From: Nitrospirota bacterium
GTDB taxonomy: Bacteria; JACPQY01
Direction of reading: 5' to 3'
Length of the DNA stretch: 64,000 bases
NCBI GenBank assembly: GCA_016180645.1
Contig: JACPAV010000014.1
Location: forward strand, 1-64,000
A program made the translations under genes and the position numbers. Shown piece after piece: positions 1-64,000 of this stretch. Numbering within the stretch: position 1 is the stretch's first letter; each line of letters starts with the position of its first letter. Below the pieces are notes generated by a model that saw nothing but the letters and a program-made list of their open reading frames with translations, had not been told where the DNA came from and did no database searches.

Positions 1-378
1 GTGAGCACAAGACCTCGATTGCTCTTGGTTGTTTTCAAGATTCGAGGGCTTGCCGTGGCCATCGAAAGCATCGTACGCCGTGTCCGATAGATCGCAAGAC
101 CAATCAGTCACAATAGGGGCGTAACCAGCAGAAAGGCGGAATTCGCGGCTCTCCCGGGCTGCAAGGCCCGTTTGCGGCATTTTCGCAGTTCTCAGGAGAT
201 TGAACCATGACGTTGAGTGTGTCTTTTTCCCTATCCTGTACCGGTGCCGACAGGCCTGGCGATTTCCAGCATACGCGATCGCTTCGTGATTGAGGGGTGG
301 GTTGGCGCCTCGTCAAGGTCCTGGGAAGAGAAAGTGCGTGGAGGGGCGCCGGATGGACTCAAGGTCCAAGAAGGTTCT
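1..378. other. Left edge, no supported gene
   Basis: No convincing gene is seen here. A short plus-strand frame is open from base 1 to a TAG at 88-90 and could be the tail of something outside the window, but it has no recognisable content. The rest lies downstream of the minus-strand gene ending at 379. No terminator with a T tract was found. Confidence 0.4.
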
Positions 379-996
379 CTACTGACACTGAGTCAGGCAT
401 GACTTCTGGATCTCCGTGTCTTTGAAGCCCTGGCAGGTGCGGAGGCACTCGTCCTTGCGCCGGCGCCGGTCGCGCTCGCGTTCCGCTTCTTCGGGGGAGA
501 CCCGCGAACCGAAATTCCAGAGTGAAGAAGGGAGTTCGGTTCCCGGCGAGGCGGCAGCGCCCGGCCGCTGGGCCGAGGAGGCGGGCTGGCTCACGATCAG
601 CGACTCCCCTTTGGCGTCGGTCATGGTGAATCCGGGCTGGCCGTCGTCCGCGATGAAAAAACTGGCCACGGATTTGGCGTTCTTGTGAGTGAGTACAAGG
701 CCGGCGGACCCCTTCTGGGAGACCGTGAACTGGGTGCGGAGGACGCCCTCTTTGTCCATGATCCTCATGCCCACGGAGCCGTCGGGGAGGAGTCCGAAAA
801 AGGCCCGATTCTTTCCCTGTTCGTCTTTCACCACGTAGAGCTGGGCGCGTGCGATAGGGGCATCCGGGCTGTGCTCTTTCTCCGCACGGGCGGTGGTCGT
901 GGCCAGAAAGAGGGTATGGACCAGAAGTGTGGTCATGACCGAGGCCACGACGGCGGACCAAACGGGTTTGAAAACCAGCTTCTTCATCTCATTCAT
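379..996 (-). CDS. Membrane-anchored protein with C-terminal twin CX3C motif
   Basis: Function unknown; 205 residues. An N-terminal hydrophobic segment (about residues 10-35) looks like a signal anchor, so the rest is probably periplasmic. The middle carries recurring beta-type units of the form DG-S-x-G-hydrophobic (for example LLPDGSVGMRIMDKEG), then a Pro/Ala linker, an Arg-rich stretch and a tail with two CX3C pairs about 11 residues apart (CLRTC and CLTQC). Such paired CX3C motifs can form a disulfide-linked helical hairpin, which is inference here. The start at 996 was chosen over an in-frame ATG 30 bases upstream because AAAGGAGA sits just before it. It is the last gene of the minus-strand run from methylmalonyl-CoA epimerase. 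Confidence 0.7.
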   Translation of the reverse strand: MNEMKKLVFKPVWSAVVASVMTTLLVHTLFLATTTARAEKEHSPDAPIARAQLYVVKDEQGKNRAFFGLLPDGSVGMRIMDKEGVLRTQFTVSQKGSAGLVLTHKNAKSVASFFIADDGQPGFTMTDAKGESLIVSQPASSAQRPGAAASPGTELPSSLWNFGSRVSPEEAERERDRRRRKDECLRTCQGFKDTEIQKSCLTQCQ

Positions 997-1022
997 GAGG
1001 ATCTCCTTTCCATGGGGGATGT

Positions 1023-1397
1023 TCACGGCAGATCCGGCGGGATGATCGAACGGTGCGAGAACAACCAGGCCAACGCGACGAGGGCGGAGACCGTCAAGAT
1101 CACCGCATAACCCGCCATCATCCGCGGCAGAAATGATTTGGGATTGAAGTTGGCCCGCAGCGATCTCGAAAGACCGGTTGCGACGGCGGAGGCGACGGTT
1201 CCCGCTGTGAGCGCAAGGATGATCCTGCCGTAGAAATCCATTCCGACGAGGCTCCCCGAGGCTGCGAAACGCCAGACGCGTTCGACCGGTTCGTACCAGA
1301 GGAGTCGAGTGGGCACGAGATACGCATACAGGAATGCCGCGAGATATCCGGTGACAAAAGTGCTTGCGGCAAGATGGCGGTTGGTCGCCGTGGGCAT
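1023..1397 (-). CDS. Small membrane protein
   Basis: Function unknown; 124 residues with about three hydrophobic helices: TFVTGYLAAFLYAYL near the N terminus, IILALTAGTVASAVA in the middle and AGYAVILTVSALVALAWLF near the C terminus. It starts one base after the TGA of the preceding membrane gene, so the two are probably co-translated and may form one complex. The ATG at 1397 fits this junction; an upstream in-frame start at 1421 would overlap the neighbour. Confidence 0.7.
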   Translation of the reverse strand: MPTATNRHLAASTFVTGYLAAFLYAYLVPTRLLWYEPVERVWRFAASGSLVGMDFYGRIILALTAGTVASAVATGLSRSLRANFNPKSFLPRMMAGYAVILTVSALVALAWLFSHRSIIPPDLP

Positions 1398-1398
1398 G

Positions 1399-1884
1399 TC
1401 AAACCGCCCGGTAGGAGACAATGGCCAGGCCGGAGACCACGTTGAACAATACGATCAGCGCCGTGGCACCGGACAGGAATAAGTAGAAAGGAAGCCCGCT
1501 CCGGTCGTTCTTGGGATCGAAAGACGGCCCGATCCACGCGATGGCCAGAACGAGCGGAAGACCGACGGCGCCCCACGCCTCTTTGAGGTCGAACCAATTC
1601 GAGAGCCGCGGCAGGTGAGAGTCGAAATAGGCGGCGCGCACGCGATAACGATAGGTGGGATAGGTCAGAAGGCCCAAGGCAACCGTCGCAACGTACGCGG
1701 CCGGCAGGATCCGGGAGTGAAGTTTCTCCAGCCGGTTTCGGATCGTCGATCCACGCTGATACTGGATCAGGGCGGCCAGGTGGTGAAAACTGGACCCGGT
1801 GGCGGCGAAGGCGAACAGCGCGTGGAGTACGAGGAGCGGCTTTCGGAAGTCCTCAAGGAAGAGTCGGATGGGCTCAGTGTCCAA
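1399..1884 (-). CDS. Polytopic membrane protein with clustered histidines
   Basis: About 161 residues with four predicted helices. The first helix contains LHALFAFAATGSSFHHL and is followed by another His (LHSRIL), a spacing that could ligate haem or metal; this is inference. The frame runs open far upstream inside the radical SAM gene, but protein-like sequence begins near the TTG at 1884. That start overlaps the end of the radical SAM gene (stop at 1874-1876), so a TTG start with translational coupling is proposed. No strong ribosome-binding site is visible and no family was recognised. Together with the next gene it forms a two-membrane-protein pair behind the radical SAM enzyme. Confidence 0.62.
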   Translation of the reverse strand: MDTEPIRLFLEDFRKPLLVLHALFAFAATGSSFHHLAALIQYQRGSTIRNRLEKLHSRILPAAYVATVALGLLTYPTYRYRVRAAYFDSHLPRLSNWFDLKEAWGAVGLPLVLAIAWIGPSFDPKNDRSGLPFYLFLSGATALIVLFNVVSGLAIVSYRAV

Positions 1885-3127
1885 CGGCGTCGCCCGAGAT
1901 CCGTTCCCGGTGGTAGTCGATGACTTTGGGGCATTCGGGGTCCGGCTGACGGGCATCACCTGTCGCGAAAGCGGCGACCGCCCGGCATCCGCCCCGGCAA
2001 AGGTGAAGGTACGCGCAGGATTGACATGGTTCAGGCGCATCTTGATTCCAGTTCCTGAACACGGCAAAACGCCCGGGATCTTCCCATGTATTTGGAAGCT
2101 CGGCCAGCGGGGCCTCGGCGCCGGTCCAGAAGCTGCATCCGGAAGCCGAACCATCCGCGTGCACCGCCATGAGGTAGTTCCCCGCGACGCATCCCTGAAC
2201 GGTGAAGTGCTCCAATCGCTCCACGCCGGGGTCATGATAGCAAAGGAATGGCACGAACGAGCAGTCGGATTTCAGCCGGATGCGGTGCCGGCGAGTCCAT
2301 TCAAACAGGAGTGGAAAAAACGATCGGCCCTGGGCTTCCGTGAGGCGCGTGCTTTCGTAACTGGACGCCGCCGCACTCGCCGCGTCATCCGGCCATCCTT
2401 GGCCGGAGCGAGAGGTTGCGAGTGCCGCAGGCTTCCTGCCTGCGGCTCGCCCCGTCGGTTTGTACCGGAGGAATTCGACCTCGTTGAGCTTCAGCGATTT
2501 GGCGTAGCGAACGACCTCTTCGAGCACCTCGAAATTCTTCCGGCTCACCACGCAGTTGATGCCGACGCGTTTGACGCGCCGCCGGAGAAGCCGAAGGGCC
2601 CGATCGGCCGCCTCGAATCCCCGATATCCGCGATGGACCGCATACGCCTCCCCCACGCCGTCGAGACTGACATTGACCTGGCCAAAGATACGGCTTTGGC
2701 GTGCCTGCTCTTCCGTCATGGACCTCCCGCTCGTGGTGACATTGGGGATCATCCCTTTTTCGCGGATGTAAGCGGCGAGATCGAACAGCCCATCGAAGGT
2801 GAACGGTTCCCCGCCGCCGAGAGCCACGTGGAGAGCGCCCAGGCGGTGAAGATCATCCACCCGCTGCTTCAGGACGTCGAGGGGGGGGCGGAAGGACGGC
2901 GCGGGTGTGGAGTTGGAGTAGCAATGACGGCAACCATTGGAACAGAAATCCGTAATCGAGAGATGCACTTCCACGGGCCCCGAGAGGAGCCCCACGGAGG
3001 TCTCGCCCGACCAGCGGGCGCCGCCTTCGTGCCCCATCTTCCGCATGAGGGCGCGGTCGGCCAGCACCAGGAGCGCCGGCTTTTCAAATGCGACGATGCC
3101 GCCGAAGTTCTCGAGGCGGACGCGCAT
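1874..3127 (-). CDS. Radical SAM/SPASM-domain protein
   Basis: 417 residues. The radical SAM cluster motif CX3CX2C is at C62, C66 and C69 (CSNGCRHC), followed by the SAM-binding GGGEPF near 104-109. The C-terminal SPASM region has C313, C331, C368, C371, C377, C381 and C399, typical of enzymes carrying auxiliary 4Fe-4S clusters that modify peptides or assemble cofactors. The N-terminal 40 residues (RLENFGGIVAFEKP and following) form a small extra domain as in peptide-maturase relatives. No precursor peptide gene was recognised nearby, so the substrate is unknown. Residues about 228-256 are Ala/Arg-rich and encoded around a palindrome (2418-2450), which looks like a repeat inserted in frame between KPTGR and the conserved LTEAQ segment. 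It starts two bases after the CoA lyase stop. Confidence 0.9.
   Translation of the reverse strand: MRVRLENFGGIVAFEKPALLVLADRALMRKMGHEGGARWSGETSVGLLSGPVEVHLSITDFCSNGCRHCYSNSTPAPSFRPPLDVLKQRVDDLHRLGALHVALGGGEPFTFDGLFDLAAYIREKGMIPNVTTSGRSMTEEQARQSRIFGQVNVSLDGVGEAYAVHRGYRGFEAADRALRLLRRRVKRVGINCVVSRKNFEVLEEVVRYAKSLKLNEVEFLRYKPTGRAAGRKPAALATSRSGQGWPDDAASAAASSYESTRLTEAQGRSFFPLLFEWTRRHRIRLKSDCSFVPFLCYHDPGVERLEHFTVQGCVAGNYLMAVHADGSASGCSFWTGAEAPLAELPNTWEDPGRFAVFRNWNQDAPEPCQSCAYLHLCRGGCRAVAAFATGDARQPDPECPKVIDYHRERISGDAVGH
2418..2450. repeat. Palindromic repeat inside radical SAM gene
   Basis: Arms CCGCAGGC (2425-2432) and GCCTGCGG (2438-2445) are perfectly complementary around a 5-base loop, extended by GCGAG/CTCGC with a small bulge. 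It lies in a stretch that adds about 29 residues to the radical SAM protein at a non-conserved position. The core resembles the GCCGCAGGCTTCAGCCTGCG-type repeats seen between genes in this window. Confidence 0.6.
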
Positions 3128-3129
3128 TC

Positions 3130-4176
3130 TCAGGCGTTCGCCCGTACCTCTTTGGCCGCCTTCAGAATGTCATATCCCGTGATCTTCGCGCTGCGCGCGG
3201 CTTTGTCCGCCAGGTACGCGGCTTCCACGAGGCCGGCTTGAACGCCCTTGCTCAGGTCGCCCAGCGCCATCTTGGCCGTGGCCTCATCCACCATCTCGCC
3301 CCGGTGGTGGTCGAACATCGCCCCGCCGCCCTGTTCGTGATAGAGCTCGATGACGCGCTTGGCGTTGTCAATCTCGTCCTTCGACGGCGTGTAGCACTCG
3401 TTGGAAATTGCGGCCTGACTGGGATGGATCACCCACGTGCCGTCCATTCCAAGCGCCGCGGCCCCCATGTTCTTCTCACGAATCCCGCGTTCTATGGCAG
3501 CCACGTCCTCCGGTGATGCACCCTTGCGGGGAAGGCGGAGGAACACATTGTCGATGGCGTGCAGGCCGTGCGCCTTCGCGGCGGCGCACACGCGCTGCTT
3601 TGCATATCCGAAATTGACGTTCTGATCCTCCACGATATTGCGAATCCGCATCCAGGAGGCGTAGTCGGCGATGCCGAAAATGAGCCCCGCCATCCGGGGC
3701 GAGGAGGCGGCGATCTCGTAGGCGTTTTCGAGCGAAACCGGATTCTCGATCAGCGTTTCGATCTGGATCTTGTACGTCCAGCCGGCCTGCTTCTCGCACT
3801 CCGTCAGGAGCTTGTCTACCAGCCGCACATCTTCCGGCCCGAAAATCTTCGGAAGGATGATGCCGTGGAACCGGTTGGGCGCGCCGGTGACCACGGCACG
3901 AACGTCGGCTTCGAAGAACGACGACTTGATGTTGTTGGGCCTGAACGTGACGACCTTCGGCCCGTAGTTGAGCGTGTTGAAGGCCTCCACGATCGTCTTG
4001 CGGCTGACGTCGCCCTTGAACTCGTAGGGGCAGGCGTCCTCGAGGTCCGCCATCACGAGATCGACCGGGGATTTCACCGGGTCTGCCGCGTTGCGGTGGA
4101 ACTTCATGTCGTGACCGGGATACGTGAGCTCCGTCCGCGGGACCACGACTCTTTTTCCGTCATCGAGAACAAACAT
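3130..4176 (-). CDS. HpcH/HpaI-CitE family CoA-ester lyase (malyl-CoA lyase-like)
   Basis: 348 residues of the citrate lyase beta / malyl-CoA lyase fold, which reversibly cleaves 3-hydroxyacyl-CoA esters such as malyl- or methylmalyl-CoA. Landmarks are the acidic MADLEDACP, the Arg in TFRPNN, PKIFGPEDV, the Glu in IQIETLIENP, FGIADY and a late ALGMDGTWVIHPSQ segment typical of the family. The length fits stand-alone malyl-CoA lyases rather than the citrate lyase subunit. The start at 4176 has GGAGG five bases upstream; the frame is open further upstream but without support. Thirteen bases separate it from methylmalonyl-CoA epimerase, which suggests joint action in propionyl-/methylmalonyl-CoA or glyoxylate-linked metabolism. 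The exact substrate is not resolved. Confidence 0.85.
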   Translation of the reverse strand: MFVLDDGKRVVVPRTELTYPGHDMKFHRNAADPVKSPVDLVMADLEDACPYEFKGDVSRKTIVEAFNTLNYGPKVVTFRPNNIKSSFFEADVRAVVTGAPNRFHGIILPKIFGPEDVRLVDKLLTECEKQAGWTYKIQIETLIENPVSLENAYEIAASSPRMAGLIFGIADYASWMRIRNIVEDQNVNFGYAKQRVCAAAKAHGLHAIDNVFLRLPRKGASPEDVAAIERGIREKNMGAAALGMDGTWVIHPSQAAISNECYTPSKDEIDNAKRVIELYHEQGGGAMFDHHRGEMVDEATAKMALGDLSKGVQAGLVEAAYLADKAARSAKITGYDILKAAKEVRANA

Positions 4177-4189
4177 GGGTTTCCTCCTT

Positions 4190-4600
4190 CTACTTTTTCC
4201 TGGGCGTTTCGCAAAGTTCCAGAAGAACACCGCCCGTTGATTTCGGGTGGATAAACGCAATCTTCTTCCCGTGGGCGCCGACGCGGGGTTTCTCATCGAT
4301 GAGCTGCGCGCCCTTCGCCTTGCAGTCGGCCAGTTTTCCTTCGAGGTTCTCCACGCCGAGCGCCAGGTGGTGGATGCCGGGTCCCCGCTTGTCGATGAAT
4401 TTCGCGATCGGGCTGTCCGGCGAGGTCGGCTCCAGGAGCTCGATGTGGGTCTCGCCCACCGGAATAAAGGCGGTGCGGACTTTCTGTTCTTCCACCTCTT
4501 CGAAATGATCCGGGTGGATGCCGAGGACCTCCTCGTAGAACTTCAGCGCGCCCTCCAGACTCGGGACGGCGATTCCGATGTGGTCCACCTTCTTGAACAT
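4190..4600 (-). CDS. mce: Methylmalonyl-CoA epimerase
   Basis: 136 residues, the usual length. It interconverts (2R)- and (2S)-methylmalonyl-CoA on the route from propionyl-CoA to succinyl-CoA. The vicinal-oxygen-chelate fold is evident: the N-terminal [14 protein letters not shown] supplies one metal His, the Glu in HIELLEP and the His in GIHHLALGV are further ligand candidates, and GVLLELCE closes the domain. GGAGG lies five bases before the ATG. It leads the tight minus-strand run toward the CoA lyase and radical SAM genes. No methylmalonyl-CoA mutase is in the window. Confidence 0.93.
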
Positions 4601-4725
4601 GGTTGCCTCCGCAATGGGGATCGAAAGGGAATTTCGAACCGGAGCCGAATTAGCACAGGCGCGAGGGCTTCGTCAATTCGGGGCCGACGGGGAGTGGGAG
4701 ATCCACAATGCCTGGCCTCCCCATC

Positions 4726-4850
4726 CTGGTAGCCGCAGCCCCTTGCCTAGGATGGCATGGGGCCATGATAGGTTGTGGCCCAGGGAATGGGCCACATGGA
4801 ACATGGCCTTCAGGCTGCGCACAAGACGCGGGCTGAAGCCCGCGTCTACC
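4726..4850. repeat. Composite palindromic repeat; supplies stop codon of enoyl-CoA hydratase gene
   Basis: A cluster of nested palindromes fills the 245-base gap between the hydratase and epimerase genes. The clearest is the 22-base palindrome at 4825-4846 (GACGCGGGCT, GA, AGCCCGCGTC). GGTAGCCGCAGCC near 4729 and CAGGCTGCG near 4811 are the split halves of the same repeat type found at 23859. The minus-strand TAG at 4846-4848 that ends the hydratase gene is the edge of the element. Confidence 0.6.
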
Positions 4851-5637
4851 GTCCCTTAAACTCCGGTTCGCGCTTTTGGATGAAGGCGCTCACGCCTTCG
4901 ACCAGATCTTCCGTTTGCGTCACGATCGTCTGGCAGAGCGCCTCGTATTCCAGCGCGGCTCGAAGATCCGTTTCGGCCTGGCGATAGACGGCGCGCTTCA
5001 CCAACTTCATCGGGATCGCCGGCCCCTTCGCCAATTTGCCCACGAACGCTTCCGTCACTTCCCGGAGTTTGTCCGGAGGAGCGATTTTGTTGACGAGCCC
5101 GACCCGATGCGCCTCCTGGGCTTCAATCATCTCGGAGGTCCAGATCAATTCGAGGGCCTTGGAGAGTCCCACCAGCCGCGGCATGAAGTAGGTGCCGCCC
5201 ATGCCGGGACTGAGCCCGATCCGCAGGAACCCGGTGCTGATTTTCGCTTCGGTCGACATGACGCGTAGATCGCACGCGAGGGCGAGCATCATGCCGGCGC
5301 CCACGGCATGGCCGTTGATCATGGCCACCGTCGGGATCTCCAACTGCGTGATGCACAAGAACTTCGGGTAGAACCTGAGGAACCCTTCGCGCCGTTCGGG
5401 TACAGGGGCTTGGAGGTCCATCGAGGTGCTTCGGAGGTCCCCCCCTGAAGAAAACGATTTGCCCGCTCCGGTTACCACCACCACCCGGGCCTCGCGATCG
5501 TCCCGGAGTTCTGCGATGCATCGCGAGAACTCATCCCCCATTTCGGGGCTCATGGCGTTTCGCATGTCCGGCCGGTTCAGCGTGATCCAGACGGCGCCGT
5601 TTTTTCTCTCGACCAGAAATGTAGTGTACTCGGCCAT
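4846..5637 (-). CDS. Enoyl-CoA hydratase/isomerase family protein
   Basis: About 263 residues of the crotonase fold, which binds acyl-CoA thioesters and stabilises an enolate through an oxyanion hole. The first oxyanion segment is FSSGGDL and the second AVGAGMMLALACDLRV. The later IGLSPGMGGTYFMPRLVG has Gly where many hydratases have a catalytic Glu/Asp, so isomerase or another crotonase activity is as likely as hydration. The ATG at 5637 gives a standard N terminus, but a GTG at 5649 with GAGG five bases upstream is an equally good start. The stop codon lies in a palindromic repeat. Acyl-CoA metabolism is a theme shared with the two downstream minus-strand genes. Confidence 0.88.
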   Translation of the reverse strand: MAEYTTFLVERKNGAVWITLNRPDMRNAMSPEMGDEFSRCIAELRDDREARVVVVTGAGKSFSSGGDLRSTSMDLQAPVPERREGFLRFYPKFLCITQLEIPTVAMINGHAVGAGMMLALACDLRVMSTEAKISTGFLRIGLSPGMGGTYFMPRLVGLSKALELIWTSEMIEAQEAHRVGLVNKIAPPDKLREVTEAFVGKLAKGPAIPMKLVKRAVYRQAETDLRAALEYEALCQTIVTQTEDLVEGVSAFIQKREPEFKGR

Positions 5638-5701
5638 GCTGAGGGTCACGTTTACCTCATGGAGGGGCGGGTGCGCAAGCGCGGAAGTGTGACCGCGCCT
5701 A

Positions 5702-5730
5702 TTGAACAACCGCGGCAATTGGACTAGGTT
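5702..5730 (+). promoter_or_regulatory. Candidate promoter of hybrid sensor kinase
   Basis: TTGAAC (5702-5707), 17-base spacer, TAGGTT (5725-5730). The -10 ends 12 bases before the ATG at 5743, so the predicted leader is only about 6 bases. Confidence 0.4.
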
Positions 5731-5742
5731 TCAGAGCGGCGG

Positions 5743-8700
5743 ATGCTGACAAAGAAACGAACCATTCTGCTCGGTACAGGCGCGATCCTGCTCCTGATCG
5801 TCGCTTCGGCGATTAACGGCTACCGGCATACGGTGGATGAAACCGCTGTCGATTTCAACCGATTCCAACTGGCCTTGGTGCGCACGGTGGCCCTGTCCGT
5901 TCATGCGCGTCTTGAAGTCATGGTGTCGGACCTCAAGCAGCTTAACAATCGCCCGCCGATCCAGTACCTCGATCAACCCTTCATGTCGGACAGGCTCCTC
6001 AAGTTTGTGCGTGAATCTCCCCGGAGCTTGGTCAAGGAGGCGTTCCGGGTCGACGCCTCGGGCCGTGAGGTGGCGAAGGTGCGGGGAGACGGCGAGGGAC
6101 CGGCGCATCGCCGCCTCTGGTCCGAAAAGGAGATGTTCGACTGGGCACGCCAACTCTCCCACCGTGGACATGCGCGGTTTGGCGACGTGCGGAGTATTCC
6201 GGGTGGAGGGCAGGAAGTCCTCCTGATCATGCCGACCTACGAGGAAACAACCGGCACCTCCCATCGCAAAGCAACGAACCGGTTTGCGGGAGTGACGGGA
6301 CTGGTCATCGACGTGGACCGAATGCTCCAGCTCTATGTCTCCACAACCGAGAAGGCGGCGCCGGCCAGTTTCATCTGCGTGGTGGACGGCGCTCATCGGT
6401 TCCTCCTGCACACGCGTGTTCCGTCGATGGTGGGGAAGGGGGTTCTTGAGGGGGTCGATCCTGAAAGCCGCGAAGGCCGGTTTCTGACCCGCGCCACGGA
6501 GGAGCCGGAAGGAACGGCCGAGGGATTCTCCCCAGACCGCACGGGACGGGGAAAACCGAGCGAAGAAGTGGTGGCGTGGTCGTCCGCCGAGGTCGAGAAC
6601 CTGAACTGGCGGATCAAGCTTCACACGGCTCACTCCACGGTGGTGGCCAAGGCCCGCCATGCCTTTGCCATGCAGCTCTGGACGGTGGTCTTCCTGATCC
6701 TGACCGTGGGAGGGGGTGCCTGGCTGATGCTCCGGAGCGAACGGCTTGAGATCGCCGCCCGGGATCGCGACCTCGCCCAGCGGCGCGAGTCCGAACTTCG
6801 CTTCCTCGTCGATCGTATCCCGGCCATTCTCTGGTCGGTGGATACCGACCTCAAGATCACTTCCATCCTCGGGGCGGGACTGGCGCCCCTCGGGGTCAAG
6901 CCGAACGAGACGGTGGGGATGAGCCTGTATGACTACATGCAGACGCGCGACCCCGCGAATCCCGCGTTGTCTGCGGCGGCCCGCGCGCTGAAGGGTGAGA
7001 AAGTATCCTACGAAATGGAATGGCAGGGCCATCCCTTCCAATCGTTTGTGGAGCCTCTGCACGATTGGACCGGAAAAATCGTCGGTTGCCTCGGTCTGAG
7101 CCTGGATTTTTCCGAAAGAAAGAAAATCGAGGAGACGCTTCGTCGCAGCGAGGAGCGGTTTCGGATCATCGTGGAGAACGCGCTGGACCCGGTCATGATC
7201 GTGAATCGCGACGGCACCATCCGCTATGCCAGCCGAATGGTGGAAGAGGTTCTCGGCTATTCCCTGGACGAATACCTCGGCCAGTCGGCCTTCGAGTTCA
7301 TGCACCCGGATGACCTCGGCGCCTCGGTCAGTGAGTTCACCCATTCCGTTGAGCATCCCGAAGAGACGAGGCACTTCACCAATCGCATCCGCCGGAAAGA
7401 TGGATCGTGGAGAACGGTGGAGGCCACCGGCAAGAACCTGCTCGGCGACCCGGCCATCGCGGGCATCGTGGTCAATTTCCGGGACGTGACGGATCAACGC
7501 AAGGCCGAAGAGACGGCCCAGGCCGCGCAGAAGCAACTCCTCAGCATCCTGGATACCTTCGACGCGATCATCTGGTCGCAATCGCCATGGGACCGGAAAT
7601 TCTTGTACGTGAGCCCGGCAGCCGAGCGGATTCTCGGGCACCCCATCGCACCCATCCTCGAGAACACCCGGTCCTATTTAGACGTGGTCCTTCCGGAAGA
7701 CCGGGATCGCGTGGATTTCGGAACGGAGATCATGGAGAAGGGCAAGTCCGACACGGAGTACCGGATCCGGAGGCCGGACGGTGAAATCCGCTGGCTTCGG
7801 TCCCGGGGTTGGGTGGTCAAGGACGAGAAGGGGTCCGTGGTGCGTCTGGACGGCATCACCTCGGACATCACTCAGCGGAAGCGGGCGGAGGAAGCCCTCC
7901 AGCGGGAAAAGACCTACTTGCAGGGAATACTGGACAACTCGATGGACCTGATCTTCACCGTGAGGCGAGACGGGACCTTTGGCTACTTCAACCCCCGGCT
8001 CGAAGATGTGACAGGGTATCGGCAGCAAGACCTCACAGGCCGATCGTTCATGGAGTTCATACCGGAGCATCGCAAGGCCTTCATGCTTGAGCGGTGGGAG
8101 GAGATCAATCGCGGCATTTCCGGCCGGTACGAGACGGAGATCATTAGGGCAGACCGAACGCTGATGCAGTGCAGGATTTCTCACTCGGTCTTGCCCGGCT
8201 TCGACGAGTTTCTCGTTGCGTTGCAGGACGTCACGGAGCAGAAAATGGCTGTCGAAGCCCGGAAGGAAAGCGTGGCGTTGTTCGGATCGCTGGTCGAAAA
8301 CATGCAGGCGGGGGTGCTCGTGGAATCCGAACAACGAAAAATCTTCGTGGTGAACCAGGCTTTCTGCAACATGTTCTCGGTTCCCGTTTCGCCCGACCGA
8401 CTGATCGGTGCGGATTGTAAGGAGGCGGCGGTGCGCGACAAGGATCAGTTCGCGGAGGGCGAGACGCTTGTGCAGCGGATCGACGAGATCGTGGAGCGGC
8501 GGGAGGGAGTCATCGGCGAGGAAGTGCGCATGGCGGATGGACGCGTCTTCGAGCGCGACTACATTCCGATCGTCACCGATCATCAAAAGTTCATCGCTCA
8601 TCTGTGGCAGTACCGGGATGTCACCGAACGGAAGCGCGCCGAGGCGGAGCGCATCCGGGTGAGCAAGATGGAATCGATCGGGCTCCTGTCCGGCGGGATC

Positions 8701-9789
8701 GCGCACGATTTCAACAATATTCTGACCGGCATCCTCGCGAACGTCTCCGTGGCGAAGAAAGAGGGGAAGGCGGACACCGAACTCTTCGCCGCCATGGCCG
8801 ACGCGGAGAAGGCCGCTCTGCGCGCCCGGCAACTTACGCAGCAGCTCCTCACACTCTCGCTGGGCGGGGCACCGGTCAAGAAGACGGTGGATCTCGCGCC
8901 TCTCGTTCGCGATGCCGCGGATCTGGCGGTGAAAGGAACCCGGGTGAAATGTGAGTTCGCGTTGCCGGAGGATCTATGGCCCGTGGAGGCGGATACGGTC
9001 CAGCTCAGTCAGGCCGTGGCAAACCTTGTGATCAACGCATGGCAGGCCATGCCTCAGGGCGGCGTGGCCGAAATCAAGGCGGAGAACGTGTATGTCGGTC
9101 CCGGGCACGTGCTGCCGCTCAAGAGTGGTCAGTATGTGGTGGTGACGATTGGAGACCACGGCCCGGGCATCCCGCCCCAAAACCTTCAGAAGATATTCGA
9201 GCCCTACTACAGCACCAAGCCGAGGGGGAGCGGTCTCGGACTGACGGTGGCTCATTCCATCGTGGCCCGGCACCTTGGTTATCTCGCCGTGGACTCGAAG
9301 GTGGGCGTCGGGACGACCGTTGCCGTCTACCTCCCGGCCTCCGAAGGGCGCGTGATCCCCGCACTGGAAGAAAAGATGGAAGTGGCGATGGGCGAAGGAC
9401 GGGTGCTCGTGGTGGATGACGATGAACACGTGCTGATCGCGGCCGAGCGGCTGTTGAAGAAGCTCGGGTACACGGTGGAAGTGGTGCAAGATGCGGAATC
9501 CGGCATCGATGTGTATCGCCGGGCCATGGAGGCCGGGCTGCGGTTCGACCTGGTGATGATGGATCTTACGATTCCCGGCGGCATGGGGGGGAAGGAGGCC
9601 GTGGCCGAGCTGCTCAAGATCGATCCCGAAGCAAGGGTGGTTTGCGCAAGCGGTTACTCCAGCGACCCCGTGATGTCGGACTTTCGCCGGTACGGTTTCC
9701 TGGGCTGCCTGCCGAAGCCGTTCCGAATCCAGGAGTTGAGCCGCGTTCTCGGCGAGGTCCTTGCGCAGCGCTTGCGCCCCTCATCTTGA
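5743..9789 (+). CDS. Hybrid sensor histidine kinase with five PAS domains and receiver
   Basis: 1348 residues. A short cytoplasmic start and helix (about 7-24) lead to a periplasmic sensor of about 280 residues and a second helix (about 307-331). Five PAS-type modules follow, starting near residues 348, 467, 594, 719 and 840. The dimerisation/phosphoacceptor region has H988 in GGIAHDFNNILTG, the signature of the class that often phosphorylates an attached receiver. The ATPase domain has the N box (NLVINAWQAM), GDHGPGIP and GSGLGLTV. The C-terminal receiver (about 1220-1345) has the acidic pair in VVDDDEH, phosphoacceptor D1274 in MMDLTIPG and the Lys in LPKPF. No DNA-binding partner is adjacent, so it probably feeds a distant phosphorelay. 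The ligand is unknown. Confidence 0.92.
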   Translation: MLTKKRTILLGTGAILLLIVASAINGYRHTVDETAVDFNRFQLALVRTVALSVHARLEVMVSDLKQLNNRPPIQYLDQPFMSDRLLKFVRESPRSLVKEAFRVDASGREVAKVRGDGEGPAHRRLWSEKEMFDWARQLSHRGHARFGDVRSIPGGGQEVLLIMPTYEETTGTSHRKATNRFAGVTGLVIDVDRMLQLYVSTTEKAAPASFICVVDGAHRFLLHTRVPSMVGKGVLEGVDPESREGRFLTRATEEPEGTAEGFSPDRTGRGKPSEEVVAWSSAEVENLNWRIKLHTAHSTVVAKARHAFAMQLWTVVFLILTVGGGAWLMLRSERLEIAARDRDLAQRRESELRFLVDRIPAILWSVDTDLKITSILGAGLAPLGVKPNETVGMSLYDYMQTRDPANPALSAAARALKGEKVSYEMEWQGHPFQSFVEPLHDWTGKIVGCLGLSLDFSERKKIEETLRRSEERFRIIVENALDPVMIVNRDGTIRYASRMVEEVLGYSLDEYLGQSAFEFMHPDDLGASVSEFTHSVEHPEETRHFTNRIRRKDGSWRTVEATGKNLLGDPAIAGIVVNFRDVTDQRKAEETAQAAQKQLLSILDTFDAIIWSQSPWDRKFLYVSPAAERILGHPIAPILENTRSYLDVVLPEDRDRVDFGTEIMEKGKSDTEYRIRRPDGEIRWLRSRGWVVKDEKGSVVRLDGITSDITQRKRAEEALQREKTYLQGILDNSMDLIFTVRRDGTFGYFNPRLEDVTGYRQQDLTGRSFMEFIPEHRKAFMLERWEEINRGISGRYETEIIRADRTLMQCRISHSVLPGFDEFLVALQDVTEQKMAVEARKESVALFGSLVENMQAGVLVESEQRKIFVVNQAFCNMFSVPVSPDRLIGADCKEAAVRDKDQFAEGETLVQRIDEIVERREGVIGEEVRMADGRVFERDYIPIVTDHQKFIAHLWQYRDVTERKRAEAERIRVSKMESIGLLSGGIAHDFNNILTGILANVSVAKKEGKADTELFAAMADAEKAALRARQLTQQLLTLSLGGAPVKKTVDLAPLVRDAADLAVKGTRVKCEFALPEDLWPVEADTVQLSQAVANLVINAWQAMPQGGVAEIKAENVYVGPGHVLPLKSGQYVVVTIGDHGPGIPPQNLQKIFEPYYSTKPRGSGLGLTVAHSIVARHLGYLAVDSKVGVGTTVAVYLPASEGRVIPALEEKMEVAMGEGRVLVVDDDEHVLIAAERLLKKLGYTVEVVQDAESGIDVYRRAMEAGLRFDLVMMDLTIPGGMGGKEAVAELLKIDPEARVVCASGYSSDPVMSDFRRYGFLGCLPKPFRIQELSRVLGEVLAQRLRPSS

Positions 9790-9814
9790 TCCGACGTCTC
9801 CGGTCCTGTAGCAT
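9786..9814 (+). promoter_or_regulatory. Promoter with -10 six bases from ATG
   Basis: TTGATC (9786-9791), 17-base spacer, TAGCAT (9809-9814), then six bases to the ATG at 9821. Initiation about seven bases after the -10 would place the 5' end at the ATG, giving a leaderless mRNA. Confidence 0.5.
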
Positions 9815-9820
9815 CCGCCG

Positions 9821-10144
9821 ATGCTTCCCCTTGGCTCGCTGAAAGATCAAGTCGCCGTCATCACCGGCGGCGGCACCGGTCTCGGGAAGGCCATGGCCGA
9901 TGAATTCGGGCGGCTGGGAGCCAGGCTGGTTCTCGCGAGTCGAAAAAAAGAGAACCTCGATTCCGCTGCGGAGGATCTTCGCAAGAGGAAGATCGAGGTG
10001 CTGACCGTTCAAATGGACGTGCGGAAGCCGGAGGACTTCGTCAACGGCGACGTGTTCACGATGGACGGGGGGGAGTGGCTCAACCGGGGAATCTTCCGCG
10101 CTCTGGATCGCCAGGAAGCTCCCTCGATTCCTCCAAGGAAATAG
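9821..10144 (+). pseudogene. Short-chain dehydrogenase with large in-frame internal deletion
   Basis: 107 residues that join the two ends of an SDR. Residues about 10-70 are a normal Rossmann start (VAVITGGGTGLGKAMADEFG, then LVLASRKKENL and a DVRKPED segment). Directly after ED comes FVNGDVFTMDGGEWL, which in full-length 2,4-dienoyl-CoA-reductase-like SDRs lies near the C terminus. About 150-170 residues are missing, including the NAAG motif, catalytic Ser and YxxxK. The reading frame is intact, so a stable fragment could be made, but it cannot be an SDR enzyme. A hairpin CGCCCC-TCAC-GGGGCG follows the stop. A deletion in the genome or a collapse in assembly are both possible. Confidence 0.8.
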
Positions 10145-10153
10145 AGGCCCGCA

Positions 10154-10187
10154 CGCCCCTCACGGGGCGGGAGGATCTCCGGCTTTT
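10154..10187 (+). terminator. Possible terminator after SDR remnant
   Basis: Perfect 6-bp stem CGCCCC/GGGGCG (10154-10169) with a 4-base loop, a GGAGGATCTCC palindrome, then TTTTT at 10183-10187. The T tract is separated from the first stem, so termination is uncertain. Confidence 0.35.
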
Positions 10188-10208
10188 TCTCTGAACCCGG
10201 CGGGTGCC

Positions 10209-10445
10209 CTATCGGGCCGGCGGCTTGAAAAGGTCGGAAGGGGAGACACGAAGGACCTGGCCCAGCGTGAAAATCGTGTCGAAGGACGGCATCCGCTGTC
10301 CCCTTTCGAGCAGTCCCAGGTAATTGGCGGAAAGCTTGAGCGCCTTCGCCAATTGCTCCTGCGTCATCCCCACCTTTGCACGGAATCGGCGCGTGTTGGC
10401 GCCCACCCATGTCGCGAGTTCCTGAGTATCTTTTGCCTGTCTCAT
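10209..10445 (-). CDS. XRE-family helix-turn-helix regulator
   Basis: 78 residues, essentially one HTH domain. The core RAKVGMTQEQLAKALKLS, YLGLLERGQR and PSFDTIFTLGQVLRVSPSDL follows the classic Cro/C1 pattern of about 55 residues, with helix 2-turn-helix 3 near residues 28-50. The ATG at 10445 has GGAGGGAG about 11 bases upstream; the open frame beyond it encodes low-complexity sequence and was excluded. No separate ligand or dimerisation domain is present. It sits between the SDR remnant and the histone-fold gene, with no phage or toxin gene beside it, so its target is unknown. Confidence 0.88.
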   Translation of the reverse strand: MRQAKDTQELATWVGANTRRFRAKVGMTQEQLAKALKLSANYLGLLERGQRMPSFDTIFTLGQVLRVSPSDLFKPPAR

Positions 10446-10574
10446 GATCGCTTTGCTCCCTCCTCGGCAACGATCCGGCCTTTCGGCCGGTCGTGATACC
10501 GGCCGACCTCTGAACTTCTTCGGCGGACCCAACGCCCGCAATTCAGGCCAGAGAGCGGCCGGGAACGAATGCCC

Positions 10575-10760
10575 CTACAGGTCGCTCGGTTTCAGCGTCT
10601 TGCGACCGTTCGCTTTGCAGCGCGAGATCGCCTGACCGATCAGGTCGCGGACGACCTTGTCCAACGCGCCGTAGAATTCCGACGAAACGTTGTGACCCTT
10701 GGCGGCGCCCTTCGTTCGGCTCTTCGAGATGATCAGTTCTTTTGATTTTCCTTTTGCCAT
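10575..10760 (-). CDS. Bacterial histone-fold protein
   Basis: 61 residues. A basic N-terminal tail (MAKGKSKELIISKSRTKG) precedes one histone fold: short helix around SSEFYGALD, a long central helix (KVVRDLIGQAISRCKANG), a loop and RKTLKPSDL. The R-K-T then D pattern in the last segment matches the Arg-Asp clamp and DNA-contact loop of archaeal and bacterial histones of the Bd0055 type known from Bdellovibrio. It would dimerise and bind or coat DNA. A strong AAGGAGA six bases upstream fixes the start at 10760; an earlier in-frame ATG at 10808 adds a non-conserved extension. It is monocistronic, as expected of an abundant chromatin protein. DNA binding is inferred from family similarity. Confidence 0.78.
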   Translation of the reverse strand: MAKGKSKELIISKSRTKGAAKGHNVSSEFYGALDKVVRDLIGQAISRCKANGRKTLKPSDL

Positions 10761-10806
10761 GTCGAATCTCCTTTCGGTTTCAATTTCAATTTGTGAGCGT
10801 AAAGCC

Positions 10807-10835
10807 ATGTATCACAGGCATGAGGCCCATTGCAA
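10807..10835 (-). promoter_or_regulatory. Possible promoter of histone-fold gene
   Basis: Minus strand TTGCAA (10830-10835), 17-base spacer and ATACAT (10807-10812) preceded by TGTG. The -10 is a poor match. The predicted leader is about 40 bases with a good Shine-Dalgarno, unlike the leaderless genes elsewhere in the window. Confidence 0.3.
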
Positions 10836-10871
10836 GTCATTAATCACCGGGGTGACAAGCTGAAAGGGCCG

Positions 10872-12131
10872 TCAGAACCCGATCCCGAGGGAGAATCGGA
10901 TGCCGGAGCCCTCACGGGAACCGGCAAGCGTCTCCTCCGCGGCCTGCCAAGACACCTCCGTGACCCATTTCAAGCGGCGGAAGAGTCCGAACTGCGCGCC
11001 GCCCTTGAGTTCGAAACCGAAACCGAATTTGGAATCTCCCCCCTGGTTCGTGGGATTGAAAACGGCGCTGTTGCTGAGGGACTGATACTGGAACGCCGGG
11101 CCGACCCCCACGAAAGGTCGGGCGAATTCCGAACCGCCCAGTGGGAAAAGGACGAGGATGCCGAAGGGGATCCGGGTCAAATTGGAAGTATCGGTCCGGC
11201 CGTCGGATCGGGAAAGGCTCGCCGAGCCGGAGAAATAACCCATCGATGCCTGAACGATCCATGGCTCACGCCATACGAAGCCGACGTCGATGGCGGGGCC
11301 GAGAAGCTGGCCGAAAACCTGCCCGGTCTTGGCCGAGGGGCTGAGGATGGAAAGGAATCCTGCGATGTGAATGCGGCGGCTCGGCGGCAGGGGCACGGGA
11401 CGGTCCGCCTGTTTCGGCCCTGTGGCGTTCGCAAGCTCCGCCACCGGCTCTTCATTTCCGGGGTCGATCGGCTGGCCCTGAAGTTTGATCCAGCCGGGGT
11501 TGCCGAGGCTCCATTCCACGGTGCGTTCCAAAGGCGAGCCGACGAGGGCGACCAGCTGGCCCAGTTCGGGTCTCAGCCGGGATTCGAGGTGCTCCACGCG
11601 ATTCAGGAGATCGTTCCACGCCAGCACGTCCGGAGCGGGGAGTGCGGTTCTCGGCCGGCGACCTTCCTCTCCGCTGATGGAAGCGGGCCTGCCTTGCCCC
11701 AAGTGGTCCAACCGGGCCACGAGCGCTCCCAGGGAAGTGCCCCGGCGTACCACGCGCTGCGCAACGATCCGGGGCTGCGCTGGTTTTGCCCGGTAGTCGC
11801 GGGCCAGGTAGATGACGGCCTCGAAGGGGGAATCCCAATCGAACGCCTCGATCGGGATGCTGCCGAGCCATCCACTGAGTCGCCGCGCCAGTCTGCCCTT
11901 CGTTTCCCTGCTGTAGACGGCGGTCCGGTCGGTCTTGACCCGGAGTCGCACCGCCTTGAAGTCAATCCCGCGACTGCGAAGAATGCGCTGCACTTCGAAC
12001 GAAACGGGCTTGGGCACATCCGCCGAGACGAAGAGGGCGACCGTGGACCGCGACTTGGGGGGTGCGGCCATCGCAGGATGAGTGATTCCGAGGACCAAAA
12101 GGGCCGGCAGGAGAAATCTCAGACGCATCAC
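10872..12131 (-). CDS. Secreted protein with C-terminal outer-membrane beta-barrel
   Basis: 419 residues. A signal peptide (LRFLLPALLVLGITHPAMA) is followed by a soluble domain of about 200 residues with alternating strand/helix character, a Pro-rich linker (about 230-255) and a C-terminal half rich in alternating hydrophobic strands ending in Phe (RFSLGIGF), the usual signal for barrel insertion. It resembles small 8-strand outer-membrane proteins with an N-terminal periplasmic domain, but no specific family was recognised. The start is either of two adjacent ATGs (12131 or 12128). It lies 12 bases downstream of the class II aldolase and could be read from that operon. Confidence 0.72.
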   Translation of the reverse strand: MMRLRFLLPALLVLGITHPAMAAPPKSRSTVALFVSADVPKPVSFEVQRILRSRGIDFKAVRLRVKTDRTAVYSRETKGRLARRLSGWLGSIPIEAFDWDSPFEAVIYLARDYRAKPAQPRIVAQRVVRRGTSLGALVARLDHLGQGRPASISGEEGRRPRTALPAPDVLAWNDLLNRVEHLESRLRPELGQLVALVGSPLERTVEWSLGNPGWIKLQGQPIDPGNEEPVAELANATGPKQADRPVPLPPSRRIHIAGFLSILSPSAKTGQVFGQLLGPAIDVGFVWREPWIVQASMGYFSGSASLSRSDGRTDTSNLTRIPFGILVLFPLGGSEFARPFVGVGPAFQYQSLSNSAVFNPTNQGGDSKFGFGFELKGGAQFGLFRRLKWVTEVSWQAAEETLAGSREGSGIRFSLGIGF

Positions 12132-12143
12132 GCCGCCATTATA

Positions 12144-12725
12144 TCACCGGGATGATTTCGACAGGATGGCGGCGGAGAATTCCAGAGCGGAGGTCAAATG
12201 CAGCGCTTCTTCGAGTGTAGCCCCGATGGCATATGAGCCGTGGCCCCGCATCACGGCGATCCGATGCTCCCGAAGCACTCCGGGCAAGATGCGCGGCATC
12301 TTCCGGTAGCTCTCGATGGTGTTGGCGCCGACGACGGGAACGCGCTGAAGGTGATGAATGCCTTCAACATCCACCGGAACGACGTCCCTCCGGTGTAAGG
12401 AGAGAGCCACAGCCTGAACGGGATGCGCGTGCACGATGGCCCTTGCGCCCGTCAGAGCATAGATGGCCCGGTGGATCTCGACATCCACGGAGGGGGTTCT
12501 TGATCTCCCTCTCCCCTTGCCCGCCGCGGCGGGCTGGCGGGAGAGGGTCAGGGTGAGGGGTACCTTCACAATGTCCTTCGCCCTCAGAACCCCCAGCATT
12601 GCATCATGCCTCGTGATGAAAATGGCCTGCCCGATCCTCACACTCATGTTCCCACTGTGCGACCCGACAAGGCCCAGATCGAAGAGGATTCGGCCGACCG
12701 AACTGAAAGTGTGGGCAAGCGTCAC
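12144..12725 (-). CDS. Class II aldolase/adducin family protein with in-frame repeat insertion
   Basis: 193 residues. The family binds zinc and cleaves or rearranges phospho-sugars (fuculose-phosphate aldolase, ribulose-phosphate epimerase, methylthioribulose-phosphate dehydratase). GRILFDLGLV and SGNMSVR near the N terminus, H99 and H101 in IVHAHP and H162 in MRGHGSYAIG match the phosphate- and metal-binding regions. The usual acidic catalytic residue could not be assigned. Residues about 56-79 (starting PLTLTLS, ending SRTPS) are translated from a palindromic repeat and interrupt a loop. It begins with GTG overlapping the TGA of the NACHT gene (GTGA), so its translation is coupled to that gene. 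A metabolic enzyme in this position is unexpected. Confidence 0.8.
   Translation of the reverse strand: MTLAHTFSSVGRILFDLGLVGSHSGNMSVRIGQAIFITRHDAMLGVLRAKDIVKVPLTLTLSRQPAAAGKGRGRSRTPSVDVEIHRAIYALTGARAIVHAHPVQAVALSLHRRDVVPVDVEGIHHLQRVPVVGANTIESYRKMPRILPGVLREHRIAVMRGHGSYAIGATLEEALHLTSALEFSAAILSKSSR
12507..12560. repeat. Translated palindromic repeat in aldolase gene
   Basis: Arms CCCTCTCCC (12507-12515) and GGGAGAGGG (12539-12547) flank a GC-rich centre, with GGTCAGGGTGAGGGG following. Read on the minus strand in frame it gives PLTLTLS...GKGRGR, a peptide signature of a repeat common between genes of many bacteria. The length keeps the reading frame. Confidence 0.7.
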
Positions 12726-15700
12726 GAATGCCGGATCTTCCGCTTCTTCTTGATAGCTCTACGTGCTGATGGCGAGGGTGGAAGCGAATCGGAAATGCTC
12801 CATAGAGCCTCGATTGCGGCTGCACCGTCCAGAGAACGCGGAGTTCGTTTCTTGAGCAGTCGGAGAAGCGGTTGGACGCCCTCTTCCTGTCCAAGTCTGC
12901 CCACCGCGATGGCAGCCGATCTTCTGACTTCCACGTTCTTGTCAAGCAAGGCGGCAAGGAGCGGTCGCAGGCCTTTTCGATCACCGATCTCGCCAAGGGC
13001 CATGGCAGCCGGGGCGCGCACCCTGGGATCCGATTCTTGTGTGAGCATCTTCAGGAGCCTTGGAACTGCGTCAAACATCCGGGCGGCTGATACGCCGAGG
13101 GTTCCTGCCCGTTTCACATCCGGGCTTCCATCCATCAACGCCTTCAGCAACGCATCTTTCGCCTGTGGAGAGCGCATGCCGGCCAGTGCAAGTATGGCGG
13201 GTGCGCGAATTTCCGGTCTTCGGTCCTGGGAGGCGTCGAGCAGTATTCTTTCCGCATCGGAACCTCCAATCCGTGCCAGAGCAAAGGCGACCTCCCGGCG
13301 GGTGTCACCGTCACTTTCACGCTTAAACCGCTCCTCAAGGGGACCCAACGCATCGGGATTTCCCAATTGAGCCAAGGCTTGGGCAGCGGCGCTTCTTACT
13401 TTCGGGTTGGAATCATCGGACAGGATGTTCAAGAGCGTCCGAATCGATTGGGCGCTCCTGAAAAGGCCCAATACCAGCGTCGAGGTGAATCGGACAACCG
13501 GGCTGTTGTCGTTGATGGCCTTGAAAACCTCTTCTTTCGCTCTGGCGCTCCGTGCCCACGTCAAACCGTTGATTGCAGAAGCGCGGACAGTGTCGTCGCG
13601 GCTCTGAAGCGCCTCGATCAGGATTTTCTCGGTTTCCGGAGTTTTCCTCCTGCCCAGTTCTGTTCCGGCCAACCACGAAAGGGGCGGATCACCGCCGTGG
13701 AGTTTTGTGATCAAAGCTTCAATGGGATCCTCGTCAGGCCACCACACTTGGCCTCGTCTCATTTTGACCAAGGCTCTTGAGATTTCACCGTGCAGGCCGG
13801 AGTGACGAACTTCCCTCAAAGCCCACTTCCAAACCTGAAAAGGGATTCTTGGGAAAGTCTTGACGAAGTTTGTTGCAATGGTCGCCCTTAGGTCTTGCGG
13901 CAATGCTTCCGTTACCTCCGCGCCTAGAAGAACGGCCAGGACATCCTGCTTGTGAAGAATCTTGGTGATCCAATTCCGCCTCCCGCCCTGACGAAGGTTC
14001 ATGAAATGTTCGACGAGATTCCTTGCATCTTCCTGACGATTCTGGACGTGGCCCATGTAGCCTGTCCCGAGGCGAATGACCTCCTGCCATCTTGGATCAT
14101 GGAGATGTTGAAGAACCTCGCTCTCAAAATTGCCTTCAGCGTGCAGGCCAACAGCCGCAAAGAACTCCTGAAACTCCAAGTGCATGAACCCCCACTGGCC
14201 GGGGCCTCTTTCAATGAGGATTTGGACCTCTTCCCCGGCCTTGTCCAGAAACACCGCGGCCACGCGACGGGCCTCGGCCTTGGACAGCTTTTCTCTCTCT
14301 CGAATCTTTTCCGCGAGGACGTCGATCACGAACTCTTTTGGGGCCGCTCCCGTCGGCCACTCTCGATGCAGGTTGAGTGCGAGATGTCCGAGGACGGGCA
14401 CGGCCTGTTCCGCATACGGGATGGGCCGACCCGATACATGGCCGGAAACGAGTCGTCGAGCGGTCTCCCACGTTTCGCAAAGGGCGCGGGAGAATATCTC
14501 GTACGCCAGAACCCTGTGGTGAGGGAGATCTCCTTCAGCTCGGTGGATGAGGGCAAGGGCCGAGAGAGCGAACGGGTTTCGAGCGACCTCCGACAGGCGC
14601 GGATTCTCCCGAAGCCTGGAGAGGAGCTTATCCGCATCACGGAGAGCCATCGGATCGTCACCGCCGATCTCCCATTTCCGGTAAGCCCGCGTGAATGCCC
14701 TAACGTAGGTCTCAACCTGGCGGTCGTCGAATGAATCCAGATAGATTTCGGCTTTGTCGTTCATTTCGAAACCGGAATAGCCGACTGTTCGCGAAGAAAT
14801 GATGAACCGATTTCTTGGATATGCGGTGATGAATGTTTCAAGCCAGGCGCGGGTCGCATGCCGGTTTTCGGTTTTTACCTCATCCAACCCATCGAGCAGG
14901 ACCAAACATTCTCCCTGTTCCAGGGAGCGGTGAAGGAAGGTCCGAAGTTCATCTTCCTGCCCAACATTCCGCTCGTGGAAATACCGCGCCATGGCATCTG
15001 GAACCGAGGGGCTTCCTGTCATGGAGTTCCTCATTTCGGCCAGATGGCCCACACTGACAGGCAAAGGCAGAAGTCTTTCACTGAAGCCCAATTGCCGATC
15101 AAGACCGATCCTTCCCTCGGACGAAACGACGGCCAGCCACCTGAGGACCGTCGTTTTCCCCGATCCAGGTTCCCCCAGCAGGACGATCCGTCGATTTACC
15201 CGAAGGGCTTCCGCCAGATCGCGTGTTAAGAGAGGCGACAGCACTTTACCCGCCTCGACGTCTGTCTTTGCGGCCTCACTGGAAGGTCGGTCGAAGGGGA
15301 TGATGCCGTCCGTAGTGCTTTCTTTCTCAGCTTGTTTGATGTGAGGTGAGACAAACACATCCAGGAGGCCCAAGACCGGGGGTTCCTTTCTGGTGAGGCG
15401 GAAACCGACGTAACGAAGATTTTTTATCTCCGGGCTGTTCGAGTAGTACCTGAATTTGTCCCAATACTTCAGATCCTTGTCGGGGAGAAACTTCTCCGGA
15501 TCGGCTCGCTCACGCGCCGCCGGGGGGAAAACGTATGCCACCACATGATCCTTCTCGGAAAGACCGAGACACGGGAAATGTTCAGGTCGTTCGCGCTCGG
15601 GCAGCATTAGATAGACATCCTCCGTAACCGCAACGGAGTTGGAAGGCGTGGCCTGCTCCAGATGCCCGCACAAGTCAATGGCCTGGTGAGACATCTTTCC

Positions 15701-16081
15701 CGTTTCAGGCTCCCATTCCACGGTTGCGGAACTCACGGCAATCCGAGCCTGCAACCCCAGTGAAACACACACCTCTTCCCAGAGATTCTTTGCAAGCTGA
15801 AAACCCCGAACGGGCGCCGGTGTTCCTTCATCATCGGTGAGGTAAATCATGACGCCGTCCCCCTGCCAGGTCAGCGGTTGGACGGCATGAAAACCACGCG
15901 CGGCCGCCTCTACGGCCGCCCAGTAGCGATTGTTGCGCTTGCGCCATTGCCCCTCGATCAGCTCCTTCTTCTCCTGTGTGGACCCCTCCCTGTCGATCTT
16001 CACAAACGCAAGGGAAATCCTTTCCCCTGGGATGATCTTGTCCCACCAAAGGTAGGGTGAGGAGGGGGAATCTGTAATCAA
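12722..16081 (-). CDS. STAND NTPase: cyclase-like domain, NACHT, HEAT repeats
   Basis: 1119 residues, predicted cytoplasmic. Residues about 20-185 resemble a class III nucleotide cyclase: D30 in KIDREGST and D75 in WQGDGVMIY match the two metal Asp positions, and 111-160 follows the rest of the fold. The Asn and Arg that stabilise the transition state are replaced (IDLCGHLEQ), so it may sense nucleotides or be inactive. A linker leads to a NACHT domain with Walker A GEPGSGKT (303-310), Walker B LVLLDGLDE (393-401) and R431 in IISSRT. A helical region then leads to about nine HEAT repeats (about 790-1095) and a basic tail (AIKKKRKIRHS). NACHT proteins with sensor repeats are known in antiphage defence and signalling; the role here is inference. 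It starts with TTG overlapping the upstream TGA. Confidence 0.9.
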   Translation of the reverse strand: MITDSPSSPYLWWDKIIPGERISLAFVKIDREGSTQEKKELIEGQWRKRNNRYWAAVEAAARGFHAVQPLTWQGDGVMIYLTDDEGTPAPVRGFQLAKNLWEEVCVSLGLQARIAVSSATVEWEPETGKMSHQAIDLCGHLEQATPSNSVAVTEDVYLMLPERERPEHFPCLGLSEKDHVVAYVFPPAARERADPEKFLPDKDLKYWDKFRYYSNSPEIKNLRYVGFRLTRKEPPVLGLLDVFVSPHIKQAEKESTTDGIIPFDRPSSEAAKTDVEAGKVLSPLLTRDLAEALRVNRRIVLLGEPGSGKTTVLRWLAVVSSEGRIGLDRQLGFSERLLPLPVSVGHLAEMRNSMTGSPSVPDAMARYFHERNVGQEDELRTFLHRSLEQGECLVLLDGLDEVKTENRHATRAWLETFITAYPRNRFIISSRTVGYSGFEMNDKAEIYLDSFDDRQVETYVRAFTRAYRKWEIGGDDPMALRDADKLLSRLRENPRLSEVARNPFALSALALIHRAEGDLPHHRVLAYEIFSRALCETWETARRLVSGHVSGRPIPYAEQAVPVLGHLALNLHREWPTGAAPKEFVIDVLAEKIREREKLSKAEARRVAAVFLDKAGEEVQILIERGPGQWGFMHLEFQEFFAAVGLHAEGNFESEVLQHLHDPRWQEVIRLGTGYMGHVQNRQEDARNLVEHFMNLRQGGRRNWITKILHKQDVLAVLLGAEVTEALPQDLRATIATNFVKTFPRIPFQVWKWALREVRHSGLHGEISRALVKMRRGQVWWPDEDPIEALITKLHGGDPPLSWLAGTELGRRKTPETEKILIEALQSRDDTVRASAINGLTWARSARAKEEVFKAINDNSPVVRFTSTLVLGLFRSAQSIRTLLNILSDDSNPKVRSAAAQALAQLGNPDALGPLEERFKRESDGDTRREVAFALARIGGSDAERILLDASQDRRPEIRAPAILALAGMRSPQAKDALLKALMDGSPDVKRAGTLGVSAARMFDAVPRLLKMLTQESDPRVRAPAAMALGEIGDRKGLRPLLAALLDKNVEVRRSAAIAVGRLGQEEGVQPLLRLLKKRTPRSLDGAAAIEALWSISDSLPPSPSARRAIKKKRKIRHS

Positions 16082-17265
16082 GGTCTGACTACACGACCGC
16101 TGAGCACCACTCGGAAGTGCCCCCCTTCCTCCCTGAAATCGGGGTCCGGAGCCCCAAGTTGTCTCATGCGCCGGATCATCTCGGGGACGCCAAATCCGAT
16201 GCTCTCCCGCTTGGTCGTGCGATTCAAGAGAGCGGAAATAATCGGATTCCGGCGCTGAGTGATTCCGTTCTTGATGTTCTCGATCGTCAGCTTGTTCAAG
16301 AGGCCGCCTGGGTTCACGATTTCAATCCGGTCATCGAAGACGAATAGGCGAATTTGTGAGCTGGCCCGGTAGTCCCGGTGAGCAAGGGCATTGAGGACCG
16401 CCTCCCGCAGGGCTTCTTCAGGTATGCCACCTGGTCCCGGTTGTTCCACACGGTCCCATCCCTCGATGTGTGAGGGGGACACAATCTGTTTTCTGATGAA
16501 TGCGAGAACCGACTCCAATTGTTGGGAAATCCTCCCTGTGATGTCTTGTTGATCCTTGACATCATGCCTGAACTCTTTTCCTCGAATGCGGACGGCGGAG
16601 ATCCTGGCATCAAGGAGCCATTTCCCGGGAAACTTTGCGAAGAAAAGAATTCCTGCGAGGGTAGGGATCCCACTTGGGTCGAGGCATTTCAATTCTTGGA
16701 GATAGCGAGGGAGTTCCTCTTCCGTGAAATTCCTCCCATACATTTCTTGGGTAAATTCGCTCGTGGCCTGCTGGTCCAAGTCTTCGTAGGTCGAGCCTGA
16801 TACCGGTGTTTCGTCGAAGTGGGAATCGGCGGATTGGAGAAGCCTCACAAGCTCATCGCGTGAAGCCTCTCGCGACCGGTTGGCGTCTCTGACGTAGTAA
16901 AGGTGTCCTGCCCTAAAAGGTCTGTCCGTAGAAAACCCGGGGATTTCCACAACAAGAAGGGGCATTTCTCCGACCATGATCTTGTTTTGCGTACAGGAAA
17001 TTGGCGGATGAACTTTATCCCGACATGCTTGACTGACCTTACGCATGATGGAGTCGGCTTGCCCCATGTCCCCGATGCCGGAGAGACTTCCATCATCCTC
17101 TACGCCGATGAGGATGACGCCGCCCCCGGAATTGGCGAAGGCCACGATTGCCTTGGCCATGATGTCGAGATCAACGTCGAAACCCGCCTTTGCGACGCCC
17201 TTGAACTCGGTCCTGGAATCTTCTCCTAGAGAGAGCCTTTGCTGGATTTGAGCTGCATCAACCAT
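16078..17265 (-). CDS. Schlafen/AlbA_2-domain putative ATP-binding regulator
   Basis: 395 residues. The N-terminal AlbA_2 (Schlafen-type) domain, residues about 12-130, has the signature EDSRTEFK followed by AIVAFANSGGGVILIGVED. A middle segment (about 150-250) leads to a GHKL-like ATP-binding region with EALREAVLNALAHRDY (about 285-300), FDDRIEIVNPGG and GFGVPEMIRRM. This arrangement is usually annotated as a RecG-related or divergent-AAA transcriptional regulator, and AlbA_2 domains also occur as nucleases in defence systems. The candidate promoter ends six bases before the ATG with no Shine-Dalgarno. The stop overlaps the TTG start of the NACHT gene, so the proteins are probably made in step. 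It could regulate, or act as effector for, the NACHT protein. Confidence 0.87.
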   Translation of the reverse strand: MVDAAQIQQRLSLGEDSRTEFKGVAKAGFDVDLDIMAKAIVAFANSGGGVILIGVEDDGSLSGIGDMGQADSIMRKVSQACRDKVHPPISCTQNKIMVGEMPLLVVEIPGFSTDRPFRAGHLYYVRDANRSREASRDELVRLLQSADSHFDETPVSGSTYEDLDQQATSEFTQEMYGRNFTEEELPRYLQELKCLDPSGIPTLAGILFFAKFPGKWLLDARISAVRIRGKEFRHDVKDQQDITGRISQQLESVLAFIRKQIVSPSHIEGWDRVEQPGPGGIPEEALREAVLNALAHRDYRASSQIRLFVFDDRIEIVNPGGLLNKLTIENIKNGITQRRNPIISALLNRTTKRESIGFGVPEMIRRMRQLGAPDPDFREEGGHFRVVLSGRVVRP

Positions 17266-17271
17266 GGCAAG

Positions 17272-17300
17272 AGTATAACCACCGCAGGGACACGGCGCAA
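17272..17300 (-). promoter_or_regulatory. Promoter of AlbA-NACHT-aldolase operon
   Basis: Minus strand TTGCGC (17295-17300), 17-base spacer, TATACT (17272-17277), then six bases to the ATG at 17265. The short distance predicts a leaderless transcript. Confidence 0.5.
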
Positions 17301-17371
17301 AACGCCAGAGCCGGAACCGGCTTGCCCCTCACCGCCCGAAAATGGAATAATGCGGCCCAAAGGAGAAAACG

Positions 17372-18196
17372 ATGGATTGGGGAATGAAAAACAGAATGTC
17401 CGCCGTGTTCCGGCCGGAAACGGGCCGCGCCGTCATGCTGGCCGTGGATCACGGGTATTTTCAAGGTCCGACCACCGGCCTGGAATCGCCGAGGGATGTG
17501 GTGGCGCCGCTCCTGCCGCATGCCGACGCGCTGATGTGCACGCGCGGGCTACTCCGAAATTGCGTCGATCCCTCCACGAACGCTCCCGTAGTGCTGCGAG
17601 TTTCAGGCGGGCCGAGCGTGCTCAAAGAGCTTTCCGATGAGGAGATCACGACGTCCATGCAGGAGGCCGTCCGTCTGAACGCGGTGGGCGTGGGCATGTC
17701 CATCTTCGTCGGTTCCGAGAACGAACGGCGCAATATCGTGAATCTCGGCCGATTGGTGAACGAGGCGGAGGATTGGGGGATGCCGGTGTTGGCGATCACC
17801 GCGGTCGGCCGCGAGATGGAGCGCGATGCCCGTTACCTCGGATTATGCTGCCGGATCGCCGCCGAGATCGGAGCCCACTACGTGAAGACGTATTTCTGCA
17901 AGGATTTCGAGAAAGTGGTGCAAGGGACGCCGGTGCCCGTGGTCATCGCAGGCGGGAAGAAACTCCCCGAACGGGAGGCGCTGGAACTTTCGTACAACGC
18001 CATCCAGGGTGGGGCTTCGGGAGTCGACATGGGCCGGAATATCTTCCAATCCGAACATCCGGTGGCCATGATCCGCGCCGTGCGGGCGGTGGTCCACCAG
18101 AAAGCAACGGCCAAGGAGGCGTTCGATCTGTACGAATCCCTCGCCCGCGGAAGAGAGGAGGTGGCTCAGTTGCCGAAATCCCGGAAGGCGAGATAA
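17372..18196 (+). CDS. lsrF: LsrF-like class I aldolase/thiolase
   Basis: 274 residues of the DeoC/LsrF TIM-barrel family. LsrF transfers an acetyl group from 3-hydroxy-2,4-pentadione-5-phosphate, a breakdown product of autoinducer-2, to CoA. Similarity to enterobacterial LsrF looks strong throughout: DWGMKNRMS, AVDHGYFQGPTTGLE, DALMCTRG, VVIAGGKKLPEREALE and GASGVDMGRNIFQSEHPVAM. The Schiff-base Lys is in YVKTYFCKDFEKV. It lacks the N-terminal extension of the E. coli protein. AAAGGAG lies six bases before the ATG, and a weak promoter (TTGCCC at 17322, AATAAT at 17346) precedes it. No lsr transporter, LsrK or LsrG is in the window, so AI-2 processing is uncertain and a related sugar-phosphate aldol reaction is possible. 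Confidence 0.85.
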   Translation: MDWGMKNRMSAVFRPETGRAVMLAVDHGYFQGPTTGLESPRDVVAPLLPHADALMCTRGLLRNCVDPSTNAPVVLRVSGGPSVLKELSDEEITTSMQEAVRLNAVGVGMSIFVGSENERRNIVNLGRLVNEAEDWGMPVLAITAVGREMERDARYLGLCCRIAAEIGAHYVKTYFCKDFEKVVQGTPVPVVIAGGKKLPEREALELSYNAIQGGASGVDMGRNIFQSEHPVAMIRAVRAVVHQKATAKEAFDLYESLARGREEVAQLPKSRKAR

Positions 18197-18226
18197 CAAG
18201 CGAAAGAGTCTTCCGGCTCCGCCCCT

Positions 18227-18255
18227 TTGCAAGGGGAGGTTGGGTGGGGTAGAAA
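18227..18255 (+). promoter_or_regulatory. Candidate promoter of zinc dehydrogenase
   Basis: TTGCAA (18227-18232), 17-base spacer, TAGAAA (18250-18255), then seven bases to the ATG at 18263. TTGCAA lies in a small CCCCTTTGCAAGGGG palindrome that could also act as a hairpin after the aldolase gene. Confidence 0.45.
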
Positions 18256-18262
18256 AGCTACC

Positions 18263-19291
18263 ATGCGCGTAGGAATGTACTACAGCAATAAGGACGTTCG
18301 GGTGGAGCAGAAGCCCGTCCCGAAAATCGGTCCCGGCGAGGTCCTCGTCAAAATCCACGCCAGCGGAATTTGCGGGAGTGACTTGATGGAATGGTACCGG
18401 GCGAATCGGGTCCCGGTGGTACTGGGCCATGAGGTGGCGGGGGAAATCGTCGAGGCGGGCGAAGGCGTCGAGGGCTTCAAGGTGGGGGATCGCGTTTCGG
18501 TGACGCACCACGTGCCCTGCCTCAACTGCCACTACTGCCGGACCGGACACGAAACCACCTGCGACACCCTCCGGCGCACAAACTTCGATCCCGGAGGCTT
18601 CTGCGAATTCGTCCGCCTGCCGGCCATCAACGTTCAGCTTGGCGTGGTGAGACTTCCCGATGGCGTGTCGTACGAGGAGGGCTCGATGGTGGAGCCGGTG
18701 GGGTGCGTGGTGCGCGGCCTCCGGCTGGCGCGCTTCCGGCCGGGCCTCACCGTGCTGGTGATGGGCACGGGCGCCTCGGGGCTGCTGTACGTGAATGTGG
18801 CGTTCGTGCTGGGCGCGGGACGAGTCTTTGGCGTGGATCTTTCCCCCATGCGTCTTGAGGCCGCCCGGACCTTCGGCGCGATTTCCACCTTCGAGGCGGA
18901 AGATGGCGTGCCGGCCCGCCTCCGCTCGATGAATGAAGGGCGGCTTGCCGACCTTGTGATTCTCTGCGCGGGCGCACCGGAGGCGATCGCCCAGTCGCAT
19001 CGATGCGTGGAGCGCGGCGGCACGGTCCTCTTCTCGGCGCCATGCAACGGAAATCAGCCGGTCTCCCTGCCGTTCAACGACCTCTTCTGGCGGAACGAAA
19101 TCACCTTGACGAGCACGTACGGCAGCGCTCCGGCCGATTCGAACGAGGCTCTCGCGCTGATCCGAAGCGGGCGGCTCCACCTGAAGAACATGATCACCCA
19201 CCGGCTGGGCCTGGGTGAGATCGGCAAGGGCTTTCGACTGGCACTAGAGGCCCGGGACGCCCTCAAGGTGATGATCGAGCCTCAGCGGTAG
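18263..19291 (+). CDS. Zinc-dependent alcohol/polyol dehydrogenase (MDR family)
   Basis: 342 residues. It is a medium-chain NAD(P)-dependent dehydrogenase that oxidises secondary alcohols or polyols. Catalytic zinc ligands are the Cys in GICGSD, the His-Glu in GHEVAGE and a later Glu in SMVEPVGC. The structural zinc lobe has four Cys in CLNCHYCRTGHETTC. The cofactor site is GTGASGLLYV, with an Asp (FGVDLSP) that favours NAD over NADP. The ATG at 18263 follows a promoter with no room for a Shine-Dalgarno; the upstream open frame is intergenic palindrome. It follows the LsrF-like aldolase in the same direction, consistent with a small sugar or polyol catabolic pair, though it seems to have its own promoter. 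Confidence 0.9.
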   Translation: MRVGMYYSNKDVRVEQKPVPKIGPGEVLVKIHASGICGSDLMEWYRANRVPVVLGHEVAGEIVEAGEGVEGFKVGDRVSVTHHVPCLNCHYCRTGHETTCDTLRRTNFDPGGFCEFVRLPAINVQLGVVRLPDGVSYEEGSMVEPVGCVVRGLRLARFRPGLTVLVMGTGASGLLYVNVAFVLGAGRVFGVDLSPMRLEAARTFGAISTFEAEDGVPARLRSMNEGRLADLVILCAGAPEAIAQSHRCVERGGTVLFSAPCNGNQPVSLPFNDLFWRNEITLTSTYGSAPADSNEALALIRSGRLHLKNMITHRLGLGEIGKGFRLALEARDALKVMIEPQR

Positions 19292-19296
19292 TCGTT

Positions 19297-19370
19297 GGGG
19301 TCAAGTCTTGACTTGATACTTCTCACCGATCTCGGCAGGACCAAGAAGTGTCAAGTCAAGACTTGACCCC
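19297..19370. repeat. Inverted-repeat element, copy A; carries start codon of next gene
   Basis: Two 27-base arms (19297-19323 and 19344-19370) are complementary with one mismatch around a 20-base centre. Each arm has the core GGGGTCAAGTCTTGA or its complement. A second copy is at 30330-30422. The single arm mismatch turns GTA into GTG at 19348, which is the start codon of the sulfatase-fold gene. No transposase is present, so this looks like a non-autonomous element. Confidence 0.85.
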
Positions 19371-21414
19371 CAGGCGGAGGATCCGCCGGGCCATCGCAGT
19401 CGGACTCCTCATCTTTGTCATCCAGTTTGCCCTCTCTCTCGCGTTTCTTGCGAGTCAATCCGTGATGGGGGTCCAGGATCCCCGTTTTGAGGAGCTCTTC
19501 AAAAAGTATTTTCTCCTCTCCGCCGCCTGGATGCAGCTCCGGATTCTTGGCGCCTACGTGGCGGTGGGTTTGGTGCTCTCCCTATTCTCCGCCCTGCCGT
19601 TCGTGGCCGTTCCGAGCCTGTCCCGGTTGCCCGCGCGCGTGCGAGGGTACGGCTTTCTGGCCATGCTCTCCCTCCTGCACATCGGGTTTCTATGTGGAGA
19701 TATTCAAGCCCACCCCCAGAACTATGCGGAGTTTCTTTATGATCGGGGGAGGGGGAGACGACTGCTCCAGATTCTTCTCACGGATCACGGGTTGGGGAAC
19801 TGGGCGAGGGGATTCGCCTGGGGTCTGATGGGGGCCTGTGCCCTCGCGGGCTGCGCGGCGCTGTTTCGCCGATGGCCTCGTCGGACCTTGGCGGCGGGCG
19901 TGGCCTGTATCCTCGGGCTTTGGGTTGGATGGAAGGGCGTTGGGATTTCATCGAATTCGGGGCCCAACGTCATCGTGATTGCGGTGGACTCCTTCCGATC
20001 CGATCGCCTGTTTTCGCCGATCACGCCGCGGATCAGTCGACTGGCGGAGGACGGGGTGTCCTTCCTGCGCGCCTATCCCGACGTCGCCCGCACCTTTCCG
20101 TCCATGGTGACGATCCACACCGGCCGCTACGCGCCCCGGCACGGCATCCGGGAAATGTTTCCGACGCAGGAGCAACGGGCCCGCATCGGCACGACGCTCC
20201 CGCGGTTCCTTCGCGACCACGGCTACGCGACGGCCGTCGTGGCCGACTACGCCGGCGATATTTTCCCCCGCGTCGACCTGGGGTTCGACCATGTGGACTG
20301 CCCGGACTTCACCGCCGAAGTGCTGATGGAACAGCGCTCGCTGGAAACCCACCCACTGCTCCTGCCCTACGTAAGCCATCCGCTTGGCATGAAGTTGTTC
20401 CCCGCGCTTCGGGAATTCACAAGTCTCAGCGAGCCGGCTGCCCTGGCCGCGCGCGCCGACGGAATGATCGGCCGACTCTCTCGTTCGCAAAAATTCTTCC
20501 TGACGATCTTCTTTTCCTCGCCTCACTTTCCCTATTCGGCGCCGGATCCCTACTACCGGCAGTTCACTGATCCGGCCTACCGGGGGCCGTACAAGTATCA
20601 CAAGGCCAATCGCATCGATCTGGCTGAAGAAACGCTCACGGTGGATGACCGCGCCCAGGTCCGCGGGCTCTACGACGGGGCTCTCTACGCCGCCGATGAA
20701 GCGGTGGGCGCATTGGTGCGGCGAATTCAGGAATCGCCCATCGGGCCGAACACCCTCGTCATCATCACCGCGGACCACGGCGAAAACCTTTATGAGCACG
20801 GGTGGATGGGACATGGCGACGAGTTGTGGAATGAAGAAGGGATTCGAGTCCCGATGGTGTTTCTGGGAGCCGGACTCACGCCGAGAAAAATCAGCGACGA
20901 TCCCATCTCACTCGCGAGCTTCACGCCCACACTGGTGGAATGGCTGGGATTCCGGCTGGAGCAGTACGGCCCAACAGACGGAAAGAGTCTGGCGCCGGCG
21001 CTCCGCGGCGGGCTTCCACCGAGTGATCCCATTTATCTTGAGACAGGAGCATGGTTCGTGCCGAAAGGGAGCGCCCGGTTCCACCGCGAGCGCATTCCGT
21101 ACGCGAGCCTGCTCGATTTCACCGAGATGGACGTGGACCACCGTTTCGAGATTGTGGTGCGCCCGGAGTACGAATCGATCATCAACGGCAGCAAGCATCG
21201 GGCGATCATGTCAGGAGACTCTCGACTGGTTTACAAGCCCCTGCGCGGCGGCCCGGAGTATAACTTGCTCCGGATCAAGGGTTATGACGTGGATCCCGGG
21301 TTTGATGCCGCGGAGGGACTCCGACTCCTCCTAGGGCTGAGGAGAATGGCGATGGAGATCGGTGGTGAAACCCTGTTTCACGAATTCCTTGTGGAGAATC
21401 CGGATGCTCCGTAG
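19348..21414 (+). CDS. Membrane-anchored sulfatase/phosphatase-fold protein
   Basis: 688 residues. About five N-terminal membrane helices (to about residue 195) precede an extracytoplasmic alkaline-phosphatase-superfamily domain. VIVIAVDSFRSDRL supplies the first metal Asp, T249 in ARTFPSMVTIHTG is at the nucleophile position, and IITADHGE gives the late Asp-His metal ligands. Sulfatases carry Cys or Ser in CxPSR there; Thr is used by phosphoethanolamine and glycerol-phosphate transferases of the LTA-synthase type, so transfer to a surface glycan or lipid is the better guess. The GTG start and first eight codons lie in a repeat arm; AGGA is seven bases upstream and no alternative start exists before the first helix. 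It overlaps the next gene by 11 bases. Confidence 0.82.
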   Translation: MSSQDLTPRRRIRRAIAVGLLIFVIQFALSLAFLASQSVMGVQDPRFEELFKKYFLLSAAWMQLRILGAYVAVGLVLSLFSALPFVAVPSLSRLPARVRGYGFLAMLSLLHIGFLCGDIQAHPQNYAEFLYDRGRGRRLLQILLTDHGLGNWARGFAWGLMGACALAGCAALFRRWPRRTLAAGVACILGLWVGWKGVGISSNSGPNVIVIAVDSFRSDRLFSPITPRISRLAEDGVSFLRAYPDVARTFPSMVTIHTGRYAPRHGIREMFPTQEQRARIGTTLPRFLRDHGYATAVVADYAGDIFPRVDLGFDHVDCPDFTAEVLMEQRSLETHPLLLPYVSHPLGMKLFPALREFTSLSEPAALAARADGMIGRLSRSQKFFLTIFFSSPHFPYSAPDPYYRQFTDPAYRGPYKYHKANRIDLAEETLTVDDRAQVRGLYDGALYAADEAVGALVRRIQESPIGPNTLVIITADHGENLYEHGWMGHGDELWNEEGIRVPMVFLGAGLTPRKISDDPISLASFTPTLVEWLGFRLEQYGPTDGKSLAPALRGGLPPSDPIYLETGAWFVPKGSARFHRERIPYASLLDFTEMDVDHRFEIVVRPEYESIINGSKHRAIMSGDSRLVYKPLRGGPEYNLLRIKGYDVDPGFDAAEGLRLLLGLRRMAMEIGGETLFHEFLVENPDAP

Positions 21415-23806
21415 TTTGTTCAAACTGGTCGTCGCCCTGCTGGCGCTGGTGGCGCTCCGGAAGATCGCTTTCGAATTTCCCCACTGGCGGCCCGATGTGC
21501 TGGGAGAACTTCCCGAAGGCCGGCTCTTGAAGCAGGGCGAATTCGAGGTGGCAGAGCGGCTGGCCGAGAAGCACCCCGTTTTGGTGAACTTCGATGAATC
21601 AACGGATGTGCGAATCCAGTCGGCCTTCAACCTTGGAGTAGCGATGAAGGGGACCGGCCGTCGAGCCGGACAATCTTGGGCCGCCGTCGGGCGGCTTGGT
21701 CTCGCTCTCGAATCGATGCCCGTGGTTCTCGTTCCTCCGGGCGGTGTGGTGGCGTACCAGGTTGTCCTGCCCCCAAAGGCCGCCTTTGAAACGCACGTCG
21801 CGTCCTGGTTTCCCGATAGCGACTCGGCACGGCTCCTGCGGTTCAGACTGGACGTTATCTCTGAGGGGAGCGCTACCACGGTGATGGACGAATCGGGGCC
21901 CTCCCACCACCCTCCGCATTCTTCCCTCCTCTCGCGGGGCTTGGCCGCGATTGAAAAGTGGTTCGCGCGGGGTGCGCGACCGAAGCGGTGGCTGTTCAAG
22001 AGGGTGGAGACGGATCTTTCTCGATGGAGCGGTCGGTCTGTCATCCTGCGATTTCGAGTGGAGGGGGAAGGACGGGATTCCGCCGGCGTCGGCCTGTGGG
22101 GCGCACCGATCGTGATCGGAGAGCGGACCGCCCCGAAACCGAATCTCCTCTTTCTGGTGATCGACGGACTCAGCCCCCAATTCACCGACTGCCTGGAAGA
22201 CCGCCCTTGGACGGACACTCCGGTCATTGCCGAACTATGCCGGAGTGGAGAGGTGGTGAGGCGGATGTACACGGCGGCGAACGGAACGAGGGCGAGCGTG
22301 GCTGCGCTTGCGTATGGTGTCCGCGCCTCCGATCTTCTGCTGCCGATTTACGACCGCGAAATCCCGGACCGTGTGCGCCGGCTCCGCGCTTGGGGGCCGC
22401 CGTCGATCTTCGAACAGTTGGCGGAGCGGGGATATCGGACCGCCGGCATCCACGACAATATCTTTGCCGTTGAAACCCACGAGGCGGGCTACGATCTCGG
22501 CATCGAGGAGAGCTACATCGTGCACGGCACGATGCAAGACACGCCGAACATCGTGCATCTTGCATCGAACTGGATCCGGAACCACCGCGGATTGCCTTTC
22601 GCTATGTACGTTCACGTGGATGTGACGCACGACTTGTTCAAAGTTCCGCCGATTCGCGACATGGCCGCGACGCTGGTCCACGCGCCGAGCTCCGTATTCA
22701 AAGCCTTCCGATATGCCTCAGGAGCCCACTACAGCGATCGCGTGGCCGGGTGGTTGCGGGATCTCCTGAAAGAGGAAGGGCTGGAGGACGATACGATTTT
22801 CGTCGTCCTCTCGGACCACGGCAACATTTTCAGCCGGGACAAGAAGCGTTCGTATTTCTCGAAGCGCGATGGCCGATGGCAGTGGAGCGATCCGTATGGG
22901 TGGCACGGAGGAACGACGTATGAAGACGACCTCCGCGTGCTGTGGGTCCTGAATGGACCGGGCGTGAAGCCGGGGGAGCGTGAATTCGGGTGGCTGCCCG
23001 AGGAGGCGGGGAAATGGGCGCGAGCGGCGGGCGACGACCTGCCCGATCCCGCTGAATCTTTCACCGATTCCTGCCGGCCGATTGACATGCAAATGGGGGA
23101 GGCATGGGTGTGTCCCGACTCGCTGAAGTTCGTTCGTTTTGCAGAAGGAATTCGGGTCAAAGGGGATGGCCCCGAGCGCCGCGCGGTGGATGAGGCGTGG
23201 CGAGTTTCGGATGATTTCCGTGAACACGTGCTTTCGGGAGCCGACAGCGAAGAGGCGTTTCGCCGAAATCCGCATCCCAATACCCATTCACCGCGAGGAT
23301 GGGTGCTGAGGATACCCCCAAGTTCCTCGATCGATGGGCGCGTGGATTGGGAGCGGGGGGGGGGGCCGTCCGGGAAGAAGACAACAGCCGCGTCTCCTTC
23401 GTTGCCCGTCGTGGCGTCGGACGAATCGCTCGGATGCACGATTCAAGAACTGACCCCAAGCGGGATGGCATTACGGGCGAGGACGCAAACGGAATGGTGC
23501 GAATTCTATTTTGAATCCCCCGAAACCCGGATCCACCTGGACTTGAGCGAAAATGGGCAAGAAGTGAAAACGCTTTCGCTCGGCCCGTTGGGAGTAATCG
23601 AGAAGGGGTCTCGTTTTGAATTCGACTCGTCGAAAGCCCCGCTCCTGACAGCGGGCAAAGGGATGCCCTCGGTCTTTCTCACCGAGTTCCCCGTCCTCTT
23701 CATCACCGGGCGGCGAACGTGGGCCTATTCGAACCTTCCGACGAATCTGAGTCGCCAGACCCCCGAGGTCGTCCAGATCATGAAGGATTGGGGCTATCTC
23801 AAGTGA
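21404..23806 (+). CDS. Second sulfatase/phosphatase-fold surface protein
   Basis: 800 residues. One N-terminal hydrophobic helix (LFKLVVALLALVAL) anchors or exports it. Residues about 30-240 form an unrecognised, probably beta-rich region. The alkaline-phosphatase-superfamily domain starts with LLFLVIDGLSP (metal Asp), has T295 in NGTRASVAAL at the nucleophile position and VVLSDHGN for the late metal ligands, and is followed by a C-terminal beta region. It overlaps the previous gene and starts at the ATG with GGAG nine bases upstream, so the two are probably a functional pair acting on the same polymer. The N-terminal region could bind substrate. No close named relative was recognised. Confidence 0.78.
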   Translation: MLRSLFKLVVALLALVALRKIAFEFPHWRPDVLGELPEGRLLKQGEFEVAERLAEKHPVLVNFDESTDVRIQSAFNLGVAMKGTGRRAGQSWAAVGRLGLALESMPVVLVPPGGVVAYQVVLPPKAAFETHVASWFPDSDSARLLRFRLDVISEGSATTVMDESGPSHHPPHSSLLSRGLAAIEKWFARGARPKRWLFKRVETDLSRWSGRSVILRFRVEGEGRDSAGVGLWGAPIVIGERTAPKPNLLFLVIDGLSPQFTDCLEDRPWTDTPVIAELCRSGEVVRRMYTAANGTRASVAALAYGVRASDLLLPIYDREIPDRVRRLRAWGPPSIFEQLAERGYRTAGIHDNIFAVETHEAGYDLGIEESYIVHGTMQDTPNIVHLASNWIRNHRGLPFAMYVHVDVTHDLFKVPPIRDMAATLVHAPSSVFKAFRYASGAHYSDRVAGWLRDLLKEEGLEDDTIFVVLSDHGNIFSRDKKRSYFSKRDGRWQWSDPYGWHGGTTYEDDLRVLWVLNGPGVKPGEREFGWLPEEAGKWARAAGDDLPDPAESFTDSCRPIDMQMGEAWVCPDSLKFVRFAEGIRVKGDGPERRAVDEAWRVSDDFREHVLSGADSEEAFRRNPHPNTHSPRGWVLRIPPSSSIDGRVDWERGGGPSGKKTTAASPSLPVVASDESLGCTIQELTPSGMALRARTQTEWCEFYFESPETRIHLDLSENGQEVKTLSLGPLGVIEKGSRFEFDSSKAPLLTAGKGMPSVFLTEFPVLFITGRRTWAYSNLPTNLSRQTPEVVQIMKDWGYLK

Positions 23807-23858
23807 CAGCTTGCTTGGAGCCGACCTCCGGACTGGGTTGTGTTCCGGGCCGGAACCC

Positions 23859-23913
23859 GGTAGCCGCGGGCTTTAGCCCGCGTCTAGTACGCAGCCTGAA
23901 GGCTGCGGCTACC
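23859..23913. repeat. Cloverleaf-like palindromic repeat
   Basis: An outer stem GGTAGCCGC (23859-23867) / GCGGCTACC (23905-23913) encloses two perfect hairpins: CGCGGGCT-tt-AGCCCGCG (23865-23882) and CGCAGCCT-ga-AGGCTGCG (23890-23907). Partial copies occur at 4726-4850, 37977-38003 and 43291-43317. It is the most complete member in the window. Confidence 0.75.
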
Positions 23914-23933
23914 CGGAACGGCCTGGAACAGGG

Positions 23934-25037
23934 ATGGAATTCGGGTGTGGATCGAACAAGAAGAAGGGTAGTGGTAGAAGGGCGTGGAGCGTGAGAGCGA
24001 ATTTCCATTGGGCGGGAGGGAGCGAGGCCGCCGACGTCGTTGCCCGCGAGCGAGCACTGCTCTCGGGAATGGGATCGGGCGAGATCGAACCGGTTCCTTG
24101 GATGGTCTGCTCCGCCTTCCGTTCGGAGTTCGTTGCGGCAGGCGCGTATCAACGGCACGATTCCGCTCTGAACCTCGATGCGTGCGCCCGCATGAAAACT
24201 CCGATCATGACGCGATGGACCGGCGGGATCTCCACGCGATGGGGCCCCGGCGTCCTTCACATGGCTCTGTTTCTTCCGAACGCTTCGGCATGGACGGAAA
24301 CACCCATGGATCGCATCATCAACCGATACGTGAGAGGCATTCTGTCAGGCCTTGGATCAATGGGACTGGAAGCGGCTTATAACGGAAAGGAATTCCTCTG
24401 GGCGAACGGGAAACACATCGGGTATCTCTCGTTCGAGGTCGCCCCCGGTGGCGCCGTGTTGTTCGAGTGTTTGCTGGCCATGACAGGCCCGTGGGTCTTG
24501 CCGAAAGAGTTCCTCGCCTACCCGGCCGGTGAATCGTATCTGAGCGGAGGATTCCCTTCCGCCTGTCTCAAGGAATTCGACCTGGAGGCCCTCGCGCCGG
24601 ACGTCCTGGCCCGGAAGTTGGCGGAAGGTTTTGAACGTCGATTCGGGGTTTCATTCGAGGAGGCGAAAGCGCCCGTCTCATCCGCTCCTGCGGTCGAGGA
24701 GGCCCCTCGAAGGACCGATGATCGCTTGCGGAGGGGTGGAGTGGGCCGGGCGAGATCCCGAGTCAGCATCGGGTTTCTTGAAGTCTACGCGTCCATCGAG
24801 AACGAACGGTTCTCGGACTTGGAGGTGTGTGGGGATTTTCTCGCCGATTCAGATGGAATCCGGCGACTGCGTGAAGGTCTGCTTGGCCGGGGAATTCGCA
24901 ACGACGACGTCGAAGGTGTGGTCCGCTCGATTTTCGATCAGAAGAAGCACGTCCTCCTCGGGGCGCGGTTGGCGGAACTGACCTCGACCATTTTGGCGGC
25001 TGGGGAAGCTGCGACCGAATCGAAGTTGCACCCATGA
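23934..25037 (+). CDS. Lipoate-protein ligase A-like (BPL/LPL fold) protein
   Basis: 367 residues. The N-terminal 240 residues follow the lipoyl/biotinyl ligase fold. RWTGGISTRWGPGVLHMALF occupies the place of the RRxSGGGAVyHdpG loop, a YNGKEFLWANGKHIGYLSFEV segment matches the GRKISG region with its catalytic Lys, and a following hydrophobic strand completes the sheet. The Gly-rich loop is less conserved than in true LplA, so substrate and activity are uncertain. The C-terminal 100 residues resemble the small accessory domain of LplA. Start is ambiguous: ATG at 23934, or GTG at 23991, which matches family N termini better. The end overlaps the glycosyltransferase start (ATGA). No lipoylated protein gene is nearby. 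Confidence 0.68.
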   Translation: MEFGCGSNKKKGSGRRAWSVRANFHWAGGSEAADVVARERALLSGMGSGEIEPVPWMVCSAFRSEFVAAGAYQRHDSALNLDACARMKTPIMTRWTGGISTRWGPGVLHMALFLPNASAWTETPMDRIINRYVRGILSGLGSMGLEAAYNGKEFLWANGKHIGYLSFEVAPGGAVLFECLLAMTGPWVLPKEFLAYPAGESYLSGGFPSACLKEFDLEALAPDVLARKLAEGFERRFGVSFEEAKAPVSSAPAVEEAPRRTDDRLRRGGVGRARSRVSIGFLEVYASIENERFSDLEVCGDFLADSDGIRRLREGLLGRGIRNDDVEGVVRSIFDQKKHVLLGARLAELTSTILAAGEAATESKLHP

Positions 25038-26173
25038 AGATCGCCGTTGACCTCAAAGCCGTGGCGCGCGAAACGATGGGCATCGGTGTCTATGCAATGG
25101 AGTTGGCCCGTCGATTTCCTGCCCTGGCCCCGGCGCATCGACTCACGTATCTCGTCCGATCAAACGATATCTTCGAGGTGGCCGAATGGAATCGCTCCGT
25201 GCGATTCATCGCCGCCCCTCCCGCTCTCCGGAGCAAGACGGGTTTCATCGCGTGGGAGCATTTCTTGATGCCGGGCGACTTCGAGCGATTCGAGGCCGAC
25301 GTCGTCTTTTTCCCGGAGACGGTGGTTCCGATCCGACGCTTCGACGCGCCCGCCGTCGTGACGGTCCACGATCTGGCCTACGCCGAAGCCGGTGAAACCC
25401 TGACGATGTCGAAGAGGCTTTATAAGGCGTGGTCTGCACGTCACGCCTCGCGCCGGGCAGCCCGCTTTATTGCCGATTCAGCCTACACGGCCGAGAGCAT
25501 GGAACGCGTCCTCGGAATCCGGCGACAGCGGATCACGGTCGTTCCGCTCGGGGTGGACCCGGCCGTGTTTCGTCCTGTTCGGGATCCGGATCGTCGGCAC
25601 TTGCTTTGGGACCGCGTCGGAATTGGCAATGCCCCATACCTCCTATACGCGGGAAACATCAACCCGAAGAAGAACATCGGCGTTCTGATCGACGCGTTTC
25701 GGGAAGTCCGGAAAGAGTGGGGGAAAGACCTTCGGCTCGTCTTTTCCGGAAAAGTGGGCTGGAAGTTGGACGAGATCGCACCCTGGATGACGGGGGAATG
25801 GAAGGATGGGATTCGGCACGTGGGATTTCTCTCGCGAGAGGAGTTGGTGAGGCTCTACTCGGAAGCGGCGACGTTTGTGTATCCGAGCAGCCATGAAGGA
25901 TTTGGTCTGCCGCTGGCGGAGGCGATGGCCTGCGGGTGTCCCGTCGTTTCGACACGGCGGACGTCCATTCCCGAAGTGGTGGGAGAGGCAGGAATTCTGC
26001 TGGACGAAATGTCATCGGCCACGCTCAGCGCCGCCATTCTTCGTCTCCTCCGGGATCCGGGACTTCGCTCCGATCTCGTCGGGCGTGGCCTCGAACGCGC
26101 CCGCGCCTTTTCCTGGGATCGCGCAGCGCGGCTGACTCTGGACGTGCTGGAAGAAACGGCGCGAACGACCTGA
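25034..26173 (+). CDS. Glycosyltransferase family 4 protein
   Basis: 379 residues, GT-B fold. It would transfer a sugar from a nucleotide-sugar donor to a lipid-linked or surface glycan. The N-terminal half includes GIGVYAMELARRF and VTVHDLAY. The C-terminal donor-binding half has LLYAGNINPKKNIGVLIDAF, HVGFLSREELVRLY and the family Glu pair in PSSHEGFGLPLAEAMACG. Its ATG overlaps the stop of the ligase-like gene by four bases. It ends eight bases from the convergent flippase gene. It probably works with the two upstream sulfatase-fold proteins on an envelope polysaccharide. Confidence 0.92.
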   Translation: MKIAVDLKAVARETMGIGVYAMELARRFPALAPAHRLTYLVRSNDIFEVAEWNRSVRFIAAPPALRSKTGFIAWEHFLMPGDFERFEADVVFFPETVVPIRRFDAPAVVTVHDLAYAEAGETLTMSKRLYKAWSARHASRRAARFIADSAYTAESMERVLGIRRQRITVVPLGVDPAVFRPVRDPDRRHLLWDRVGIGNAPYLLYAGNINPKKNIGVLIDAFREVRKEWGKDLRLVFSGKVGWKLDEIAPWMTGEWKDGIRHVGFLSREELVRLYSEAATFVYPSSHEGFGLPLAEAMACGCPVVSTRRTSIPEVVGEAGILLDEMSSATLSAAILRLLRDPGLRSDLVGRGLERARAFSWDRAARLTLDVLEETARTT

Positions 26174-26181
26174 ACTTTCCG

Positions 26182-27756
26182 CTACGCGCGGCCCAAGTTC
26201 TTCACGCTTCGCAGGAGGTCTCGCGTCCACGCCTTTGTCATGAAGGCGAGAGCGAGGAAGAGGGCCAGGGAGGCTAGTGCGCCGCCGAATCGCCACAGCG
26301 GTTCGGCTTGGGAGAGCGAAAGGCCCAGACCCGCGGTCATCGGGATTCCGGCCACCAGGATTCTGGAGATGTTCACGCCATCCAAGAGTTCCCACGCCCG
26401 CGTCCGGATCGCGCGGGCCACGAGGATCAGAGTCAGAACGGCCATCAAGGCGTACGAGATCAGCCCCGCCGCGGCCGAGCCGCTCAATCCCCACACGGGA
26501 ATCAGGAGAAGGTTCAGGCCGACGTTCAGCAGGGAGCCGACACCGATGGGGATGGATGCTTGGAACGGCCGATTCGTCGCTAGAAGAATGTTTCCCGTAA
26601 GTTGGGCGACGCTGTGCAAGAGGCACCCGGCGAGCAGGATGCGGAGCGCCGGGGTGGCCTGCCGGAAATCGTCTCCAAACCATCCCATGATGACATCTGA
26701 AAATCCGATCCCCGCGAGCATGATGGGCCAGCCCAGTAGGACGAGGTAGCGGTGGGTATCGCGGTAGGTCTTGAGAACCTGATGGCTCTCCCCGCGGTGC
26801 CAGAGCCCCGAGAGGGAGGAGAAAAGCATCTGGGCGGGCAATCTCGTAATCATGTCGAACACTTTGAAAACCGAGTAGGCGCTGGCGTAGTAGCCCAGTT
26901 GCTCCACCGTGAGCAGGAGGGGGATGATCAGGCGGTCGGCGTATTCAATGACGATTTCCGAAAGCTGCTGCGGCAGCGCGCGCGCGTTGTAACTGATCAC
27001 GGAGCGGGAAGAAGGAATTGACCCGCCCGCCTCGGTGGTGCGTCGTCGGTATTCAAGCCATACGAAAATCCCGCCACCAATGAACGCGCAGAACGGGAAA
27101 AACACTTTGTACATCGCAGCCGATTGGGCCGATCGACCCAGAAGCCAGGGAAGCGCGAAGACGAAACCCAGCGTGAGATACTGCGCCGCGGTTTCCGCGC
27201 GGAAAAAGAATTTCATCCGTTGCGTGGCGCGGAAACGGCATTGGGCGAACTGCCAACTGTGCTCCAGGAACGCCGCGGCGAGAACGAGCGGGATCAGCGC
27301 CTTCCACAGTGATCCCTGACCGTACGCACGATCGAGAACGATCGCCGACATCGGTATCAACACCGCCGAGGAAAGCGCCATCATCCAGATGGATGTCCGG
27401 TAGGTTTTCCAGAAGAGCGACCAGCCGCGCGAGCTGTCCGGCGGATAGGCGGTGAGGGCATGGGCGAGCCCCGCCCCTCCCGTCAACCGGGAGACATAGG
27501 CCAGGAGGCCCGAGAAAAAGAGGAGCAGGGTGACCTGTCCCACCACCTCCGCCCCGAAAAGGCGGGCGAGCGCGACATTGATTCCAACGACGGCCGGGAA
27601 CGGGATGATCCGTGCCATCGTGTTGTAGACGACGGCCGAGACGAGTTGCCTGGAAACAGTGGAAGGCGGGGGCCCCCCACTGCCCGAAAAGGGACGCGGA
27701 GCGGACTCGGAGCCTGTCGGCTCGCTCGGCGAGCCGGATTCAGGTGGTGGGGTCAA
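26182..27756 (-). CDS. Polysaccharide flippase (MOP/Wzx family), second of operon
   Basis: 524 residues with 12-14 membrane helices spread over the whole length, typical of Wzx-like exporters that flip undecaprenyl-linked oligosaccharides across the inner membrane. The first 35 residues are Pro/Ser/Gly-rich and cytoplasmic. Characteristic segments are AVVYNTMARIIPFPAVVGIN near the start, YADRLIIPLLLTVEQLGYYA in the middle and LLIPVWGLSGSAAAGLIS near helix 11. A TTG start overlaps the preceding glycosyltransferase stop (TTGA), so it is translationally coupled. It is the second flippase in a four-gene operon, which is unusual for one glycan. Confidence 0.88.
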   Translation of the reverse strand: MTPPPESGSPSEPTGSESAPRPFSGSGGPPPSTVSRQLVSAVVYNTMARIIPFPAVVGINVALARLFGAEVVGQVTLLLFFSGLLAYVSRLTGGAGLAHALTAYPPDSSRGWSLFWKTYRTSIWMMALSSAVLIPMSAIVLDRAYGQGSLWKALIPLVLAAAFLEHSWQFAQCRFRATQRMKFFFRAETAAQYLTLGFVFALPWLLGRSAQSAAMYKVFFPFCAFIGGGIFVWLEYRRRTTEAGGSIPSSRSVISYNARALPQQLSEIVIEYADRLIIPLLLTVEQLGYYASAYSVFKVFDMITRLPAQMLFSSLSGLWHRGESHQVLKTYRDTHRYLVLLGWPIMLAGIGFSDVIMGWFGDDFRQATPALRILLAGCLLHSVAQLTGNILLATNRPFQASIPIGVGSLLNVGLNLLLIPVWGLSGSAAAGLISYALMAVLTLILVARAIRTRAWELLDGVNISRILVAGIPMTAGLGLSLSQAEPLWRFGGALASLALFLALAFMTKAWTRDLLRSVKNLGRA

Positions 27757-28922
27757 ACGCGGCCTCGCAAGGCGGTCTGGTAGACGGCGAGAGTGTCTGT
27801 CGTGAAGCGTGCGAGCGAGAACATCCCGCGGGCACGCTGCCGGCCCGCGTCTCCAAAACGCCGTTCCCCCGAAGGCTCTTTCAGGACTCTGATCAGGGCA
27901 GGTGCGAGAAGCTCCGGGTGGTCATGCGGCACCACGAGGCCACAACGCTCATGTTCGACGACCTCGGGCAGGCCGCCCGTGTTCGACACGACGACCGGCA
28001 CGCCCTCGGCCATCGCTTCCGCGACGGACAGGCCGAAACCTTCGATGGAGGAACCGGCAGGGAGACTGAACAGCACGAGGGTGTCGGCCACGGCGAAAAA
28101 AGCGGCGGCATCGGGCGCCTCGCCGCAGAATCGTACGGCGCCATCGAGTCCCATCGCATGGGCCTCCAACTTGAGCTCGGTCATCGAATCCCCGCTCCCC
28201 ACCATGACGTAAGCCGCCTCCGGGACGGTCCGCAGAATCTCCGGAAGGGCACGGATCACCTCCATCTGTCCCTTGCGGGGGTGAAGATGCGCGATCGTGA
28301 GGATGACTTTCTTTCCGTAGAGGTCGAATCGCGACCGAAGATCAGATGCCGCCTCCGGAGCATGATATCGGGGGCGTGTGTCCACTCCGTTGTAGACCAC
28401 GTGCAGCTTGTCGGCCGGCAGACCGTGTGATTCGGCCAGCGATCGCGTGAACCGACTTACACAGATAATACGGTCGGCCTCCAAGTAAGCCGGACGAAAC
28501 AGTCGATCTCTCAGGCGGAGCCCTCGGCGATTCAGGTTTCGGAGCAGTTCCGTGCCGTGAACGGTCATGACGCGCGGAAGGGCCGGGGTTTCCATCCGCC
28601 CCAAAGCCAGATGGGCTATCGAACTCACCGCATGGAGGACGTCGGGCCGCACGCTATTCAGAACCTCTTCCATCGCTTCGACTCCCTTCCGATAGCGGTG
28701 GAAATCCGACCCGGTGGCATCGAAACGATGGATGTAGGGTCGCTGTCCGCCGGCATCCCACGGTGTTCCGGGGCAGACCACGTGCACTTCATGACCCAAC
28801 TCGCCCAGACCGACCGCGAGACTTCGCGCATAGGCCGAAATCCCACCGATGAAGGGAGGGAAATCGTAGGTGAACAGAACAATCGTCAGTCGGCCCTGAG
28901 GAGTTTGCGTTTCCAGATCCAT
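27753..28922 (-). CDS. Glycosyltransferase family 4 protein
   Basis: About 389 residues, GT-B fold. N-terminal landmarks are TYDFPPFIGGISAYARSLA (the acceptor-side Gly-rich loop) and MTVHGTELL. Donor-side landmarks are VYNGVDTRPRY, HLHPRKGQMEVI and EGFGLSVAEAMAEGVPVVVS with the conserved Glu residues. The frame is open further upstream, but that part is a shadow of the flippase gene. The ATG at 28922 overlaps the flippase 3' end by 37 bases and has GGAGG immediately against it. It is the third gene of a GT-flippase-GT-flippase operon. Confidence 0.9.
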   Translation of the reverse strand: MDLETQTPQGRLTIVLFTYDFPPFIGGISAYARSLAVGLGELGHEVHVVCPGTPWDAGGQRPYIHRFDATGSDFHRYRKGVEAMEEVLNSVRPDVLHAVSSIAHLALGRMETPALPRVMTVHGTELLRNLNRRGLRLRDRLFRPAYLEADRIICVSRFTRSLAESHGLPADKLHVVYNGVDTRPRYHAPEAASDLRSRFDLYGKKVILTIAHLHPRKGQMEVIRALPEILRTVPEAAYVMVGSGDSMTELKLEAHAMGLDGAVRFCGEAPDAAAFFAVADTLVLFSLPAGSSIEGFGLSVAEAMAEGVPVVVSNTGGLPEVVEHERCGLVVPHDHPELLAPALIRVLKEPSGERRFGDAGRQRARGMFSLARFTTDTLAVYQTALRGRV

Positions 28923-30352
28923 CCTCCGAAGAGTGCACAAAATAGGAGCGCGAGTCCACCCATCTCCAAGGGCGTATCCACGGTGATCCACGCCCCCAAG
29001 GCCCAGAGCAGGGCGGCCAGTGCGGCGCCGGCGGCGAGGACTTCGATCTGCGACAAACTGAAAGTCTGCACTCGGGTTTTGGAGTTCATGAGGAGGACGA
29101 GGGGAATTTTGGAAACGGCCGTCCCGGCGCAGGTGATCCACGCGGCGGTCACACCCGCACCCCCCGGGATCAGGAGCGGACCGAGTACCAGCGTGAGAAT
29201 CATAGGGAGGCTGTTGAAGAGCGTGTAGGCGTAGGGTCTGCCCGTTGCCGCGAGAACCTCGCCGGCCGGCCCACCCGCCGTATACGCGAAGTGACCGAGG
29301 ACCAGCAGGATGAGCGGCGCATGCCCGAAGCGCGGCTCCATTCCAAACGCTTCCATCAAGGGCGCCCCGAAGAGGAGGGCGAGAACCACGGCGGGAATCG
29401 TGGCCACGGTGCTCCACAGGGCTGCGGCGCGCGCCGATTCCCTGAGCCGCTTGTGGTCTCCGGTGGTTGAAGCCTCCGCCAGCAGGGGCGACATGATGGG
29501 GGGAAACGCGGCACGAATCTTGACGATAATGAATGCCACTTCCGTGGCAAGGTTATACGCGGCGACCTGCGGGAGAGGGAGGTAACGCCCGACCAGAAAA
29601 ATATCGACGCGGCGGGAAAGAAGGGTGGACATGTTCACGCCGCCGAGCGCCACCGAGTAGGAAAAAGTCTCGCGGTGAAACCACGCAGGGTGCGGCATGA
29701 ACATTTGGCCCAGGGAGAAATGGCGCCGTGTGGTGACGAACGCCACCAAGACCACGGCGAATTCGGCGACAAGATGCGCCACGAAAGGTCCCTCCGCTTT
29801 GGGGATCGGCAGCTGGAACTGTAGAAAGAGCAGGGCCAGAGAAACCATCGCGAGAGGCTCAAACATCTCGATCCCGATGACGTAGTACTTCATGATCTTG
29901 AGACCCCGCGTGGCGGCGAACAGGATTCGAGCCAGCGTGGCCAGCGGAAGGATGGCCCCCATCCACCGGAGTCCGGGGGCGACCTCCGGCTTGCGGAACA
30001 GCAGACTCGCCACCGGTTCGGCGCCCAGGACCAGTCCCGCGCCGAGGACGAGGGATGCGAACGCGGGCAGCAGTATCGCCGTTTGGAGGCAGGACCGCTC
30101 ACGAGCCCTGTCGGTTCCCCGGTACCGCGGAATGAAGTTCCAGAGTGCGTTGTCGAATCCCGCGAGGCAGAGGAAGAGAAGAACGTCGTATACGGCGAAA
30201 CTGAGGGAGTACACCGCGTACTCCGACGTGCCGTAGAGTTTGGCAACGATCCAGAGAAAACCCACGCGCGAGGTGCGAAGCGCGATGCCGGTGAAATTCG
30301 TCAGGACCCCCCGGCCCAGCGAAGACGAAGGGGTCAAGTCTTGATTTGGCAC
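28886..30352 (-). CDS. Polysaccharide flippase (MOP/Wzx family), first of operon; start codon in a repeat
   Basis: 488 residues with 12-14 membrane helices. The first begins around NFTGIALRTSRVGFLWIVAK, and a loop near residue 90 carries FIPRYRG as in Wzx-type and RfbX-type transporters. It would move lipid-linked oligosaccharide units to the periplasm. Its GTG start and first eight codons (M-P-N-Q-D-L-T-P) are encoded by an arm of the inverted-repeat element at 30330-30422; GGAAG lies just upstream and no other start exists before the first helix. The sulfatase-fold gene at 19348 begins the same way. It overlaps the next glycosyltransferase. Confidence 0.88.
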   Translation of the reverse strand: MPNQDLTPSSSLGRGVLTNFTGIALRTSRVGFLWIVAKLYGTSEYAVYSLSFAVYDVLLFLCLAGFDNALWNFIPRYRGTDRARERSCLQTAILLPAFASLVLGAGLVLGAEPVASLLFRKPEVAPGLRWMGAILPLATLARILFAATRGLKIMKYYVIGIEMFEPLAMVSLALLFLQFQLPIPKAEGPFVAHLVAEFAVVLVAFVTTRRHFSLGQMFMPHPAWFHRETFSYSVALGGVNMSTLLSRRVDIFLVGRYLPLPQVAAYNLATEVAFIIVKIRAAFPPIMSPLLAEASTTGDHKRLRESARAAALWSTVATIPAVVLALLFGAPLMEAFGMEPRFGHAPLILLVLGHFAYTAGGPAGEVLAATGRPYAYTLFNSLPMILTLVLGPLLIPGGAGVTAAWITCAGTAVSKIPLVLLMNSKTRVQTFSLSQIEVLAAGAALAALLWALGAWITVDTPLEMGGLALLFCALFGGWIWKRKLLRAD

Positions 30353-30422
30353 AACTTCCGCGGATGGGGGTTACGGGCGGTCGGGCCGCGGCCCAAGAAG
30401 TATCAAGTCAAGACTCGACCCC
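30330..30422. repeat. Inverted-repeat element, copy B; carries start codon of flippase
   Basis: The right arm (30396-30422) matches copy A's right arm with two differences. The left arm from 30330 shares GGGGTCAAGTCTTGA and then diverges (TTTGGCAC). The centre differs from copy A and is longer, about 93 bases overall. The minus-strand GTG at 30350-30352 lies in the left arm at the same offset as the GTG in copy A; the non-coding arm reads GTA there. Confidence 0.85.
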
Positions 30423-30429
30423 ATGGGGC

Positions 30430-31569
30430 TCATACGGGGTCGAGGACCGATTCGATGCGGCGGGCCATCACCGGAGCGGCGAAATTCTTTCGAACGTGAT
30501 CCGATGCCGCGCGGGCGATCCGTCCGGCCAGGGCCGGATCGTCCAAGAGTTTCAGAATCCCTTCCGCGAATTCGAGCGGCGCACCGGGCGGCACAAGGAC
30601 TCCATCCTCGCCATCGTGGATGATTTCCGGGATACCACCGACCGCCGTGGCCACCACCGGCACGCCCATGGCCATCGCCTCGATGACGACCCGCCCGAAC
30701 GGCTCTTGAAGCGAAGGAATGGCGGCCACGTTCACCTCGCTCAAATAGGGCCGGATGTCCGGAACGGCGCCGGTGAAATGGACCGCGCTTTCGACGCCCA
30801 ATTGACGGACACGGTCGGCCAACCGTTGTCTAAATCGGCCGCTGCCTCCGACGGGCTCGTCGCCGACGAGAACGAACTGTGCGTCGCGTTGTCGTCGAAG
30901 CACGTGCGGTGCGGATTCGACGAGGATCTGCGGTCCCTTCCGTGGGATCAGATTTCCGAAATATCCGACGAGCGGCGCCGATCGCTCCAGCTTCAGCGCG
31001 CTTCTGACGGCTCCGGACGCGTTTTGCGCGGAGAAGCGATCGAGGTCCACCCCGTTGTGAATCACGACGGTCTTGCCGCCCACCCATCGCGCGTACGGTT
31101 CCCGCGAAGCCTCCGAATTGCAGATCACCTTTTTCACCCGCGGCGAGCGCGCGAGCATCGGATAGAAAGTCGCTCGGGCTCGCGTGTCATGGATATTCCG
31201 ACAGTGAAAGACGACCGGCCTCCTGGCGCTTCCCCCCGCCAGCCAGCCGACCGGTTTTGTGAGCATATTGTTGCAGTAGATCAGATCGAACTCTCCGGAT
31301 TGGGCGAGCGCGGCGACCTCCCGCGCGGCGAGCGCGAGCCCGATGACGCGCCGGGGCGCCGAGGCCGGAGACTCCATTCGTTCAGGCAGGCTTCGGATCT
31401 CGGTCAGCGGAACACGCAAGCCTCGATACAGTTCCCCGAAAATGCCCGAGGAGGGCACGACCACATGGGGTTCGAATCGGGTCCGATCGAGGTTCTTGAT
31501 CAGGCTGTAGAGGCTCCAGCCGGCGCCGCCGCCTCGAACGCATGTGGAAAGGAAGAGGATCTTCTTCAT
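30430..31569 (-). CDS. Glycosyltransferase family 4 protein, first gene of glycan operon
   Basis: About 379 residues, GT-B fold. The N-terminal half has CVRGGGAGWSLYSLIKNL and a long helix; the C-terminal half has VIHNGVDLDRF, GYFGNLIPRKGPQILVE and SLQEPFGRVVIEAMAMGVPV with the donor-binding Glu pair. The ATG at 31569 is preferred because it starts the beta strand KKILFLS; a GTG 15 bases upstream is also possible and neither has a Shine-Dalgarno. A TAGCAT -10-like box lies 15 bases upstream. It leads the minus-strand GT-flippase-GT-flippase run. Confidence 0.9.
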   Translation of the reverse strand: MKKILFLSTCVRGGGAGWSLYSLIKNLDRTRFEPHVVVPSSGIFGELYRGLRVPLTEIRSLPERMESPASAPRRVIGLALAAREVAALAQSGEFDLIYCNNMLTKPVGWLAGGSARRPVVFHCRNIHDTRARATFYPMLARSPRVKKVICNSEASREPYARWVGGKTVVIHNGVDLDRFSAQNASGAVRSALKLERSAPLVGYFGNLIPRKGPQILVESAPHVLRRQRDAQFVLVGDEPVGGSGRFRQRLADRVRQLGVESAVHFTGAVPDIRPYLSEVNVAAIPSLQEPFGRVVIEAMAMGVPVVATAVGGIPEIIHDGEDGVLVPPGAPLEFAEGILKLLDDPALAGRIARAASDHVRKNFAAPVMARRIESVLDPV

Positions 31570-31603
31570 GGGGTGGAGGCCCACATGCTATTGCGTTTGG
31601 CCC

Positions 31604-31639
31604 GAAAAAAAAAGCGCCTCGGGGGATACCCAAGGCGCC
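31604..31639 (-). terminator. Rho-independent terminator of ferredoxin gene
   Basis: On the minus strand a GGCGCCTTGGG / CCCCGAGGCGC hairpin (about 31614-31639) is followed by nine T residues (31605-31613), right after the ferredoxin stop. Confidence 0.85.
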
Positions 31640-31658
31640 GATTAGACTCCAGGGGAGA

Positions 31659-31991
31659 TCAGGCGGCCTTCTTCCCTCCGAGGGACATCAGCTTGTTGTA
31701 CTTTTCAGTGAGCTGCTCCTTGGATTCGACGATCTCCGAGTGTTTGGGGATGCAGTCCACGGGGCAGACATCCACGCACTGGGAAGTCTCGTAATGGCCG
31801 ACGCACTCCGTGCATTTGGTGGGAACGATATAGTAGACGTCATTGCCGATCTTGGCGGCTTCAACGGGATCATGGTCACCCGACTCGCCGGGGTAGATCC
31901 AGCGGACACCGGCTTCGTAAATCGCGTCGTTCGGGCATTCCGGCTCGCACACGCCGCAATTGGTGCATTCTTCTGTGATCATCAACGCCAT
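31659..31991 (-). CDS. 2[4Fe-4S] ferredoxin, Alvin/YfhL type
   Basis: 110 residues. It carries electrons in the cytoplasm. The first cluster motif is C9, C12, C15 and C19 (CTNCGVCEPECP). The second region has C60, C63, C72, C76 and C80, with the eight-residue insertion between the CxxC and CxxxCP parts typical of the Allochromatium-type ferredoxins. About 25 residues inserted between the motifs (WIYPGESGDHDP and following) are longer than in YfhL. A Lys-rich C-terminal helix closes the protein. AAGGAGAG precedes the ATG, and a strong terminator follows, so it is probably monocistronic. Confidence 0.93.
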   Translation of the reverse strand: MALMITEECTNCGVCEPECPNDAIYEAGVRWIYPGESGDHDPVEAAKIGNDVYYIVPTKCTECVGHYETSQCVDVCPVDCIPKHSEIVESKEQLTEKYNKLMSLGGKKAA

Positions 31992-32161
31992 GTTTTGCTC
32001 TCTCCTTCCGGGGTAATAATTGCCGGAAACACTATGCTACGCCTGCGGGAAACAGGAGTCAAATCGGGGAAACCGTCAGCTCTCAGCTTTCGGCTCTCAG
32101 CCACGAAATCCGAGCCGGTCCTGTTGATCCGATCGCTGCGCGCTGAACACTGATCGCTTTT

Positions 32162-32683
32162 CTACTTCTTCAGAGTCGCGATCCGATGCAGCTCGTCGTA
32201 GGTGTAGCTGGTCAATTCGCGGTCGGTAAATCGAAATTTCTTCACCAGATCGTCGACGTGCTTCTTCGCGTCGTGAACCGGGGTGGTTGGGTCCACCGGT
32301 GCCTCGATCTTGACGAACTTGCCGATGTCCAGCACGTCGTCCAGGAAGATCCGGATGGAGTCGAGCATGTAGCGGGATCGCTTGCGCTTGATCTCCACGC
32401 CCTGGCCGAAATTCGCCTGCAGGAACTGGCTCATCTTCCCGCGCTCTTTGAGCGGAAGTTTTTCGCACACGCAGAGCTTGGCGCCCTTGACCGCATCTTT
32501 GAAGTAGAAAAGGAGCGCCGACTTGCCGTCCTCGTCCGTCTTGAGCTTGTATTTGCCGCGCTTGACCTTGAAGTAGACGTCCTTCTCTTCCCACTCTCCC
32601 CCGCGGCGCGCCCCGAGGTCTTTGAGTGTCTTCTGGACGTCCGTGAACTCGTCCACCCTCGCCTTCGCTTCAACGGCTCTCAT
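32162..32683 (-). CDS. CYTH-domain protein (CyaB/thiamine-triphosphatase-like)
   Basis: 173 residues, one triphosphate tunnel metalloenzyme domain. Relatives are class IV adenylate cyclases and inorganic or thiamine triphosphatases. The opening VEAKAR strand is a variant of the ExExK signature. Alternating basic strands follow (KVKRGKYKLK), then KRKRSRYML, SIRIFLDDV and KFVKIEAPV, in which Arg and Glu line the tunnel. The length and DVLDIGKFVKIE segment fit the CyaB group. It starts 57 bases after the VWA gene end, with a TATTGA box six bases before the ATG and no Shine-Dalgarno. Which triphosphate it uses is not determined. Confidence 0.83.
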   Translation of the reverse strand: MRAVEAKARVDEFTDVQKTLKDLGARRGGEWEEKDVYFKVKRGKYKLKTDEDGKSALLFYFKDAVKGAKLCVCEKLPLKERGKMSQFLQANFGQGVEIKRKRSRYMLDSIRIFLDDVLDIGKFVKIEAPVDPTTPVHDAKKHVDDLVKKFRFTDRELTSYTYDELHRIATLKK

Positions 32684-32740
32684 GGAATGTCAATACTCTC
32701 TACTGAAAAAGGGCGGTGAAATCAAGTGGCATCGTGGCTA

Positions 32741-34141
32741 CTAAATGGCCCACGCGATTTTCTCCATGATGTTCTGGAGGTGGCGCGGAGTGGAGCATTC
32801 GGAGGCCACTTGGCAGAAATGGCCGTAGATGTGCATCAGGCTGTCGCCCGTGCCCCAGAGGAGGGGACTCTCGGGGTTGAGCCAGACCAGCATCCGCGAT
32901 TTCTTGCGGATTTCCTGAAGGACCCATTCCTGACCCGGCCCGTAGTTGTTCCGGCCGTCGCCCAGAACGACCACAACGGTGGAGGACCTCACGTGGTTGA
33001 AATGCTCGTGGTAGAACTGTTCGAGCGCGGAACCGTAATCGGTGTACAGGTGCGGGTTCACCACCTTGCCCGTGAGGGCGAGCTGGATTGCGTCGTTGAG
33101 ATCGTGCGCCTTGAAAAGATCCGTGCTCTCGCCGAGGTCCCCCGCGAACAGGAAGCTGCGCACTCTCCGGAACGCCCGCTGGAGTTGATGCACGAAGATG
33201 AGCATGAACCGCGCGGCGTGACGGACGGAGCTGGAAATGTCGCAGATGACGATCAGCTCGGGCTGGTTGTACGGCCGCTTGCGGTTGAACAGTTCCAGCG
33301 GCAGGAGATCGTGCTTGATGTTGTGGCGGAGAATGCGGCGGATGTCCGGCACCCCCGTGTTTTCGCGGTGCTTCTTGCGGGACAGTACATCGTAGAAATA
33401 CTGGCTGAGGTTCTTGAGGATCTGCTGGACCTCCTTCGCCTCGTTCTCGCTGATGTTGTAGAAGGGGCGATCCATCAGGTAGTGCTCCCCGACCTTCCGT
33501 TCGGGCTTCACGTGCAGATCGCCGGGGAAGGCCGTTTCGATCTTCTTGGCCATTTCGGTGAGGATCCGGCGGAACTCCTCGGACATCGCCTGGATGACAT
33601 TTCCCGGGAGGCCCTCGGCCTGGAGTGCCTCCTCGATCTTTCGGAGGTCGTCGAACAGAAATCCCTTGATTCGCATCGGCCGGCGGAACATGCGAAAGAT
33701 GGGCGAGTCGGCCAGGTCGCGGTCCTCCCCGTAAAGGTCTTCGAGCATTTCGCGGAGGACTTCGAGCCGCCTCGGATCGGTGGAGAGGAGGTATCGGGCA
33801 AGGGGTGATAGGCGGTCCAGCAGCTTCGCCAGAACTTTCTCGATCGCCTCTTTCTGCGCGGGCGTGAGCTGGAGTTGGGAAAGCATGTCCCCCAGGCCGG
33901 GAAGATTGGCGTGGAGGCCGGTCGTCTGCCCGTAGAGGAAGAACAAGTTGTAGAGTTTGCGGAAAACTTCGAGGTCCACTTCACGCTTGATCAGGGCGGA
34001 TTCGAGGACGGCTTCGACGGCTACGGAGTCGAGCAGGTCGATTTTGCAGAGTCCCTGCATGGCATCGAGAAGTTCCGCGGGGGAAACCTGCACCCCTTCC
34101 TCGCGAAGTTTCTGGATGAAATCGAGCAGACGGTTCTGCAT
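32741..34141 (-). CDS. VWA-domain protein of CoxE/YehP type, MoxR partner
   Basis: 466 residues. An N-terminal helical region of about 270 residues is followed by a von Willebrand A domain whose MIDAS motif is DISSS in VICDISSSVRHAARF; YTDYGSALEQF and VVLGDGRNNYG supply later MIDAS residues. Proteins of this type work with MoxR AAA ATPases as metal-dependent chaperones, for example in cofactor insertion. The MoxR gene lies upstream on the same strand but 352 bases away with a separate promoter. The ATG at 34141 is chosen because a good promoter ends seven bases before it; the frame is open to 34201 but that stretch overlaps the promoter. The client is unknown. Confidence 0.88.
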   Translation of the reverse strand: MQNRLLDFIQKLREEGVQVSPAELLDAMQGLCKIDLLDSVAVEAVLESALIKREVDLEVFRKLYNLFFLYGQTTGLHANLPGLGDMLSQLQLTPAQKEAIEKVLAKLLDRLSPLARYLLSTDPRRLEVLREMLEDLYGEDRDLADSPIFRMFRRPMRIKGFLFDDLRKIEEALQAEGLPGNVIQAMSEEFRRILTEMAKKIETAFPGDLHVKPERKVGEHYLMDRPFYNISENEAKEVQQILKNLSQYFYDVLSRKKHRENTGVPDIRRILRHNIKHDLLPLELFNRKRPYNQPELIVICDISSSVRHAARFMLIFVHQLQRAFRRVRSFLFAGDLGESTDLFKAHDLNDAIQLALTGKVVNPHLYTDYGSALEQFYHEHFNHVRSSTVVVVLGDGRNNYGPGQEWVLQEIRKKSRMLVWLNPESPLLWGTGDSLMHIYGHFCQVASECSTPRHLQNIMEKIAWAI

Positions 34142-34148
34142 GGAGGGG

Positions 34149-34177
34149 ATTGTAGTCGTCGGCGCCGTGTGGGGCAA
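34149..34177 (-). promoter_or_regulatory. Promoter of VWA gene; decides its start
   Basis: Minus strand TTGCCC (34172-34177), 17-base spacer, TACAAT (34149-34154), seven bases to the ATG at 34141. This gives an essentially leaderless mRNA and argues against the longer frame beginning at 34201. Confidence 0.6.
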
Positions 34178-34222
34178 GTTCCGACTTGCACTGGGATTCA
34201 TTCCGTGTCAAGAATCCTCCGA

Positions 34223-34435
34223 ATGGATTGGCAGACCGTTGAAGTCACCGCAAAGAGCTTCAACGAGGCCGCACGGAGGATCTCGGCCTTGGTTGGGGAT
34301 TCGATCGCCGAGGACGAAGTTCGGGTGACATACTCCGGCTGCCCCTCGTGCGGCCACCGCGTCTTCGCCTACGACATCCTGCCGAGACCCCAGCGGCTCA
34401 CGGATATCCCGGCCGAGTTCTTCCTGGGCGCCTGA
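34223..34435 (+). CDS. Small putative protein with one CxxC pair
   Basis: 70 residues, unrecognised. The sequence is protein-like, with amphipathic helix WQTVEVTAKSFNEAARRISA, acidic strand and CPSCGHRVFAYDIL. Its codons end mostly in G or C as in neighbouring genes, unlike a shadow frame. It occupies the gap between the MoxR and VWA genes on the opposite strand. No Shine-Dalgarno was found before the ATG. A single CxxC could be half of a zinc site formed by dimerisation. It may instead be non-coding. Confidence 0.42.
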   Translation: MDWQTVEVTAKSFNEAARRISALVGDSIAEDEVRVTYSGCPSCGHRVFAYDILPRPQRLTDIPAEFFLGA

Positions 34436-34492
34436 ACCAACTTCCTGGCGAGCTCGATCGAGCCGCGGTCCGGGATCAGAGCCGGGAGCGGC

Positions 34493-35449
34493 TCAGTTCA
34501 GCGAGGAGCGGACGGCGGACTTGATGGGAGTGACGGGGGTGGAGGTGTCGGCGAGGACTTCGTCGAGACGGGAGCGGACTTTCTTGAGATCCTGTTCGTA
34601 CTTCAAAAGCACGTTCAACGTTTCATCCACGAGCTTCGGATCGAGTTCCTTGGCGCTCAGCAAAACGAACACGCGCGCCCAATCGATGGATTCGCTCACG
34701 CCCGGTACTTTCTTCAAATCCATTCGGCGGATCTGCTGAATGGTGTCCACGACTTTCGCGGCCAAGGCGGCGGGGAGCTCGGGCACGCGGGTGCGGATGA
34801 TCGTCGCCTCCCGGTCTTTCTCCGGGTAGTTGATGAAGAGATGAAGGCACCGGCGCCGCAGGGCGTCGGACAAGTCCCGCTGCCGGTTATTTGTAAGAAT
34901 CACCAGGGGAATGTGGTTCGCCTTCACGGTGCCGATTTCGGGGAGCGTCACCTGCATGTCGCTCAGAATCTCAAGCAGAAAAGCTTCGAACTCCGACTCC
35001 GCGCGGTCGATTTCGTCGATCAGCAGCACGGTCTTCTCTTTTTTCAGGATCGCCTTCAGGAGCGGCCTCGGTTGAACAAAATCCATGGAGAAGAAAAGGC
35101 TGTCTTCCTTATGAAGGAGTTTCACGGCCTCGGCCAGGGAGGGGGCCTTGTCCAGAAATCCCTTGAGCCGGTCGCGCAGAATCTGTGTGTAGAGGAGCTG
35201 CTTGGAATACTCCCACTCGTATAGGGCCTTCGATTCGTCAAGCCCCTCGTAGCATTGGAGGCGGACCAATTCGCAGTCGAGCACGGAGGCCAGAGCCTTC
35301 GCGAGTTCCGTCTTCCCCACACCGGAGGGTCCCTCGATGAGGAGCGGTTTTTCGAGACGCAGGGCCAGGAAGACCGACGCGGCGATCCGGCGGTCGGCCA
35401 CGTAGCCTGCGTTCAACAGGCGCTTCTCGACTTCTTCTATGCTGTCCAC
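34493..35449 (-). CDS. MoxR-family AAA+ ATPase
   Basis: 318 residues. Walker A is IEGPSGVGKTELAKAL, Walker B LLIDEIDRAESEFEAFLLE, sensor 1 VILTNNRQRDLSDALRRRC with the Arg finger, and a C-terminal lid follows. MoxR ATPases form hexamers that remodel protein complexes with a VWA partner, here the gene at 32741-34141. Start is the GTG at 35449, with GAGG eight bases upstream; the open frame before it is non-conserved and overlaps the divergent SurA-like gene's upstream region. Promoters for the two divergent genes share the 24-base gap and flanks. Confidence 0.92.
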   Translation of the reverse strand: MDSIEEVEKRLLNAGYVADRRIAASVFLALRLEKPLLIEGPSGVGKTELAKALASVLDCELVRLQCYEGLDESKALYEWEYSKQLLYTQILRDRLKGFLDKAPSLAEAVKLLHKEDSLFFSMDFVQPRPLLKAILKKEKTVLLIDEIDRAESEFEAFLLEILSDMQVTLPEIGTVKANHIPLVILTNNRQRDLSDALRRRCLHLFINYPEKDREATIIRTRVPELPAALAAKVVDTIQQIRRMDLKKVPGVSESIDWARVFVLLSAKELDPKLVDETLNVLLKYEQDLKKVRSRLDEVLADTSTPVTPIKSAVRSSLN

Positions 35450-35472
35450 GCTGTTTCCTCTATTATTCTTCT

Positions 35473-36183
35473 GTGATGCTCGCGTCGCGCGTTTCCTACG
35501 GGCTTTTTCGAATGTCGCTGGCGCTCGGGTTGTCGGCCACGCCCCTGATGTTTCCATGCCGGGGGACGGCCGAAACGGCTTCGAGCCCGCCCAAAGCAGC
35601 GCGCATCGTGGACGGAATCATCGCAAAAGTCAACGGAGAGCCCGTGTTTCTGAGGGGAATGAAGGCCGATTACTGGCTCGCCCAGGGGGGGGGCGCCAAA
35701 ACCAGAATCCGCGATCGGATGGACCGAGTCCTCGACCGCAAGCTGCTCGCGCAGGAGGCGGAGCGGCTCAAGATGGGGGCCGGCGATGCCGAGGAGTTGG
35801 CCCGTGAAGTTCAGAAGAAGGTGCGGGATCTTGGTGCACGAACAGGCGGGGGGAAGGGTGGGGTGTCGCGGGAGGAAATCGAACGGTGGGTGCGGGAGGA
35901 TCTGGCCATTCGGGTGCTGAAAGAAAAGCGGATCGGCCTCCTTGTCGTGGTGTCCGATTCGGACGTGGAGACCTACTATGCCGAGCATGCCGGTGAGTTC
36001 GGCGGGGCGGCGCTTACGGGTGTCCGCCACAAGGTGGTGGATCGGATTTACCGGAAGAAATTCGATGAGCAGTATGATCGGTGGTTCACGTCGCTCAAAC
36101 GTCGGAGCCAATTCGAGGTGTTTCTCGATGAAGACCCCTGGAAGACGTTCGATTTCGAAGCGTATTTCCAATCGGGGCCGTGA
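35473..36183 (+). CDS. Periplasmic SurA-N-like chaperone fragment without PPIase domain
   Basis: About 236 residues. A signal peptide (LFRMSLALGLSATPLMF) is followed by IVDGIIAKVNGEPVFLRGM, the opening of SurA/PpiC-type chaperones, then helices (MDRVLDRKLLAQEAERL, EEIERWVREDLAIRVL) and the family's VSDSDVETYYAEHAGEF. The parvulin domain that would follow is absent; the protein instead ends with a short C-terminal helix and hydrophobic tail. It probably binds outer-membrane protein clients. A TATTAT box (35461-35466) lies six bases before the GTG at 35473; the adjacent ATG at 35476 is the alternative start. Confidence 0.75.
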   Translation: MMLASRVSYGLFRMSLALGLSATPLMFPCRGTAETASSPPKAARIVDGIIAKVNGEPVFLRGMKADYWLAQGGGAKTRIRDRMDRVLDRKLLAQEAERLKMGAGDAEELAREVQKKVRDLGARTGGGKGGVSREEIERWVREDLAIRVLKEKRIGLLVVVSDSDVETYYAEHAGEFGGAALTGVRHKVVDRIYRKKFDEQYDRWFTSLKRRSQFEVFLDEDPWKTFDFEAYFQSGP

Positions 36184-36210
36184 GTCCGAGTCCGGATCCT
36201 GCGCGGCGAG

Positions 36211-36239
36211 TTGACTTGACCGGATTTTCACGCGATAAA
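36211..36239 (+). promoter_or_regulatory. Promoter of trxA
   Basis: TTGACT (36211-36216), exactly 17 bases, GATAAA (36234-36239), then seven bases to the ATG at 36247. One of the clearest promoters in the window; predicts a leaderless mRNA. Confidence 0.65.
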
Positions 36240-36246
36240 CTTACTC

Positions 36247-36561
36247 ATGCAAACCGTATCGGATGACAGCTTCGACAAAGATGTCCTGAAATCACCGGTC
36301 CCGGTGCTGGTGGATTTCTGGGCCGAATGGTGCGCCCCCTGCCGGGCCATCAGCCCGATGGTGGAGGAGCTGGCCAAGGAATACGACGGCAAACTCAAGG
36401 TTGTGAAGATGAACGTGGACGACAACCCAGGCACGCCGTCGAAATACCAGGTCATGGGCATCCCCACGCTGATTCTGTTCAAGGCGGGAAGCCCCATCGA
36501 TCAGGTCGTGGGCGCCGTGCCCAAGGCGAAGCTGGTCCAGCTCCTTCAGGGCAACCTGTAG
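36247..36561 (+). CDS. trxA: Thioredoxin
   Basis: 104 residues, the normal length. A cytoplasmic dithiol reductant for ribonucleotide reductase, peroxiredoxins and other targets. The active site is WAEWCAPCR and the cis-Pro segment is MGIPTLILF, preceded by KMNVDDNPGTPSKYQV. No signal peptide is present. It has no Shine-Dalgarno; a well-spaced promoter ends seven bases before the ATG. It stands alone, with a repeat and a lipoprotein gene downstream. Confidence 0.96.
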   Translation: MQTVSDDSFDKDVLKSPVPVLVDFWAEWCAPCRAISPMVEELAKEYDGKLKVVKMNVDDNPGTPSKYQVMGIPTLILFKAGSPIDQVVGAVPKAKLVQLLQGNL

Positions 36562-36596
36562 CGCCCCCATCCTGGTTCCCCGGAATGCGCCGGTGG

Positions 36597-36681
36597 TTCG
36601 ACACGCTCACCACGAACGGGCTCTTTCGGCTGGACAGACGGAAACACCGCTCGCCCTGTCCGCCTCAGGCGGATTGTCGAA
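36597..36681. repeat. Inverted-repeat element upstream of lipoprotein gene
   Basis: TTCGACA (36597-36603) and TGTCGAA (36675-36681) bound about 85 bases that include GCTCACCACGAACGG and CCGCCTCAGGCGG. This resembles a repeat found between genes in many genomes, often read through as HAHHER and LSKG peptides. It lies in frame with the next gene and would extend it falsely. Confidence 0.6.
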
Positions 36682-36685
36682 GGGT

Positions 36686-37732
36686 GTGCACTCCATCCCG
36701 AGATCGGCTCTCTCCGGATTGATCGCCGTGGGGGTACTGCTCCTCCCCGCCTGCGGGTCTGAGGAAACCGTCACCGAATGCCGGACAGAACTCCATGTGT
36801 CCTCCGCCAAACTCATTTGCCCAGCTTTCTCGGTGGTGTACGACTTCCAGAGGTCCCGGACTTCGATTGCCGACCGGAGCGGGCGGGTGGTGGTTCGCAA
36901 CGCGACGGCCACCTACCAGGTTCTTGATCCCAACACGTTCGAGGAGAGGCGGCTCACGAACTACGATGTGTCGGACGCCGAGCCGTTCGAAGGAGCACGC
37001 CTGGGCCCAAAAGAGCGGCACGGCACCAATGTAAAGTTTCCCTCTCCATTGACGGAGACGGAATCCGATTTCGGGAAGCAGGTTTTCATGATGGTGACGG
37101 CGGGAGGTGGACTGGGCGGATTTGAACAGAGATTCGTCGGCTTCTCCAGGAAGGATTTCCTTCTCATCTACACCTCCTTTTCGAGCGGGGTGAAGTGCCC
37201 GGCGAAGCTTCTGCGCCTCTCCCCGCTTGAGGTGGACGGCGCCAAGCAGCCGTGGTCTTCCGAATCCGAAAGGAGTGGGTTGTTCGTTGCGGGGCGGCCC
37301 GAGGACACGTCCGTCGATTGGCCGGAACCTTCCTATCAGATCATCCGCGACCTCCGTTCAGACCGGATGCTGCTCACGGGCGTCTTGCGGAGCGCCTTTG
37401 AGGTTGCCGCTCGCCAGGTGCCCGGAGAGCCGGCGGAATGCTCGATCGCTGGGCAAGCCCCGCCCACGACGTTCACCGAGCCGGAGCGAATCGAGAAACT
37501 TGCCTTGCGCGATCGCGGTCGAACCGGCTACGGCCGGTGGTCCGTGGAACAGAAATTCGATGGAGTGATCATGGATACCTCCGCAGGTCTCTACCCCATG
37601 GCGGTGCTGTACTTGGACCTCGGCCGCCGTCCTCGTGAAGAAGCCGAAGCGGATTTCCTTTTCTACCGCGAGCATTTCCGACCAGACGGCCTGCCGGGCG
37701 AATTCCCCTTCGCCTTCGCCGAGCCCGAATGA
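36686..37732 (+). CDS. Lipoprotein of unknown function
   Basis: About 348 residues. The signal peptide SALSGLIAVGVLLLPACGSEE ends in lipobox LPAC, so the mature protein is tethered by its Cys. The rest is beta-rich with no recognised domain; Cys residues occur in pairs (for example TECRTEL and LICPAF) suggesting disulfides. The frame is open upstream to 36593, but that part is a palindromic repeat. The GTG at 36686, with GAAGG two bases upstream, gives a normal signal peptide and is preferred. It opens a run of four lipoprotein genes on the plus strand. Confidence 0.72.
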   Translation: MHSIPRSALSGLIAVGVLLLPACGSEETVTECRTELHVSSAKLICPAFSVVYDFQRSRTSIADRSGRVVVRNATATYQVLDPNTFEERRLTNYDVSDAEPFEGARLGPKERHGTNVKFPSPLTETESDFGKQVFMMVTAGGGLGGFEQRFVGFSRKDFLLIYTSFSSGVKCPAKLLRLSPLEVDGAKQPWSSESERSGLFVAGRPEDTSVDWPEPSYQIIRDLRSDRMLLTGVLRSAFEVAARQVPGEPAECSIAGQAPPTTFTEPERIEKLALRDRGRTGYGRWSVEQKFDGVIMDTSAGLYPMAVLYLDLGRRPREEAEADFLFYREHFRPDGLPGEFPFAFAEPE

Positions 37733-38022
37733 TCTCGGGCCGACCACGGGCCACTGACCACAAATAACGATCCTGGGTACTCCTGTCCCCATCGCATAGA
37801 AAAAAAGTCAGGAAAAATCGACGCAGAGAGTCCAAGAGAGCTTGAATTTGAAGTTGGCACGCCGTTGCTGTAAGACGGTGCCCCATGAGCCATAGGGAAC
37901 ACTTCACAAATCGAGCCAGAGCAAGTCTCCAGGCCATTGAAATCGACTCAAACATCAGCCCCAATGTTTTCTCTGTAGCCGCGGGCTTCAGCCTGCGTCC
38001 GAGAGTAATAGAAGGAGGTCAC
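37733..38022. other. Intergenic region with hairpin and REP-like repeat
   Basis: It holds a stem TGGCAC(g)CCGT / ACGGTGCCCCA (about 37855-37884), a copy of the GTAGCCGCGGGCTTCAGCCTGCG repeat (37977-38003) and short CCACTGACCAC-type microrepeats near 37748. No confident promoter was found for the lipoprotein gene at 38023. Confidence 0.5.
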
Positions 38023-40875
38023 ATGAAATCCAGGTTTCTGACATTGATCGGCGCCGGTCTGGCCATTGCATTGGCTGGATGTAGCGCCGAAGAACTGGCC
38101 GCGCTCAATGCGCAAATGCAGGCCGCCGGAGTCCAAGGCGCGCAGACGGGCACCGCCGTCACAGCCGTCGGCTCAACGACGACCACGATCAACAGCACCG
38201 TGCAGACCATTCAAACGGTGACCGACATGGCTTCAAGCGTGTCGGACATGAGCAGCTCGAGCGAGAGCCTGTCGGACAGCTCGTCCACCGCCTCCTCAGG
38301 CAGCGCCACCAACAGCTCGTCGCTCATGGGCGGCCTCCGCGGCGCGCCGATGAGACAGACGACCTCCACCACCACCGCCTGCGATCCAGCGAAAATGCTG
38401 TGCCCCCCACCCCCCTGTGATCCGGCCAAGATGCTGTGCCCTCCCCCCCCAACGGGAACGACAACGACCACTCAGCCCGTCCAGCCTCCGCCGCCCCCGA
38501 AGCCGCCGGATCCGGAAACCGTCTGCACCACAACACCCCCCGCAGGCTCTTACATTCCCTGCTTCTGCGTGTTCCACAAGCCGGCTCTGTTCGCCGACCA
38601 AGGCGCTGTAACCTGCGAAGAGCAGCGTCCACCCGCGCCCGGCGAAGGAAGCAACTTCCAGAAAATGACAGGCACGATTACCGTGGTTACTCAGGAGGAC
38701 GGCTGTCTCAACGCCTCCTTTGCGATCGCCGGCATGCCGAGCGACGCCCAGGTGGGCGATGATATGAAAAAGAACTGCACGGCCTCCGGGAGCACCATGA
38801 GCTGCAAGCTGGGCATGCTCGTCTGCCCGGTCACCGCCAAATGCCAGGACGGGAGCGTGAAGACCTTCTATAACCCGGCTCAGCAGCAGCAGGGTGGCCC
38901 TCCAACCCTTCGAGGCCGGTTCCAATTTCCTCCGGGGCTGGAACCCCCCAAGGAGTTCACGAAGGACAACAAGGAAGACACGAAGGCGTGGCTCCGAAAG
39001 CTCGTGGACACCATCGAGGCGGCGAAAGACGAGAGCAACCTCCGCGCGCTGCTCAAAACGTTCGTCACCTCCGAATCCGGCTGGGTGACGATGGTCAATG
39101 TCGAGCGGTGCAACAACAACGGTGGAAAGCCTTGCCCTCCGGATCCGGATCCCAACGGACCGAAGGAGGTCAAAGCGACCATGATCCAGTTCGGCACGCA
39201 GCAGCTGCCTCCGGCCGTCTGCCCCGGTGAACAAGGACCCACCGCGCCCCCGTTGATGGTGAACTACCAAACGGGTTTCGCCGCGATCACGGTGGATGGG
39301 AAAGTGCCGGGCATCGGACAGATCAGCATGGACGTGTTCCACGCTGAGTTCGAGAGACCCTCCGACGAAGCGTGCACGCCAAACAAACTGGATGGCACAC
39401 CGCTATCGGACAGTGTGAAGGGCAAGGGACGTCTGATCAACGGCCGTCGAGCCGAAATCGGCAGCCAGGGCGACTACTTCGCCGCGGGCAAGACCACCCG
39501 CTGCCAGGCCCTCGAGGCCGTGGCCGCCGCGAGCACCGCAGGCGCACAGTTCACCCCGCCGATCACCTACGTGGACGAGCTGCGGAACGACGTTCGCCAA
39601 CTTCCTAAACCGCAAGCGAACAAGGACGGCAAATTGCCGTTCCGCTATCCGGTGTTGATGAATGAAGAAACACGCATGTCCATGGTGGTGAAACCGCAGG
39701 GCTTGCGCAGCGAAGCAGGCAAGTATGGCGGTGATCTCCCCCCCGTGCCGCAGGCGAGACCCGGTCAACCCGGTCCCGGTCAGCCCGGCCCCGGACCCAT
39801 TGTCGGCCCGCCGCCGGCACCGGTTGGCCTTCCGGGTCCCGGAACCCCGCCTCCTCCGGCCATAGCCGTGAGCGAACTCAGATTGCAGGTTCAACGGCCC
39901 GGCGGTGATCAAACCAAGCCCGGCACCGGAGTCCAGGGCGGCCAACCCGGCCAAGGCCCCGGTGGCCCCGGCCAGATGATGGGCGGATGCCCCGGCGAAG
40001 GCGCGGGCCAACGCACGGAGGTCATCACGTTCTCCGACGACAAAACCGAAACCCGTGTCCAGTCTTTCATCAAGAAGGAAGGCCAGTGCCGTCCGACCCC
40101 GATCGGAAAAGACGGCAAGCCCCTCGAGATCACGGAGGACGACAAGGGCAACCTGAAAACGAAGCTGAAGGATGAAGCGACCGGCGAGGAGATCGAGGCG
40201 ACCGTGGAGAACCCCGACTCTGAGAACAAGGTCGTGAAGATCAGCGCGGGCTTTGTGACGGGATCGATCTCGTATCACGCGGCCGACGAAAACGGCATCA
40301 TCGCCGAGGGCGAGCTCAAGGTGAAAGTGCTGAAGACCGAGGTCGAAGTGACGATCCTCTTGAGCGAAGCCGGCTGGCAGCACGTGCGCGGCAAGGTTGG
40401 AACGTCGGATAGCAAGACGGTCACCTTCTGGCAAAACCGCACGACCTTCAAGGATGAAGCGACCGGCACCGACCGTGATGGCGCGGAGATCGTGTTCGCG
40501 CTCGGCAGCCAACCCCCGGCGAAGCTGACCGAAACGCCCGACACCACGGGCGCCGAAGCCACGGGATCGATCAACATGTTCGTCCCCGGCACCCCGGACA
40601 AGAAGGACTGCGAGAACACCGGCAATGGTGTGATGAAGCTCGTCACCGGAGGGGATTCGGGCCAGGAACTCACGCTCGCGCTCTTCGAGGATGAAACGTC
40701 CATCGTGAAAACGAAGGACGGCACGGTAGCTAACGAGCCGCTCGAAGGCTGTGCGCTCGCGAAAGGCGGAACGGGCAAAGCCACGTCCGCTTCCACCACG
40801 GGTCAGACCGCATCCAGCGGTCAGGCGACCACGACGGGCGGAACCACCGCGACAGCGACGGCCTACCGCTTCTAG
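38023..40875 (+). CDS. Large Ser/Thr- and Pro-rich lipoprotein
   Basis: 950 residues, unrecognised. Signal peptide with lipobox LAIALAGC. The mature N terminus is Ser/Thr-rich (about 40-110) and probably extended. A tandem duplication CDPAKMLCPPPP follows, then poly-Pro. The middle (about 190-560) contains many Cys and likely disulfide-linked domains; a second Pro/Gly-rich linker (PGQPGPGQPGPG, about 580-680) precedes a C-terminal beta region with repeated Lys/Glu/Thr-rich strands (about 690-900) and a Thr/Gly-rich tail. The architecture suggests a surface-exposed, linker-rich protein. GAAGGAGGTC before the ATG is a near-perfect Shine-Dalgarno; the frame open upstream is repeat sequence. A strong terminator follows, so it is probably highly expressed alone. 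Confidence 0.8.
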   Translation: MKSRFLTLIGAGLAIALAGCSAEELAALNAQMQAAGVQGAQTGTAVTAVGSTTTTINSTVQTIQTVTDMASSVSDMSSSSESLSDSSSTASSGSATNSSSLMGGLRGAPMRQTTSTTTACDPAKMLCPPPPCDPAKMLCPPPPTGTTTTTQPVQPPPPPKPPDPETVCTTTPPAGSYIPCFCVFHKPALFADQGAVTCEEQRPPAPGEGSNFQKMTGTITVVTQEDGCLNASFAIAGMPSDAQVGDDMKKNCTASGSTMSCKLGMLVCPVTAKCQDGSVKTFYNPAQQQQGGPPTLRGRFQFPPGLEPPKEFTKDNKEDTKAWLRKLVDTIEAAKDESNLRALLKTFVTSESGWVTMVNVERCNNNGGKPCPPDPDPNGPKEVKATMIQFGTQQLPPAVCPGEQGPTAPPLMVNYQTGFAAITVDGKVPGIGQISMDVFHAEFERPSDEACTPNKLDGTPLSDSVKGKGRLINGRRAEIGSQGDYFAAGKTTRCQALEAVAAASTAGAQFTPPITYVDELRNDVRQLPKPQANKDGKLPFRYPVLMNEETRMSMVVKPQGLRSEAGKYGGDLPPVPQARPGQPGPGQPGPGPIVGPPPAPVGLPGPGTPPPPAIAVSELRLQVQRPGGDQTKPGTGVQGGQPGQGPGGPGQMMGGCPGEGAGQRTEVITFSDDKTETRVQSFIKKEGQCRPTPIGKDGKPLEITEDDKGNLKTKLKDEATGEEIEATVENPDSENKVVKISAGFVTGSISYHAADENGIIAEGELKVKVLKTEVEVTILLSEAGWQHVRGKVGTSDSKTVTFWQNRTTFKDEATGTDRDGAEIVFALGSQPPAKLTETPDTTGAEATGSINMFVPGTPDKKDCENTGNGVMKLVTGGDSGQELTLALFEDETSIVKTKDGTVANEPLEGCALAKGGTGKATSASTTGQTASSGQATTTGGTTATATAYRF

Positions 40876-40899
40876 ACCGTCTAACTCAAGCCAACAACG

Positions 40900-40934
40900 C
40901 CCCCCATCACGAAAGTGATGGGGGGTTCTTTTTT
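40900..40934 (+). terminator. Rho-independent terminator
   Basis: An 11-bp perfect stem CCCCCCATCAC / GTGATGGGGGG with GAAA loop, followed by TTCTTTTTT. The remaining 300 bases to 41237 hold an AT-rich stretch near 41045-41085 and the promoter at 41189. Confidence 0.95.
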
Positions 40935-41188
40935 CCGGCCAGAATCAGCCACGCTCAGGGTGGTTTTGGCGAAATCCGGCAATATCTCAAAATTGCACTG
41001 TGGCGCGCTCCATCTCCAATTCAGCCCCGAAGACCTCCGAATCTGGGCTGTAGCAAAATACTTGTAATTATATTGACTTATGAGAACGCTCCTTGGGTTT
41101 CCTATTCGAGCACTTTCAGAGCATTTGGATGGAGTGGAACCATTGTTGCACTTGAAAGACTGTGACGGGCACGGCCACGAGAAAACGC

Positions 41189-41217
41189 TTGACACGAAAA
41201 ACTTGTGGTGCTTTAGT
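41189..41217 (+). promoter_or_regulatory. Promoter of lipoprotein gene at 41237
   Basis: Consensus TTGACA (41189-41194), 17-base spacer, TTTAGT (41212-41217). The predicted start near 41224 leaves a 13-base leader with GGAGGTG as Shine-Dalgarno. Confidence 0.65.
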
Positions 41218-41236
41218 ACGCGCGTTGGAGGTGCAC

Positions 41237-42799
41237 ATGCGACACCAAGTTGTGAGAACTAAGTTTCTAGCTGTCTTCATGGTTTCGCTCTCGGCCCTGA
41301 TCGTGGGCTGCGCGAAAGGGGGGCCCGATCCGGAGCGAACTCTGAATCTCCGCATGTATGACGCGCAAGTCCCAAAGGCCCTCGCCAAACTCCAACTGCG
41401 CGCCGTCACCTTCGGCGGGTTCCAGGATTTCAACACCGATGGCGAAGCGAAAATCAATCTCCCGGAAGGGCGTACGCAAGTCGGTGTCGTCGTCGAGCGG
41501 AAGACCGATCGTATGGTGCTCCTCTCCTACAGCTTCCCCGAATGGATCGAACGCGATGCCCTCCGTCCCTTCACCAGCCGGAACGACAAAGTCAAAGTCA
41601 ACGCCGAAAGCACCGCCCTCGCGCTCACCATGATCAACCCCCTGTTCTTCGGGACGACGATCGAGCAGAAGGCCGACATCGCGGAAAAAGCCGTGATCCT
41701 GCCCGAATTCAATGAACTTACCAGGCAAATCCGGAAGGCGTGGGATGACGATCCGACGAACGCCCTCGACTACAACCGCAATCCGCATCTTTTCTATCTG
41801 GCCCATGATGTGTCCGTCAGCGCCGCGAAGATGCTCGTCGATGAGCGCGTGCCTCAGAACGCCCCCCGCCGAGCCGCCTCCATCGACAAAGATGCCGCGT
41901 GGATCGAGCAAATCTCCGGCCTGAACGCCGTTTTCAAGAATCCGAAAATGATCTACTACGGCGCGGGCGTGTACACCCAGTCGGCCAGCGACAAGAATCC
42001 GACGGCCACCGTATTGGTGAACGACAAGGAGAAAGTCATCGATTTCAGCATCTGGCCCCCGAAGGTGGAAATCGCGGCGCCTCGCGAAACCCCCTACACG
42101 CTGCCGGGCCCCGGACTCTGGCGCGTGGGCATCTTCAAAGGCATGGACATCAACATGCCGCTCGAGGAGATGTGGGCCACTCCGCCCGCGCAGCTCGCCT
42201 TTATCGGCAACACCTGGCAGACAGTCATCATGATCATCAGCCTTGCGGGCGACACGGGCCTCGTGCCGGGCGCCGGCCAGGTCGGTTCCTTCATGCGAAG
42301 CATGATGGACTTTGACGACATCTACCCGATCTACCAGGCCATCCAGACGGGGGACCAAATGACGATCATCAACGCCTTCGTGAAGTTTTTCCAAGACCAC
42401 TGGACGGACATCGCCGGCTTCATCTTCAACTCCGTGAAGTCCAACGGCGGCGACACCCAGGCCGCGTCCAGCCTCCTGGGCAAAGTCGGCGAACTCGCCG
42501 GCATTGCCACAAGCCTGTTCAACGTGGTGAATGTCGAGGTCCCGTTCTTCTATGATCTGATCACGGCCCATCCGAAAGCCGTCTACCTCATGCAGGACGG
42601 CGTCGTCTCCAGCAGCCAGGTTCAGACCAGCTCCTGCGCGCAGGTGTACTACGGCGCCGTTCCAGTGGGCGGACTCAAAGACGCTGCCGTGTCCGTGGTG
42701 TTGCTCATCGCACCCCTCCTCATTGTCATCTATATCCGTCGGCAAGAACGAAAGGTGCGCCCCCGGCGCCCCGTATCCATTAGCCTCGACAGAGGCTAG
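41237..42799 (+). CDS. Lipoprotein with C-terminal membrane helix
   Basis: 520 residues, unrecognised. The signal peptide FLAVFMVSLSALIVGC gives a lipobox Cys. An N-terminal beta domain (TLNLRMYDAQVPKAL, then FGGFQDFNTDGEAKINLPEG, resembling a carboxypeptidase-regulatory fold) is followed by mixed regions and a hydrophobic segment near residues 325-345 (QTVIMIISLAGDTGLVPGAG). It ends with a strong helix (AAVSVVLLIAPLLIVIYI) and a basic tail, so both ends appear membrane-bound. GGAGGTGCAC before the ATG is a good Shine-Dalgarno; upstream open frame was excluded. It has its own promoter and terminator. Confidence 0.78.
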   Translation: MRHQVVRTKFLAVFMVSLSALIVGCAKGGPDPERTLNLRMYDAQVPKALAKLQLRAVTFGGFQDFNTDGEAKINLPEGRTQVGVVVERKTDRMVLLSYSFPEWIERDALRPFTSRNDKVKVNAESTALALTMINPLFFGTTIEQKADIAEKAVILPEFNELTRQIRKAWDDDPTNALDYNRNPHLFYLAHDVSVSAAKMLVDERVPQNAPRRAASIDKDAAWIEQISGLNAVFKNPKMIYYGAGVYTQSASDKNPTATVLVNDKEKVIDFSIWPPKVEIAAPRETPYTLPGPGLWRVGIFKGMDINMPLEEMWATPPAQLAFIGNTWQTVIMIISLAGDTGLVPGAGQVGSFMRSMMDFDDIYPIYQAIQTGDQMTIINAFVKFFQDHWTDIAGFIFNSVKSNGGDTQAASSLLGKVGELAGIATSLFNVVNVEVPFFYDLITAHPKAVYLMQDGVVSSSQVQTSSCAQVYYGAVPVGGLKDAAVSVVLLIAPLLIVIYIRRQERKVRPRRPVSISLDRG

Positions 42800-42817
42800 C
42801 TCCCCAGTACTCGCAGG

Positions 42818-42848
42818 GAGAGGCCCCGCTTCCGGGGCCCTCTTTTTT
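42818..42848 (+). terminator. Rho-independent terminator
   Basis: GAG-A-GGCCCCG / CGGGGCC-CTC stem with CTTC loop, then seven T. A second small palindrome TAGCCT-cgacag-AGGCTA spans the end of the preceding gene (42781-42798). Confidence 0.9.
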
Positions 42849-42864
42849 TGTGTAGCATAGCCGG

Positions 42865-43254
42865 GTGAATCCTCTTCCCCGCTCCGCACTGCTGTTCACT
42901 GTTCACTGTTTACTGTTCACTGCTTCGTGCGGCAGCGACAACCCCTGCGAGGGCAAGGCCGGCGGCCTTCCCGCCTTGAAGGTCATCAATCCGACGGATT
43001 GCGACTTGAACGTAACGGTAGAGCAGGGCCGGCTACTCTATGTTCCGGCGAAGGGCATCGGCTGCCAGGCGGATTTGGGATCTACTCCCCTGACAGGCGA
43101 TCACACCGTCCAGGCAACGAAGAACAAGACCGGCGAAGTGTGCGAGACCCAAAGTGTGGATTTCGGTTCGGCCCCCTCCGATCCGGCGGCCCAAGGCCGC
43201 GTCGTGACCTACCAGCCCTCGCTGGCAAGCTGTATTTGCGAAGTCCCGAAGTAG
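42865..43254 (+). CDS. Small lipoprotein; signal peptide encoded by heptanucleotide repeats
   Basis: 129 residues, unrecognised. The signal peptide ends LLFTASCGS, giving a lipobox Cys. The mature part is short, with six or seven Cys (NPCEG, PTDCDL, GIGCQAD, EVCETQ, SCICEV) that probably pair into disulfides. Its hydrophobic core is encoded by tandem CTGTTCA-type 7-mers (42892-42926). A change of one unit would shift the frame, so the gene could be phase-variable; this is inference. The start is GTG, with a TAGCAT box (42853-42858) six bases upstream and no Shine-Dalgarno. Confidence 0.68.
   Translation: MNPLPRSALLFTVHCLLFTASCGSDNPCEGKAGGLPALKVINPTDCDLNVTVEQGRLLYVPAKGIGCQADLGSTPLTGDHTVQATKNKTGEVCETQSVDFGSAPSDPAAQGRVVTYQPSLASCICEVPK
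42892..42926 (+). repeat. Heptanucleotide tandem repeat in a signal peptide
   Basis: Five consecutive 7-mers: CTGTTCA, CTGTTCA, CTGTTTA, CTGTTCA and the degenerate CTGCTTC. Seven is not a multiple of three, so slippage would break the reading frame of the lipoprotein. Confidence 0.75.
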
Positions 43255-43290
43255 CGGCGACTAGGCTCTGTTTGAAAACGCGATGGACCG

Positions 43291-43381
43291 GTAGCCGCAG
43301 GCTTCAGCCTGCGTCCGAAGACGCACCCTAAAGGCCATGTGACATGCCGTGCCATCCGTGGCACGGCGACATCTCATGGCC
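43291..43381. repeat. REP-like repeat plus nested double palindrome
   Basis: GGTAGCCGCAGGCTTCAGCCTGCG (43291 on) repeats the motif of 23859. It is followed by an outer stem GGCCATG (43333-43339) / CATGGCC (43375-43381) enclosing GCCGTGCC / GGCACGGC (43346-43353, 43360-43367). A similarly built element lies at 46546-46596. Confidence 0.65.
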
Positions 43382-43455
43382 CCATACCGTCCTCGGCATG
43401 GGGGTGCGACTACCCAGAGATGCGCCTTGGCAATGATGGGTTTTTCAAGCAGCGC

Positions 43456-44229
43456 CTACGCGCCGAGGGCCTGCTTGATGCGCGAGAGGGATTCCGGAAT
43501 GGCGTCCCGCTCCACGAGCTCCAGAGTGAGCAAGGGACGGCCCACCAGAGGCAAGTCTTCCTTCAAGATTTTTTCAAAGTCGATCTTCCCCCGGCCGAGC
43601 GGAAGGTGCTGGTCCTCGGTCCCGTCATTGTCGTGCAGGTGAAGCTCGATGATGTGGTCCTTCAGCGCGTCGAACCAATTCCGAACGGAAACCTTGGAAT
43701 AGAGGTTGGCATGCCCCACGTCGATGCAGATCCCCATGCTGTCGTCCTTCAGGAGTTCGAGCAATTTCTGGTGCAGCACGGGGGAGTCTTCGTAGACATT
43801 CTCCAGCGCAATCCGAATTCCGGCATTCTGCGCCGTTTCCGCCAGATGGGACCAGGTTTCGACGCTGTTTTGAAGCCACTCATCGGTGTGCCGGTGGTGT
43901 TGCTTCGGCTCGTAGCCCAGATGGCACACAACCGATCGAGCGCGTAACACCTCGGCCACCTCCAGCAGTTCTTCCAGCCGCTCCCGGGTCGCCGTCCGCA
44001 CCCGGCGGTCGAACGCGCCGGGGCTCAAGTCGCGGTAAGGAGCGTGAACGGTGACGTGAAGGGACTGGGGCAACTCGCGCGCGAGCTTTTCCACGTCCTT
44101 CATCTTCAGGGAATCGAGATCCTCCGCGTTGAGGCGAACTTCGGGTTGCACCGCGTGCGGAGTGAGGAATTCGAGATCCTGCCTCAGACGGCTGAAAGGT
44201 ATGTATGCGTGATACGAGTAGGGTTCCAT
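43456..44229 (-). CDS. Sugar phosphate isomerase/epimerase-like TIM barrel
   Basis: 257 residues of the xylose-isomerase-like/AP-endonuclease-2 TIM-barrel superfamily. Metal-ligand candidates are the His in HVTVHAPYRD, the His in SVVCHLGYEP, the Glu in IALENVYED, the Asp-x-x-His in CIDVGHANL and HLHDNDG, and the Glu in LLTLELV. This pattern fits sugar isomerases, inosose-type epimerases or endonuclease IV relatives; the substrate cannot be named. A TAATAT box lies 10 bases before the ATG. It is the last minus-strand gene of the block from the SPOR gene, 114 bases after the repeat protein. Confidence 0.82.
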   Translation of the reverse strand: MEPYSYHAYIPFSRLRQDLEFLTPHAVQPEVRLNAEDLDSLKMKDVEKLARELPQSLHVTVHAPYRDLSPGAFDRRVRTATRERLEELLEVAEVLRARSVVCHLGYEPKQHHRHTDEWLQNSVETWSHLAETAQNAGIRIALENVYEDSPVLHQKLLELLKDDSMGICIDVGHANLYSKVSVRNWFDALKDHIIELHLHDNDGTEDQHLPLGRGKIDFEKILKEDLPLVGRPLLTLELVERDAIPESLSRIKQALGA

Positions 44230-44343
44230 AGTGCGCGGGATATTACAGTGTTTATTTTCCCCCGTCCATGGGTTGACTCACTTTTCTGTTCGCCGTCAGT
44301 GCTTGGGAGTGGGTTTTCGGTCTGGGGTCGCGGCGCAGGGGGC

Positions 44344-45435
44344 CTATGACCCTTCCGATCGCCGTCCCCCCGCGTTCCGCGGAGGGGCTGAGGCGTTTTT
44401 CCTGAAGGCGCGCTTCTGTACGATCGTCTGCGCAGCGTGACTGACCGCGCCGGACACTTCCCTGCTCTTGGCCAACCGCTCGAGTTCGAGCAGGCTGCCG
44501 ATCCCTTCGAGAAACCGGAGGACCAGAAAATGCGGTGTCTTGGGATTCTTGACGAGGAGATTCCGCACACGCGCATCCTTGGACCAATCGGTATGCGTTC
44601 CGATTCGGCGCAGGATGTCCTGCGACACGTTTCGGAGCTGGCAGAACTGGACGACCTCATCCACCGTCAGCGCCGGATTGGACAACACGCCCATCGCAAC
44701 GTCCAGGAAACCATCCTGCACCAGGATGTATCGGACGAAACGATTCGCGATCGGCGCAAGGAGCACTCGCCGAGGTCCCTCCATGTCCTTGAGCAGAGAC
44801 CGGATGGCCGGGAGTTGGTCCTCCGGCGTGCCGGCGTCGATCAGTGCGCTTGGGAAGAAGGATGCGTCCGGTGCGCCCTCGGAAGGGAGCCGCGCGGGTG
44901 CGGTCGCCTCGGGGGCGGCCGGTTCGGGCAGGGGAGGCGCCGTCGGTGCGACGAGGCCGGGAATGTCTCCCTCAAGCTGGAGGAGAAGCCACTGGGGGGT
45001 CAGGGGATTCTTGCGAAGGGAATGAAAGATTTTCGGAGCGGCGCGGATGCGGTCGTGGCGCTCGGCGATGATGCGGAGGATGAGCGGATCTTCGCAGTAT
45101 TCTGAGAGGAAGCAGAGGGTGTCTTCCGGCATGGCCGGAAGAGCAACGAGTTTTCCGATGACGGCGCTTTCCTGCCGGTACTTCTGCGCCAGAAATCCGA
45201 TCAGCCCGGGATCGTCCACGTGTTCGCACGCCGCCACCACGAGATTCTTCGGGAAGGATTCCAAGGTCTCGAGGGCCGTCTCGCGCACGGCGTCCTCATC
45301 CGCCTGGGTCAGAACGTGGAGAACATACAGTTGTTCCGGCGGCGAGAGCGGGAGCAGGCGGCGCGCGGCCAGCATGCGCGTCGCGGTCGGGCTGTCGGCC
45401 GCAATCGCCTTGCGGGCGGCTTCGGAGAGAATCAC
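44344..45435 (-). CDS. Helical repeat protein (HEAT/LRV-like)
   Basis: 363 residues, no specific family recognised. The sequence is almost all helix pairs with recurring phrases such as NPLTPQWLLLQL, NPALTVDEVVQFC and NPKTPHFLVLRFLEG, the Asn-Pro-x-Thr pattern of leucine-rich-repeat-variant or HEAT-like solenoids. A Pro/Ala-rich linker (about 163-190) divides two solenoid halves. It is probably cytoplasmic and used for protein binding. A GTG start lies 18 bases after the SPOR gene, so the two are likely coupled. The C terminus is basic (KRAFRKNASAPPR). Confidence 0.75.
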   Translation of the reverse strand: MILSEAARKAIAADSPTATRMLAARRLLPLSPPEQLYVLHVLTQADEDAVRETALETLESFPKNLVVAACEHVDDPGLIGFLAQKYRQESAVIGKLVALPAMPEDTLCFLSEYCEDPLILRIIAERHDRIRAAPKIFHSLRKNPLTPQWLLLQLEGDIPGLVAPTAPPLPEPAAPEATAPARLPSEGAPDASFFPSALIDAGTPEDQLPAIRSLLKDMEGPRRVLLAPIANRFVRYILVQDGFLDVAMGVLSNPALTVDEVVQFCQLRNVSQDILRRIGTHTDWSKDARVRNLLVKNPKTPHFLVLRFLEGIGSLLELERLAKSREVSGAVSHAAQTIVQKRAFRKNASAPPRNAGGRRSEGS

Positions 45436-45453
45436 AAGAGGAAAGTGGACCGG

Positions 45454-46389
45454 CTACTCTTCGAGAATCTTGGGCTCGTACCCTTTCTCCTTGAGCTTGC
45501 CGACGAGTCTTTGTGCCTGTGGCCGCGTAAGATGATCCACCCGCACGACGCGAACCTGCTTGGCCCCTTCCTCCTTGCGAATGTTGCTGGGCAGGCCCAG
45601 CGAGCGCACTTTCTTGACGCGGCGGTCCAACAGGCCCTGATCGCTGACGGCCTCAAACGTGATGAGATAAAGGATGCTTTCATCCTTCCTGCGGAACGTT
45701 CGGAGGGACATCTCGGTGGGCTTGAATCCGTGCTCCGGAAGATTCCGGAACACCAGCTCGGCGTCCTCGCGCTCCGGGAACGGACCGATCCTCAATTCAT
45801 ACGAGGTCCCTCCGGAATTCTTCCGGGTGACCAACGGCTCGTACCCGATCCGCCGAATTTCCCGGAGGGCGCGCTGGTAGTACGTTTGGCTCGCATAGCT
45901 GCCGATCTGAACGCTGAGGTCGCCTGCAGGCATTCGGACCGGCTTGGGCGCGCTCGGCCCCAAGCCACCACGAGATTCGGAGCGCGTCCGCGCTGTGCCC
46001 TCACCCGGCCTCCGGCCACCCTCTCCCGCTTGCGGGATAGGGATGGGGTGAGGGGTATCGGGGCGGTTTTCATATGCGCTCTCGATGTTGTCTTCACTGG
46101 AGGGCAGCAGAAGGTCTGAGGGGCCCGGTGTTTGGTTGGGGGGAGGGGCCACCGCCACCTCCCCGGGAAGTTCGGGGCGTTCCAGAAAGGAGGCCACGTT
46201 CCGGTACACGAAGAAAGCACCGAGCGCGATTCCCCCGAGGAGAACCATCAGAATAGGGAGGGGCGTGATGCGGACCACGCGTTCGCGAGGCGGCGAGAAA
46301 TCCCGGCGCGCGGGCGCGGGAGAGCCGATGGCATCGGAAACGAGGTCTTCGAGGAGTTTGTCTTCGTCGCCTTCCGGATCGTCCGGCAT
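45454..46389 (-). CDS. SPOR-domain membrane protein with translated repeat
   Basis: About 311 residues. An acidic cytoplasmic N terminus and one membrane helix (LPILMVLLGGIALGAFFVY) put the C-terminal SPOR domain in the periplasm. That domain (about 158-232; LSVQIGSYASQTYYQRAL, LRIGPFPEREDAEL) binds denuded peptidoglycan at division sites in known cases; a second related region may follow. Residues about 112-130 (PHPIPIPQAGEGGRR) are read through a palindromic repeat. The ATG at 46389 has AAGGAAAG immediately upstream and is preferred to one 21 bases earlier. Confidence 0.83.
   Translation of the reverse strand: MPDDPEGDEDKLLEDLVSDAIGSPAPARRDFSPPRERVVRITPLPILMVLLGGIALGAFFVYRNVASFLERPELPGEVAVAPPPNQTPGPSDLLLPSSEDNIESAYENRPDTPHPIPIPQAGEGGRRPGEGTARTRSESRGGLGPSAPKPVRMPAGDLSVQIGSYASQTYYQRALREIRRIGYEPLVTRKNSGGTSYELRIGPFPEREDAELVFRNLPEHGFKPTEMSLRTFRRKDESILYLITFEAVSDQGLLDRRVKKVRSLGLPSNIRKEEGAKQVRVVRVDHLTRPQAQRLVGKLKEKGYEPKILEE
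45998..46053. repeat. Translated palindromic repeat in SPOR gene
   Basis: Arms CCCTCACCC (45998-46006) and GGGGTGAGGG (46044-46053) enclose smaller palindromes including CCCGCTTGCGGG. Read in frame it encodes a P-I-P-I-P-x-A-G-E-G peptide in a linker of the protein. It is the same class as the repeat at 12507. Confidence 0.65.
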
Positions 46390-46505
46390 CTTTCCTTGAT
46401 AGTACGGCAACTCCGAAATTGCAATCGAGGTCCAACACCTGGTTCCGCTTCTCCGGTAGCCGAACCCTTTACGGGTGCGTCTTTCCGCGCCCGCGTGTTT
46501 CCGTC

Positions 46506-46596
46506 ATTCCCGCGAAAGCGGGAATCCCGTGCCCAGGAAGGTACGGGACCATGCAATGTCGCCGCGCCAGGGATGGCGCGGCATGGGCCATGGTCC
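46506..46596. repeat. dRS3-like and nested palindromes
   Basis: ATTCCCGCGAAAGCGGGAAT (46506-46525) has the ATTCCC-N8-GGGAAT form of the Neisseria dRS3 repeat, a form also found widely in other genomes. Next is GGACCATG (46546-46553) / CATGGTCC (46589-46596) around GCCGCGCC / GGCGCGGC. GGTAGCCG at about 46456 belongs to the REP-like family. Confidence 0.65.
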
Positions 46597-46616
46597 AGAT
46601 TCCTTCTGACCGACTC

Positions 46617-47813
46617 CTACCGCGGAAGTACCCTGCACACGAGCACCTTGAGGTACTGCGACTCGGGCATGGACAGGAGCACGGGATGGTCGGGGGCCTG
46701 ATTCAGCGTGGCCAGGACTTGGAGACTCACGTTCGCGCGCACAGCGGCCTCTTGGAGGACTTCTTGGAAGGTGTCGGCAAAAATGTGGTGCGAGCAGGAG
46801 GCCGTAATAACGATGCCTCCGGATTCCACGAGAGCCAGAGCTTCCGCATTGAGGCGGAGGTAGGCCTTTTTCGCGCCGGGAACTTCTTTTCGCGAGTGGG
46901 CGAAGGAGGGGGGGTCCACCACCACCCGGTCGAACTTCCGCTCCTCCCCACGCAGGCGAGCGAGAGTCTCAAACACGTCGTCTTTGATGAATTCGCAACG
47001 CTCCTGCACGCCATTGATCTCGGCATTTTTCCGGGCACGTTCAAGGGCGCGATCAGAGGCATCGATGCCGAGCACGTTTGCGGCGCCCGATTTCGCGGCC
47101 CGGATGGCGAATGCCCCCTCACAGCAAAAGAGATCGAGCACCCTTGTCCCCTGCGAGGTTCCCGCGAGGAAGGCTCGTGCTTCACGCTGGTCGTAAAAGA
47201 ATCCCGTCTTCTGACCCTCCAGGAGATCCACCTCGAACTCAGCCTCACCTTCCCGGATGAGCCGGACCGCGGGTCCGCGGCCTGCAAGAATGCCTTTCCG
47301 GCGCGGGAGGCCTTCCGCGTCGCGGAGCGAGGAGTCGTTCCTCTCAACGACGAGTTCCGGATGGAAAAGCTCCTCCAAGGCTGAAAGGATTTCCGGCGTG
47401 TGCCGGTCCATGCCGGCGGACACGGCTTGAAGGGAATAGGCTTCGCCGTAGCGATCGATGATCAGCCCCGGGAGGCCATCCGATTCGCCGTGTACGAGGC
47501 GATAGAACGGGTTCCCAGGGAGCAGGGCTTCGCGCAATCCTGCCGCCCCTCGGAGGCGATCGCGAAGAATCACATCGAAGGCCGCACCGCCATCCAGAGA
47601 AAGGATCCGAAGCGCAATGAGCGAGTGGGGGTGATAGAAAGCCGTGGCCGCGGGATGGCCCGAGGCGTCCGCGATCCGCACAATCGTCCCCGCCGCGAGC
47701 GGGGGATCGGGATGCTTGAGCTCATTCGAGTAAATCCAGGGATAGCCCTCCCGGGCATGTCGCAACGCGCGCGCGGAGACGGCCACAAGCGGAAGATCAG
47801 GTGCTGGACCCAT
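46617..47813 (-). CDS. rlmI: RlmI-type 23S rRNA methyltransferase
   Basis: About 398 residues. It methylates C5 of a cytosine in 23S rRNA (C1962 in E. coli). The N-terminal PUA-like region (RALRHAREGYPWIYSNEL) and HGESDGLPGLIIDRYG are typical. The Rossmann methyltransferase has VLDLFCCEGAFAIRAAKSGA for SAM binding, FDRVVVDPPSFAHSRKE with the motif IV PPSF, and TASCSHHI containing the catalytic Cys. Start is the ATG at 47813; a TACAAT box lies nine bases upstream and no Shine-Dalgarno is seen. The very long upstream open frame is a shadow of the divergent gene. Confidence 0.92.
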   Translation of the reverse strand: MGPAPDLPLVAVSARALRHAREGYPWIYSNELKHPDPPLAAGTIVRIADASGHPAATAFYHPHSLIALRILSLDGGAAFDVILRDRLRGAAGLREALLPGNPFYRLVHGESDGLPGLIIDRYGEAYSLQAVSAGMDRHTPEILSALEELFHPELVVERNDSSLRDAEGLPRRKGILAGRGPAVRLIREGEAEFEVDLLEGQKTGFFYDQREARAFLAGTSQGTRVLDLFCCEGAFAIRAAKSGAANVLGIDASDRALERARKNAEINGVQERCEFIKDDVFETLARLRGEERKFDRVVVDPPSFAHSRKEVPGAKKAYLRLNAEALALVESGGIVITASCSHHIFADTFQEVLQEAAVRANVSLQVLATLNQAPDHPVLLSMPESQYLKVLVCRVLPR

Positions 47814-47843
47814 GCAGGCGCCATTGTACCGTGAATCTCGCGT

Positions 47844-47872
47844 TTGTAACGATGTGGGGTGGCGGGTATACT
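47844..47872 (+). promoter_or_regulatory. Promoter of thioredoxin-fold fusion gene
   Basis: TTGTAA (47844-47849), 17-base spacer, TATACT (47867-47872), 10 bases to the ATG at 47883. It overlaps the divergent TACAAT box of rlmI, so the two promoters share about 60 bases. Confidence 0.55.
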
Positions 47873-47882
47873 GTGCCCTCCA

Positions 47883-49292
47883 ATGAAAAAATGGATTCTG
47901 CTGATGGGCGTGGCCGCCGCCGCTGCGGCCGTCTGGGTGATGTGGAAGCCCCTCTTTCGGGGCATGGGCAAAGGGCCTGTGGCGGAGGCGTATCTCGACT
48001 TTCAGGATATGTCCTCGCGCGATTTCTATGGCCGCGCGTTCAAGCCCCTGAAGGGGAAATACGGCAAAGACGTTTCCTTTGAAGTCGTTCCGTTCCCCAT
48101 GCCCCTCCATCCGCGGTCGCGTCGGGCGGGCGTGGCCATTGAATGCGCCCAGGAACTGGGGAAGGCGGATGTCTTTATCGATGCTCTCCTCGAGTTTTTT
48201 TCGTTTACGGAGAGCGAACTGGTCCGCGCCGCCAAGAAAGCGCAACTCCCCATCGAAACATTTTCGAAGTGCCTGGCCAAAGCCCGACGCGAAGAAAACC
48301 TGGCGAAAAAGCTGGAGGGGTATCGCAAATCGGGCATCGTCAATGTGCCGACGTTCGTCCTTGGGGACGAACGAATCACGGGGAGCCAGCCGGTCGAGGT
48401 GTACGAGCGGGCGGTGCTGAAAGTTCTCGGAAAGCCCGTTGAAGAGCTCAAGACGTACGGAGTGAAAATCGTCTACGATCCGTCGTGCGACGTCTGCGAG
48501 CACACCGCCTACATGCGAGCCCTGAAAGAGAATTTCTATCCGAGTTTGGAGTCTCAGGACGTTGACTGCTCGTCGGACGAGGGCCGGGCGCTGATGGAGT
48601 CGGCCAAGTCGAGGGCCGTTCCCCTCTACGTATTTGAAAAGGGCATCGAGGCGATCACCTCGTTCCCGCAGATCCGTCCGATTTTCGGCGACATGGCGGA
48701 GGGCTTTTACATACGCCCGGACGCCTACCGATTCACCATGCGCGTACTCGATTCTCCGAATCTGACGGGCCTCCCGGAGAAGGGGAGTCCCAAGGCGAAA
48801 GTCAGGGTGATCGAGTTCATGGATTTCCACTGCCCCCACTGCGGGCAGTTCGCGCAGAATCAGTTGCCGATTCTCGTTGAGAAGTTCGTGAAGCCGGGAA
48901 TCGCCCGGTGGTCGGTGGCCGTCTACCCGCTTGGCGCAGAGAGCGTGCCCGTGGCGCAGGCCGCGTACTGCGCGGGCGAGCAGGGGAAGTTCTGGGAGTA
49001 CCACGACCAACTGTTCAAAAGCCAAACGCATCGGCACGGGCGGGAAGATCTCCTCAAGGTTGCCACGGAGATCAAGCTGGGCATGGAGCCGTTCAAGAAA
49101 TGCCTGGATAGCCCCGCCATGCGGGAGAAAGTCCAGAAGATCTCCAAGGCCGCCGCCGAGCTGGGTGTAAACTCGACACCAACGTTTTTTGTGGGCGATC
49201 TGAGGATCAAGGGGGGCCAGTCCGTACCGGTCTTCGAGGAAGCGATCCAGCAGAAGTTGAAGGACAAGGGACCGGCCTGCAGGAAATCATGA
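47883..49292 (+). CDS. Three thioredoxin-fold domains in one exported protein (DsbA-like fusion)
   Basis: 469 residues. An N-terminal helix (WILLMGVAAAAAAVWVM) exports or anchors it. Domain 1 (about 34-180) follows DsbA, including the cis-Pro loop VNVPTFVLG, but the CxxC is replaced by a DMSSRDFYG segment, so it is redox-dead. Domain 2 (about 192-262) is glutaredoxin-sized with C202 and C205 (PSCDVCEH) and ends before a PLYVF strand. Domain 3 (about 300-465) is a DsbA/DsbG-like oxidoreductase with C317-P-H-C320 and cis-Pro VNSTPTFFVGD. The next gene, overlapping by ATGA, encodes a DsbB-like protein that would reoxidise it. It probably introduces or shuffles disulfides in the many Cys-rich lipoproteins encoded nearby. 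Confidence 0.85.
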   Translation: MKKWILLMGVAAAAAAVWVMWKPLFRGMGKGPVAEAYLDFQDMSSRDFYGRAFKPLKGKYGKDVSFEVVPFPMPLHPRSRRAGVAIECAQELGKADVFIDALLEFFSFTESELVRAAKKAQLPIETFSKCLAKARREENLAKKLEGYRKSGIVNVPTFVLGDERITGSQPVEVYERAVLKVLGKPVEELKTYGVKIVYDPSCDVCEHTAYMRALKENFYPSLESQDVDCSSDEGRALMESAKSRAVPLYVFEKGIEAITSFPQIRPIFGDMAEGFYIRPDAYRFTMRVLDSPNLTGLPEKGSPKAKVRVIEFMDFHCPHCGQFAQNQLPILVEKFVKPGIARWSVAVYPLGAESVPVAQAAYCAGEQGKFWEYHDQLFKSQTHRHGREDLLKVATEIKLGMEPFKKCLDSPAMREKVQKISKAAAELGVNSTPTFFVGDLRIKGGQSVPVFEEAIQQKLKDKGPACRKS

Positions 49293-49738
49293 CCCCGGGA
49301 AACCTGCGCCTCGTTCGGTGGGGTGTTTTTGTCCTGGGTGCACTGCTGACCGCAGGGAGCTTCTCTCTGAGTCTCGTGGGCGGTTGGACGCCCTGCATCT
49401 ACTGTCTTACCTTGAGATACACCGGGCTGGTCCTGTCGGCGGCGGCGCTGGCGAATGCGATCCGTCCCCGAAGATTCCTTGGAGTGGCCGTGGTGGTCCT
49501 TTCCCTCGCCGCCCTCGGTGTGGCCGGATATCTCGTCCGCAAAGACTTCAAACGGCTTGGAATCATCAAGCCCGATCCCCTCAAAGCCCTCACGGGCGGG
49601 GATGAATCCTGCGCCCCCGGGCAGGATTGCTCAACGCCCGTTCTGGGAGGCCTGCCGGCTTCGGCCTACGCTCTGGGTGGGTTTGCGGTCCTCTTGGCGG
49701 GCTCCGTTTTGGTGACTTTCAAGACCCCAAAAGGCTGA
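49289..49738 (+). CDS. dsbB: DsbB-like quinone-coupled disulfide protein
   Basis: 149 residues. Hydrophobic helices are around WGVFVLGALLTAGSFSLSLV, YTGLVLSAAALANAI, LGVAVVVLSLAALGVAGYLV and LGGFAVLLAGSVLVTF, giving four helices as in DsbB. The first periplasmic pair is C36 and C39 in WTPCIYC; the second lies in ESCAPGQDCSTPVLGG before the last helix. DsbB uses such pairs to pass electrons from DsbA to quinone. It overlaps the thioredoxin-fold fusion gene by four bases. It differs from E. coli DsbB in sequence, so the assignment rests on topology and Cys placement. Confidence 0.83.
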   Translation: MTPGNLRLVRWGVFVLGALLTAGSFSLSLVGGWTPCIYCLTLRYTGLVLSAAALANAIRPRRFLGVAVVVLSLAALGVAGYLVRKDFKRLGIIKPDPLKALTGGDESCAPGQDCSTPVLGGLPASAYALGGFAVLLAGSVLVTFKTPKG

Positions 49739-49745
49739 CAACATA

Positions 49746-49775
49746 AACGCAACGCGTTGTATTAACGCAACGCGT
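49746..49775. promoter_or_regulatory. Tandem 12-base direct repeat upstream of lpxC
   Basis: AACGCAACGCGT occurs at 49746-49757 and 49764-49775, an 18-base period. The first copy is centred on the palindrome CAACGCGTTG. The pair lies between dsbB and lpxC and looks like a binding site for a dimeric regulator or integration factor. No clear promoter was found. Confidence 0.45.
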
Positions 49776-49853
49776 CACGGGAAAAAGTCCTCTGTAAGTG
49801 CCCAATAGTTCGATTGTTCCGATGGCACACCTATTGCGGTGAATTCTAGCAGA

Positions 49854-50705
49854 ATGACGCAAAGGACCATCGGAAACAACATCGAATTGGAAGGGGCGGG
49901 TCTCCACACCGGTAGGGCCTGCCGAATTCGGGTTCGTCCTTCGGAAGCCGGCACGGGGATTCGATTCCAGAAAAAGAATGGATCGATGGGACCGGTGACG
50001 GAAGTGTCGTGGAAAAACGTATCCCATACCGAATACGCCACAACCTTGGGCACGAATGGGATTCGCTTTGCCACGATCGAGCACTTGGTCAGTGCGCTCA
50101 GCGGCCTCGGTGTAGACAACGCTCACGTTGAAGTTGAAGGTGGTGAAGTTCCCATTCTCGACGGCAGCGCGCGCCCGTTCGTGGACGCGATTCGAGCGGC
50201 GGGGATCGTGGAAATGGATGCGCCGCGAAAGACCCTCCGGGTCCTCCGTCCGGTCCATGTCGAAGCAGATGGGAAATCGGCCGGTCTGATTCCTTTCGAT
50301 GGATTCCGCGTCGAGTGCGGCATTCACTTTGAATCGCCGCTCGTTCGCCACCAAGAGTACGACATGGAAATCACCCCTTCCCGGTACGCGGACGAAATTG
50401 CTCCGGCGCGCACGTTCTGCATGCGGGCGGAAGTGGACAAACTTTGGTCCCTGGGCCTCGCGAAAGGCGGATCGCTGGCGAACTCCGTCGTCTTCGAAAA
50501 CGGCCATATCCTCAATCCGGAAGGGCTCCGCTTCAAGGATGAGCCGGTCCGGCACAAGATTCTCGACGCCGTGGGGGACATGGCCCTCGCCGGCTCTCCG
50601 ATCAGCGGCGCCTACGTGGCCTCCCGATCCGGCCACACGCTCAATCTGGCCCTCCTCCGCGAACTCTTCTCCTCTCCCGACAACTACTCTCTCGAAGAAG
50701 CCTGA
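49854..50705 (+). CDS. lpxC: UDP-3-O-acyl-N-acetylglucosamine deacetylase
   Basis: 283 residues. It is the zinc enzyme that commits UDP-acyl-GlcNAc to lipid A. Zinc ligands are H77 in TIEHLVSALSGLGVD and the His and Asp in RHKILDAVGDMAL. The opening QRTIGNNIELEGAGLHTG is diagnostic, and the domain II segment with RTFC and GGSLANSVV is complete. Start may be the ATG at 49854 or a GTG at 49839; the first gives the normal N terminus. No other lipid A gene is nearby. A leaderless-type promoter of exbB follows 40 bases after its stop. Confidence 0.95.
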   Translation: MTQRTIGNNIELEGAGLHTGRACRIRVRPSEAGTGIRFQKKNGSMGPVTEVSWKNVSHTEYATTLGTNGIRFATIEHLVSALSGLGVDNAHVEVEGGEVPILDGSARPFVDAIRAAGIVEMDAPRKTLRVLRPVHVEADGKSAGLIPFDGFRVECGIHFESPLVRHQEYDMEITPSRYADEIAPARTFCMRAEVDKLWSLGLAKGGSLANSVVFENGHILNPEGLRFKDEPVRHKILDAVGDMALAGSPISGAYVASRSGHTLNLALLRELFSSPDNYSLEEA

Positions 50706-50744
50706 CCTCGGTTCCGCTAGATGTAAATTCCCGCGCCAGGGGTC

Positions 50745-50750
50745 TATAAT
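50745..50750 (+). promoter_or_regulatory. Consensus -10 of exbB-tonB operon
   Basis: Perfect TATAAT with six bases to the ATG at 50757. A -35 match is weak (TGTAAA at 50722-50727). The spacing predicts a leaderless exbB mRNA. Confidence 0.5.
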
Positions 50751-50756
50751 CCAGCC

Positions 50757-51383
50757 ATGCGTATCCAGGCCCTTTTCCTTGCCCTGACGCTCGTGGGAGC
50801 CCAGTGGGTCCTCTACCTGCTGATCGCCCTCAGCATCGGATCGGTGGCCGTGATGGTCGATCGATGGCTCCATCTTCGAAAGCGCCTCGCCTCCGCCTTG
50901 GTTCTGCGCCGCGAGTCGCCGGCGCTCATCCGCGACGGCCACTCCAAGGACCTTGACGCGCTTTTTCGAAAGCACAATCCCGGCGTCGGAAAGGTTTTGG
51001 CCGTTGCTCTCGAAGCGTATCCCAGGGGCCGCACGGCGTTTGAAGGCGTCCTGGCCGCCGAACGATCGCAGGAGAAGGAAGCCAACGAGAAATATCTGGC
51101 CTATCTGGGGACGCTCGGAAACAACGCCCCCTTCATCGGACTCTTCGGCACGGTTCTCGGCATCATCAAGGCCTTCCATGATCTCTCCATCAGCCAGGAG
51201 GCCGGTCCGAGCGTGGTGATGGGTGGCATCGCGGAAGCCCTCGTCGCCACCGCGGTCGGACTCATGGTGGCGATCCCCGCCGTCGTCGCGTTCAACCTGT
51301 TCCAGCAGCGTTCGCGCCGCATCCTGGCGGTCATCGACGAAATCGGCAACCTCCTGGTCGCACAGATCCCCCCTCCAAAGTAA
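50757..51383 (+). CDS. exbB: ExbB/TolQ-family proton channel
   Basis: 208 residues. Three membrane helices: near residues 10-33, 115-140 (TLGNNAPFIGLFGTVLGII) and 155-182 (IAEALVATAVGLMVAIPAVVAF). The conserved MotA/TolQ/ExbB core GLFGTVLG and EALVATAVGL is intact. With ExbD and TonB it harvests the proton motive force for the receptor encoded three genes downstream. The operon order exbB-exbD-tonB-receptor argues for ExbB over TolQ. Confidence 0.93.
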   Translation: MRIQALFLALTLVGAQWVLYLLIALSIGSVAVMVDRWLHLRKRLASALVLRRESPALIRDGHSKDLDALFRKHNPGVGKVLAVALEAYPRGRTAFEGVLAAERSQEKEANEKYLAYLGTLGNNAPFIGLFGTVLGIIKAFHDLSISQEAGPSVVMGGIAEALVATAVGLMVAIPAVVAFNLFQQRSRRILAVIDEIGNLLVAQIPPPK

Positions 51384-51385
51384 CT

Positions 51386-51808
51386 TTGACGGCCCCGGAA
51401 AAAGAAGACGATCTTATCACGGGCATCAACGTGACGCCGTTGGTGGATATCACGCTGGTCCTCCTCATCATCTTCATGGTCACCGCCGTCTACATCGTCG
51501 CCCCAGCCATCAAGGTCAAGCTTCCCAAAGCCGCCACTGCCGAAAGCACGCCCATCACGAGCGTCGCCCTCGTCCTCGACATCAACCGGGTGCTGTACTT
51601 CAATGGAACGCCGACGAATGAGGAGGATGTCCGCAAGATTCTGGGCGACCTCGTCCGGGAGAAGACGGACGTGCAGGCCATGATCAGCGCCGACAAGGAT
51701 GTGACACACGGCGAGGTGATTCATCTGATGGATCTCGTCCGACAACTCGGTATCACCAAGTTTGCCGTAAACGTCGAAGGCCCGCGTGTCGCTCCGGCGC
51801 CACATTAA
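51386..51808 (+). CDS. exbD: ExbD/TolR-family protein
   Basis: 140 residues. One membrane helix with NVTPLVDITLVLLIIFMVTA, which contains the conserved Asp needed for proton coupling, and a periplasmic domain ending LVRQLGITKFAVNV. A TTG start lies two bases after the exbB stop; no other good start precedes the helix. It overlaps tonB by 23 bases, so exbD and tonB are translationally coupled. Confidence 0.92.
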   Translation: MTAPEKEDDLITGINVTPLVDITLVLLIIFMVTAVYIVAPAIKVKLPKAATAESTPITSVALVLDINRVLYFNGTPTNEEDVRKILGDLVREKTDVQAMISADKDVTHGEVIHLMDLVRQLGITKFAVNVEGPRVAPAPH

Positions 51809-52421
51809 CCCCATCCATCTCGGGATCGGCCTCTCGCTGGCGATCCACCTCGTCGGTCTGGGCGGATTGAGCCGGATCGCGCCGGCCCTCGCGCAGTTCC
51901 TTCCCATCGAAGTCGAATTGGTGGAAGAGGAAAAGCCGCCGGACCCGCCGCCGAAACCGCCCGAACCGGAAAAGCCTCCCGAGCCGAAACCGGCCGAAGA
52001 AGTCACGGATCTTCGCGACGTGCGGGCGAGCGAGGTGCGCGACGTGTTCGGCGTCACTCCCGACTCGGTTGCCGCGGAAGGGGATTTCGAGGCGCCCATC
52101 GGTACCACGCTGATGAAAGAGCCCGAGCCCGAATACGTCCCCCTCCCGGCGGTCTCCGCTTTGCCGAGCTTCAAGACGAAAATCGAACCGGAGTACCCGG
52201 ATCAAGCGCGCCGCGCCGGCCTCGACGGCCTCGTGGTCCTTGAGGTCGGGATCGACTCGGCGGGCAGGGTGTTCGAAGTTTCGGTCGTCCAATCTGCCGG
52301 GCACGGGTTTGACGAAGCCGCCATGACGGCGATGAAGAACTCGGTGTTCTATCCCGCTCGTCGCGGAAACGAGCCGGTGGCCGTGCGCCTTCGCATCCCC
52401 GTGAGGTTCACCCTCCGGTGA
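51786..52421 (+). CDS. tonB: TonB energy-transducing protein
   Basis: 211 residues. Short basic N terminus, one membrane helix (HLGIGLSLAIHLVGLGGL) with a conserved-type His, a Pro/Glu-rich spacer (PPDPPPKPPEPEKPPEPKP, about 52-75) and a C-terminal TonB domain (about 125-211): EPEYPDQARRAGLDGLVVLEVGIDS is typical, ending RLRIPVRFTLR. The spacer is short for a protein that spans the periplasm. GTG start within exbD; its stop overlaps the receptor start (GTGA). Confidence 0.93.
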   Translation: MSLRRHINPIHLGIGLSLAIHLVGLGGLSRIAPALAQFLPIEVELVEEEKPPDPPPKPPEPEKPPEPKPAEEVTDLRDVRASEVRDVFGVTPDSVAAEGDFEAPIGTTLMKEPEPEYVPLPAVSALPSFKTKIEPEYPDQARRAGLDGLVVLEVGIDSAGRVFEVSVVQSAGHGFDEAAMTAMKNSVFYPARRGNEPVAVRLRIPVRFTLR

Positions 52422-54949
52422 GGGCATCCCGGCCGTTTGTTCTCGGTATTCTGATTGCTTTTCCGTCCTTGGTCCTTGGCGCGTGGGCCGATCCCAGCGG
52501 CACTCCGTCTGAACCGGCCGGCCATGCGCGCATCGTCTTGAAGGGAAAAGTCCGGGAAAACGGGAACCGGAAGCCGATCGTGGGCGCGACGATCATGCTC
52601 ATGGGACAGGCCAACCTCACGCTTACTGAATTTTCGGATGAGCAAGGACTCTACACATTCAAGGACCTCGCGCCCGGCCCGTACCAGATCTCCGTTCTGG
52701 CCGCCTCCTACGTGGTTGAAAAGCCGCGCTCCGTCGATCTTCAACCCTCGGACGAGCCCATCGAAGTGAACTTTTTCCTGACGCTCGATGTGACCGGCGG
52801 ACTCTTCCTCGAAGTGGAACGCGAACGGGAGAAGCGATCCGTCTCCACCCAGAAGGTTCGCAAGGAGGAAATTCGCCGGGTGCCCGGCACGCTGGGCGAT
52901 CCCCTCCGCGTCATCCAGCTCCTGCCGGGCGTCACCGTGCTCAACGAGGTCTTCGCGGACCTGATCGTGCAGGGCGGGGGGCCGGACGACAACAAGATCT
53001 GGTTGGACCGTACCCCGATGGCGTTCCCTTACCACCTTCTCAACAGCTCAAGTGTGCTCTCGGGTGAGTTCGTCGAGTCCCAGGAGCTCCACGCGGCCGG
53101 GTTCGGCGTGCAGTATGGCGATGCCACGGGCGGTGTACTGGAGATCACATCCTCCGACGGAAAGGAACAAGGCATCGGGGGTCACCTCAGCGTGGTAGGC
53201 GTGCGGGCCTATGAAGCCGAGAAATTCAGCGTGGGCCGCGTGGAGGGCAGCCTCCAGGCGGGCGACCCCGCGGTGGGCTCGGTGATTGCGGCGGGGCGAT
53301 ACCTGTTCCCACCGCCGACGATTCCCGGGTTTGAACTTCCCGGGCAAGGTCCGGTCTTCCAGTTTTCGCCGGTGGGCTGGGATTATCAGAGCAAGTACAC
53401 CGGGAAAACGGGGCGAATGGGGACGTTCCGTCTTTTGAGCTATGGCGCGGTGGACGAAGAAAAACAGAACATCCACTTCGAAGGGCCGGTCCCTCAGACG
53501 GGCCAAAACCTGACGTTCGAGATCAAGTTCCTCCAGGAGAAGCAATTCCACACGCAAGGAATCCTATGGGACTTGCCGGTGGGACCCGTCACTTCACGCC
53601 TGTCCCTCTATCGGACCGAGAACGTGGACGATTTCAAGATCAGTCTCCCCCTGCTGCAACTGGAGGATTTTATCGACCGCCGGGAAGCCAATCGAGAGTT
53701 CGGAATATGGGACGATCTTGAGATCCTGGCCGGCAAGCATCAGACGATTATTCTGGGGGTCCAGGCCGAGCGGGTGAGATCGAAAATCGGGGGGGTCGCA
53801 CCGGTGTTTATCGCAGCAGGAGGAGCGCAGTTTCGCCCGCCGGAAGACGGCGCCGTACCGGGGTCCTTCGCCGGCGGCGGCGCGCCCGCCAGGCAGGAAA
53901 GTGAGAGTGAGGGTGGAGGTGAGGAGGAGGCGGAAGAGGAAGAAGAAGAGGAGGAATTCACGCCGCTCTCGTTCAAGCCGTTCAGCGTGAAAGAGACGTT
54001 CAACGCGTACGGCTTTTACCTTGCGGACAAGGTTCGCCCGGTGGAGCGGTTGACGTTGGTCCCCGGCGTGCGCCTCGATCGCTCCACTCTCGTCTGGAAG
54101 AACTCCGACGTTCACTACCGCGACGTCTTCATGCCGCGAGCCCATGGTACGTTCCAACTCTTTTCCAAGACCAAGCTCCGCGGCGGGTGGGGGATCTACC
54201 GCCGGTTCCCCGAGGCGGACCAGGCAACCGATCAGGGGCAGGTGGATCAGGATGGCAATGTGACGCGGAAGTTCGGGAACCCGTACCTGCTTCCCGAGCG
54301 GGCGGTGCACTATGTCGGGGGCGTTGAGCAGAAGCTGACGGAAGCCTTGCGCGTGGAGGCCGACGTGTTCCACAAGAAGTTGACCCGCTTGATCATGGGC
54401 GAACCGGAATCGAACGACGGCAGCGGGTATGCCGATGGCGGCCAGGTTCTGCTACGGCACGACTTGACTCGACGGTTCTTCGGCTGGGTGTCCTATTCGT
54501 ACACCAAATCGAAACGCCGGAACCTTCGCACGGGCAAACTCATTCCGACCCAGTGGGACCAGCCCCACGTCCTCAGTGTCGTCTCCAGCGTCAAGATCAC
54601 CCCGGAGTGGGAAGTCGGCGCCAGCTTCCGGTACACAAGCGGCTCTCCCGTTACACCCATTTACAACGACGAGAAGCGGGACCCTGACTTGGACGAGGAT
54701 ATCCATGCGGATGCGCTGCCTGCCGAACCCAACTCGGGGCGCATGAGGGATTTTCAGCGGCTGGATCTCAGGGTTGAGCGGAGTCTGAAGATACGATACG
54801 CCGAAATCGCTCTCTTCCTGGATGGTTTCAACGTGTTCAACCGAAAGAACGAAATCTTTCGCATTCCCTCCTTCGAAGACCCGAGCCAGTACATCCCACT
54901 CTCCACGGCCGGACTCCTGGTCTATGGAGGCGCTACGGCGAGATTCTGA
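52418..54949 (+). CDS. TonB-dependent receptor with carboxypeptidase-regulatory domain
   Basis: 843 residues. Signal peptide (VLGILIAFPSLVLGAWA) precedes a carboxypeptidase-regulatory-like domain (about 40-120; GKVRENGNRKPIVGATI) common in receptors for large or complex ligands. The plug (about 135-235; EIRRVPGTLGDPLRVIQLLPG) is followed by a barrel ending in Phe. A run of acidic residues (about 485-515, EEEAEEEEEEEEF) is a probable surface loop. A TonB box was not identified with confidence. The ligand is unknown. It is part of an overlapping operon with exbB, exbD and tonB upstream and abuts the lipoprotein gene downstream (TGA then ATG). Confidence 0.9.
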   Translation: MRASRPFVLGILIAFPSLVLGAWADPSGTPSEPAGHARIVLKGKVRENGNRKPIVGATIMLMGQANLTLTEFSDEQGLYTFKDLAPGPYQISVLAASYVVEKPRSVDLQPSDEPIEVNFFLTLDVTGGLFLEVEREREKRSVSTQKVRKEEIRRVPGTLGDPLRVIQLLPGVTVLNEVFADLIVQGGGPDDNKIWLDRTPMAFPYHLLNSSSVLSGEFVESQELHAAGFGVQYGDATGGVLEITSSDGKEQGIGGHLSVVGVRAYEAEKFSVGRVEGSLQAGDPAVGSVIAAGRYLFPPPTIPGFELPGQGPVFQFSPVGWDYQSKYTGKTGRMGTFRLLSYGAVDEEKQNIHFEGPVPQTGQNLTFEIKFLQEKQFHTQGILWDLPVGPVTSRLSLYRTENVDDFKISLPLLQLEDFIDRREANREFGIWDDLEILAGKHQTIILGVQAERVRSKIGGVAPVFIAAGGAQFRPPEDGAVPGSFAGGGAPARQESESEGGGEEEAEEEEEEEEFTPLSFKPFSVKETFNAYGFYLADKVRPVERLTLVPGVRLDRSTLVWKNSDVHYRDVFMPRAHGTFQLFSKTKLRGGWGIYRRFPEADQATDQGQVDQDGNVTRKFGNPYLLPERAVHYVGGVEQKLTEALRVEADVFHKKLTRLIMGEPESNDGSGYADGGQVLLRHDLTRRFFGWVSYSYTKSKRRNLRTGKLIPTQWDQPHVLSVVSSVKITPEWEVGASFRYTSGSPVTPIYNDEKRDPDLDEDIHADALPAEPNSGRMRDFQRLDLRVERSLKIRYAEIALFLDGFNVFNRKNEIFRIPSFEDPSQYIPLSTAGLLVYGGATARF

Positions 54950-57900
54950 ATGAACAAGTTTGTGATGAGGTTTTTCGTCGGGTCGTGGGCGCTACCGGTT
55001 CTGCTTGCAGCGTGTGAGGCGAAGAAACAGGACGCTCCACCGCCGGTGGCCGGAGTCGGTACGATTGAAGGCCGGGTGGTCCCCGCCCGAGCAGGCGTTT
55101 TCATTCGAGTTGAGAGGACTTCCCTCGCAACGACCACCGATTCGGCAGGAAAGTTTCGGATCCATCTTGCCCCGGAGGGGCAGATAAGTGTGACGGCGGA
55201 GTACCGCGATGAAGCGGGGGCGACCTTCATCGCACGACGGACCGTTACAGTCGAAAAGGAAGAAAAGACGACCGTGGAAGACTTGAGGGTGGTTCCGGCC
55301 GGAACGATTCGAGGGATGGCTCGACTCAAAGGGGGAAGCATACGCGCGGGGATCGAGGTTGTCCTGGTGGGGACCCGTCATGAGGCCCGAACGGAAAATG
55401 ACGGATCGTTCGTGATGGGCGCTGTCGCACCGGACGCCTACACCGTGGCCTTCGTATCCACCGGGTTTGGTGCGGTTCAGCGCGAAGACGTGGAAGTGGC
55501 TGAAGGAGAGACCACGGACCTTGGCTGGGTGGAGCTCGAAGCGGAGTCGGATCCCGGCAATCGCACGGTGTATGGCACGGTCACCGGCATGGTTACGGAT
55601 ACCGAAGGGAGTCCTATCAGTGAAGCGGTTATTTCCGCCACACCGGGAGCGGGCCTTGCCATGACGGATGAGAATGGGACCTACACCTTGGGGGGGCTCT
55701 TCCCTGTGACGGTTTCCCTTCTTGCGCAGAAAGTTGACTATGTATCACGGTCCCTGAGCGTGTTCATTACGGCGGGCCAGAAGGCGTCCGGGGATATCAC
55801 CCTCACCCGCCGGCGCCGGCTGGGCGACGCACGACACACGATCTTTTCCAATGAACCTCCAACCGTTGCGCTGAACTGTCCGGATGTCCTGGCGCCGGGT
55901 GGGAAAGGGTCCGTCTCCATCCGATCGGTGGATCCGGACGGGGATCACGCAACCCTTTCGAGTATTACCGCGTTGTCGGGCGCAGTCCTGTCGGAAAGCA
56001 TCATCCCGTGTGCGGGAGAGGAAAGGGCGGCGTGCGCCACCGTGGAAGTGGTTGCGCCCTCTTCGGGCGGCGAAGTGACCCTTCAGGTATCAGCAACGGA
56101 TGGTTCGCTGAGAGTGGACGGTCGCTGCGAAATGGCCGTGGCGGACGGAACGGGAGGGGTCAATCAATGCCCTGTGGTCTCGATGAGCGGTCCACTCACG
56201 GTTTCACCGGGGCGAACATTGCTGCTGCGGAACTCCCGGGTCGATGCCGACGGAGATCCCGTGTCGGTGAGATGGCAGGCGACGGGTGGGAGGATCATGG
56301 AAGCAACGGACGAGGCCGCGGCGTGGACGGCGCCGGGTCATACGGGTCAAGAAGAGATTCGGGCCTGCGTGACCGATGGAAAATGTGAACCGAGCGCCTG
56401 CGCGACGATCCGAATCCAAGTCGCCGAGTCGCCTGCGGACAGCCGCGCCCCGACGTGCGCTCCCACGGGGGCGTCTTCCGCCCGTATCCATGAAACGGTA
56501 ACCCTGACCGCGGCCGCGTCGGATCCGGACGGGGATTCGATCCGGATCTCCTGGAGCTCCTCCGGTGGCCACCTTTCTTCCAAGAGCGGGCCGGTGGTGA
56601 CGTGGACGGCCGGTGATGTGCCCGGCCCGTACGGTGTGACGTGCACGGCTCGTGACGAAAAAGGCTCCGAAGGAACCGGCCAGATCGGCATCTCCGTGAC
56701 GAAGCCACCGGTGGGCAAGACGTGTCCGACCCTCGCGGCCCGCGGCCCGGCCCTGGTCTCGCCAGGCGGAAAGGTGTCCATCGATTTCCTGGCCTCGGAC
56801 ACGAACCAACCTGAGGAGGTCCTCACAGGCGGGTGCACAATGCCCCCGGGTTCATACGACGTGTCGAATATTCGGGCGACCGGTGCTGCGAATTTTGGCT
56901 GGACGGCGCCGGATGTTCCGGGCGTATTCGTGTTCCACTGCTCCACCTCCAATTCGGTTTGCACGCGATCGTTCGAGCATGCCGTCCAGGTGGTGGCCGC
57001 CCCAGTCCTGGGGATCGGCGTGAGCTGTTCTTCCCCCGCGCTGCTGGGCGGCCAGTCCACTTCCTGCGCGGTGACCGCCTCCGAGCAGGCGGATTTCCGC
57101 TGGACCGCTTCCGGAGGACGCTTGTCCTCGACCACCGGATCGGAAGTGACTTGGACCGCCCCTTCCTGTCCGCGGTGCGCCGGTATGTATGCCCTGACCG
57201 TGGCTGCTTCGGCGGCCGATGGCCGGGTCAACGCCGCACAGCAGACCATCGGTGTCCAACTGGCAAATCGGGCACCCGAGGTTTCGTTGGATGGACCGGC
57301 CGAAGCGGATCCGTTGCAACTGGTCGGTCTCACGGCCCGCGCATCCGATGCCGATGATCTCCCGGCGCCCCTCGCATGCGATTGGACGGCTTCGGGGGGG
57401 ACCCTCGCCAAGGCAGAAGGCTGTGGCGAACAAGTTTGGACGGCTCCCGCCGTTCCTGGGAAGTATTCCGTCTTCGTCGTTGCCGGTGATTCGGACCGAT
57501 CCTCCTCCGCTTCCACCGAGATCACGGTCAAACCGCCTGCGGGCGGGCGTCGGCCCACAGGATCCATTTCCGCGCCGGCCAAGGTCGCCGTCGGTGCGCC
57601 GGCGGATCTTGCGTGCAGCGGCATGGCCCCAGATGCCAAACTCCTCACTTACGCTTGGAACGCGACGGGTGGATCTTTTTCCCAGACGGACGGGACTTCA
57701 GCGAGCGCTGGGACCGTTCGGACCCGGTGGACGGCTCCGAATGCCGCAGGACCGGTCACGATAACCTGCATCATTCAGGACGACGCGTCACCGCCGAGCA
57801 TCTTTCAAGATCGGCACATCGTGGAGGTGACCGCTCTCCCCTCCGGAGCCGCCTACGAGTGCGATGAGAATACCCTCGCTCTCTACCACCTCGATGAAAC

Positions 57901-60109
57901 GACGGGGACGGTTGCGTTCGACGCATGCGGCGAGCGCCATGGAGTTCGCAAAGAGGGGGAAATCGATCAGGACGGTGTTGCGGGTCGTTCCTATTTCTTC
58001 GATGGGGCGGACGATTTCCTGAAGATTCCCGATGCCCTCAATCCGGGAGTGGAATCGCGCTTCACGATCGAGGCGTGGTTCAAGCTCAAGTGCGATTGCC
58101 CCGGCTCCGGGCTGACGCTGGTCTCGAAGGGTGGGGGAAGCGAGGGGACGTTTGATCTGCGCGTGATGGAGAACGGACAGATTCGATTTTCGATGACGCC
58201 TTTCGATCGGTCCGCTCTGTCGCCCGTGGCCTCGGTGCGAACCGTGCATGATGACGGATGGCACCACGCCGCCGCCGCGTACGATGGTCGAACCCTCAGC
58301 CTCCATCTGGACGGACGCTTGGAGTCGAGCGGCGCGTATCACAAGACCCTCGGGGACTCGGATTTCCCGCTCCTGATCGGCGCGTCGGATTCCGATGAGG
58401 ATGGAAGGCCCGATGCGAGGTTTTTCAAGGGTTGGATCGATGAGGTCCGTATTTCTTCGGCGGCGAGAGCTTCCAACGAGATGAACGTGGTCCGGGAGAG
58501 CCGGGCGCTGAAATGGGCGAAAAGCAGCGGGAATCCGATCTTTGCAGCCACCGATCTCTGGGAAATGGCGAGCGTTGCGTATCCGTCGGTCCTCAAAGTC
58601 TCGTCGACCTATGTCATGTTCTATCAAGGGGGAAGCATTGCCGCATGGAACATCGGCGAGGCCACGTCCAAGGATGGAATCTCATGGACACGGCTGCCGG
58701 TGCCCATCGTTACCATCGGTTCGTCCGGCGCGTGGGACGCCGGTCGGGTGCAAATGCCTTCCATCTACTACGACGGAGCGGAGTACTGGATGTATTATGG
58801 CGGGAAGGCCAAGACAACCGATACCTCGAGCAAGCTGGGCCTGGCGAAATCGACGGACGGCCTCAAGTTCACCAAGCATGAGTCCAATCCTCTCCTCGAA
58901 CCGGGAGGGACCGCTGCCTGGGATGAAATCACCGGATTTCCAGGATCCGTGGTGAGGGAGAGTGGAGAGTTCAGGATCTACTACACCGGATACACCGCGT
59001 CCGAATCCACCAAAGGCCGCATCGGACTCGCGACATCCTCCGACGGGGTGAAGTGGACGCGCCACGACTCGAACCCGTTGCTCGCGCCGGGCGATACCGG
59101 CCAATTCGACGACACGTCGGTTCAGAATCCACGGGCCGTCAAGATTGGCGCGATCTGGTATCTCTTCTACGAGGGCGTGAAGAAGGGGGGAACGACCACC
59201 ATCGGCTTGGCCACCTCTCTGGATGGCATTCGATGGACCAAAGCCGACTCCAATCCCGTCCTCGGCGCCGGCCAGGCGTGGGAAGTGCTTCCCCAACTTC
59301 AGACGGGCTTTCCCCTCTTGGACGGGGACCAGATCAAACTCTACTACTCGGCCACAACCCTGACCGGAGCCAAGATCGCCCTTGCGTACGAACTCCCGGA
59401 GACTTTCATCCCGGCCGGGCGCTTTGTGATGGGGAGCGATGCCGATGAAGGCCTGGCGACGGAACGCCCGGAGCACGTTGTCTATCTGTCACCGTACTGG
59501 ATGGACCGCTTCGAAGTTACAAACGCGGCCTTCCGATCGTGCGTAGATACGGGCCCGTGCAGCGCTCCAAGCGGCGGGTCGGGGTCGGCCACGCGATCGT
59601 CCTACTACGGCGATGCCGCGTTCGATCTCCACCCGGTCGTCCGAGTGACGTGGAACCAGGCCGACCAGTATTGCCGTTGGATCGGGAAGCGATTGCCCAC
59701 GGAGGCGGAGTGGGAGAAAGCGGCCCGGGGGCCCTATCCGGACGAGCGCCCCTATCCATGGGGAGATGGAGAGCCATCCTGCTGGCCGGCGAATATTCGA
59801 GGTTGCGTGGGCGATACGGAAAGGGTCGGCTTCATGGCCGGAAGTTCCGCCTCCCCGTATGGCCTCTTCGATTTGGGCGGCAATGTGGCCGAATGGGTAG
59901 GCGATTGGTCCGACTCGACGTATTACGGCGTGAGTCTCCCTCGTGATCCTGCCGGTCCGGCTACCGGTTCCCTCAAAACGGCTCGCGGGGGCTCGTGGAA
60001 TGATGCGGAGCCGAAACAGACGACTCGCGTGTCGTACCGTGAATCCTCGGCGGGTGCGGAGAGTTTCGCGAGCACCGAAGTGGGGTTCCGTTGCGCGCGG
60101 AATCCGTGA
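54950..60109 (+). CDS. Giant lipoprotein: CpdR, Ig-like, LamG, propeller and FGE-like domains
   Basis: 1719 residues. Signal peptide with lipobox LLAAC; Cys is near residue 22. Three carboxypeptidase-regulatory-like modules (about 38-270) are followed by about seven PKD/Ig-like modules (about 300-955) with repeated WxA-x-GG and WTAP phrases. A LamG/concanavalin-type domain (about 970-1180; NTLALYHLDETTGTVAFD) leads to a five-bladed glycosidase-like propeller (about 1190-1480) with recurring SxDGxxWT motifs. The C terminus (1484-1719) is a SUMF1/EgtB-like fold (IPAGRFVMGSD, RLPTEAEWEKAARG, LGGNVAEWVGDW, ARGGSWND). The catalytic Cys pair of formylglycine-generating enzyme is absent from the ARGGSW region, so this domain is probably binding or structural. 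It is likely a surface glycan-binding partner of the receptor. Confidence 0.88.
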   Translation: MNKFVMRFFVGSWALPVLLAACEAKKQDAPPPVAGVGTIEGRVVPARAGVFIRVERTSLATTTDSAGKFRIHLAPEGQISVTAEYRDEAGATFIARRTVTVEKEEKTTVEDLRVVPAGTIRGMARLKGGSIRAGIEVVLVGTRHEARTENDGSFVMGAVAPDAYTVAFVSTGFGAVQREDVEVAEGETTDLGWVELEAESDPGNRTVYGTVTGMVTDTEGSPISEAVISATPGAGLAMTDENGTYTLGGLFPVTVSLLAQKVDYVSRSLSVFITAGQKASGDITLTRRRRLGDARHTIFSNEPPTVALNCPDVLAPGGKGSVSIRSVDPDGDHATLSSITALSGAVLSESIIPCAGEERAACATVEVVAPSSGGEVTLQVSATDGSLRVDGRCEMAVADGTGGVNQCPVVSMSGPLTVSPGRTLLLRNSRVDADGDPVSVRWQATGGRIMEATDEAAAWTAPGHTGQEEIRACVTDGKCEPSACATIRIQVAESPADSRAPTCAPTGASSARIHETVTLTAAASDPDGDSIRISWSSSGGHLSSKSGPVVTWTAGDVPGPYGVTCTARDEKGSEGTGQIGISVTKPPVGKTCPTLAARGPALVSPGGKVSIDFLASDTNQPEEVLTGGCTMPPGSYDVSNIRATGAANFGWTAPDVPGVFVFHCSTSNSVCTRSFEHAVQVVAAPVLGIGVSCSSPALLGGQSTSCAVTASEQADFRWTASGGRLSSTTGSEVTWTAPSCPRCAGMYALTVAASAADGRVNAAQQTIGVQLANRAPEVSLDGPAEADPLQLVGLTARASDADDLPAPLACDWTASGGTLAKAEGCGEQVWTAPAVPGKYSVFVVAGDSDRSSSASTEITVKPPAGGRRPTGSISAPAKVAVGAPADLACSGMAPDAKLLTYAWNATGGSFSQTDGTSASAGTVRTRWTAPNAAGPVTITCIIQDDASPPSIFQDRHIVEVTALPSGAAYECDENTLALYHLDETTGTVAFDACGERHGVRKEGEIDQDGVAGRSYFFDGADDFLKIPDALNPGVESRFTIEAWFKLKCDCPGSGLTLVSKGGGSEGTFDLRVMENGQIRFSMTPFDRSALSPVASVRTVHDDGWHHAAAAYDGRTLSLHLDGRLESSGAYHKTLGDSDFPLLIGASDSDEDGRPDARFFKGWIDEVRISSAARASNEMNVVRESRALKWAKSSGNPIFAATDLWEMASVAYPSVLKVSSTYVMFYQGGSIAAWNIGEATSKDGISWTRLPVPIVTIGSSGAWDAGRVQMPSIYYDGAEYWMYYGGKAKTTDTSSKLGLAKSTDGLKFTKHESNPLLEPGGTAAWDEITGFPGSVVRESGEFRIYYTGYTASESTKGRIGLATSSDGVKWTRHDSNPLLAPGDTGQFDDTSVQNPRAVKIGAIWYLFYEGVKKGGTTTIGLATSLDGIRWTKADSNPVLGAGQAWEVLPQLQTGFPLLDGDQIKLYYSATTLTGAKIALAYELPETFIPAGRFVMGSDADEGLATERPEHVVYLSPYWMDRFEVTNAAFRSCVDTGPCSAPSGGSGSATRSSYYGDAAFDLHPVVRVTWNQADQYCRWIGKRLPTEAEWEKAARGPYPDERPYPWGDGEPSCWPANIRGCVGDTERVGFMAGSSASPYGLFDLGGNVAEWVGDWSDSTYYGVSLPRDPAGPATGSLKTARGGSWNDAEPKQTTRVSYRESSAGAESFASTEVGFRCARNP

Positions 60110-63100
60110 TGAACCTGAACCGGTCGCTGAGTGTCTTTGCCGCCCTCTTCGTCGCCTTGGCCGCGGCCTGCGAGAAGAATGATCTCGGCGACCCCCTGAC
60201 TGTTCGAACAGGCTCGGTCGTCGGCCGAGTGACCCTCCTCGGCGAGGCAAAGTCCCAAGCGGCTATCCGGCTTGAGGGGACCAATACTCAAACCACATCG
60301 GATGCGAAAGGCGGCTTCCGTCTCGATCTTGCCGCGCCGGGGAAGAATGTGCTGACGGCCTTCTTCGATGCACCCGAGGGATCGACGTATGGGATTCGCC
60401 GGGACATCGAAATCGTGGAAGGCGAAGTTCTCGGCTTGGGAGAAGTAGCACTCGCCCAGGTCGGCGCCGTGGCGGGGGAAGTGAAGCTTCAAGATCGGAG
60501 GACCCATCTCGGCTCAGACGTCTTCGTACCGGGGACGGAAATGTGGACGCAGACGTCGACGGACGGTTCGTACACCCTGACGCGTGTCCCACCCGGTTTC
60601 TACCGCCTCGTGGCAGCGAATCGAGATTTTGAAATGGTCGAGTACGCCGAGTTCGAAGTGGCATCGGGAGAAACGACGGTTCTACCGGCGATTGAACTTC
60701 ATCGCAGAGGGGAAGACTCTCAGCGGGGAGCCCTTTCGGGTCGTGTCTTCAGTCTCGTGGGAAGGCCGCTTGAAGGAGCCATCGTGAGCATGATTCCACC
60801 GATTCGGACGGCCACCACCGGGGAGGACGGGGGTTACGAATTCAAAGACCTCGATCCCGCGGAATACCTCCTCCGCGCGGAACTCGAAGGAAAAGTGACC
60901 GGCAGCAAGCGCGCGGTCGTCCGCGCCAACGAGACGGCCACGGCCCACCTGGCGCTTCCGGCGTTGCCGAATCAGGACAAACCGGGCCGGGGAGGCTGGA
61001 ACTCGGAGCCTCGCCTCATGGTGACCTGTCCCGAATCTGTGCGCGTCGGAGAATCGGCGGGATTGCGGGCCGATGCGATGGATAGCGATGGCGATCCCGT
61101 CACCCTGGGCCCGTTTGCGGCAACCGGAGGGGCGTTCTCTTCGCCGAGCGATGGTGAGGCGTGCGAACCGGAAGAGGGCGGCGTCTGCGCGACCGCCGAA
61201 TGGAAAGCTCCCGATCGCCCCGGTCTGTACATGATCCGGTCGACGGCCTCGGATGGTCAACTCATGGCGGAGGCTTCCTGCGAGATCGCGGTCTCGCGGG
61301 CGTCCGGACCGGATAATCATTGCCCCATGGTGGCGATCACCGGCGCGACCCGAACGCTTGTGGCCCGTCACGTGTCGTTGGCGGTCTCGGGGTCGGACCA
61401 GGAGGGGGATCCGATTTCGTACAACTGGTCCGCTTCCGGCGGATCGCTCGACCGGCGGACGGGTGAAGAAGTAATCTGGACCGCCCCGCGCTCGGCAGGC
61501 GATTACGACGTTTCCGTCTGCGCATCGGACGGCCAATGCGCCAAGTCGTGCGCCACCGCGCGGATCAATGTCGGAGAAGAAGCCGAAAAGGCCACTTTTC
61601 CGGCCTGCGGGATCTCGGGCCCCACGCTGGCATCGGGGGGTTCCGTGGTCGGCCTCTGGGCGGCGACGTACGATCCCAACGCGTTTCCCGTCAAGGTCCA
61701 GTGGTCGGCCACGGGCGGAACTTTCCCCATTCCGGAAGGAGCCCTGGCCAATTGGTCGGCCCCGGCCCAAAGCGGCATGTACACCGTTTCCGCCAAAGCC
61801 ACGGCCGCCAGCGGCTCGACGGCTACGTGTCAAATGGGGATCGTCGTTACCGACTCCGCCGCGGTTCGCGGCTGTCCGACGCTGGACGTTCAAGGCTCCT
61901 CCACGTCGGTTAAAGCGATGCCGGTTCGGGTTGAATTTGTCGCCGAGGGGCGCGAGTCCGGCGGTCTTTCATCGAATCTATCGTGCGACACTCCAAACGG
62001 ACCGTTCCAAACGTTCGATGTCAGCGCCGAGGGAGCCGTGTTCGAGTGGTTCCCTCTTTTTGAAGGGGTCTACACATTCTCCTGCAAGATCGCAGAGGGG
62101 AGCTGCGCCGTGGGCCGCCTTCATTCCATAGCCGTCACGGACCGACCCGACGATCTCCCGCCGTTCGTCGGAGTCTCCTGCACCGCCGACAAGCTTCTTC
62201 CGGGCCAATCGACACTTTGCCTGGCCTTCGGCAAAGATCCCAAGGATCAGGAGGTGACGTTCACATGGTCCGTGGCCGCCGGTACGCTCTCCTCCCTGGC
62301 CGGAGATTCCGTGATGTGGACGGCGCCCCCGGCGGGCGGGGAATACCGAATCGCCATCGTGGGGAGCGATGGCGCCAACGAGGCCCGCTCGTCCCATTCG
62401 CTCCGGGTGGGCGCCCCTAGATCCGTCACCGACTTCTCCCCATCCGACGCCGTTCCGGAAGGGGAGTACGCGTGCGACGCAAGCACCGTCGCTCTCTACC
62501 ATTTCAACGAAACGGAGGGGGCGACCGCGCAAGATACGTGTGGATCCCATCCGGCGGTCATTCGCGGCGCTGCCGTCAACCGGGCCGGCCGGTGGGTGGG
62601 GGCGTACTCCTTCGATGGATGGGACGATTCGGTGGAGATCCCGGCGGCGGCGGTGTCGGGACTGGCCAACGGTACCGTCGAGGCGTGGGTGAAACTGACC
62701 GCTACATGGCGCGACTACGAATGGGCGATCCGAAGAAGCGAGGAGGCGGATCAATGTGATCTCAGGATGAGGTACACGGCGAGAACTCAGTCCTGGGGAG
62801 CGACGTGGAACAATGAGTGCGTGGATATCAACCACAAGCTGGACCGGAACACGGCGACGGATTTTGGCTGGCATCATCTGGCCGTGACGTGGGACGGCGT
62901 GCTCTGGAAAATGTACCAGGATGGGCTGTTGCGCGTCGCCTCGCCTGATGTGGCCGGGCTGGAATCGAACGACAACCCCTTGGTGATCGGCCTGGTGACG
63001 GCCGGGGTCGAAAGCGCGCTGTATGGCATGGTGGACGAGCTTCGCATTTCCGATCGCGCCCGCGAGCCGGAGGAATTTCGTGTTCTTGCGGCGCCGGTCT

Positions 63101-63981
63101 CTCCGATTTGGACCGACAAGTCGGCGATGGCGGGGGCGAGAGCCGATGCCGCCTCCGCCGCGGTGGAAGGGAAGTTGTATGTATTTGGAGGCAGAAAGGA
63201 GGAGAACGAGGCGCTCTCGACCAACGAGGAATTCGATCTTCTCAAAGATTCGTGGTCCTCGAAAAAAGACATGCCCACCGATCGGTGGGATGCGGTTGCG
63301 GTGGCCATCGGCCGCCGGGTCCATCTGATCGGGGGCACCCGGTTCAAAGACAAGCCACTTCTTGTGGCAAAGAACGAGGAGTACGACACGGAGAAGGACG
63401 CTTGGTCCAAGCGCGCGGATTGGCCGCGGCCCCGATTCGGCGCCGTGGCGGCGGCAGTGGACGGGCAGGTCTTTGTGCTCGGGGGATCGAGCGAATTCCA
63501 GGACCAGGGCAGCCTGCCGCAGGTCGATCGGTATGACCCGGTGACGGACGGATGGACGGAACGCGCGCCGATACCCACGGCCCGATCGCACGCGGCCGTG
63601 GCCGTGCGGGCAGGATCGATCTATGTCATCGGGGGAGCGAGTGATGAGGGATTTCGGAATTCCACCGAGCGATATGACGCGCGCTCCGATACCTGGTCGA
63701 TTCTTGCGCCCATGCCGACTCCAAGGAAATCCGCCGTGGCGCTGGTCGATAACGATTTCATTTACGTCATTGGCGGAGAGGACGGGTCCACGCTGAAGGT
63801 CGTCGAAGCCTACGATCCCGTTAGGAATACGTGGACATCATTGGATCCGCTTCCCGATCCTCGAACGCGGTTCGTGGGAACGGTATTTCAGAGGCTGTTG
63901 TTTCTGGTGGGTGGGTACGACGGTACAGCCGTTCTGTCATCGGTCCTTCAAGGATTTCTCTTTCCCCCCCGCCCGGAATAG
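60109..63981 (+). CDS. Giant lipoprotein: CpdR, Ig-like, LamG and Kelch domains
   Basis: 1290 residues and paralogous to the preceding protein. Signal peptide with lipobox ALAAAC. Three carboxypeptidase-regulatory-like modules (about 25-280), then PKD/Ig-like modules (about 290-780) with repeated WSASGG and WTAP phrases and a LamG domain (about 787-985; TVALYHFNETEGATAQD). The C terminus (about 995-1290) is a Kelch propeller of six blades with paired Gly-Gly (VFGGRKEEN, LIGGTRF, VLGGSSE, VIGGASDEG, VIGGEDG, LVGGYDG). It starts with ATG in the TGATG junction with the upstream gene. Only 19 bases of the window follow. Confidence 0.9.
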   Translation: MNLNRSLSVFAALFVALAAACEKNDLGDPLTVRTGSVVGRVTLLGEAKSQAAIRLEGTNTQTTSDAKGGFRLDLAAPGKNVLTAFFDAPEGSTYGIRRDIEIVEGEVLGLGEVALAQVGAVAGEVKLQDRRTHLGSDVFVPGTEMWTQTSTDGSYTLTRVPPGFYRLVAANRDFEMVEYAEFEVASGETTVLPAIELHRRGEDSQRGALSGRVFSLVGRPLEGAIVSMIPPIRTATTGEDGGYEFKDLDPAEYLLRAELEGKVTGSKRAVVRANETATAHLALPALPNQDKPGRGGWNSEPRLMVTCPESVRVGESAGLRADAMDSDGDPVTLGPFAATGGAFSSPSDGEACEPEEGGVCATAEWKAPDRPGLYMIRSTASDGQLMAEASCEIAVSRASGPDNHCPMVAITGATRTLVARHVSLAVSGSDQEGDPISYNWSASGGSLDRRTGEEVIWTAPRSAGDYDVSVCASDGQCAKSCATARINVGEEAEKATFPACGISGPTLASGGSVVGLWAATYDPNAFPVKVQWSATGGTFPIPEGALANWSAPAQSGMYTVSAKATAASGSTATCQMGIVVTDSAAVRGCPTLDVQGSSTSVKAMPVRVEFVAEGRESGGLSSNLSCDTPNGPFQTFDVSAEGAVFEWFPLFEGVYTFSCKIAEGSCAVGRLHSIAVTDRPDDLPPFVGVSCTADKLLPGQSTLCLAFGKDPKDQEVTFTWSVAAGTLSSLAGDSVMWTAPPAGGEYRIAIVGSDGANEARSSHSLRVGAPRSVTDFSPSDAVPEGEYACDASTVALYHFNETEGATAQDTCGSHPAVIRGAAVNRAGRWVGAYSFDGWDDSVEIPAAAVSGLANGTVEAWVKLTATWRDYEWAIRRSEEADQCDLRMRYTARTQSWGATWNNECVDINHKLDRNTATDFGWHHLAVTWDGVLWKMYQDGLLRVASPDVAGLESNDNPLVIGLVTAGVESALYGMVDELRISDRAREPEEFRVLAAPVSPIWTDKSAMAGARADAASAAVEGKLYVFGGRKEENEALSTNEEFDLLKDSWSSKKDMPTDRWDAVAVAIGRRVHLIGGTRFKDKPLLVAKNEEYDTEKDAWSKRADWPRPRFGAVAAAVDGQVFVLGGSSEFQDQGSLPQVDRYDPVTDGWTERAPIPTARSHAAVAVRAGSIYVIGGASDEGFRNSTERYDARSDTWSILAPMPTPRKSAVALVDNDFIYVIGGEDGSTLKVVEAYDPVRNTWTSLDPLPDPRTRFVGTVFQRLLFLVGGYDGTAVLSSVLQGFLFPPRPE

Positions 63982-64000
63982 ACCGGGGCATTCATCTAAT

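Follow-up and report, generated by a model that had tools for sequence, protein, structure and literature searches.

In the window, the 64,000-nt stretch of a Nitrospirota genome analysed here, two unrelated genes have no usable start codon outside copies of the same hairpin element, and we consider it probable that this TIRYT-derived miniature displaced both native starts and supplies new ones. The element would be a non-autonomous relative of a TIRYT-type Y1 (HUH) transposon, REPIN- or MITE-like in having a short, variable spacer between two inverted arms, and its parent transposon would still reside in the genome. Copies would have inserted at the 5' ends of a sulfatase-fold gene and a flippase gene, displacing the codons at which translation formerly began. 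As one outward frame of the arm is free of stops, with a TTG in every intact arm and a GTG on the arm that usually carries G, a copy landing in phase near a gene start would provide a new start and eight codons. Only such in-phase insertions near the start would leave the gene usable.

Both copies lie where the first-pass annotation of this DNA had placed them, and its reading that one arm of each begins a gene with GTG, while the partner arm has GTA at the same position, is borne out. Copy A is a two-arm hairpin element of 74 bp (19297-19370, unstranded) delimited by arm matching, folding and copy alignment. Its left arm, GGGGTCAAGTCTTGACTTGATAC (19297-19319, plus strand), has GTA as its outward codon, and its right arm (19348-19370, minus strand) reads GTGTCAAGTCAAGACTTGACCCC outward and encodes the N-terminus MSSQDLTP. 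From position 19348 on the plus strand, this outward arm (GTG TCA AGT CAA GAC TTG ACC CC) continues into the 688-aa ORF of a sulfatase-family (PF00884) membrane protein (19348-21414, plus strand). Copy B is longer (93 bp; 30330-30422, unstranded) and opens a flippase gene of the polysaccharide biosynthesis/MatE type (488 aa; 28886-30352, minus strand). The arm concerned (30330-30352, plus strand) reads GTGCCAAATCAAGACTTGACCCC outward on the minus strand, that is GTG CCA AAT CAA GAC TTG ACC CC from position 30352, encoding MPNQDLTP; GTA is the outward codon of the other arm (30400-30422, minus strand). The 23-nt arm has four matches in the window at up to three mismatches, against none expected from shuffles. 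When folded as single-stranded DNA, copy A reaches z = -7.8 relative to shuffled sequence and copy B z = -4.0 or -2.5, depending on the strand. No Rfam family scored above threshold in the window. The cluster also contains a second flippase gene (26182-27756).

Neither gene has an in-frame ATG, GTG or TTG between the preceding stop codon and the arm GTG, nor, after the arm, a standard start before a point inside or beyond the first membrane helix. The first-pass annotation had stated that no other usable start precedes that helix, which holds outside the arm; within the arm, it had overlooked a TTG at codon 6, the sole later standard start before the first helix in both genes. As both candidates, the GTG and the codon-6 TTG, are in the arm, a standard start must be derived from the element. 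By pairing with the anti-Shine-Dalgarno sequence, GTG is the better placed of the two. The sulfatase GTG (19348-19350, plus strand) has an AGGA 7 nt upstream (19337-19340) and a best duplex of -5.7 kcal/mol, whereas the TTG (19363-19365, plus strand) lacks a Shine-Dalgarno signal (-0.5 kcal/mol). For the flippase, the match of the GTG (30350-30352, minus strand) is weak, at -3.6 kcal/mol, and the TTG (30335-30337, minus strand) again has no signal (-0.2 kcal/mol). In cells, initiation is likely to take place at GTG, with TTG as the alternative. The former would yield the N-terminal peptides ...SSQDLTPR for the sulfatase and ...PNQDLTPSSSLGR for the flippase, and the latter peptides beginning TPRRR and TPSSS, respectively. 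Both starts are predicted to lie within very stable mRNA hairpins (-68 kcal/mol for the sulfatase and -54 kcal/mol for the flippase, over 131-nt regions), and initiation should therefore be hindered unless the hairpin is melted.

What these 5' ends looked like before the insertions is suggested by G001, a genome of the same family as the source genome (G000; 4.7 Mb, 65 contigs) but of another genus, which carries the same gene cluster on a single contig. There, both genes are free of the element: the sulfatase has its own ATG start (88345 or 88366), and the flippase begins with a GTG that overlaps the stop codon of the upstream glycosyltransferase gene (GC GTGAGCCCC). In the window, the glycosyltransferase gene (30430-31584, minus strand) likewise ends in a TGA that overlaps a start codon (ATGA); the stop is followed by ATGAGCCCC, as in G001, and then by copy B. 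We interpret this stretch (30371-30433, minus strand) as the relic of the original flippase start. Its ATG frame runs through the first arm to a TAA in copy B's loop, making a 20-codon leader ORF, MSPMGSSLDLILLGPRPDRP, that ends 18 nt before the new flippase GTG. With the relic start severed by the element after codon 3 and a TAA in the loop, the flippase start would have moved into the arm. An insertion after codon 3 and relocation of the start to the far arm would be the simplest history.

Element-free orthologues keep a similar distance from the start to the first helix but use unrelated codons. The flippase of G001 starts within one codon of the window start, and orthologous sulfatases have a start codon somewhere between seven codons after and a few codons before it, the more distant ones mostly within a few codons. 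The first-pass annotation had held that orthologues starting at the same place without the element would argue against its use as coding sequence. They do start there, but with other codons, so that the comparison supports replacement and the proposed test is reversed. Replacement of both 5' ends by the element is thereby supported, and the visible relic of the flippase start adds to this. In comparison with G001, both genes bear signs of constraint (dN ~0.22 and dS ~1.6 for the sulfatase, 0.39 and 1.27 for the flippase, with synonymous sites near saturation). The empty site of the flippase is cleaner than that of the sulfatase, since copy A sits at a synteny break. The loop of copy A contains TCTCGGCAGGA (19330-19340, plus strand), which agrees exactly and in frame with codons 2-5 (SRQD) after the orthologous ATG of G001, a match reached by 2 of 20,000 shuffles. 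This 11-mer may be a chance find after several looks, or it may represent native codons trapped between the arms. An ancestral insertion shared with G001 at the sulfatase was rejected: the arms have no significant alignment to G001 (p ~0.3 each), and the loop 11-mer alone aligns.

A genome-wide search for further copies revealed 31 sites in G000 that match the 23-nt arm at up to three mismatches; the reversed control matched nowhere. They belong to two-arm units of ~66-118 bp (mostly 66-93 bp) whose inverted arms form one long hairpin, to lone arms, or to the ends of ~1.0-kb transposase units. The arm pattern is almost confined to the lineage of the window. A search of 145 genomes gave, besides the window's own genome, five occurrences of the arm in G001 and a single one in each of two distant genomes, and in a collection of ~85,000 genomes the exact pattern was found in only four stretches, of which two belong to the G001 MAG. 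These few matches speak against a wide distribution, and none of the four stretches is titled as Rickettsia.

The arms are shared with transposase genes. Two Y1_Tnp genes of G000 (C34:52170-53176 and C34:53578-54622) lie between identical arms, a third (C32:14102-15115) is bordered by an arm variant, and in G001 arms flank another (C22:36037-37080), which makes four full-length ~1.0-kb units with arms at both ends, three in G000 and one in G001. All four proteins match PF01797 (44-48 bits, for a cut-off of 23) and have an HYH motif of the HUH type. They score 70.6-74.3 bits with NF047646, the model for REP-associated tyrosine transposases, under its cut-off of 80 bits. A C-terminal helix-turn-helix is hinted at in the G001 protein by a weak match to Bac_DnaA_C, below the Pfam cut-off (E = 3.1e-4), and the C32 protein has a weak match to a DnaA model (E = 8e-4); no match to a DnaA-like domain is listed for the two C34 proteins. 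We infer that the element was probably spread by this linked TIRYT transposase.

As for the arm codon itself, the first-pass annotation had proposed that GTA was changed to GTG as a gene-making mutation, an idea that the alignment of 11 two-arm copies from G000 and G001 contradicts. The right arm has GTG in 9 of these 11 copies, which are oriented alike, whether or not a gene follows, and in the C21a copy GTG is present in an internal arm. Selection for a start codon would explain why both start arms of the window read GTG and both partner arms GTA. However, GTG is also found in 8 of 21 other arms, some of which begin no gene, as against 2 of 2 start arms (Fisher p = 0.18), the oriented consensus has GTG in its right arm, and TTG, the other start codon, is present in all intact arms. 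The difference between GTA and GTG is an ordinary asymmetry of the element, with a T-G wobble in the hairpin, and no gene-specific change; mutation under selection is highly improbable.

Could the elements instead be untranslated upstream insertions, with the true translation starts further downstream? A published caution holds that many REPs which appear to lie at the N-termini of ORFs are extragenic, the true start being downstream (PMC3733652), and gene starts just outside the element occur elsewhere in this family: at C47 the element ends 1 nt before the ATG of a glycosyltransferase-like gene, and the C11 copy of G001 adjoins the ATG of recG. Nevertheless, the stretch from the arm to the first conserved membrane helix lacks such a start in both window genes, and the orthologues start about where the arm sits, which makes this explanation quite unlikely. 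A different view is that the insertions broke the genes, both being recent pseudogenes or poorly expressed, so that the arm starts are not used in any meaningful way. The stable hairpins that enclose both arm starts would fit, and the arms are young enough for decay of the genes not to show yet. In particular, poor translation might mean that the flippase is fading and a recent pseudogene, as loss of its expression might be tolerated with a second flippase in the cluster. Full-length ORFs and codon constraint in both genes speak against a loss of function, as does the in-frame standard start that happens to remain after each insertion, in copy A together with an AGGA at good spacing. We regard this view as unlikely.

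The hairpins can also be given a role. In a regulatory relay, akin to translational coupling or an attenuator, a ribosome that is engaged on the relic leader, or that has read through out of the upstream gene, would melt the hairpin, stop in the loop and re-initiate at the arm start. The leader has a suitable layout, as its first codon overlaps the upstream stop by 4 nt and its own stop lies shortly before the new GTG. The argument is one of geometry, however: 4-nt overlaps are common, and the distance from leader to start is what an insertion gives by chance. Such a relay is conceivable, if on the doubtful side, and would be an addition to displacement of the native starts by the element rather than its replacement.

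Elsewhere the element also lies in or beside coding sequence. At C18, an ABC exporter carries 22 in-frame element codons (GSSLELTQVAEFEPVSIQDLTP) between its membrane domain and its ATPase domain, a site that in the G001 protein is occupied by a different and longer linker, and at C50 an ORF with a CheR domain includes 35 element codons. A surface-protein gene at C33 and a WYL-type regulator gene at C34:52170, both named from sequence reading, owe their stop codon (...GVKS*) to an arm. In G001, one copy at C59 provides the stop of a wax-ester-synthase-like gene and an in-frame reading into a hydrolase gene. We considered and rejected a required donation of the start to that hydrolase: GTG codons after the arm could serve, so donation there is possible only. 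A C45 ORF has QDLTP near its start, at a contig end; no relative of this region was found in G000 or G001. Of the arms that face the 5' side of a gene, five of six are in the sole start-bearing frame (p ~0.02 in a small, post hoc comparison). One may wonder whether the element acts as a portable gene-boundary module, with outward starts, inward stops and open hairpin frames, and whether the displaced flippase start drives a short leader whose translation opens the hairpin and links the new start with the upstream gene; we find this rather unlikely.

TIRYT systems comprise RAYT-like enzymes and terminal inverted repeats with GGGGWSAS instead of GTAG REPs, including moderately abundant dimer TIRs (PMC3733652), and the group probably corresponds to TnpA-REP subclass 2.1 of a later classification, in which Bac_DnaA_C/HTH domains occur at the C-terminus (PMC6006769). 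The transposases described here probably fit this group and subclass. They share with it a RAYT-related Y1/HUH enzyme, inverted repeats beginning GGGG[AT][CG]A and a moderate number of dispersed copies arranged as inverted dimers; two of the four proteins may also have a DnaA-like HTH at the C-terminus, to judge by their weak matches. The arm, GGGGTCAA, agrees with the TIR motif GGGGWSAS at seven of eight positions, the last letter being off. A search of the open-licence literature turned up no previous description of TIRYT repeats that give genes their start codon. REPs and REPINs with their RAYTs (PMC3116915, PMC2817692) resemble the element in their inverted palindromic arms, each itself a small palindrome, that form one hairpin around a variable spacer, and in their tie to a Y1 transposase. 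They differ in having a GTAG/GTGG foot, where the arms here begin with GGGG, and in their hundreds of copies, compared with ~20 here, several of them within coding sequence; moreover, the transposase gene is flanked here as a unit, and its product is not a canonical RAYT by the NF047646 cut-off.

Mobile palindromes read in frame, at N-termini and in conserved genes, are also known from intragenic REPs and from the palindromic elements of Rickettsia (RPE) (PMC3733652, PMC10969869, PMC2229807). RPEs are unrelated in sequence: the arms here begin with GGGGTC and lack the CGTC foot of some RPE families. Unlike the present element, CGTC-type repeats (including RPE-4 and RPE-6) have no tied transposase, and the relic of a displaced start is visible here. 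Enterobacterial ERIC/RU MITEs fused to ORFs similarly add residues, some of them N-terminal (PMC2759123), but these elements are of another type, and no similarity between their sequences and the arms was apparent. Published examples exist of REP and RPE repeats within genes, at their stop codons and at N-termini (PMC3733652, PMC10969869), as well as of fusions of MITEs to ORFs (PMC2759123). Earlier survey work located REP-like repeats at the N-termini of many ORFs but warned that such cases are often mis-annotated starts, and N-termini decorated with RPE-1 were reported to be expressed (PMC3733652). Judged from sequence, the present case is of this known kind, mobile repeats in coding sequence, with a TIRYT-type element and stronger comparative evidence for start donation. 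An element-free relative together with a surviving old start would make it an unusually direct example of how a transposase-linked hairpin can capture the start codon and N-terminus of a gene, and a clean system in which to study how genes can tolerate insertions at their starts.

Element copies lie in frame inside genes in the source genome, G000. At L072 (contig C18:48947-49012), a copy lies in frame in the linker of an ABC exporter, to which it contributes GSSLELTQVAEFEPVSIQDLTP, and at L083 (C50:19115-19219) an ORF with a CheR methyltransferase domain contains, in frame, a copy of which one arm is a variant. In G001, a relative of the same family, a single copy spans a gene junction (L140, C59:19125-19210): a wax-ester-synthase-like gene takes its stop codon from this copy, which also continues in frame into the following gene, with the reading MKPVSGQDLTP... 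As for the transposase unit at L078 (G000 C34:52170-53176), its ORF extends into its own right arm, giving the C-terminal end ...MPIQDLT, and the outward codon in the arms of this subtype is ATG rather than GTG or GTA. Two arms also occur as a direct tandem, not inverted, with a spacing of 31 bp (L068, G000 C4:38201-38254).

One polysaccharide cluster of the window contains two distinct flippase genes (26182-27756 and 28886-30352), and both regions can be aligned to the syntenic G001 contig.

At the sulfatase locus, 11 nt of the copy A loop (window 19330-19340) are identical to, and in frame with, codons 2-5 of the orthologous G001 sulfatase start. These nucleotides are either native codons caught between the arms or a chance match. 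Synteny with G001 ends at copy A (window 19297), and the genes upstream of the sulfatase are not alike. As copy A sits at this synteny edge, with differing upstream genes, it may mark a rearrangement point at window 19297.
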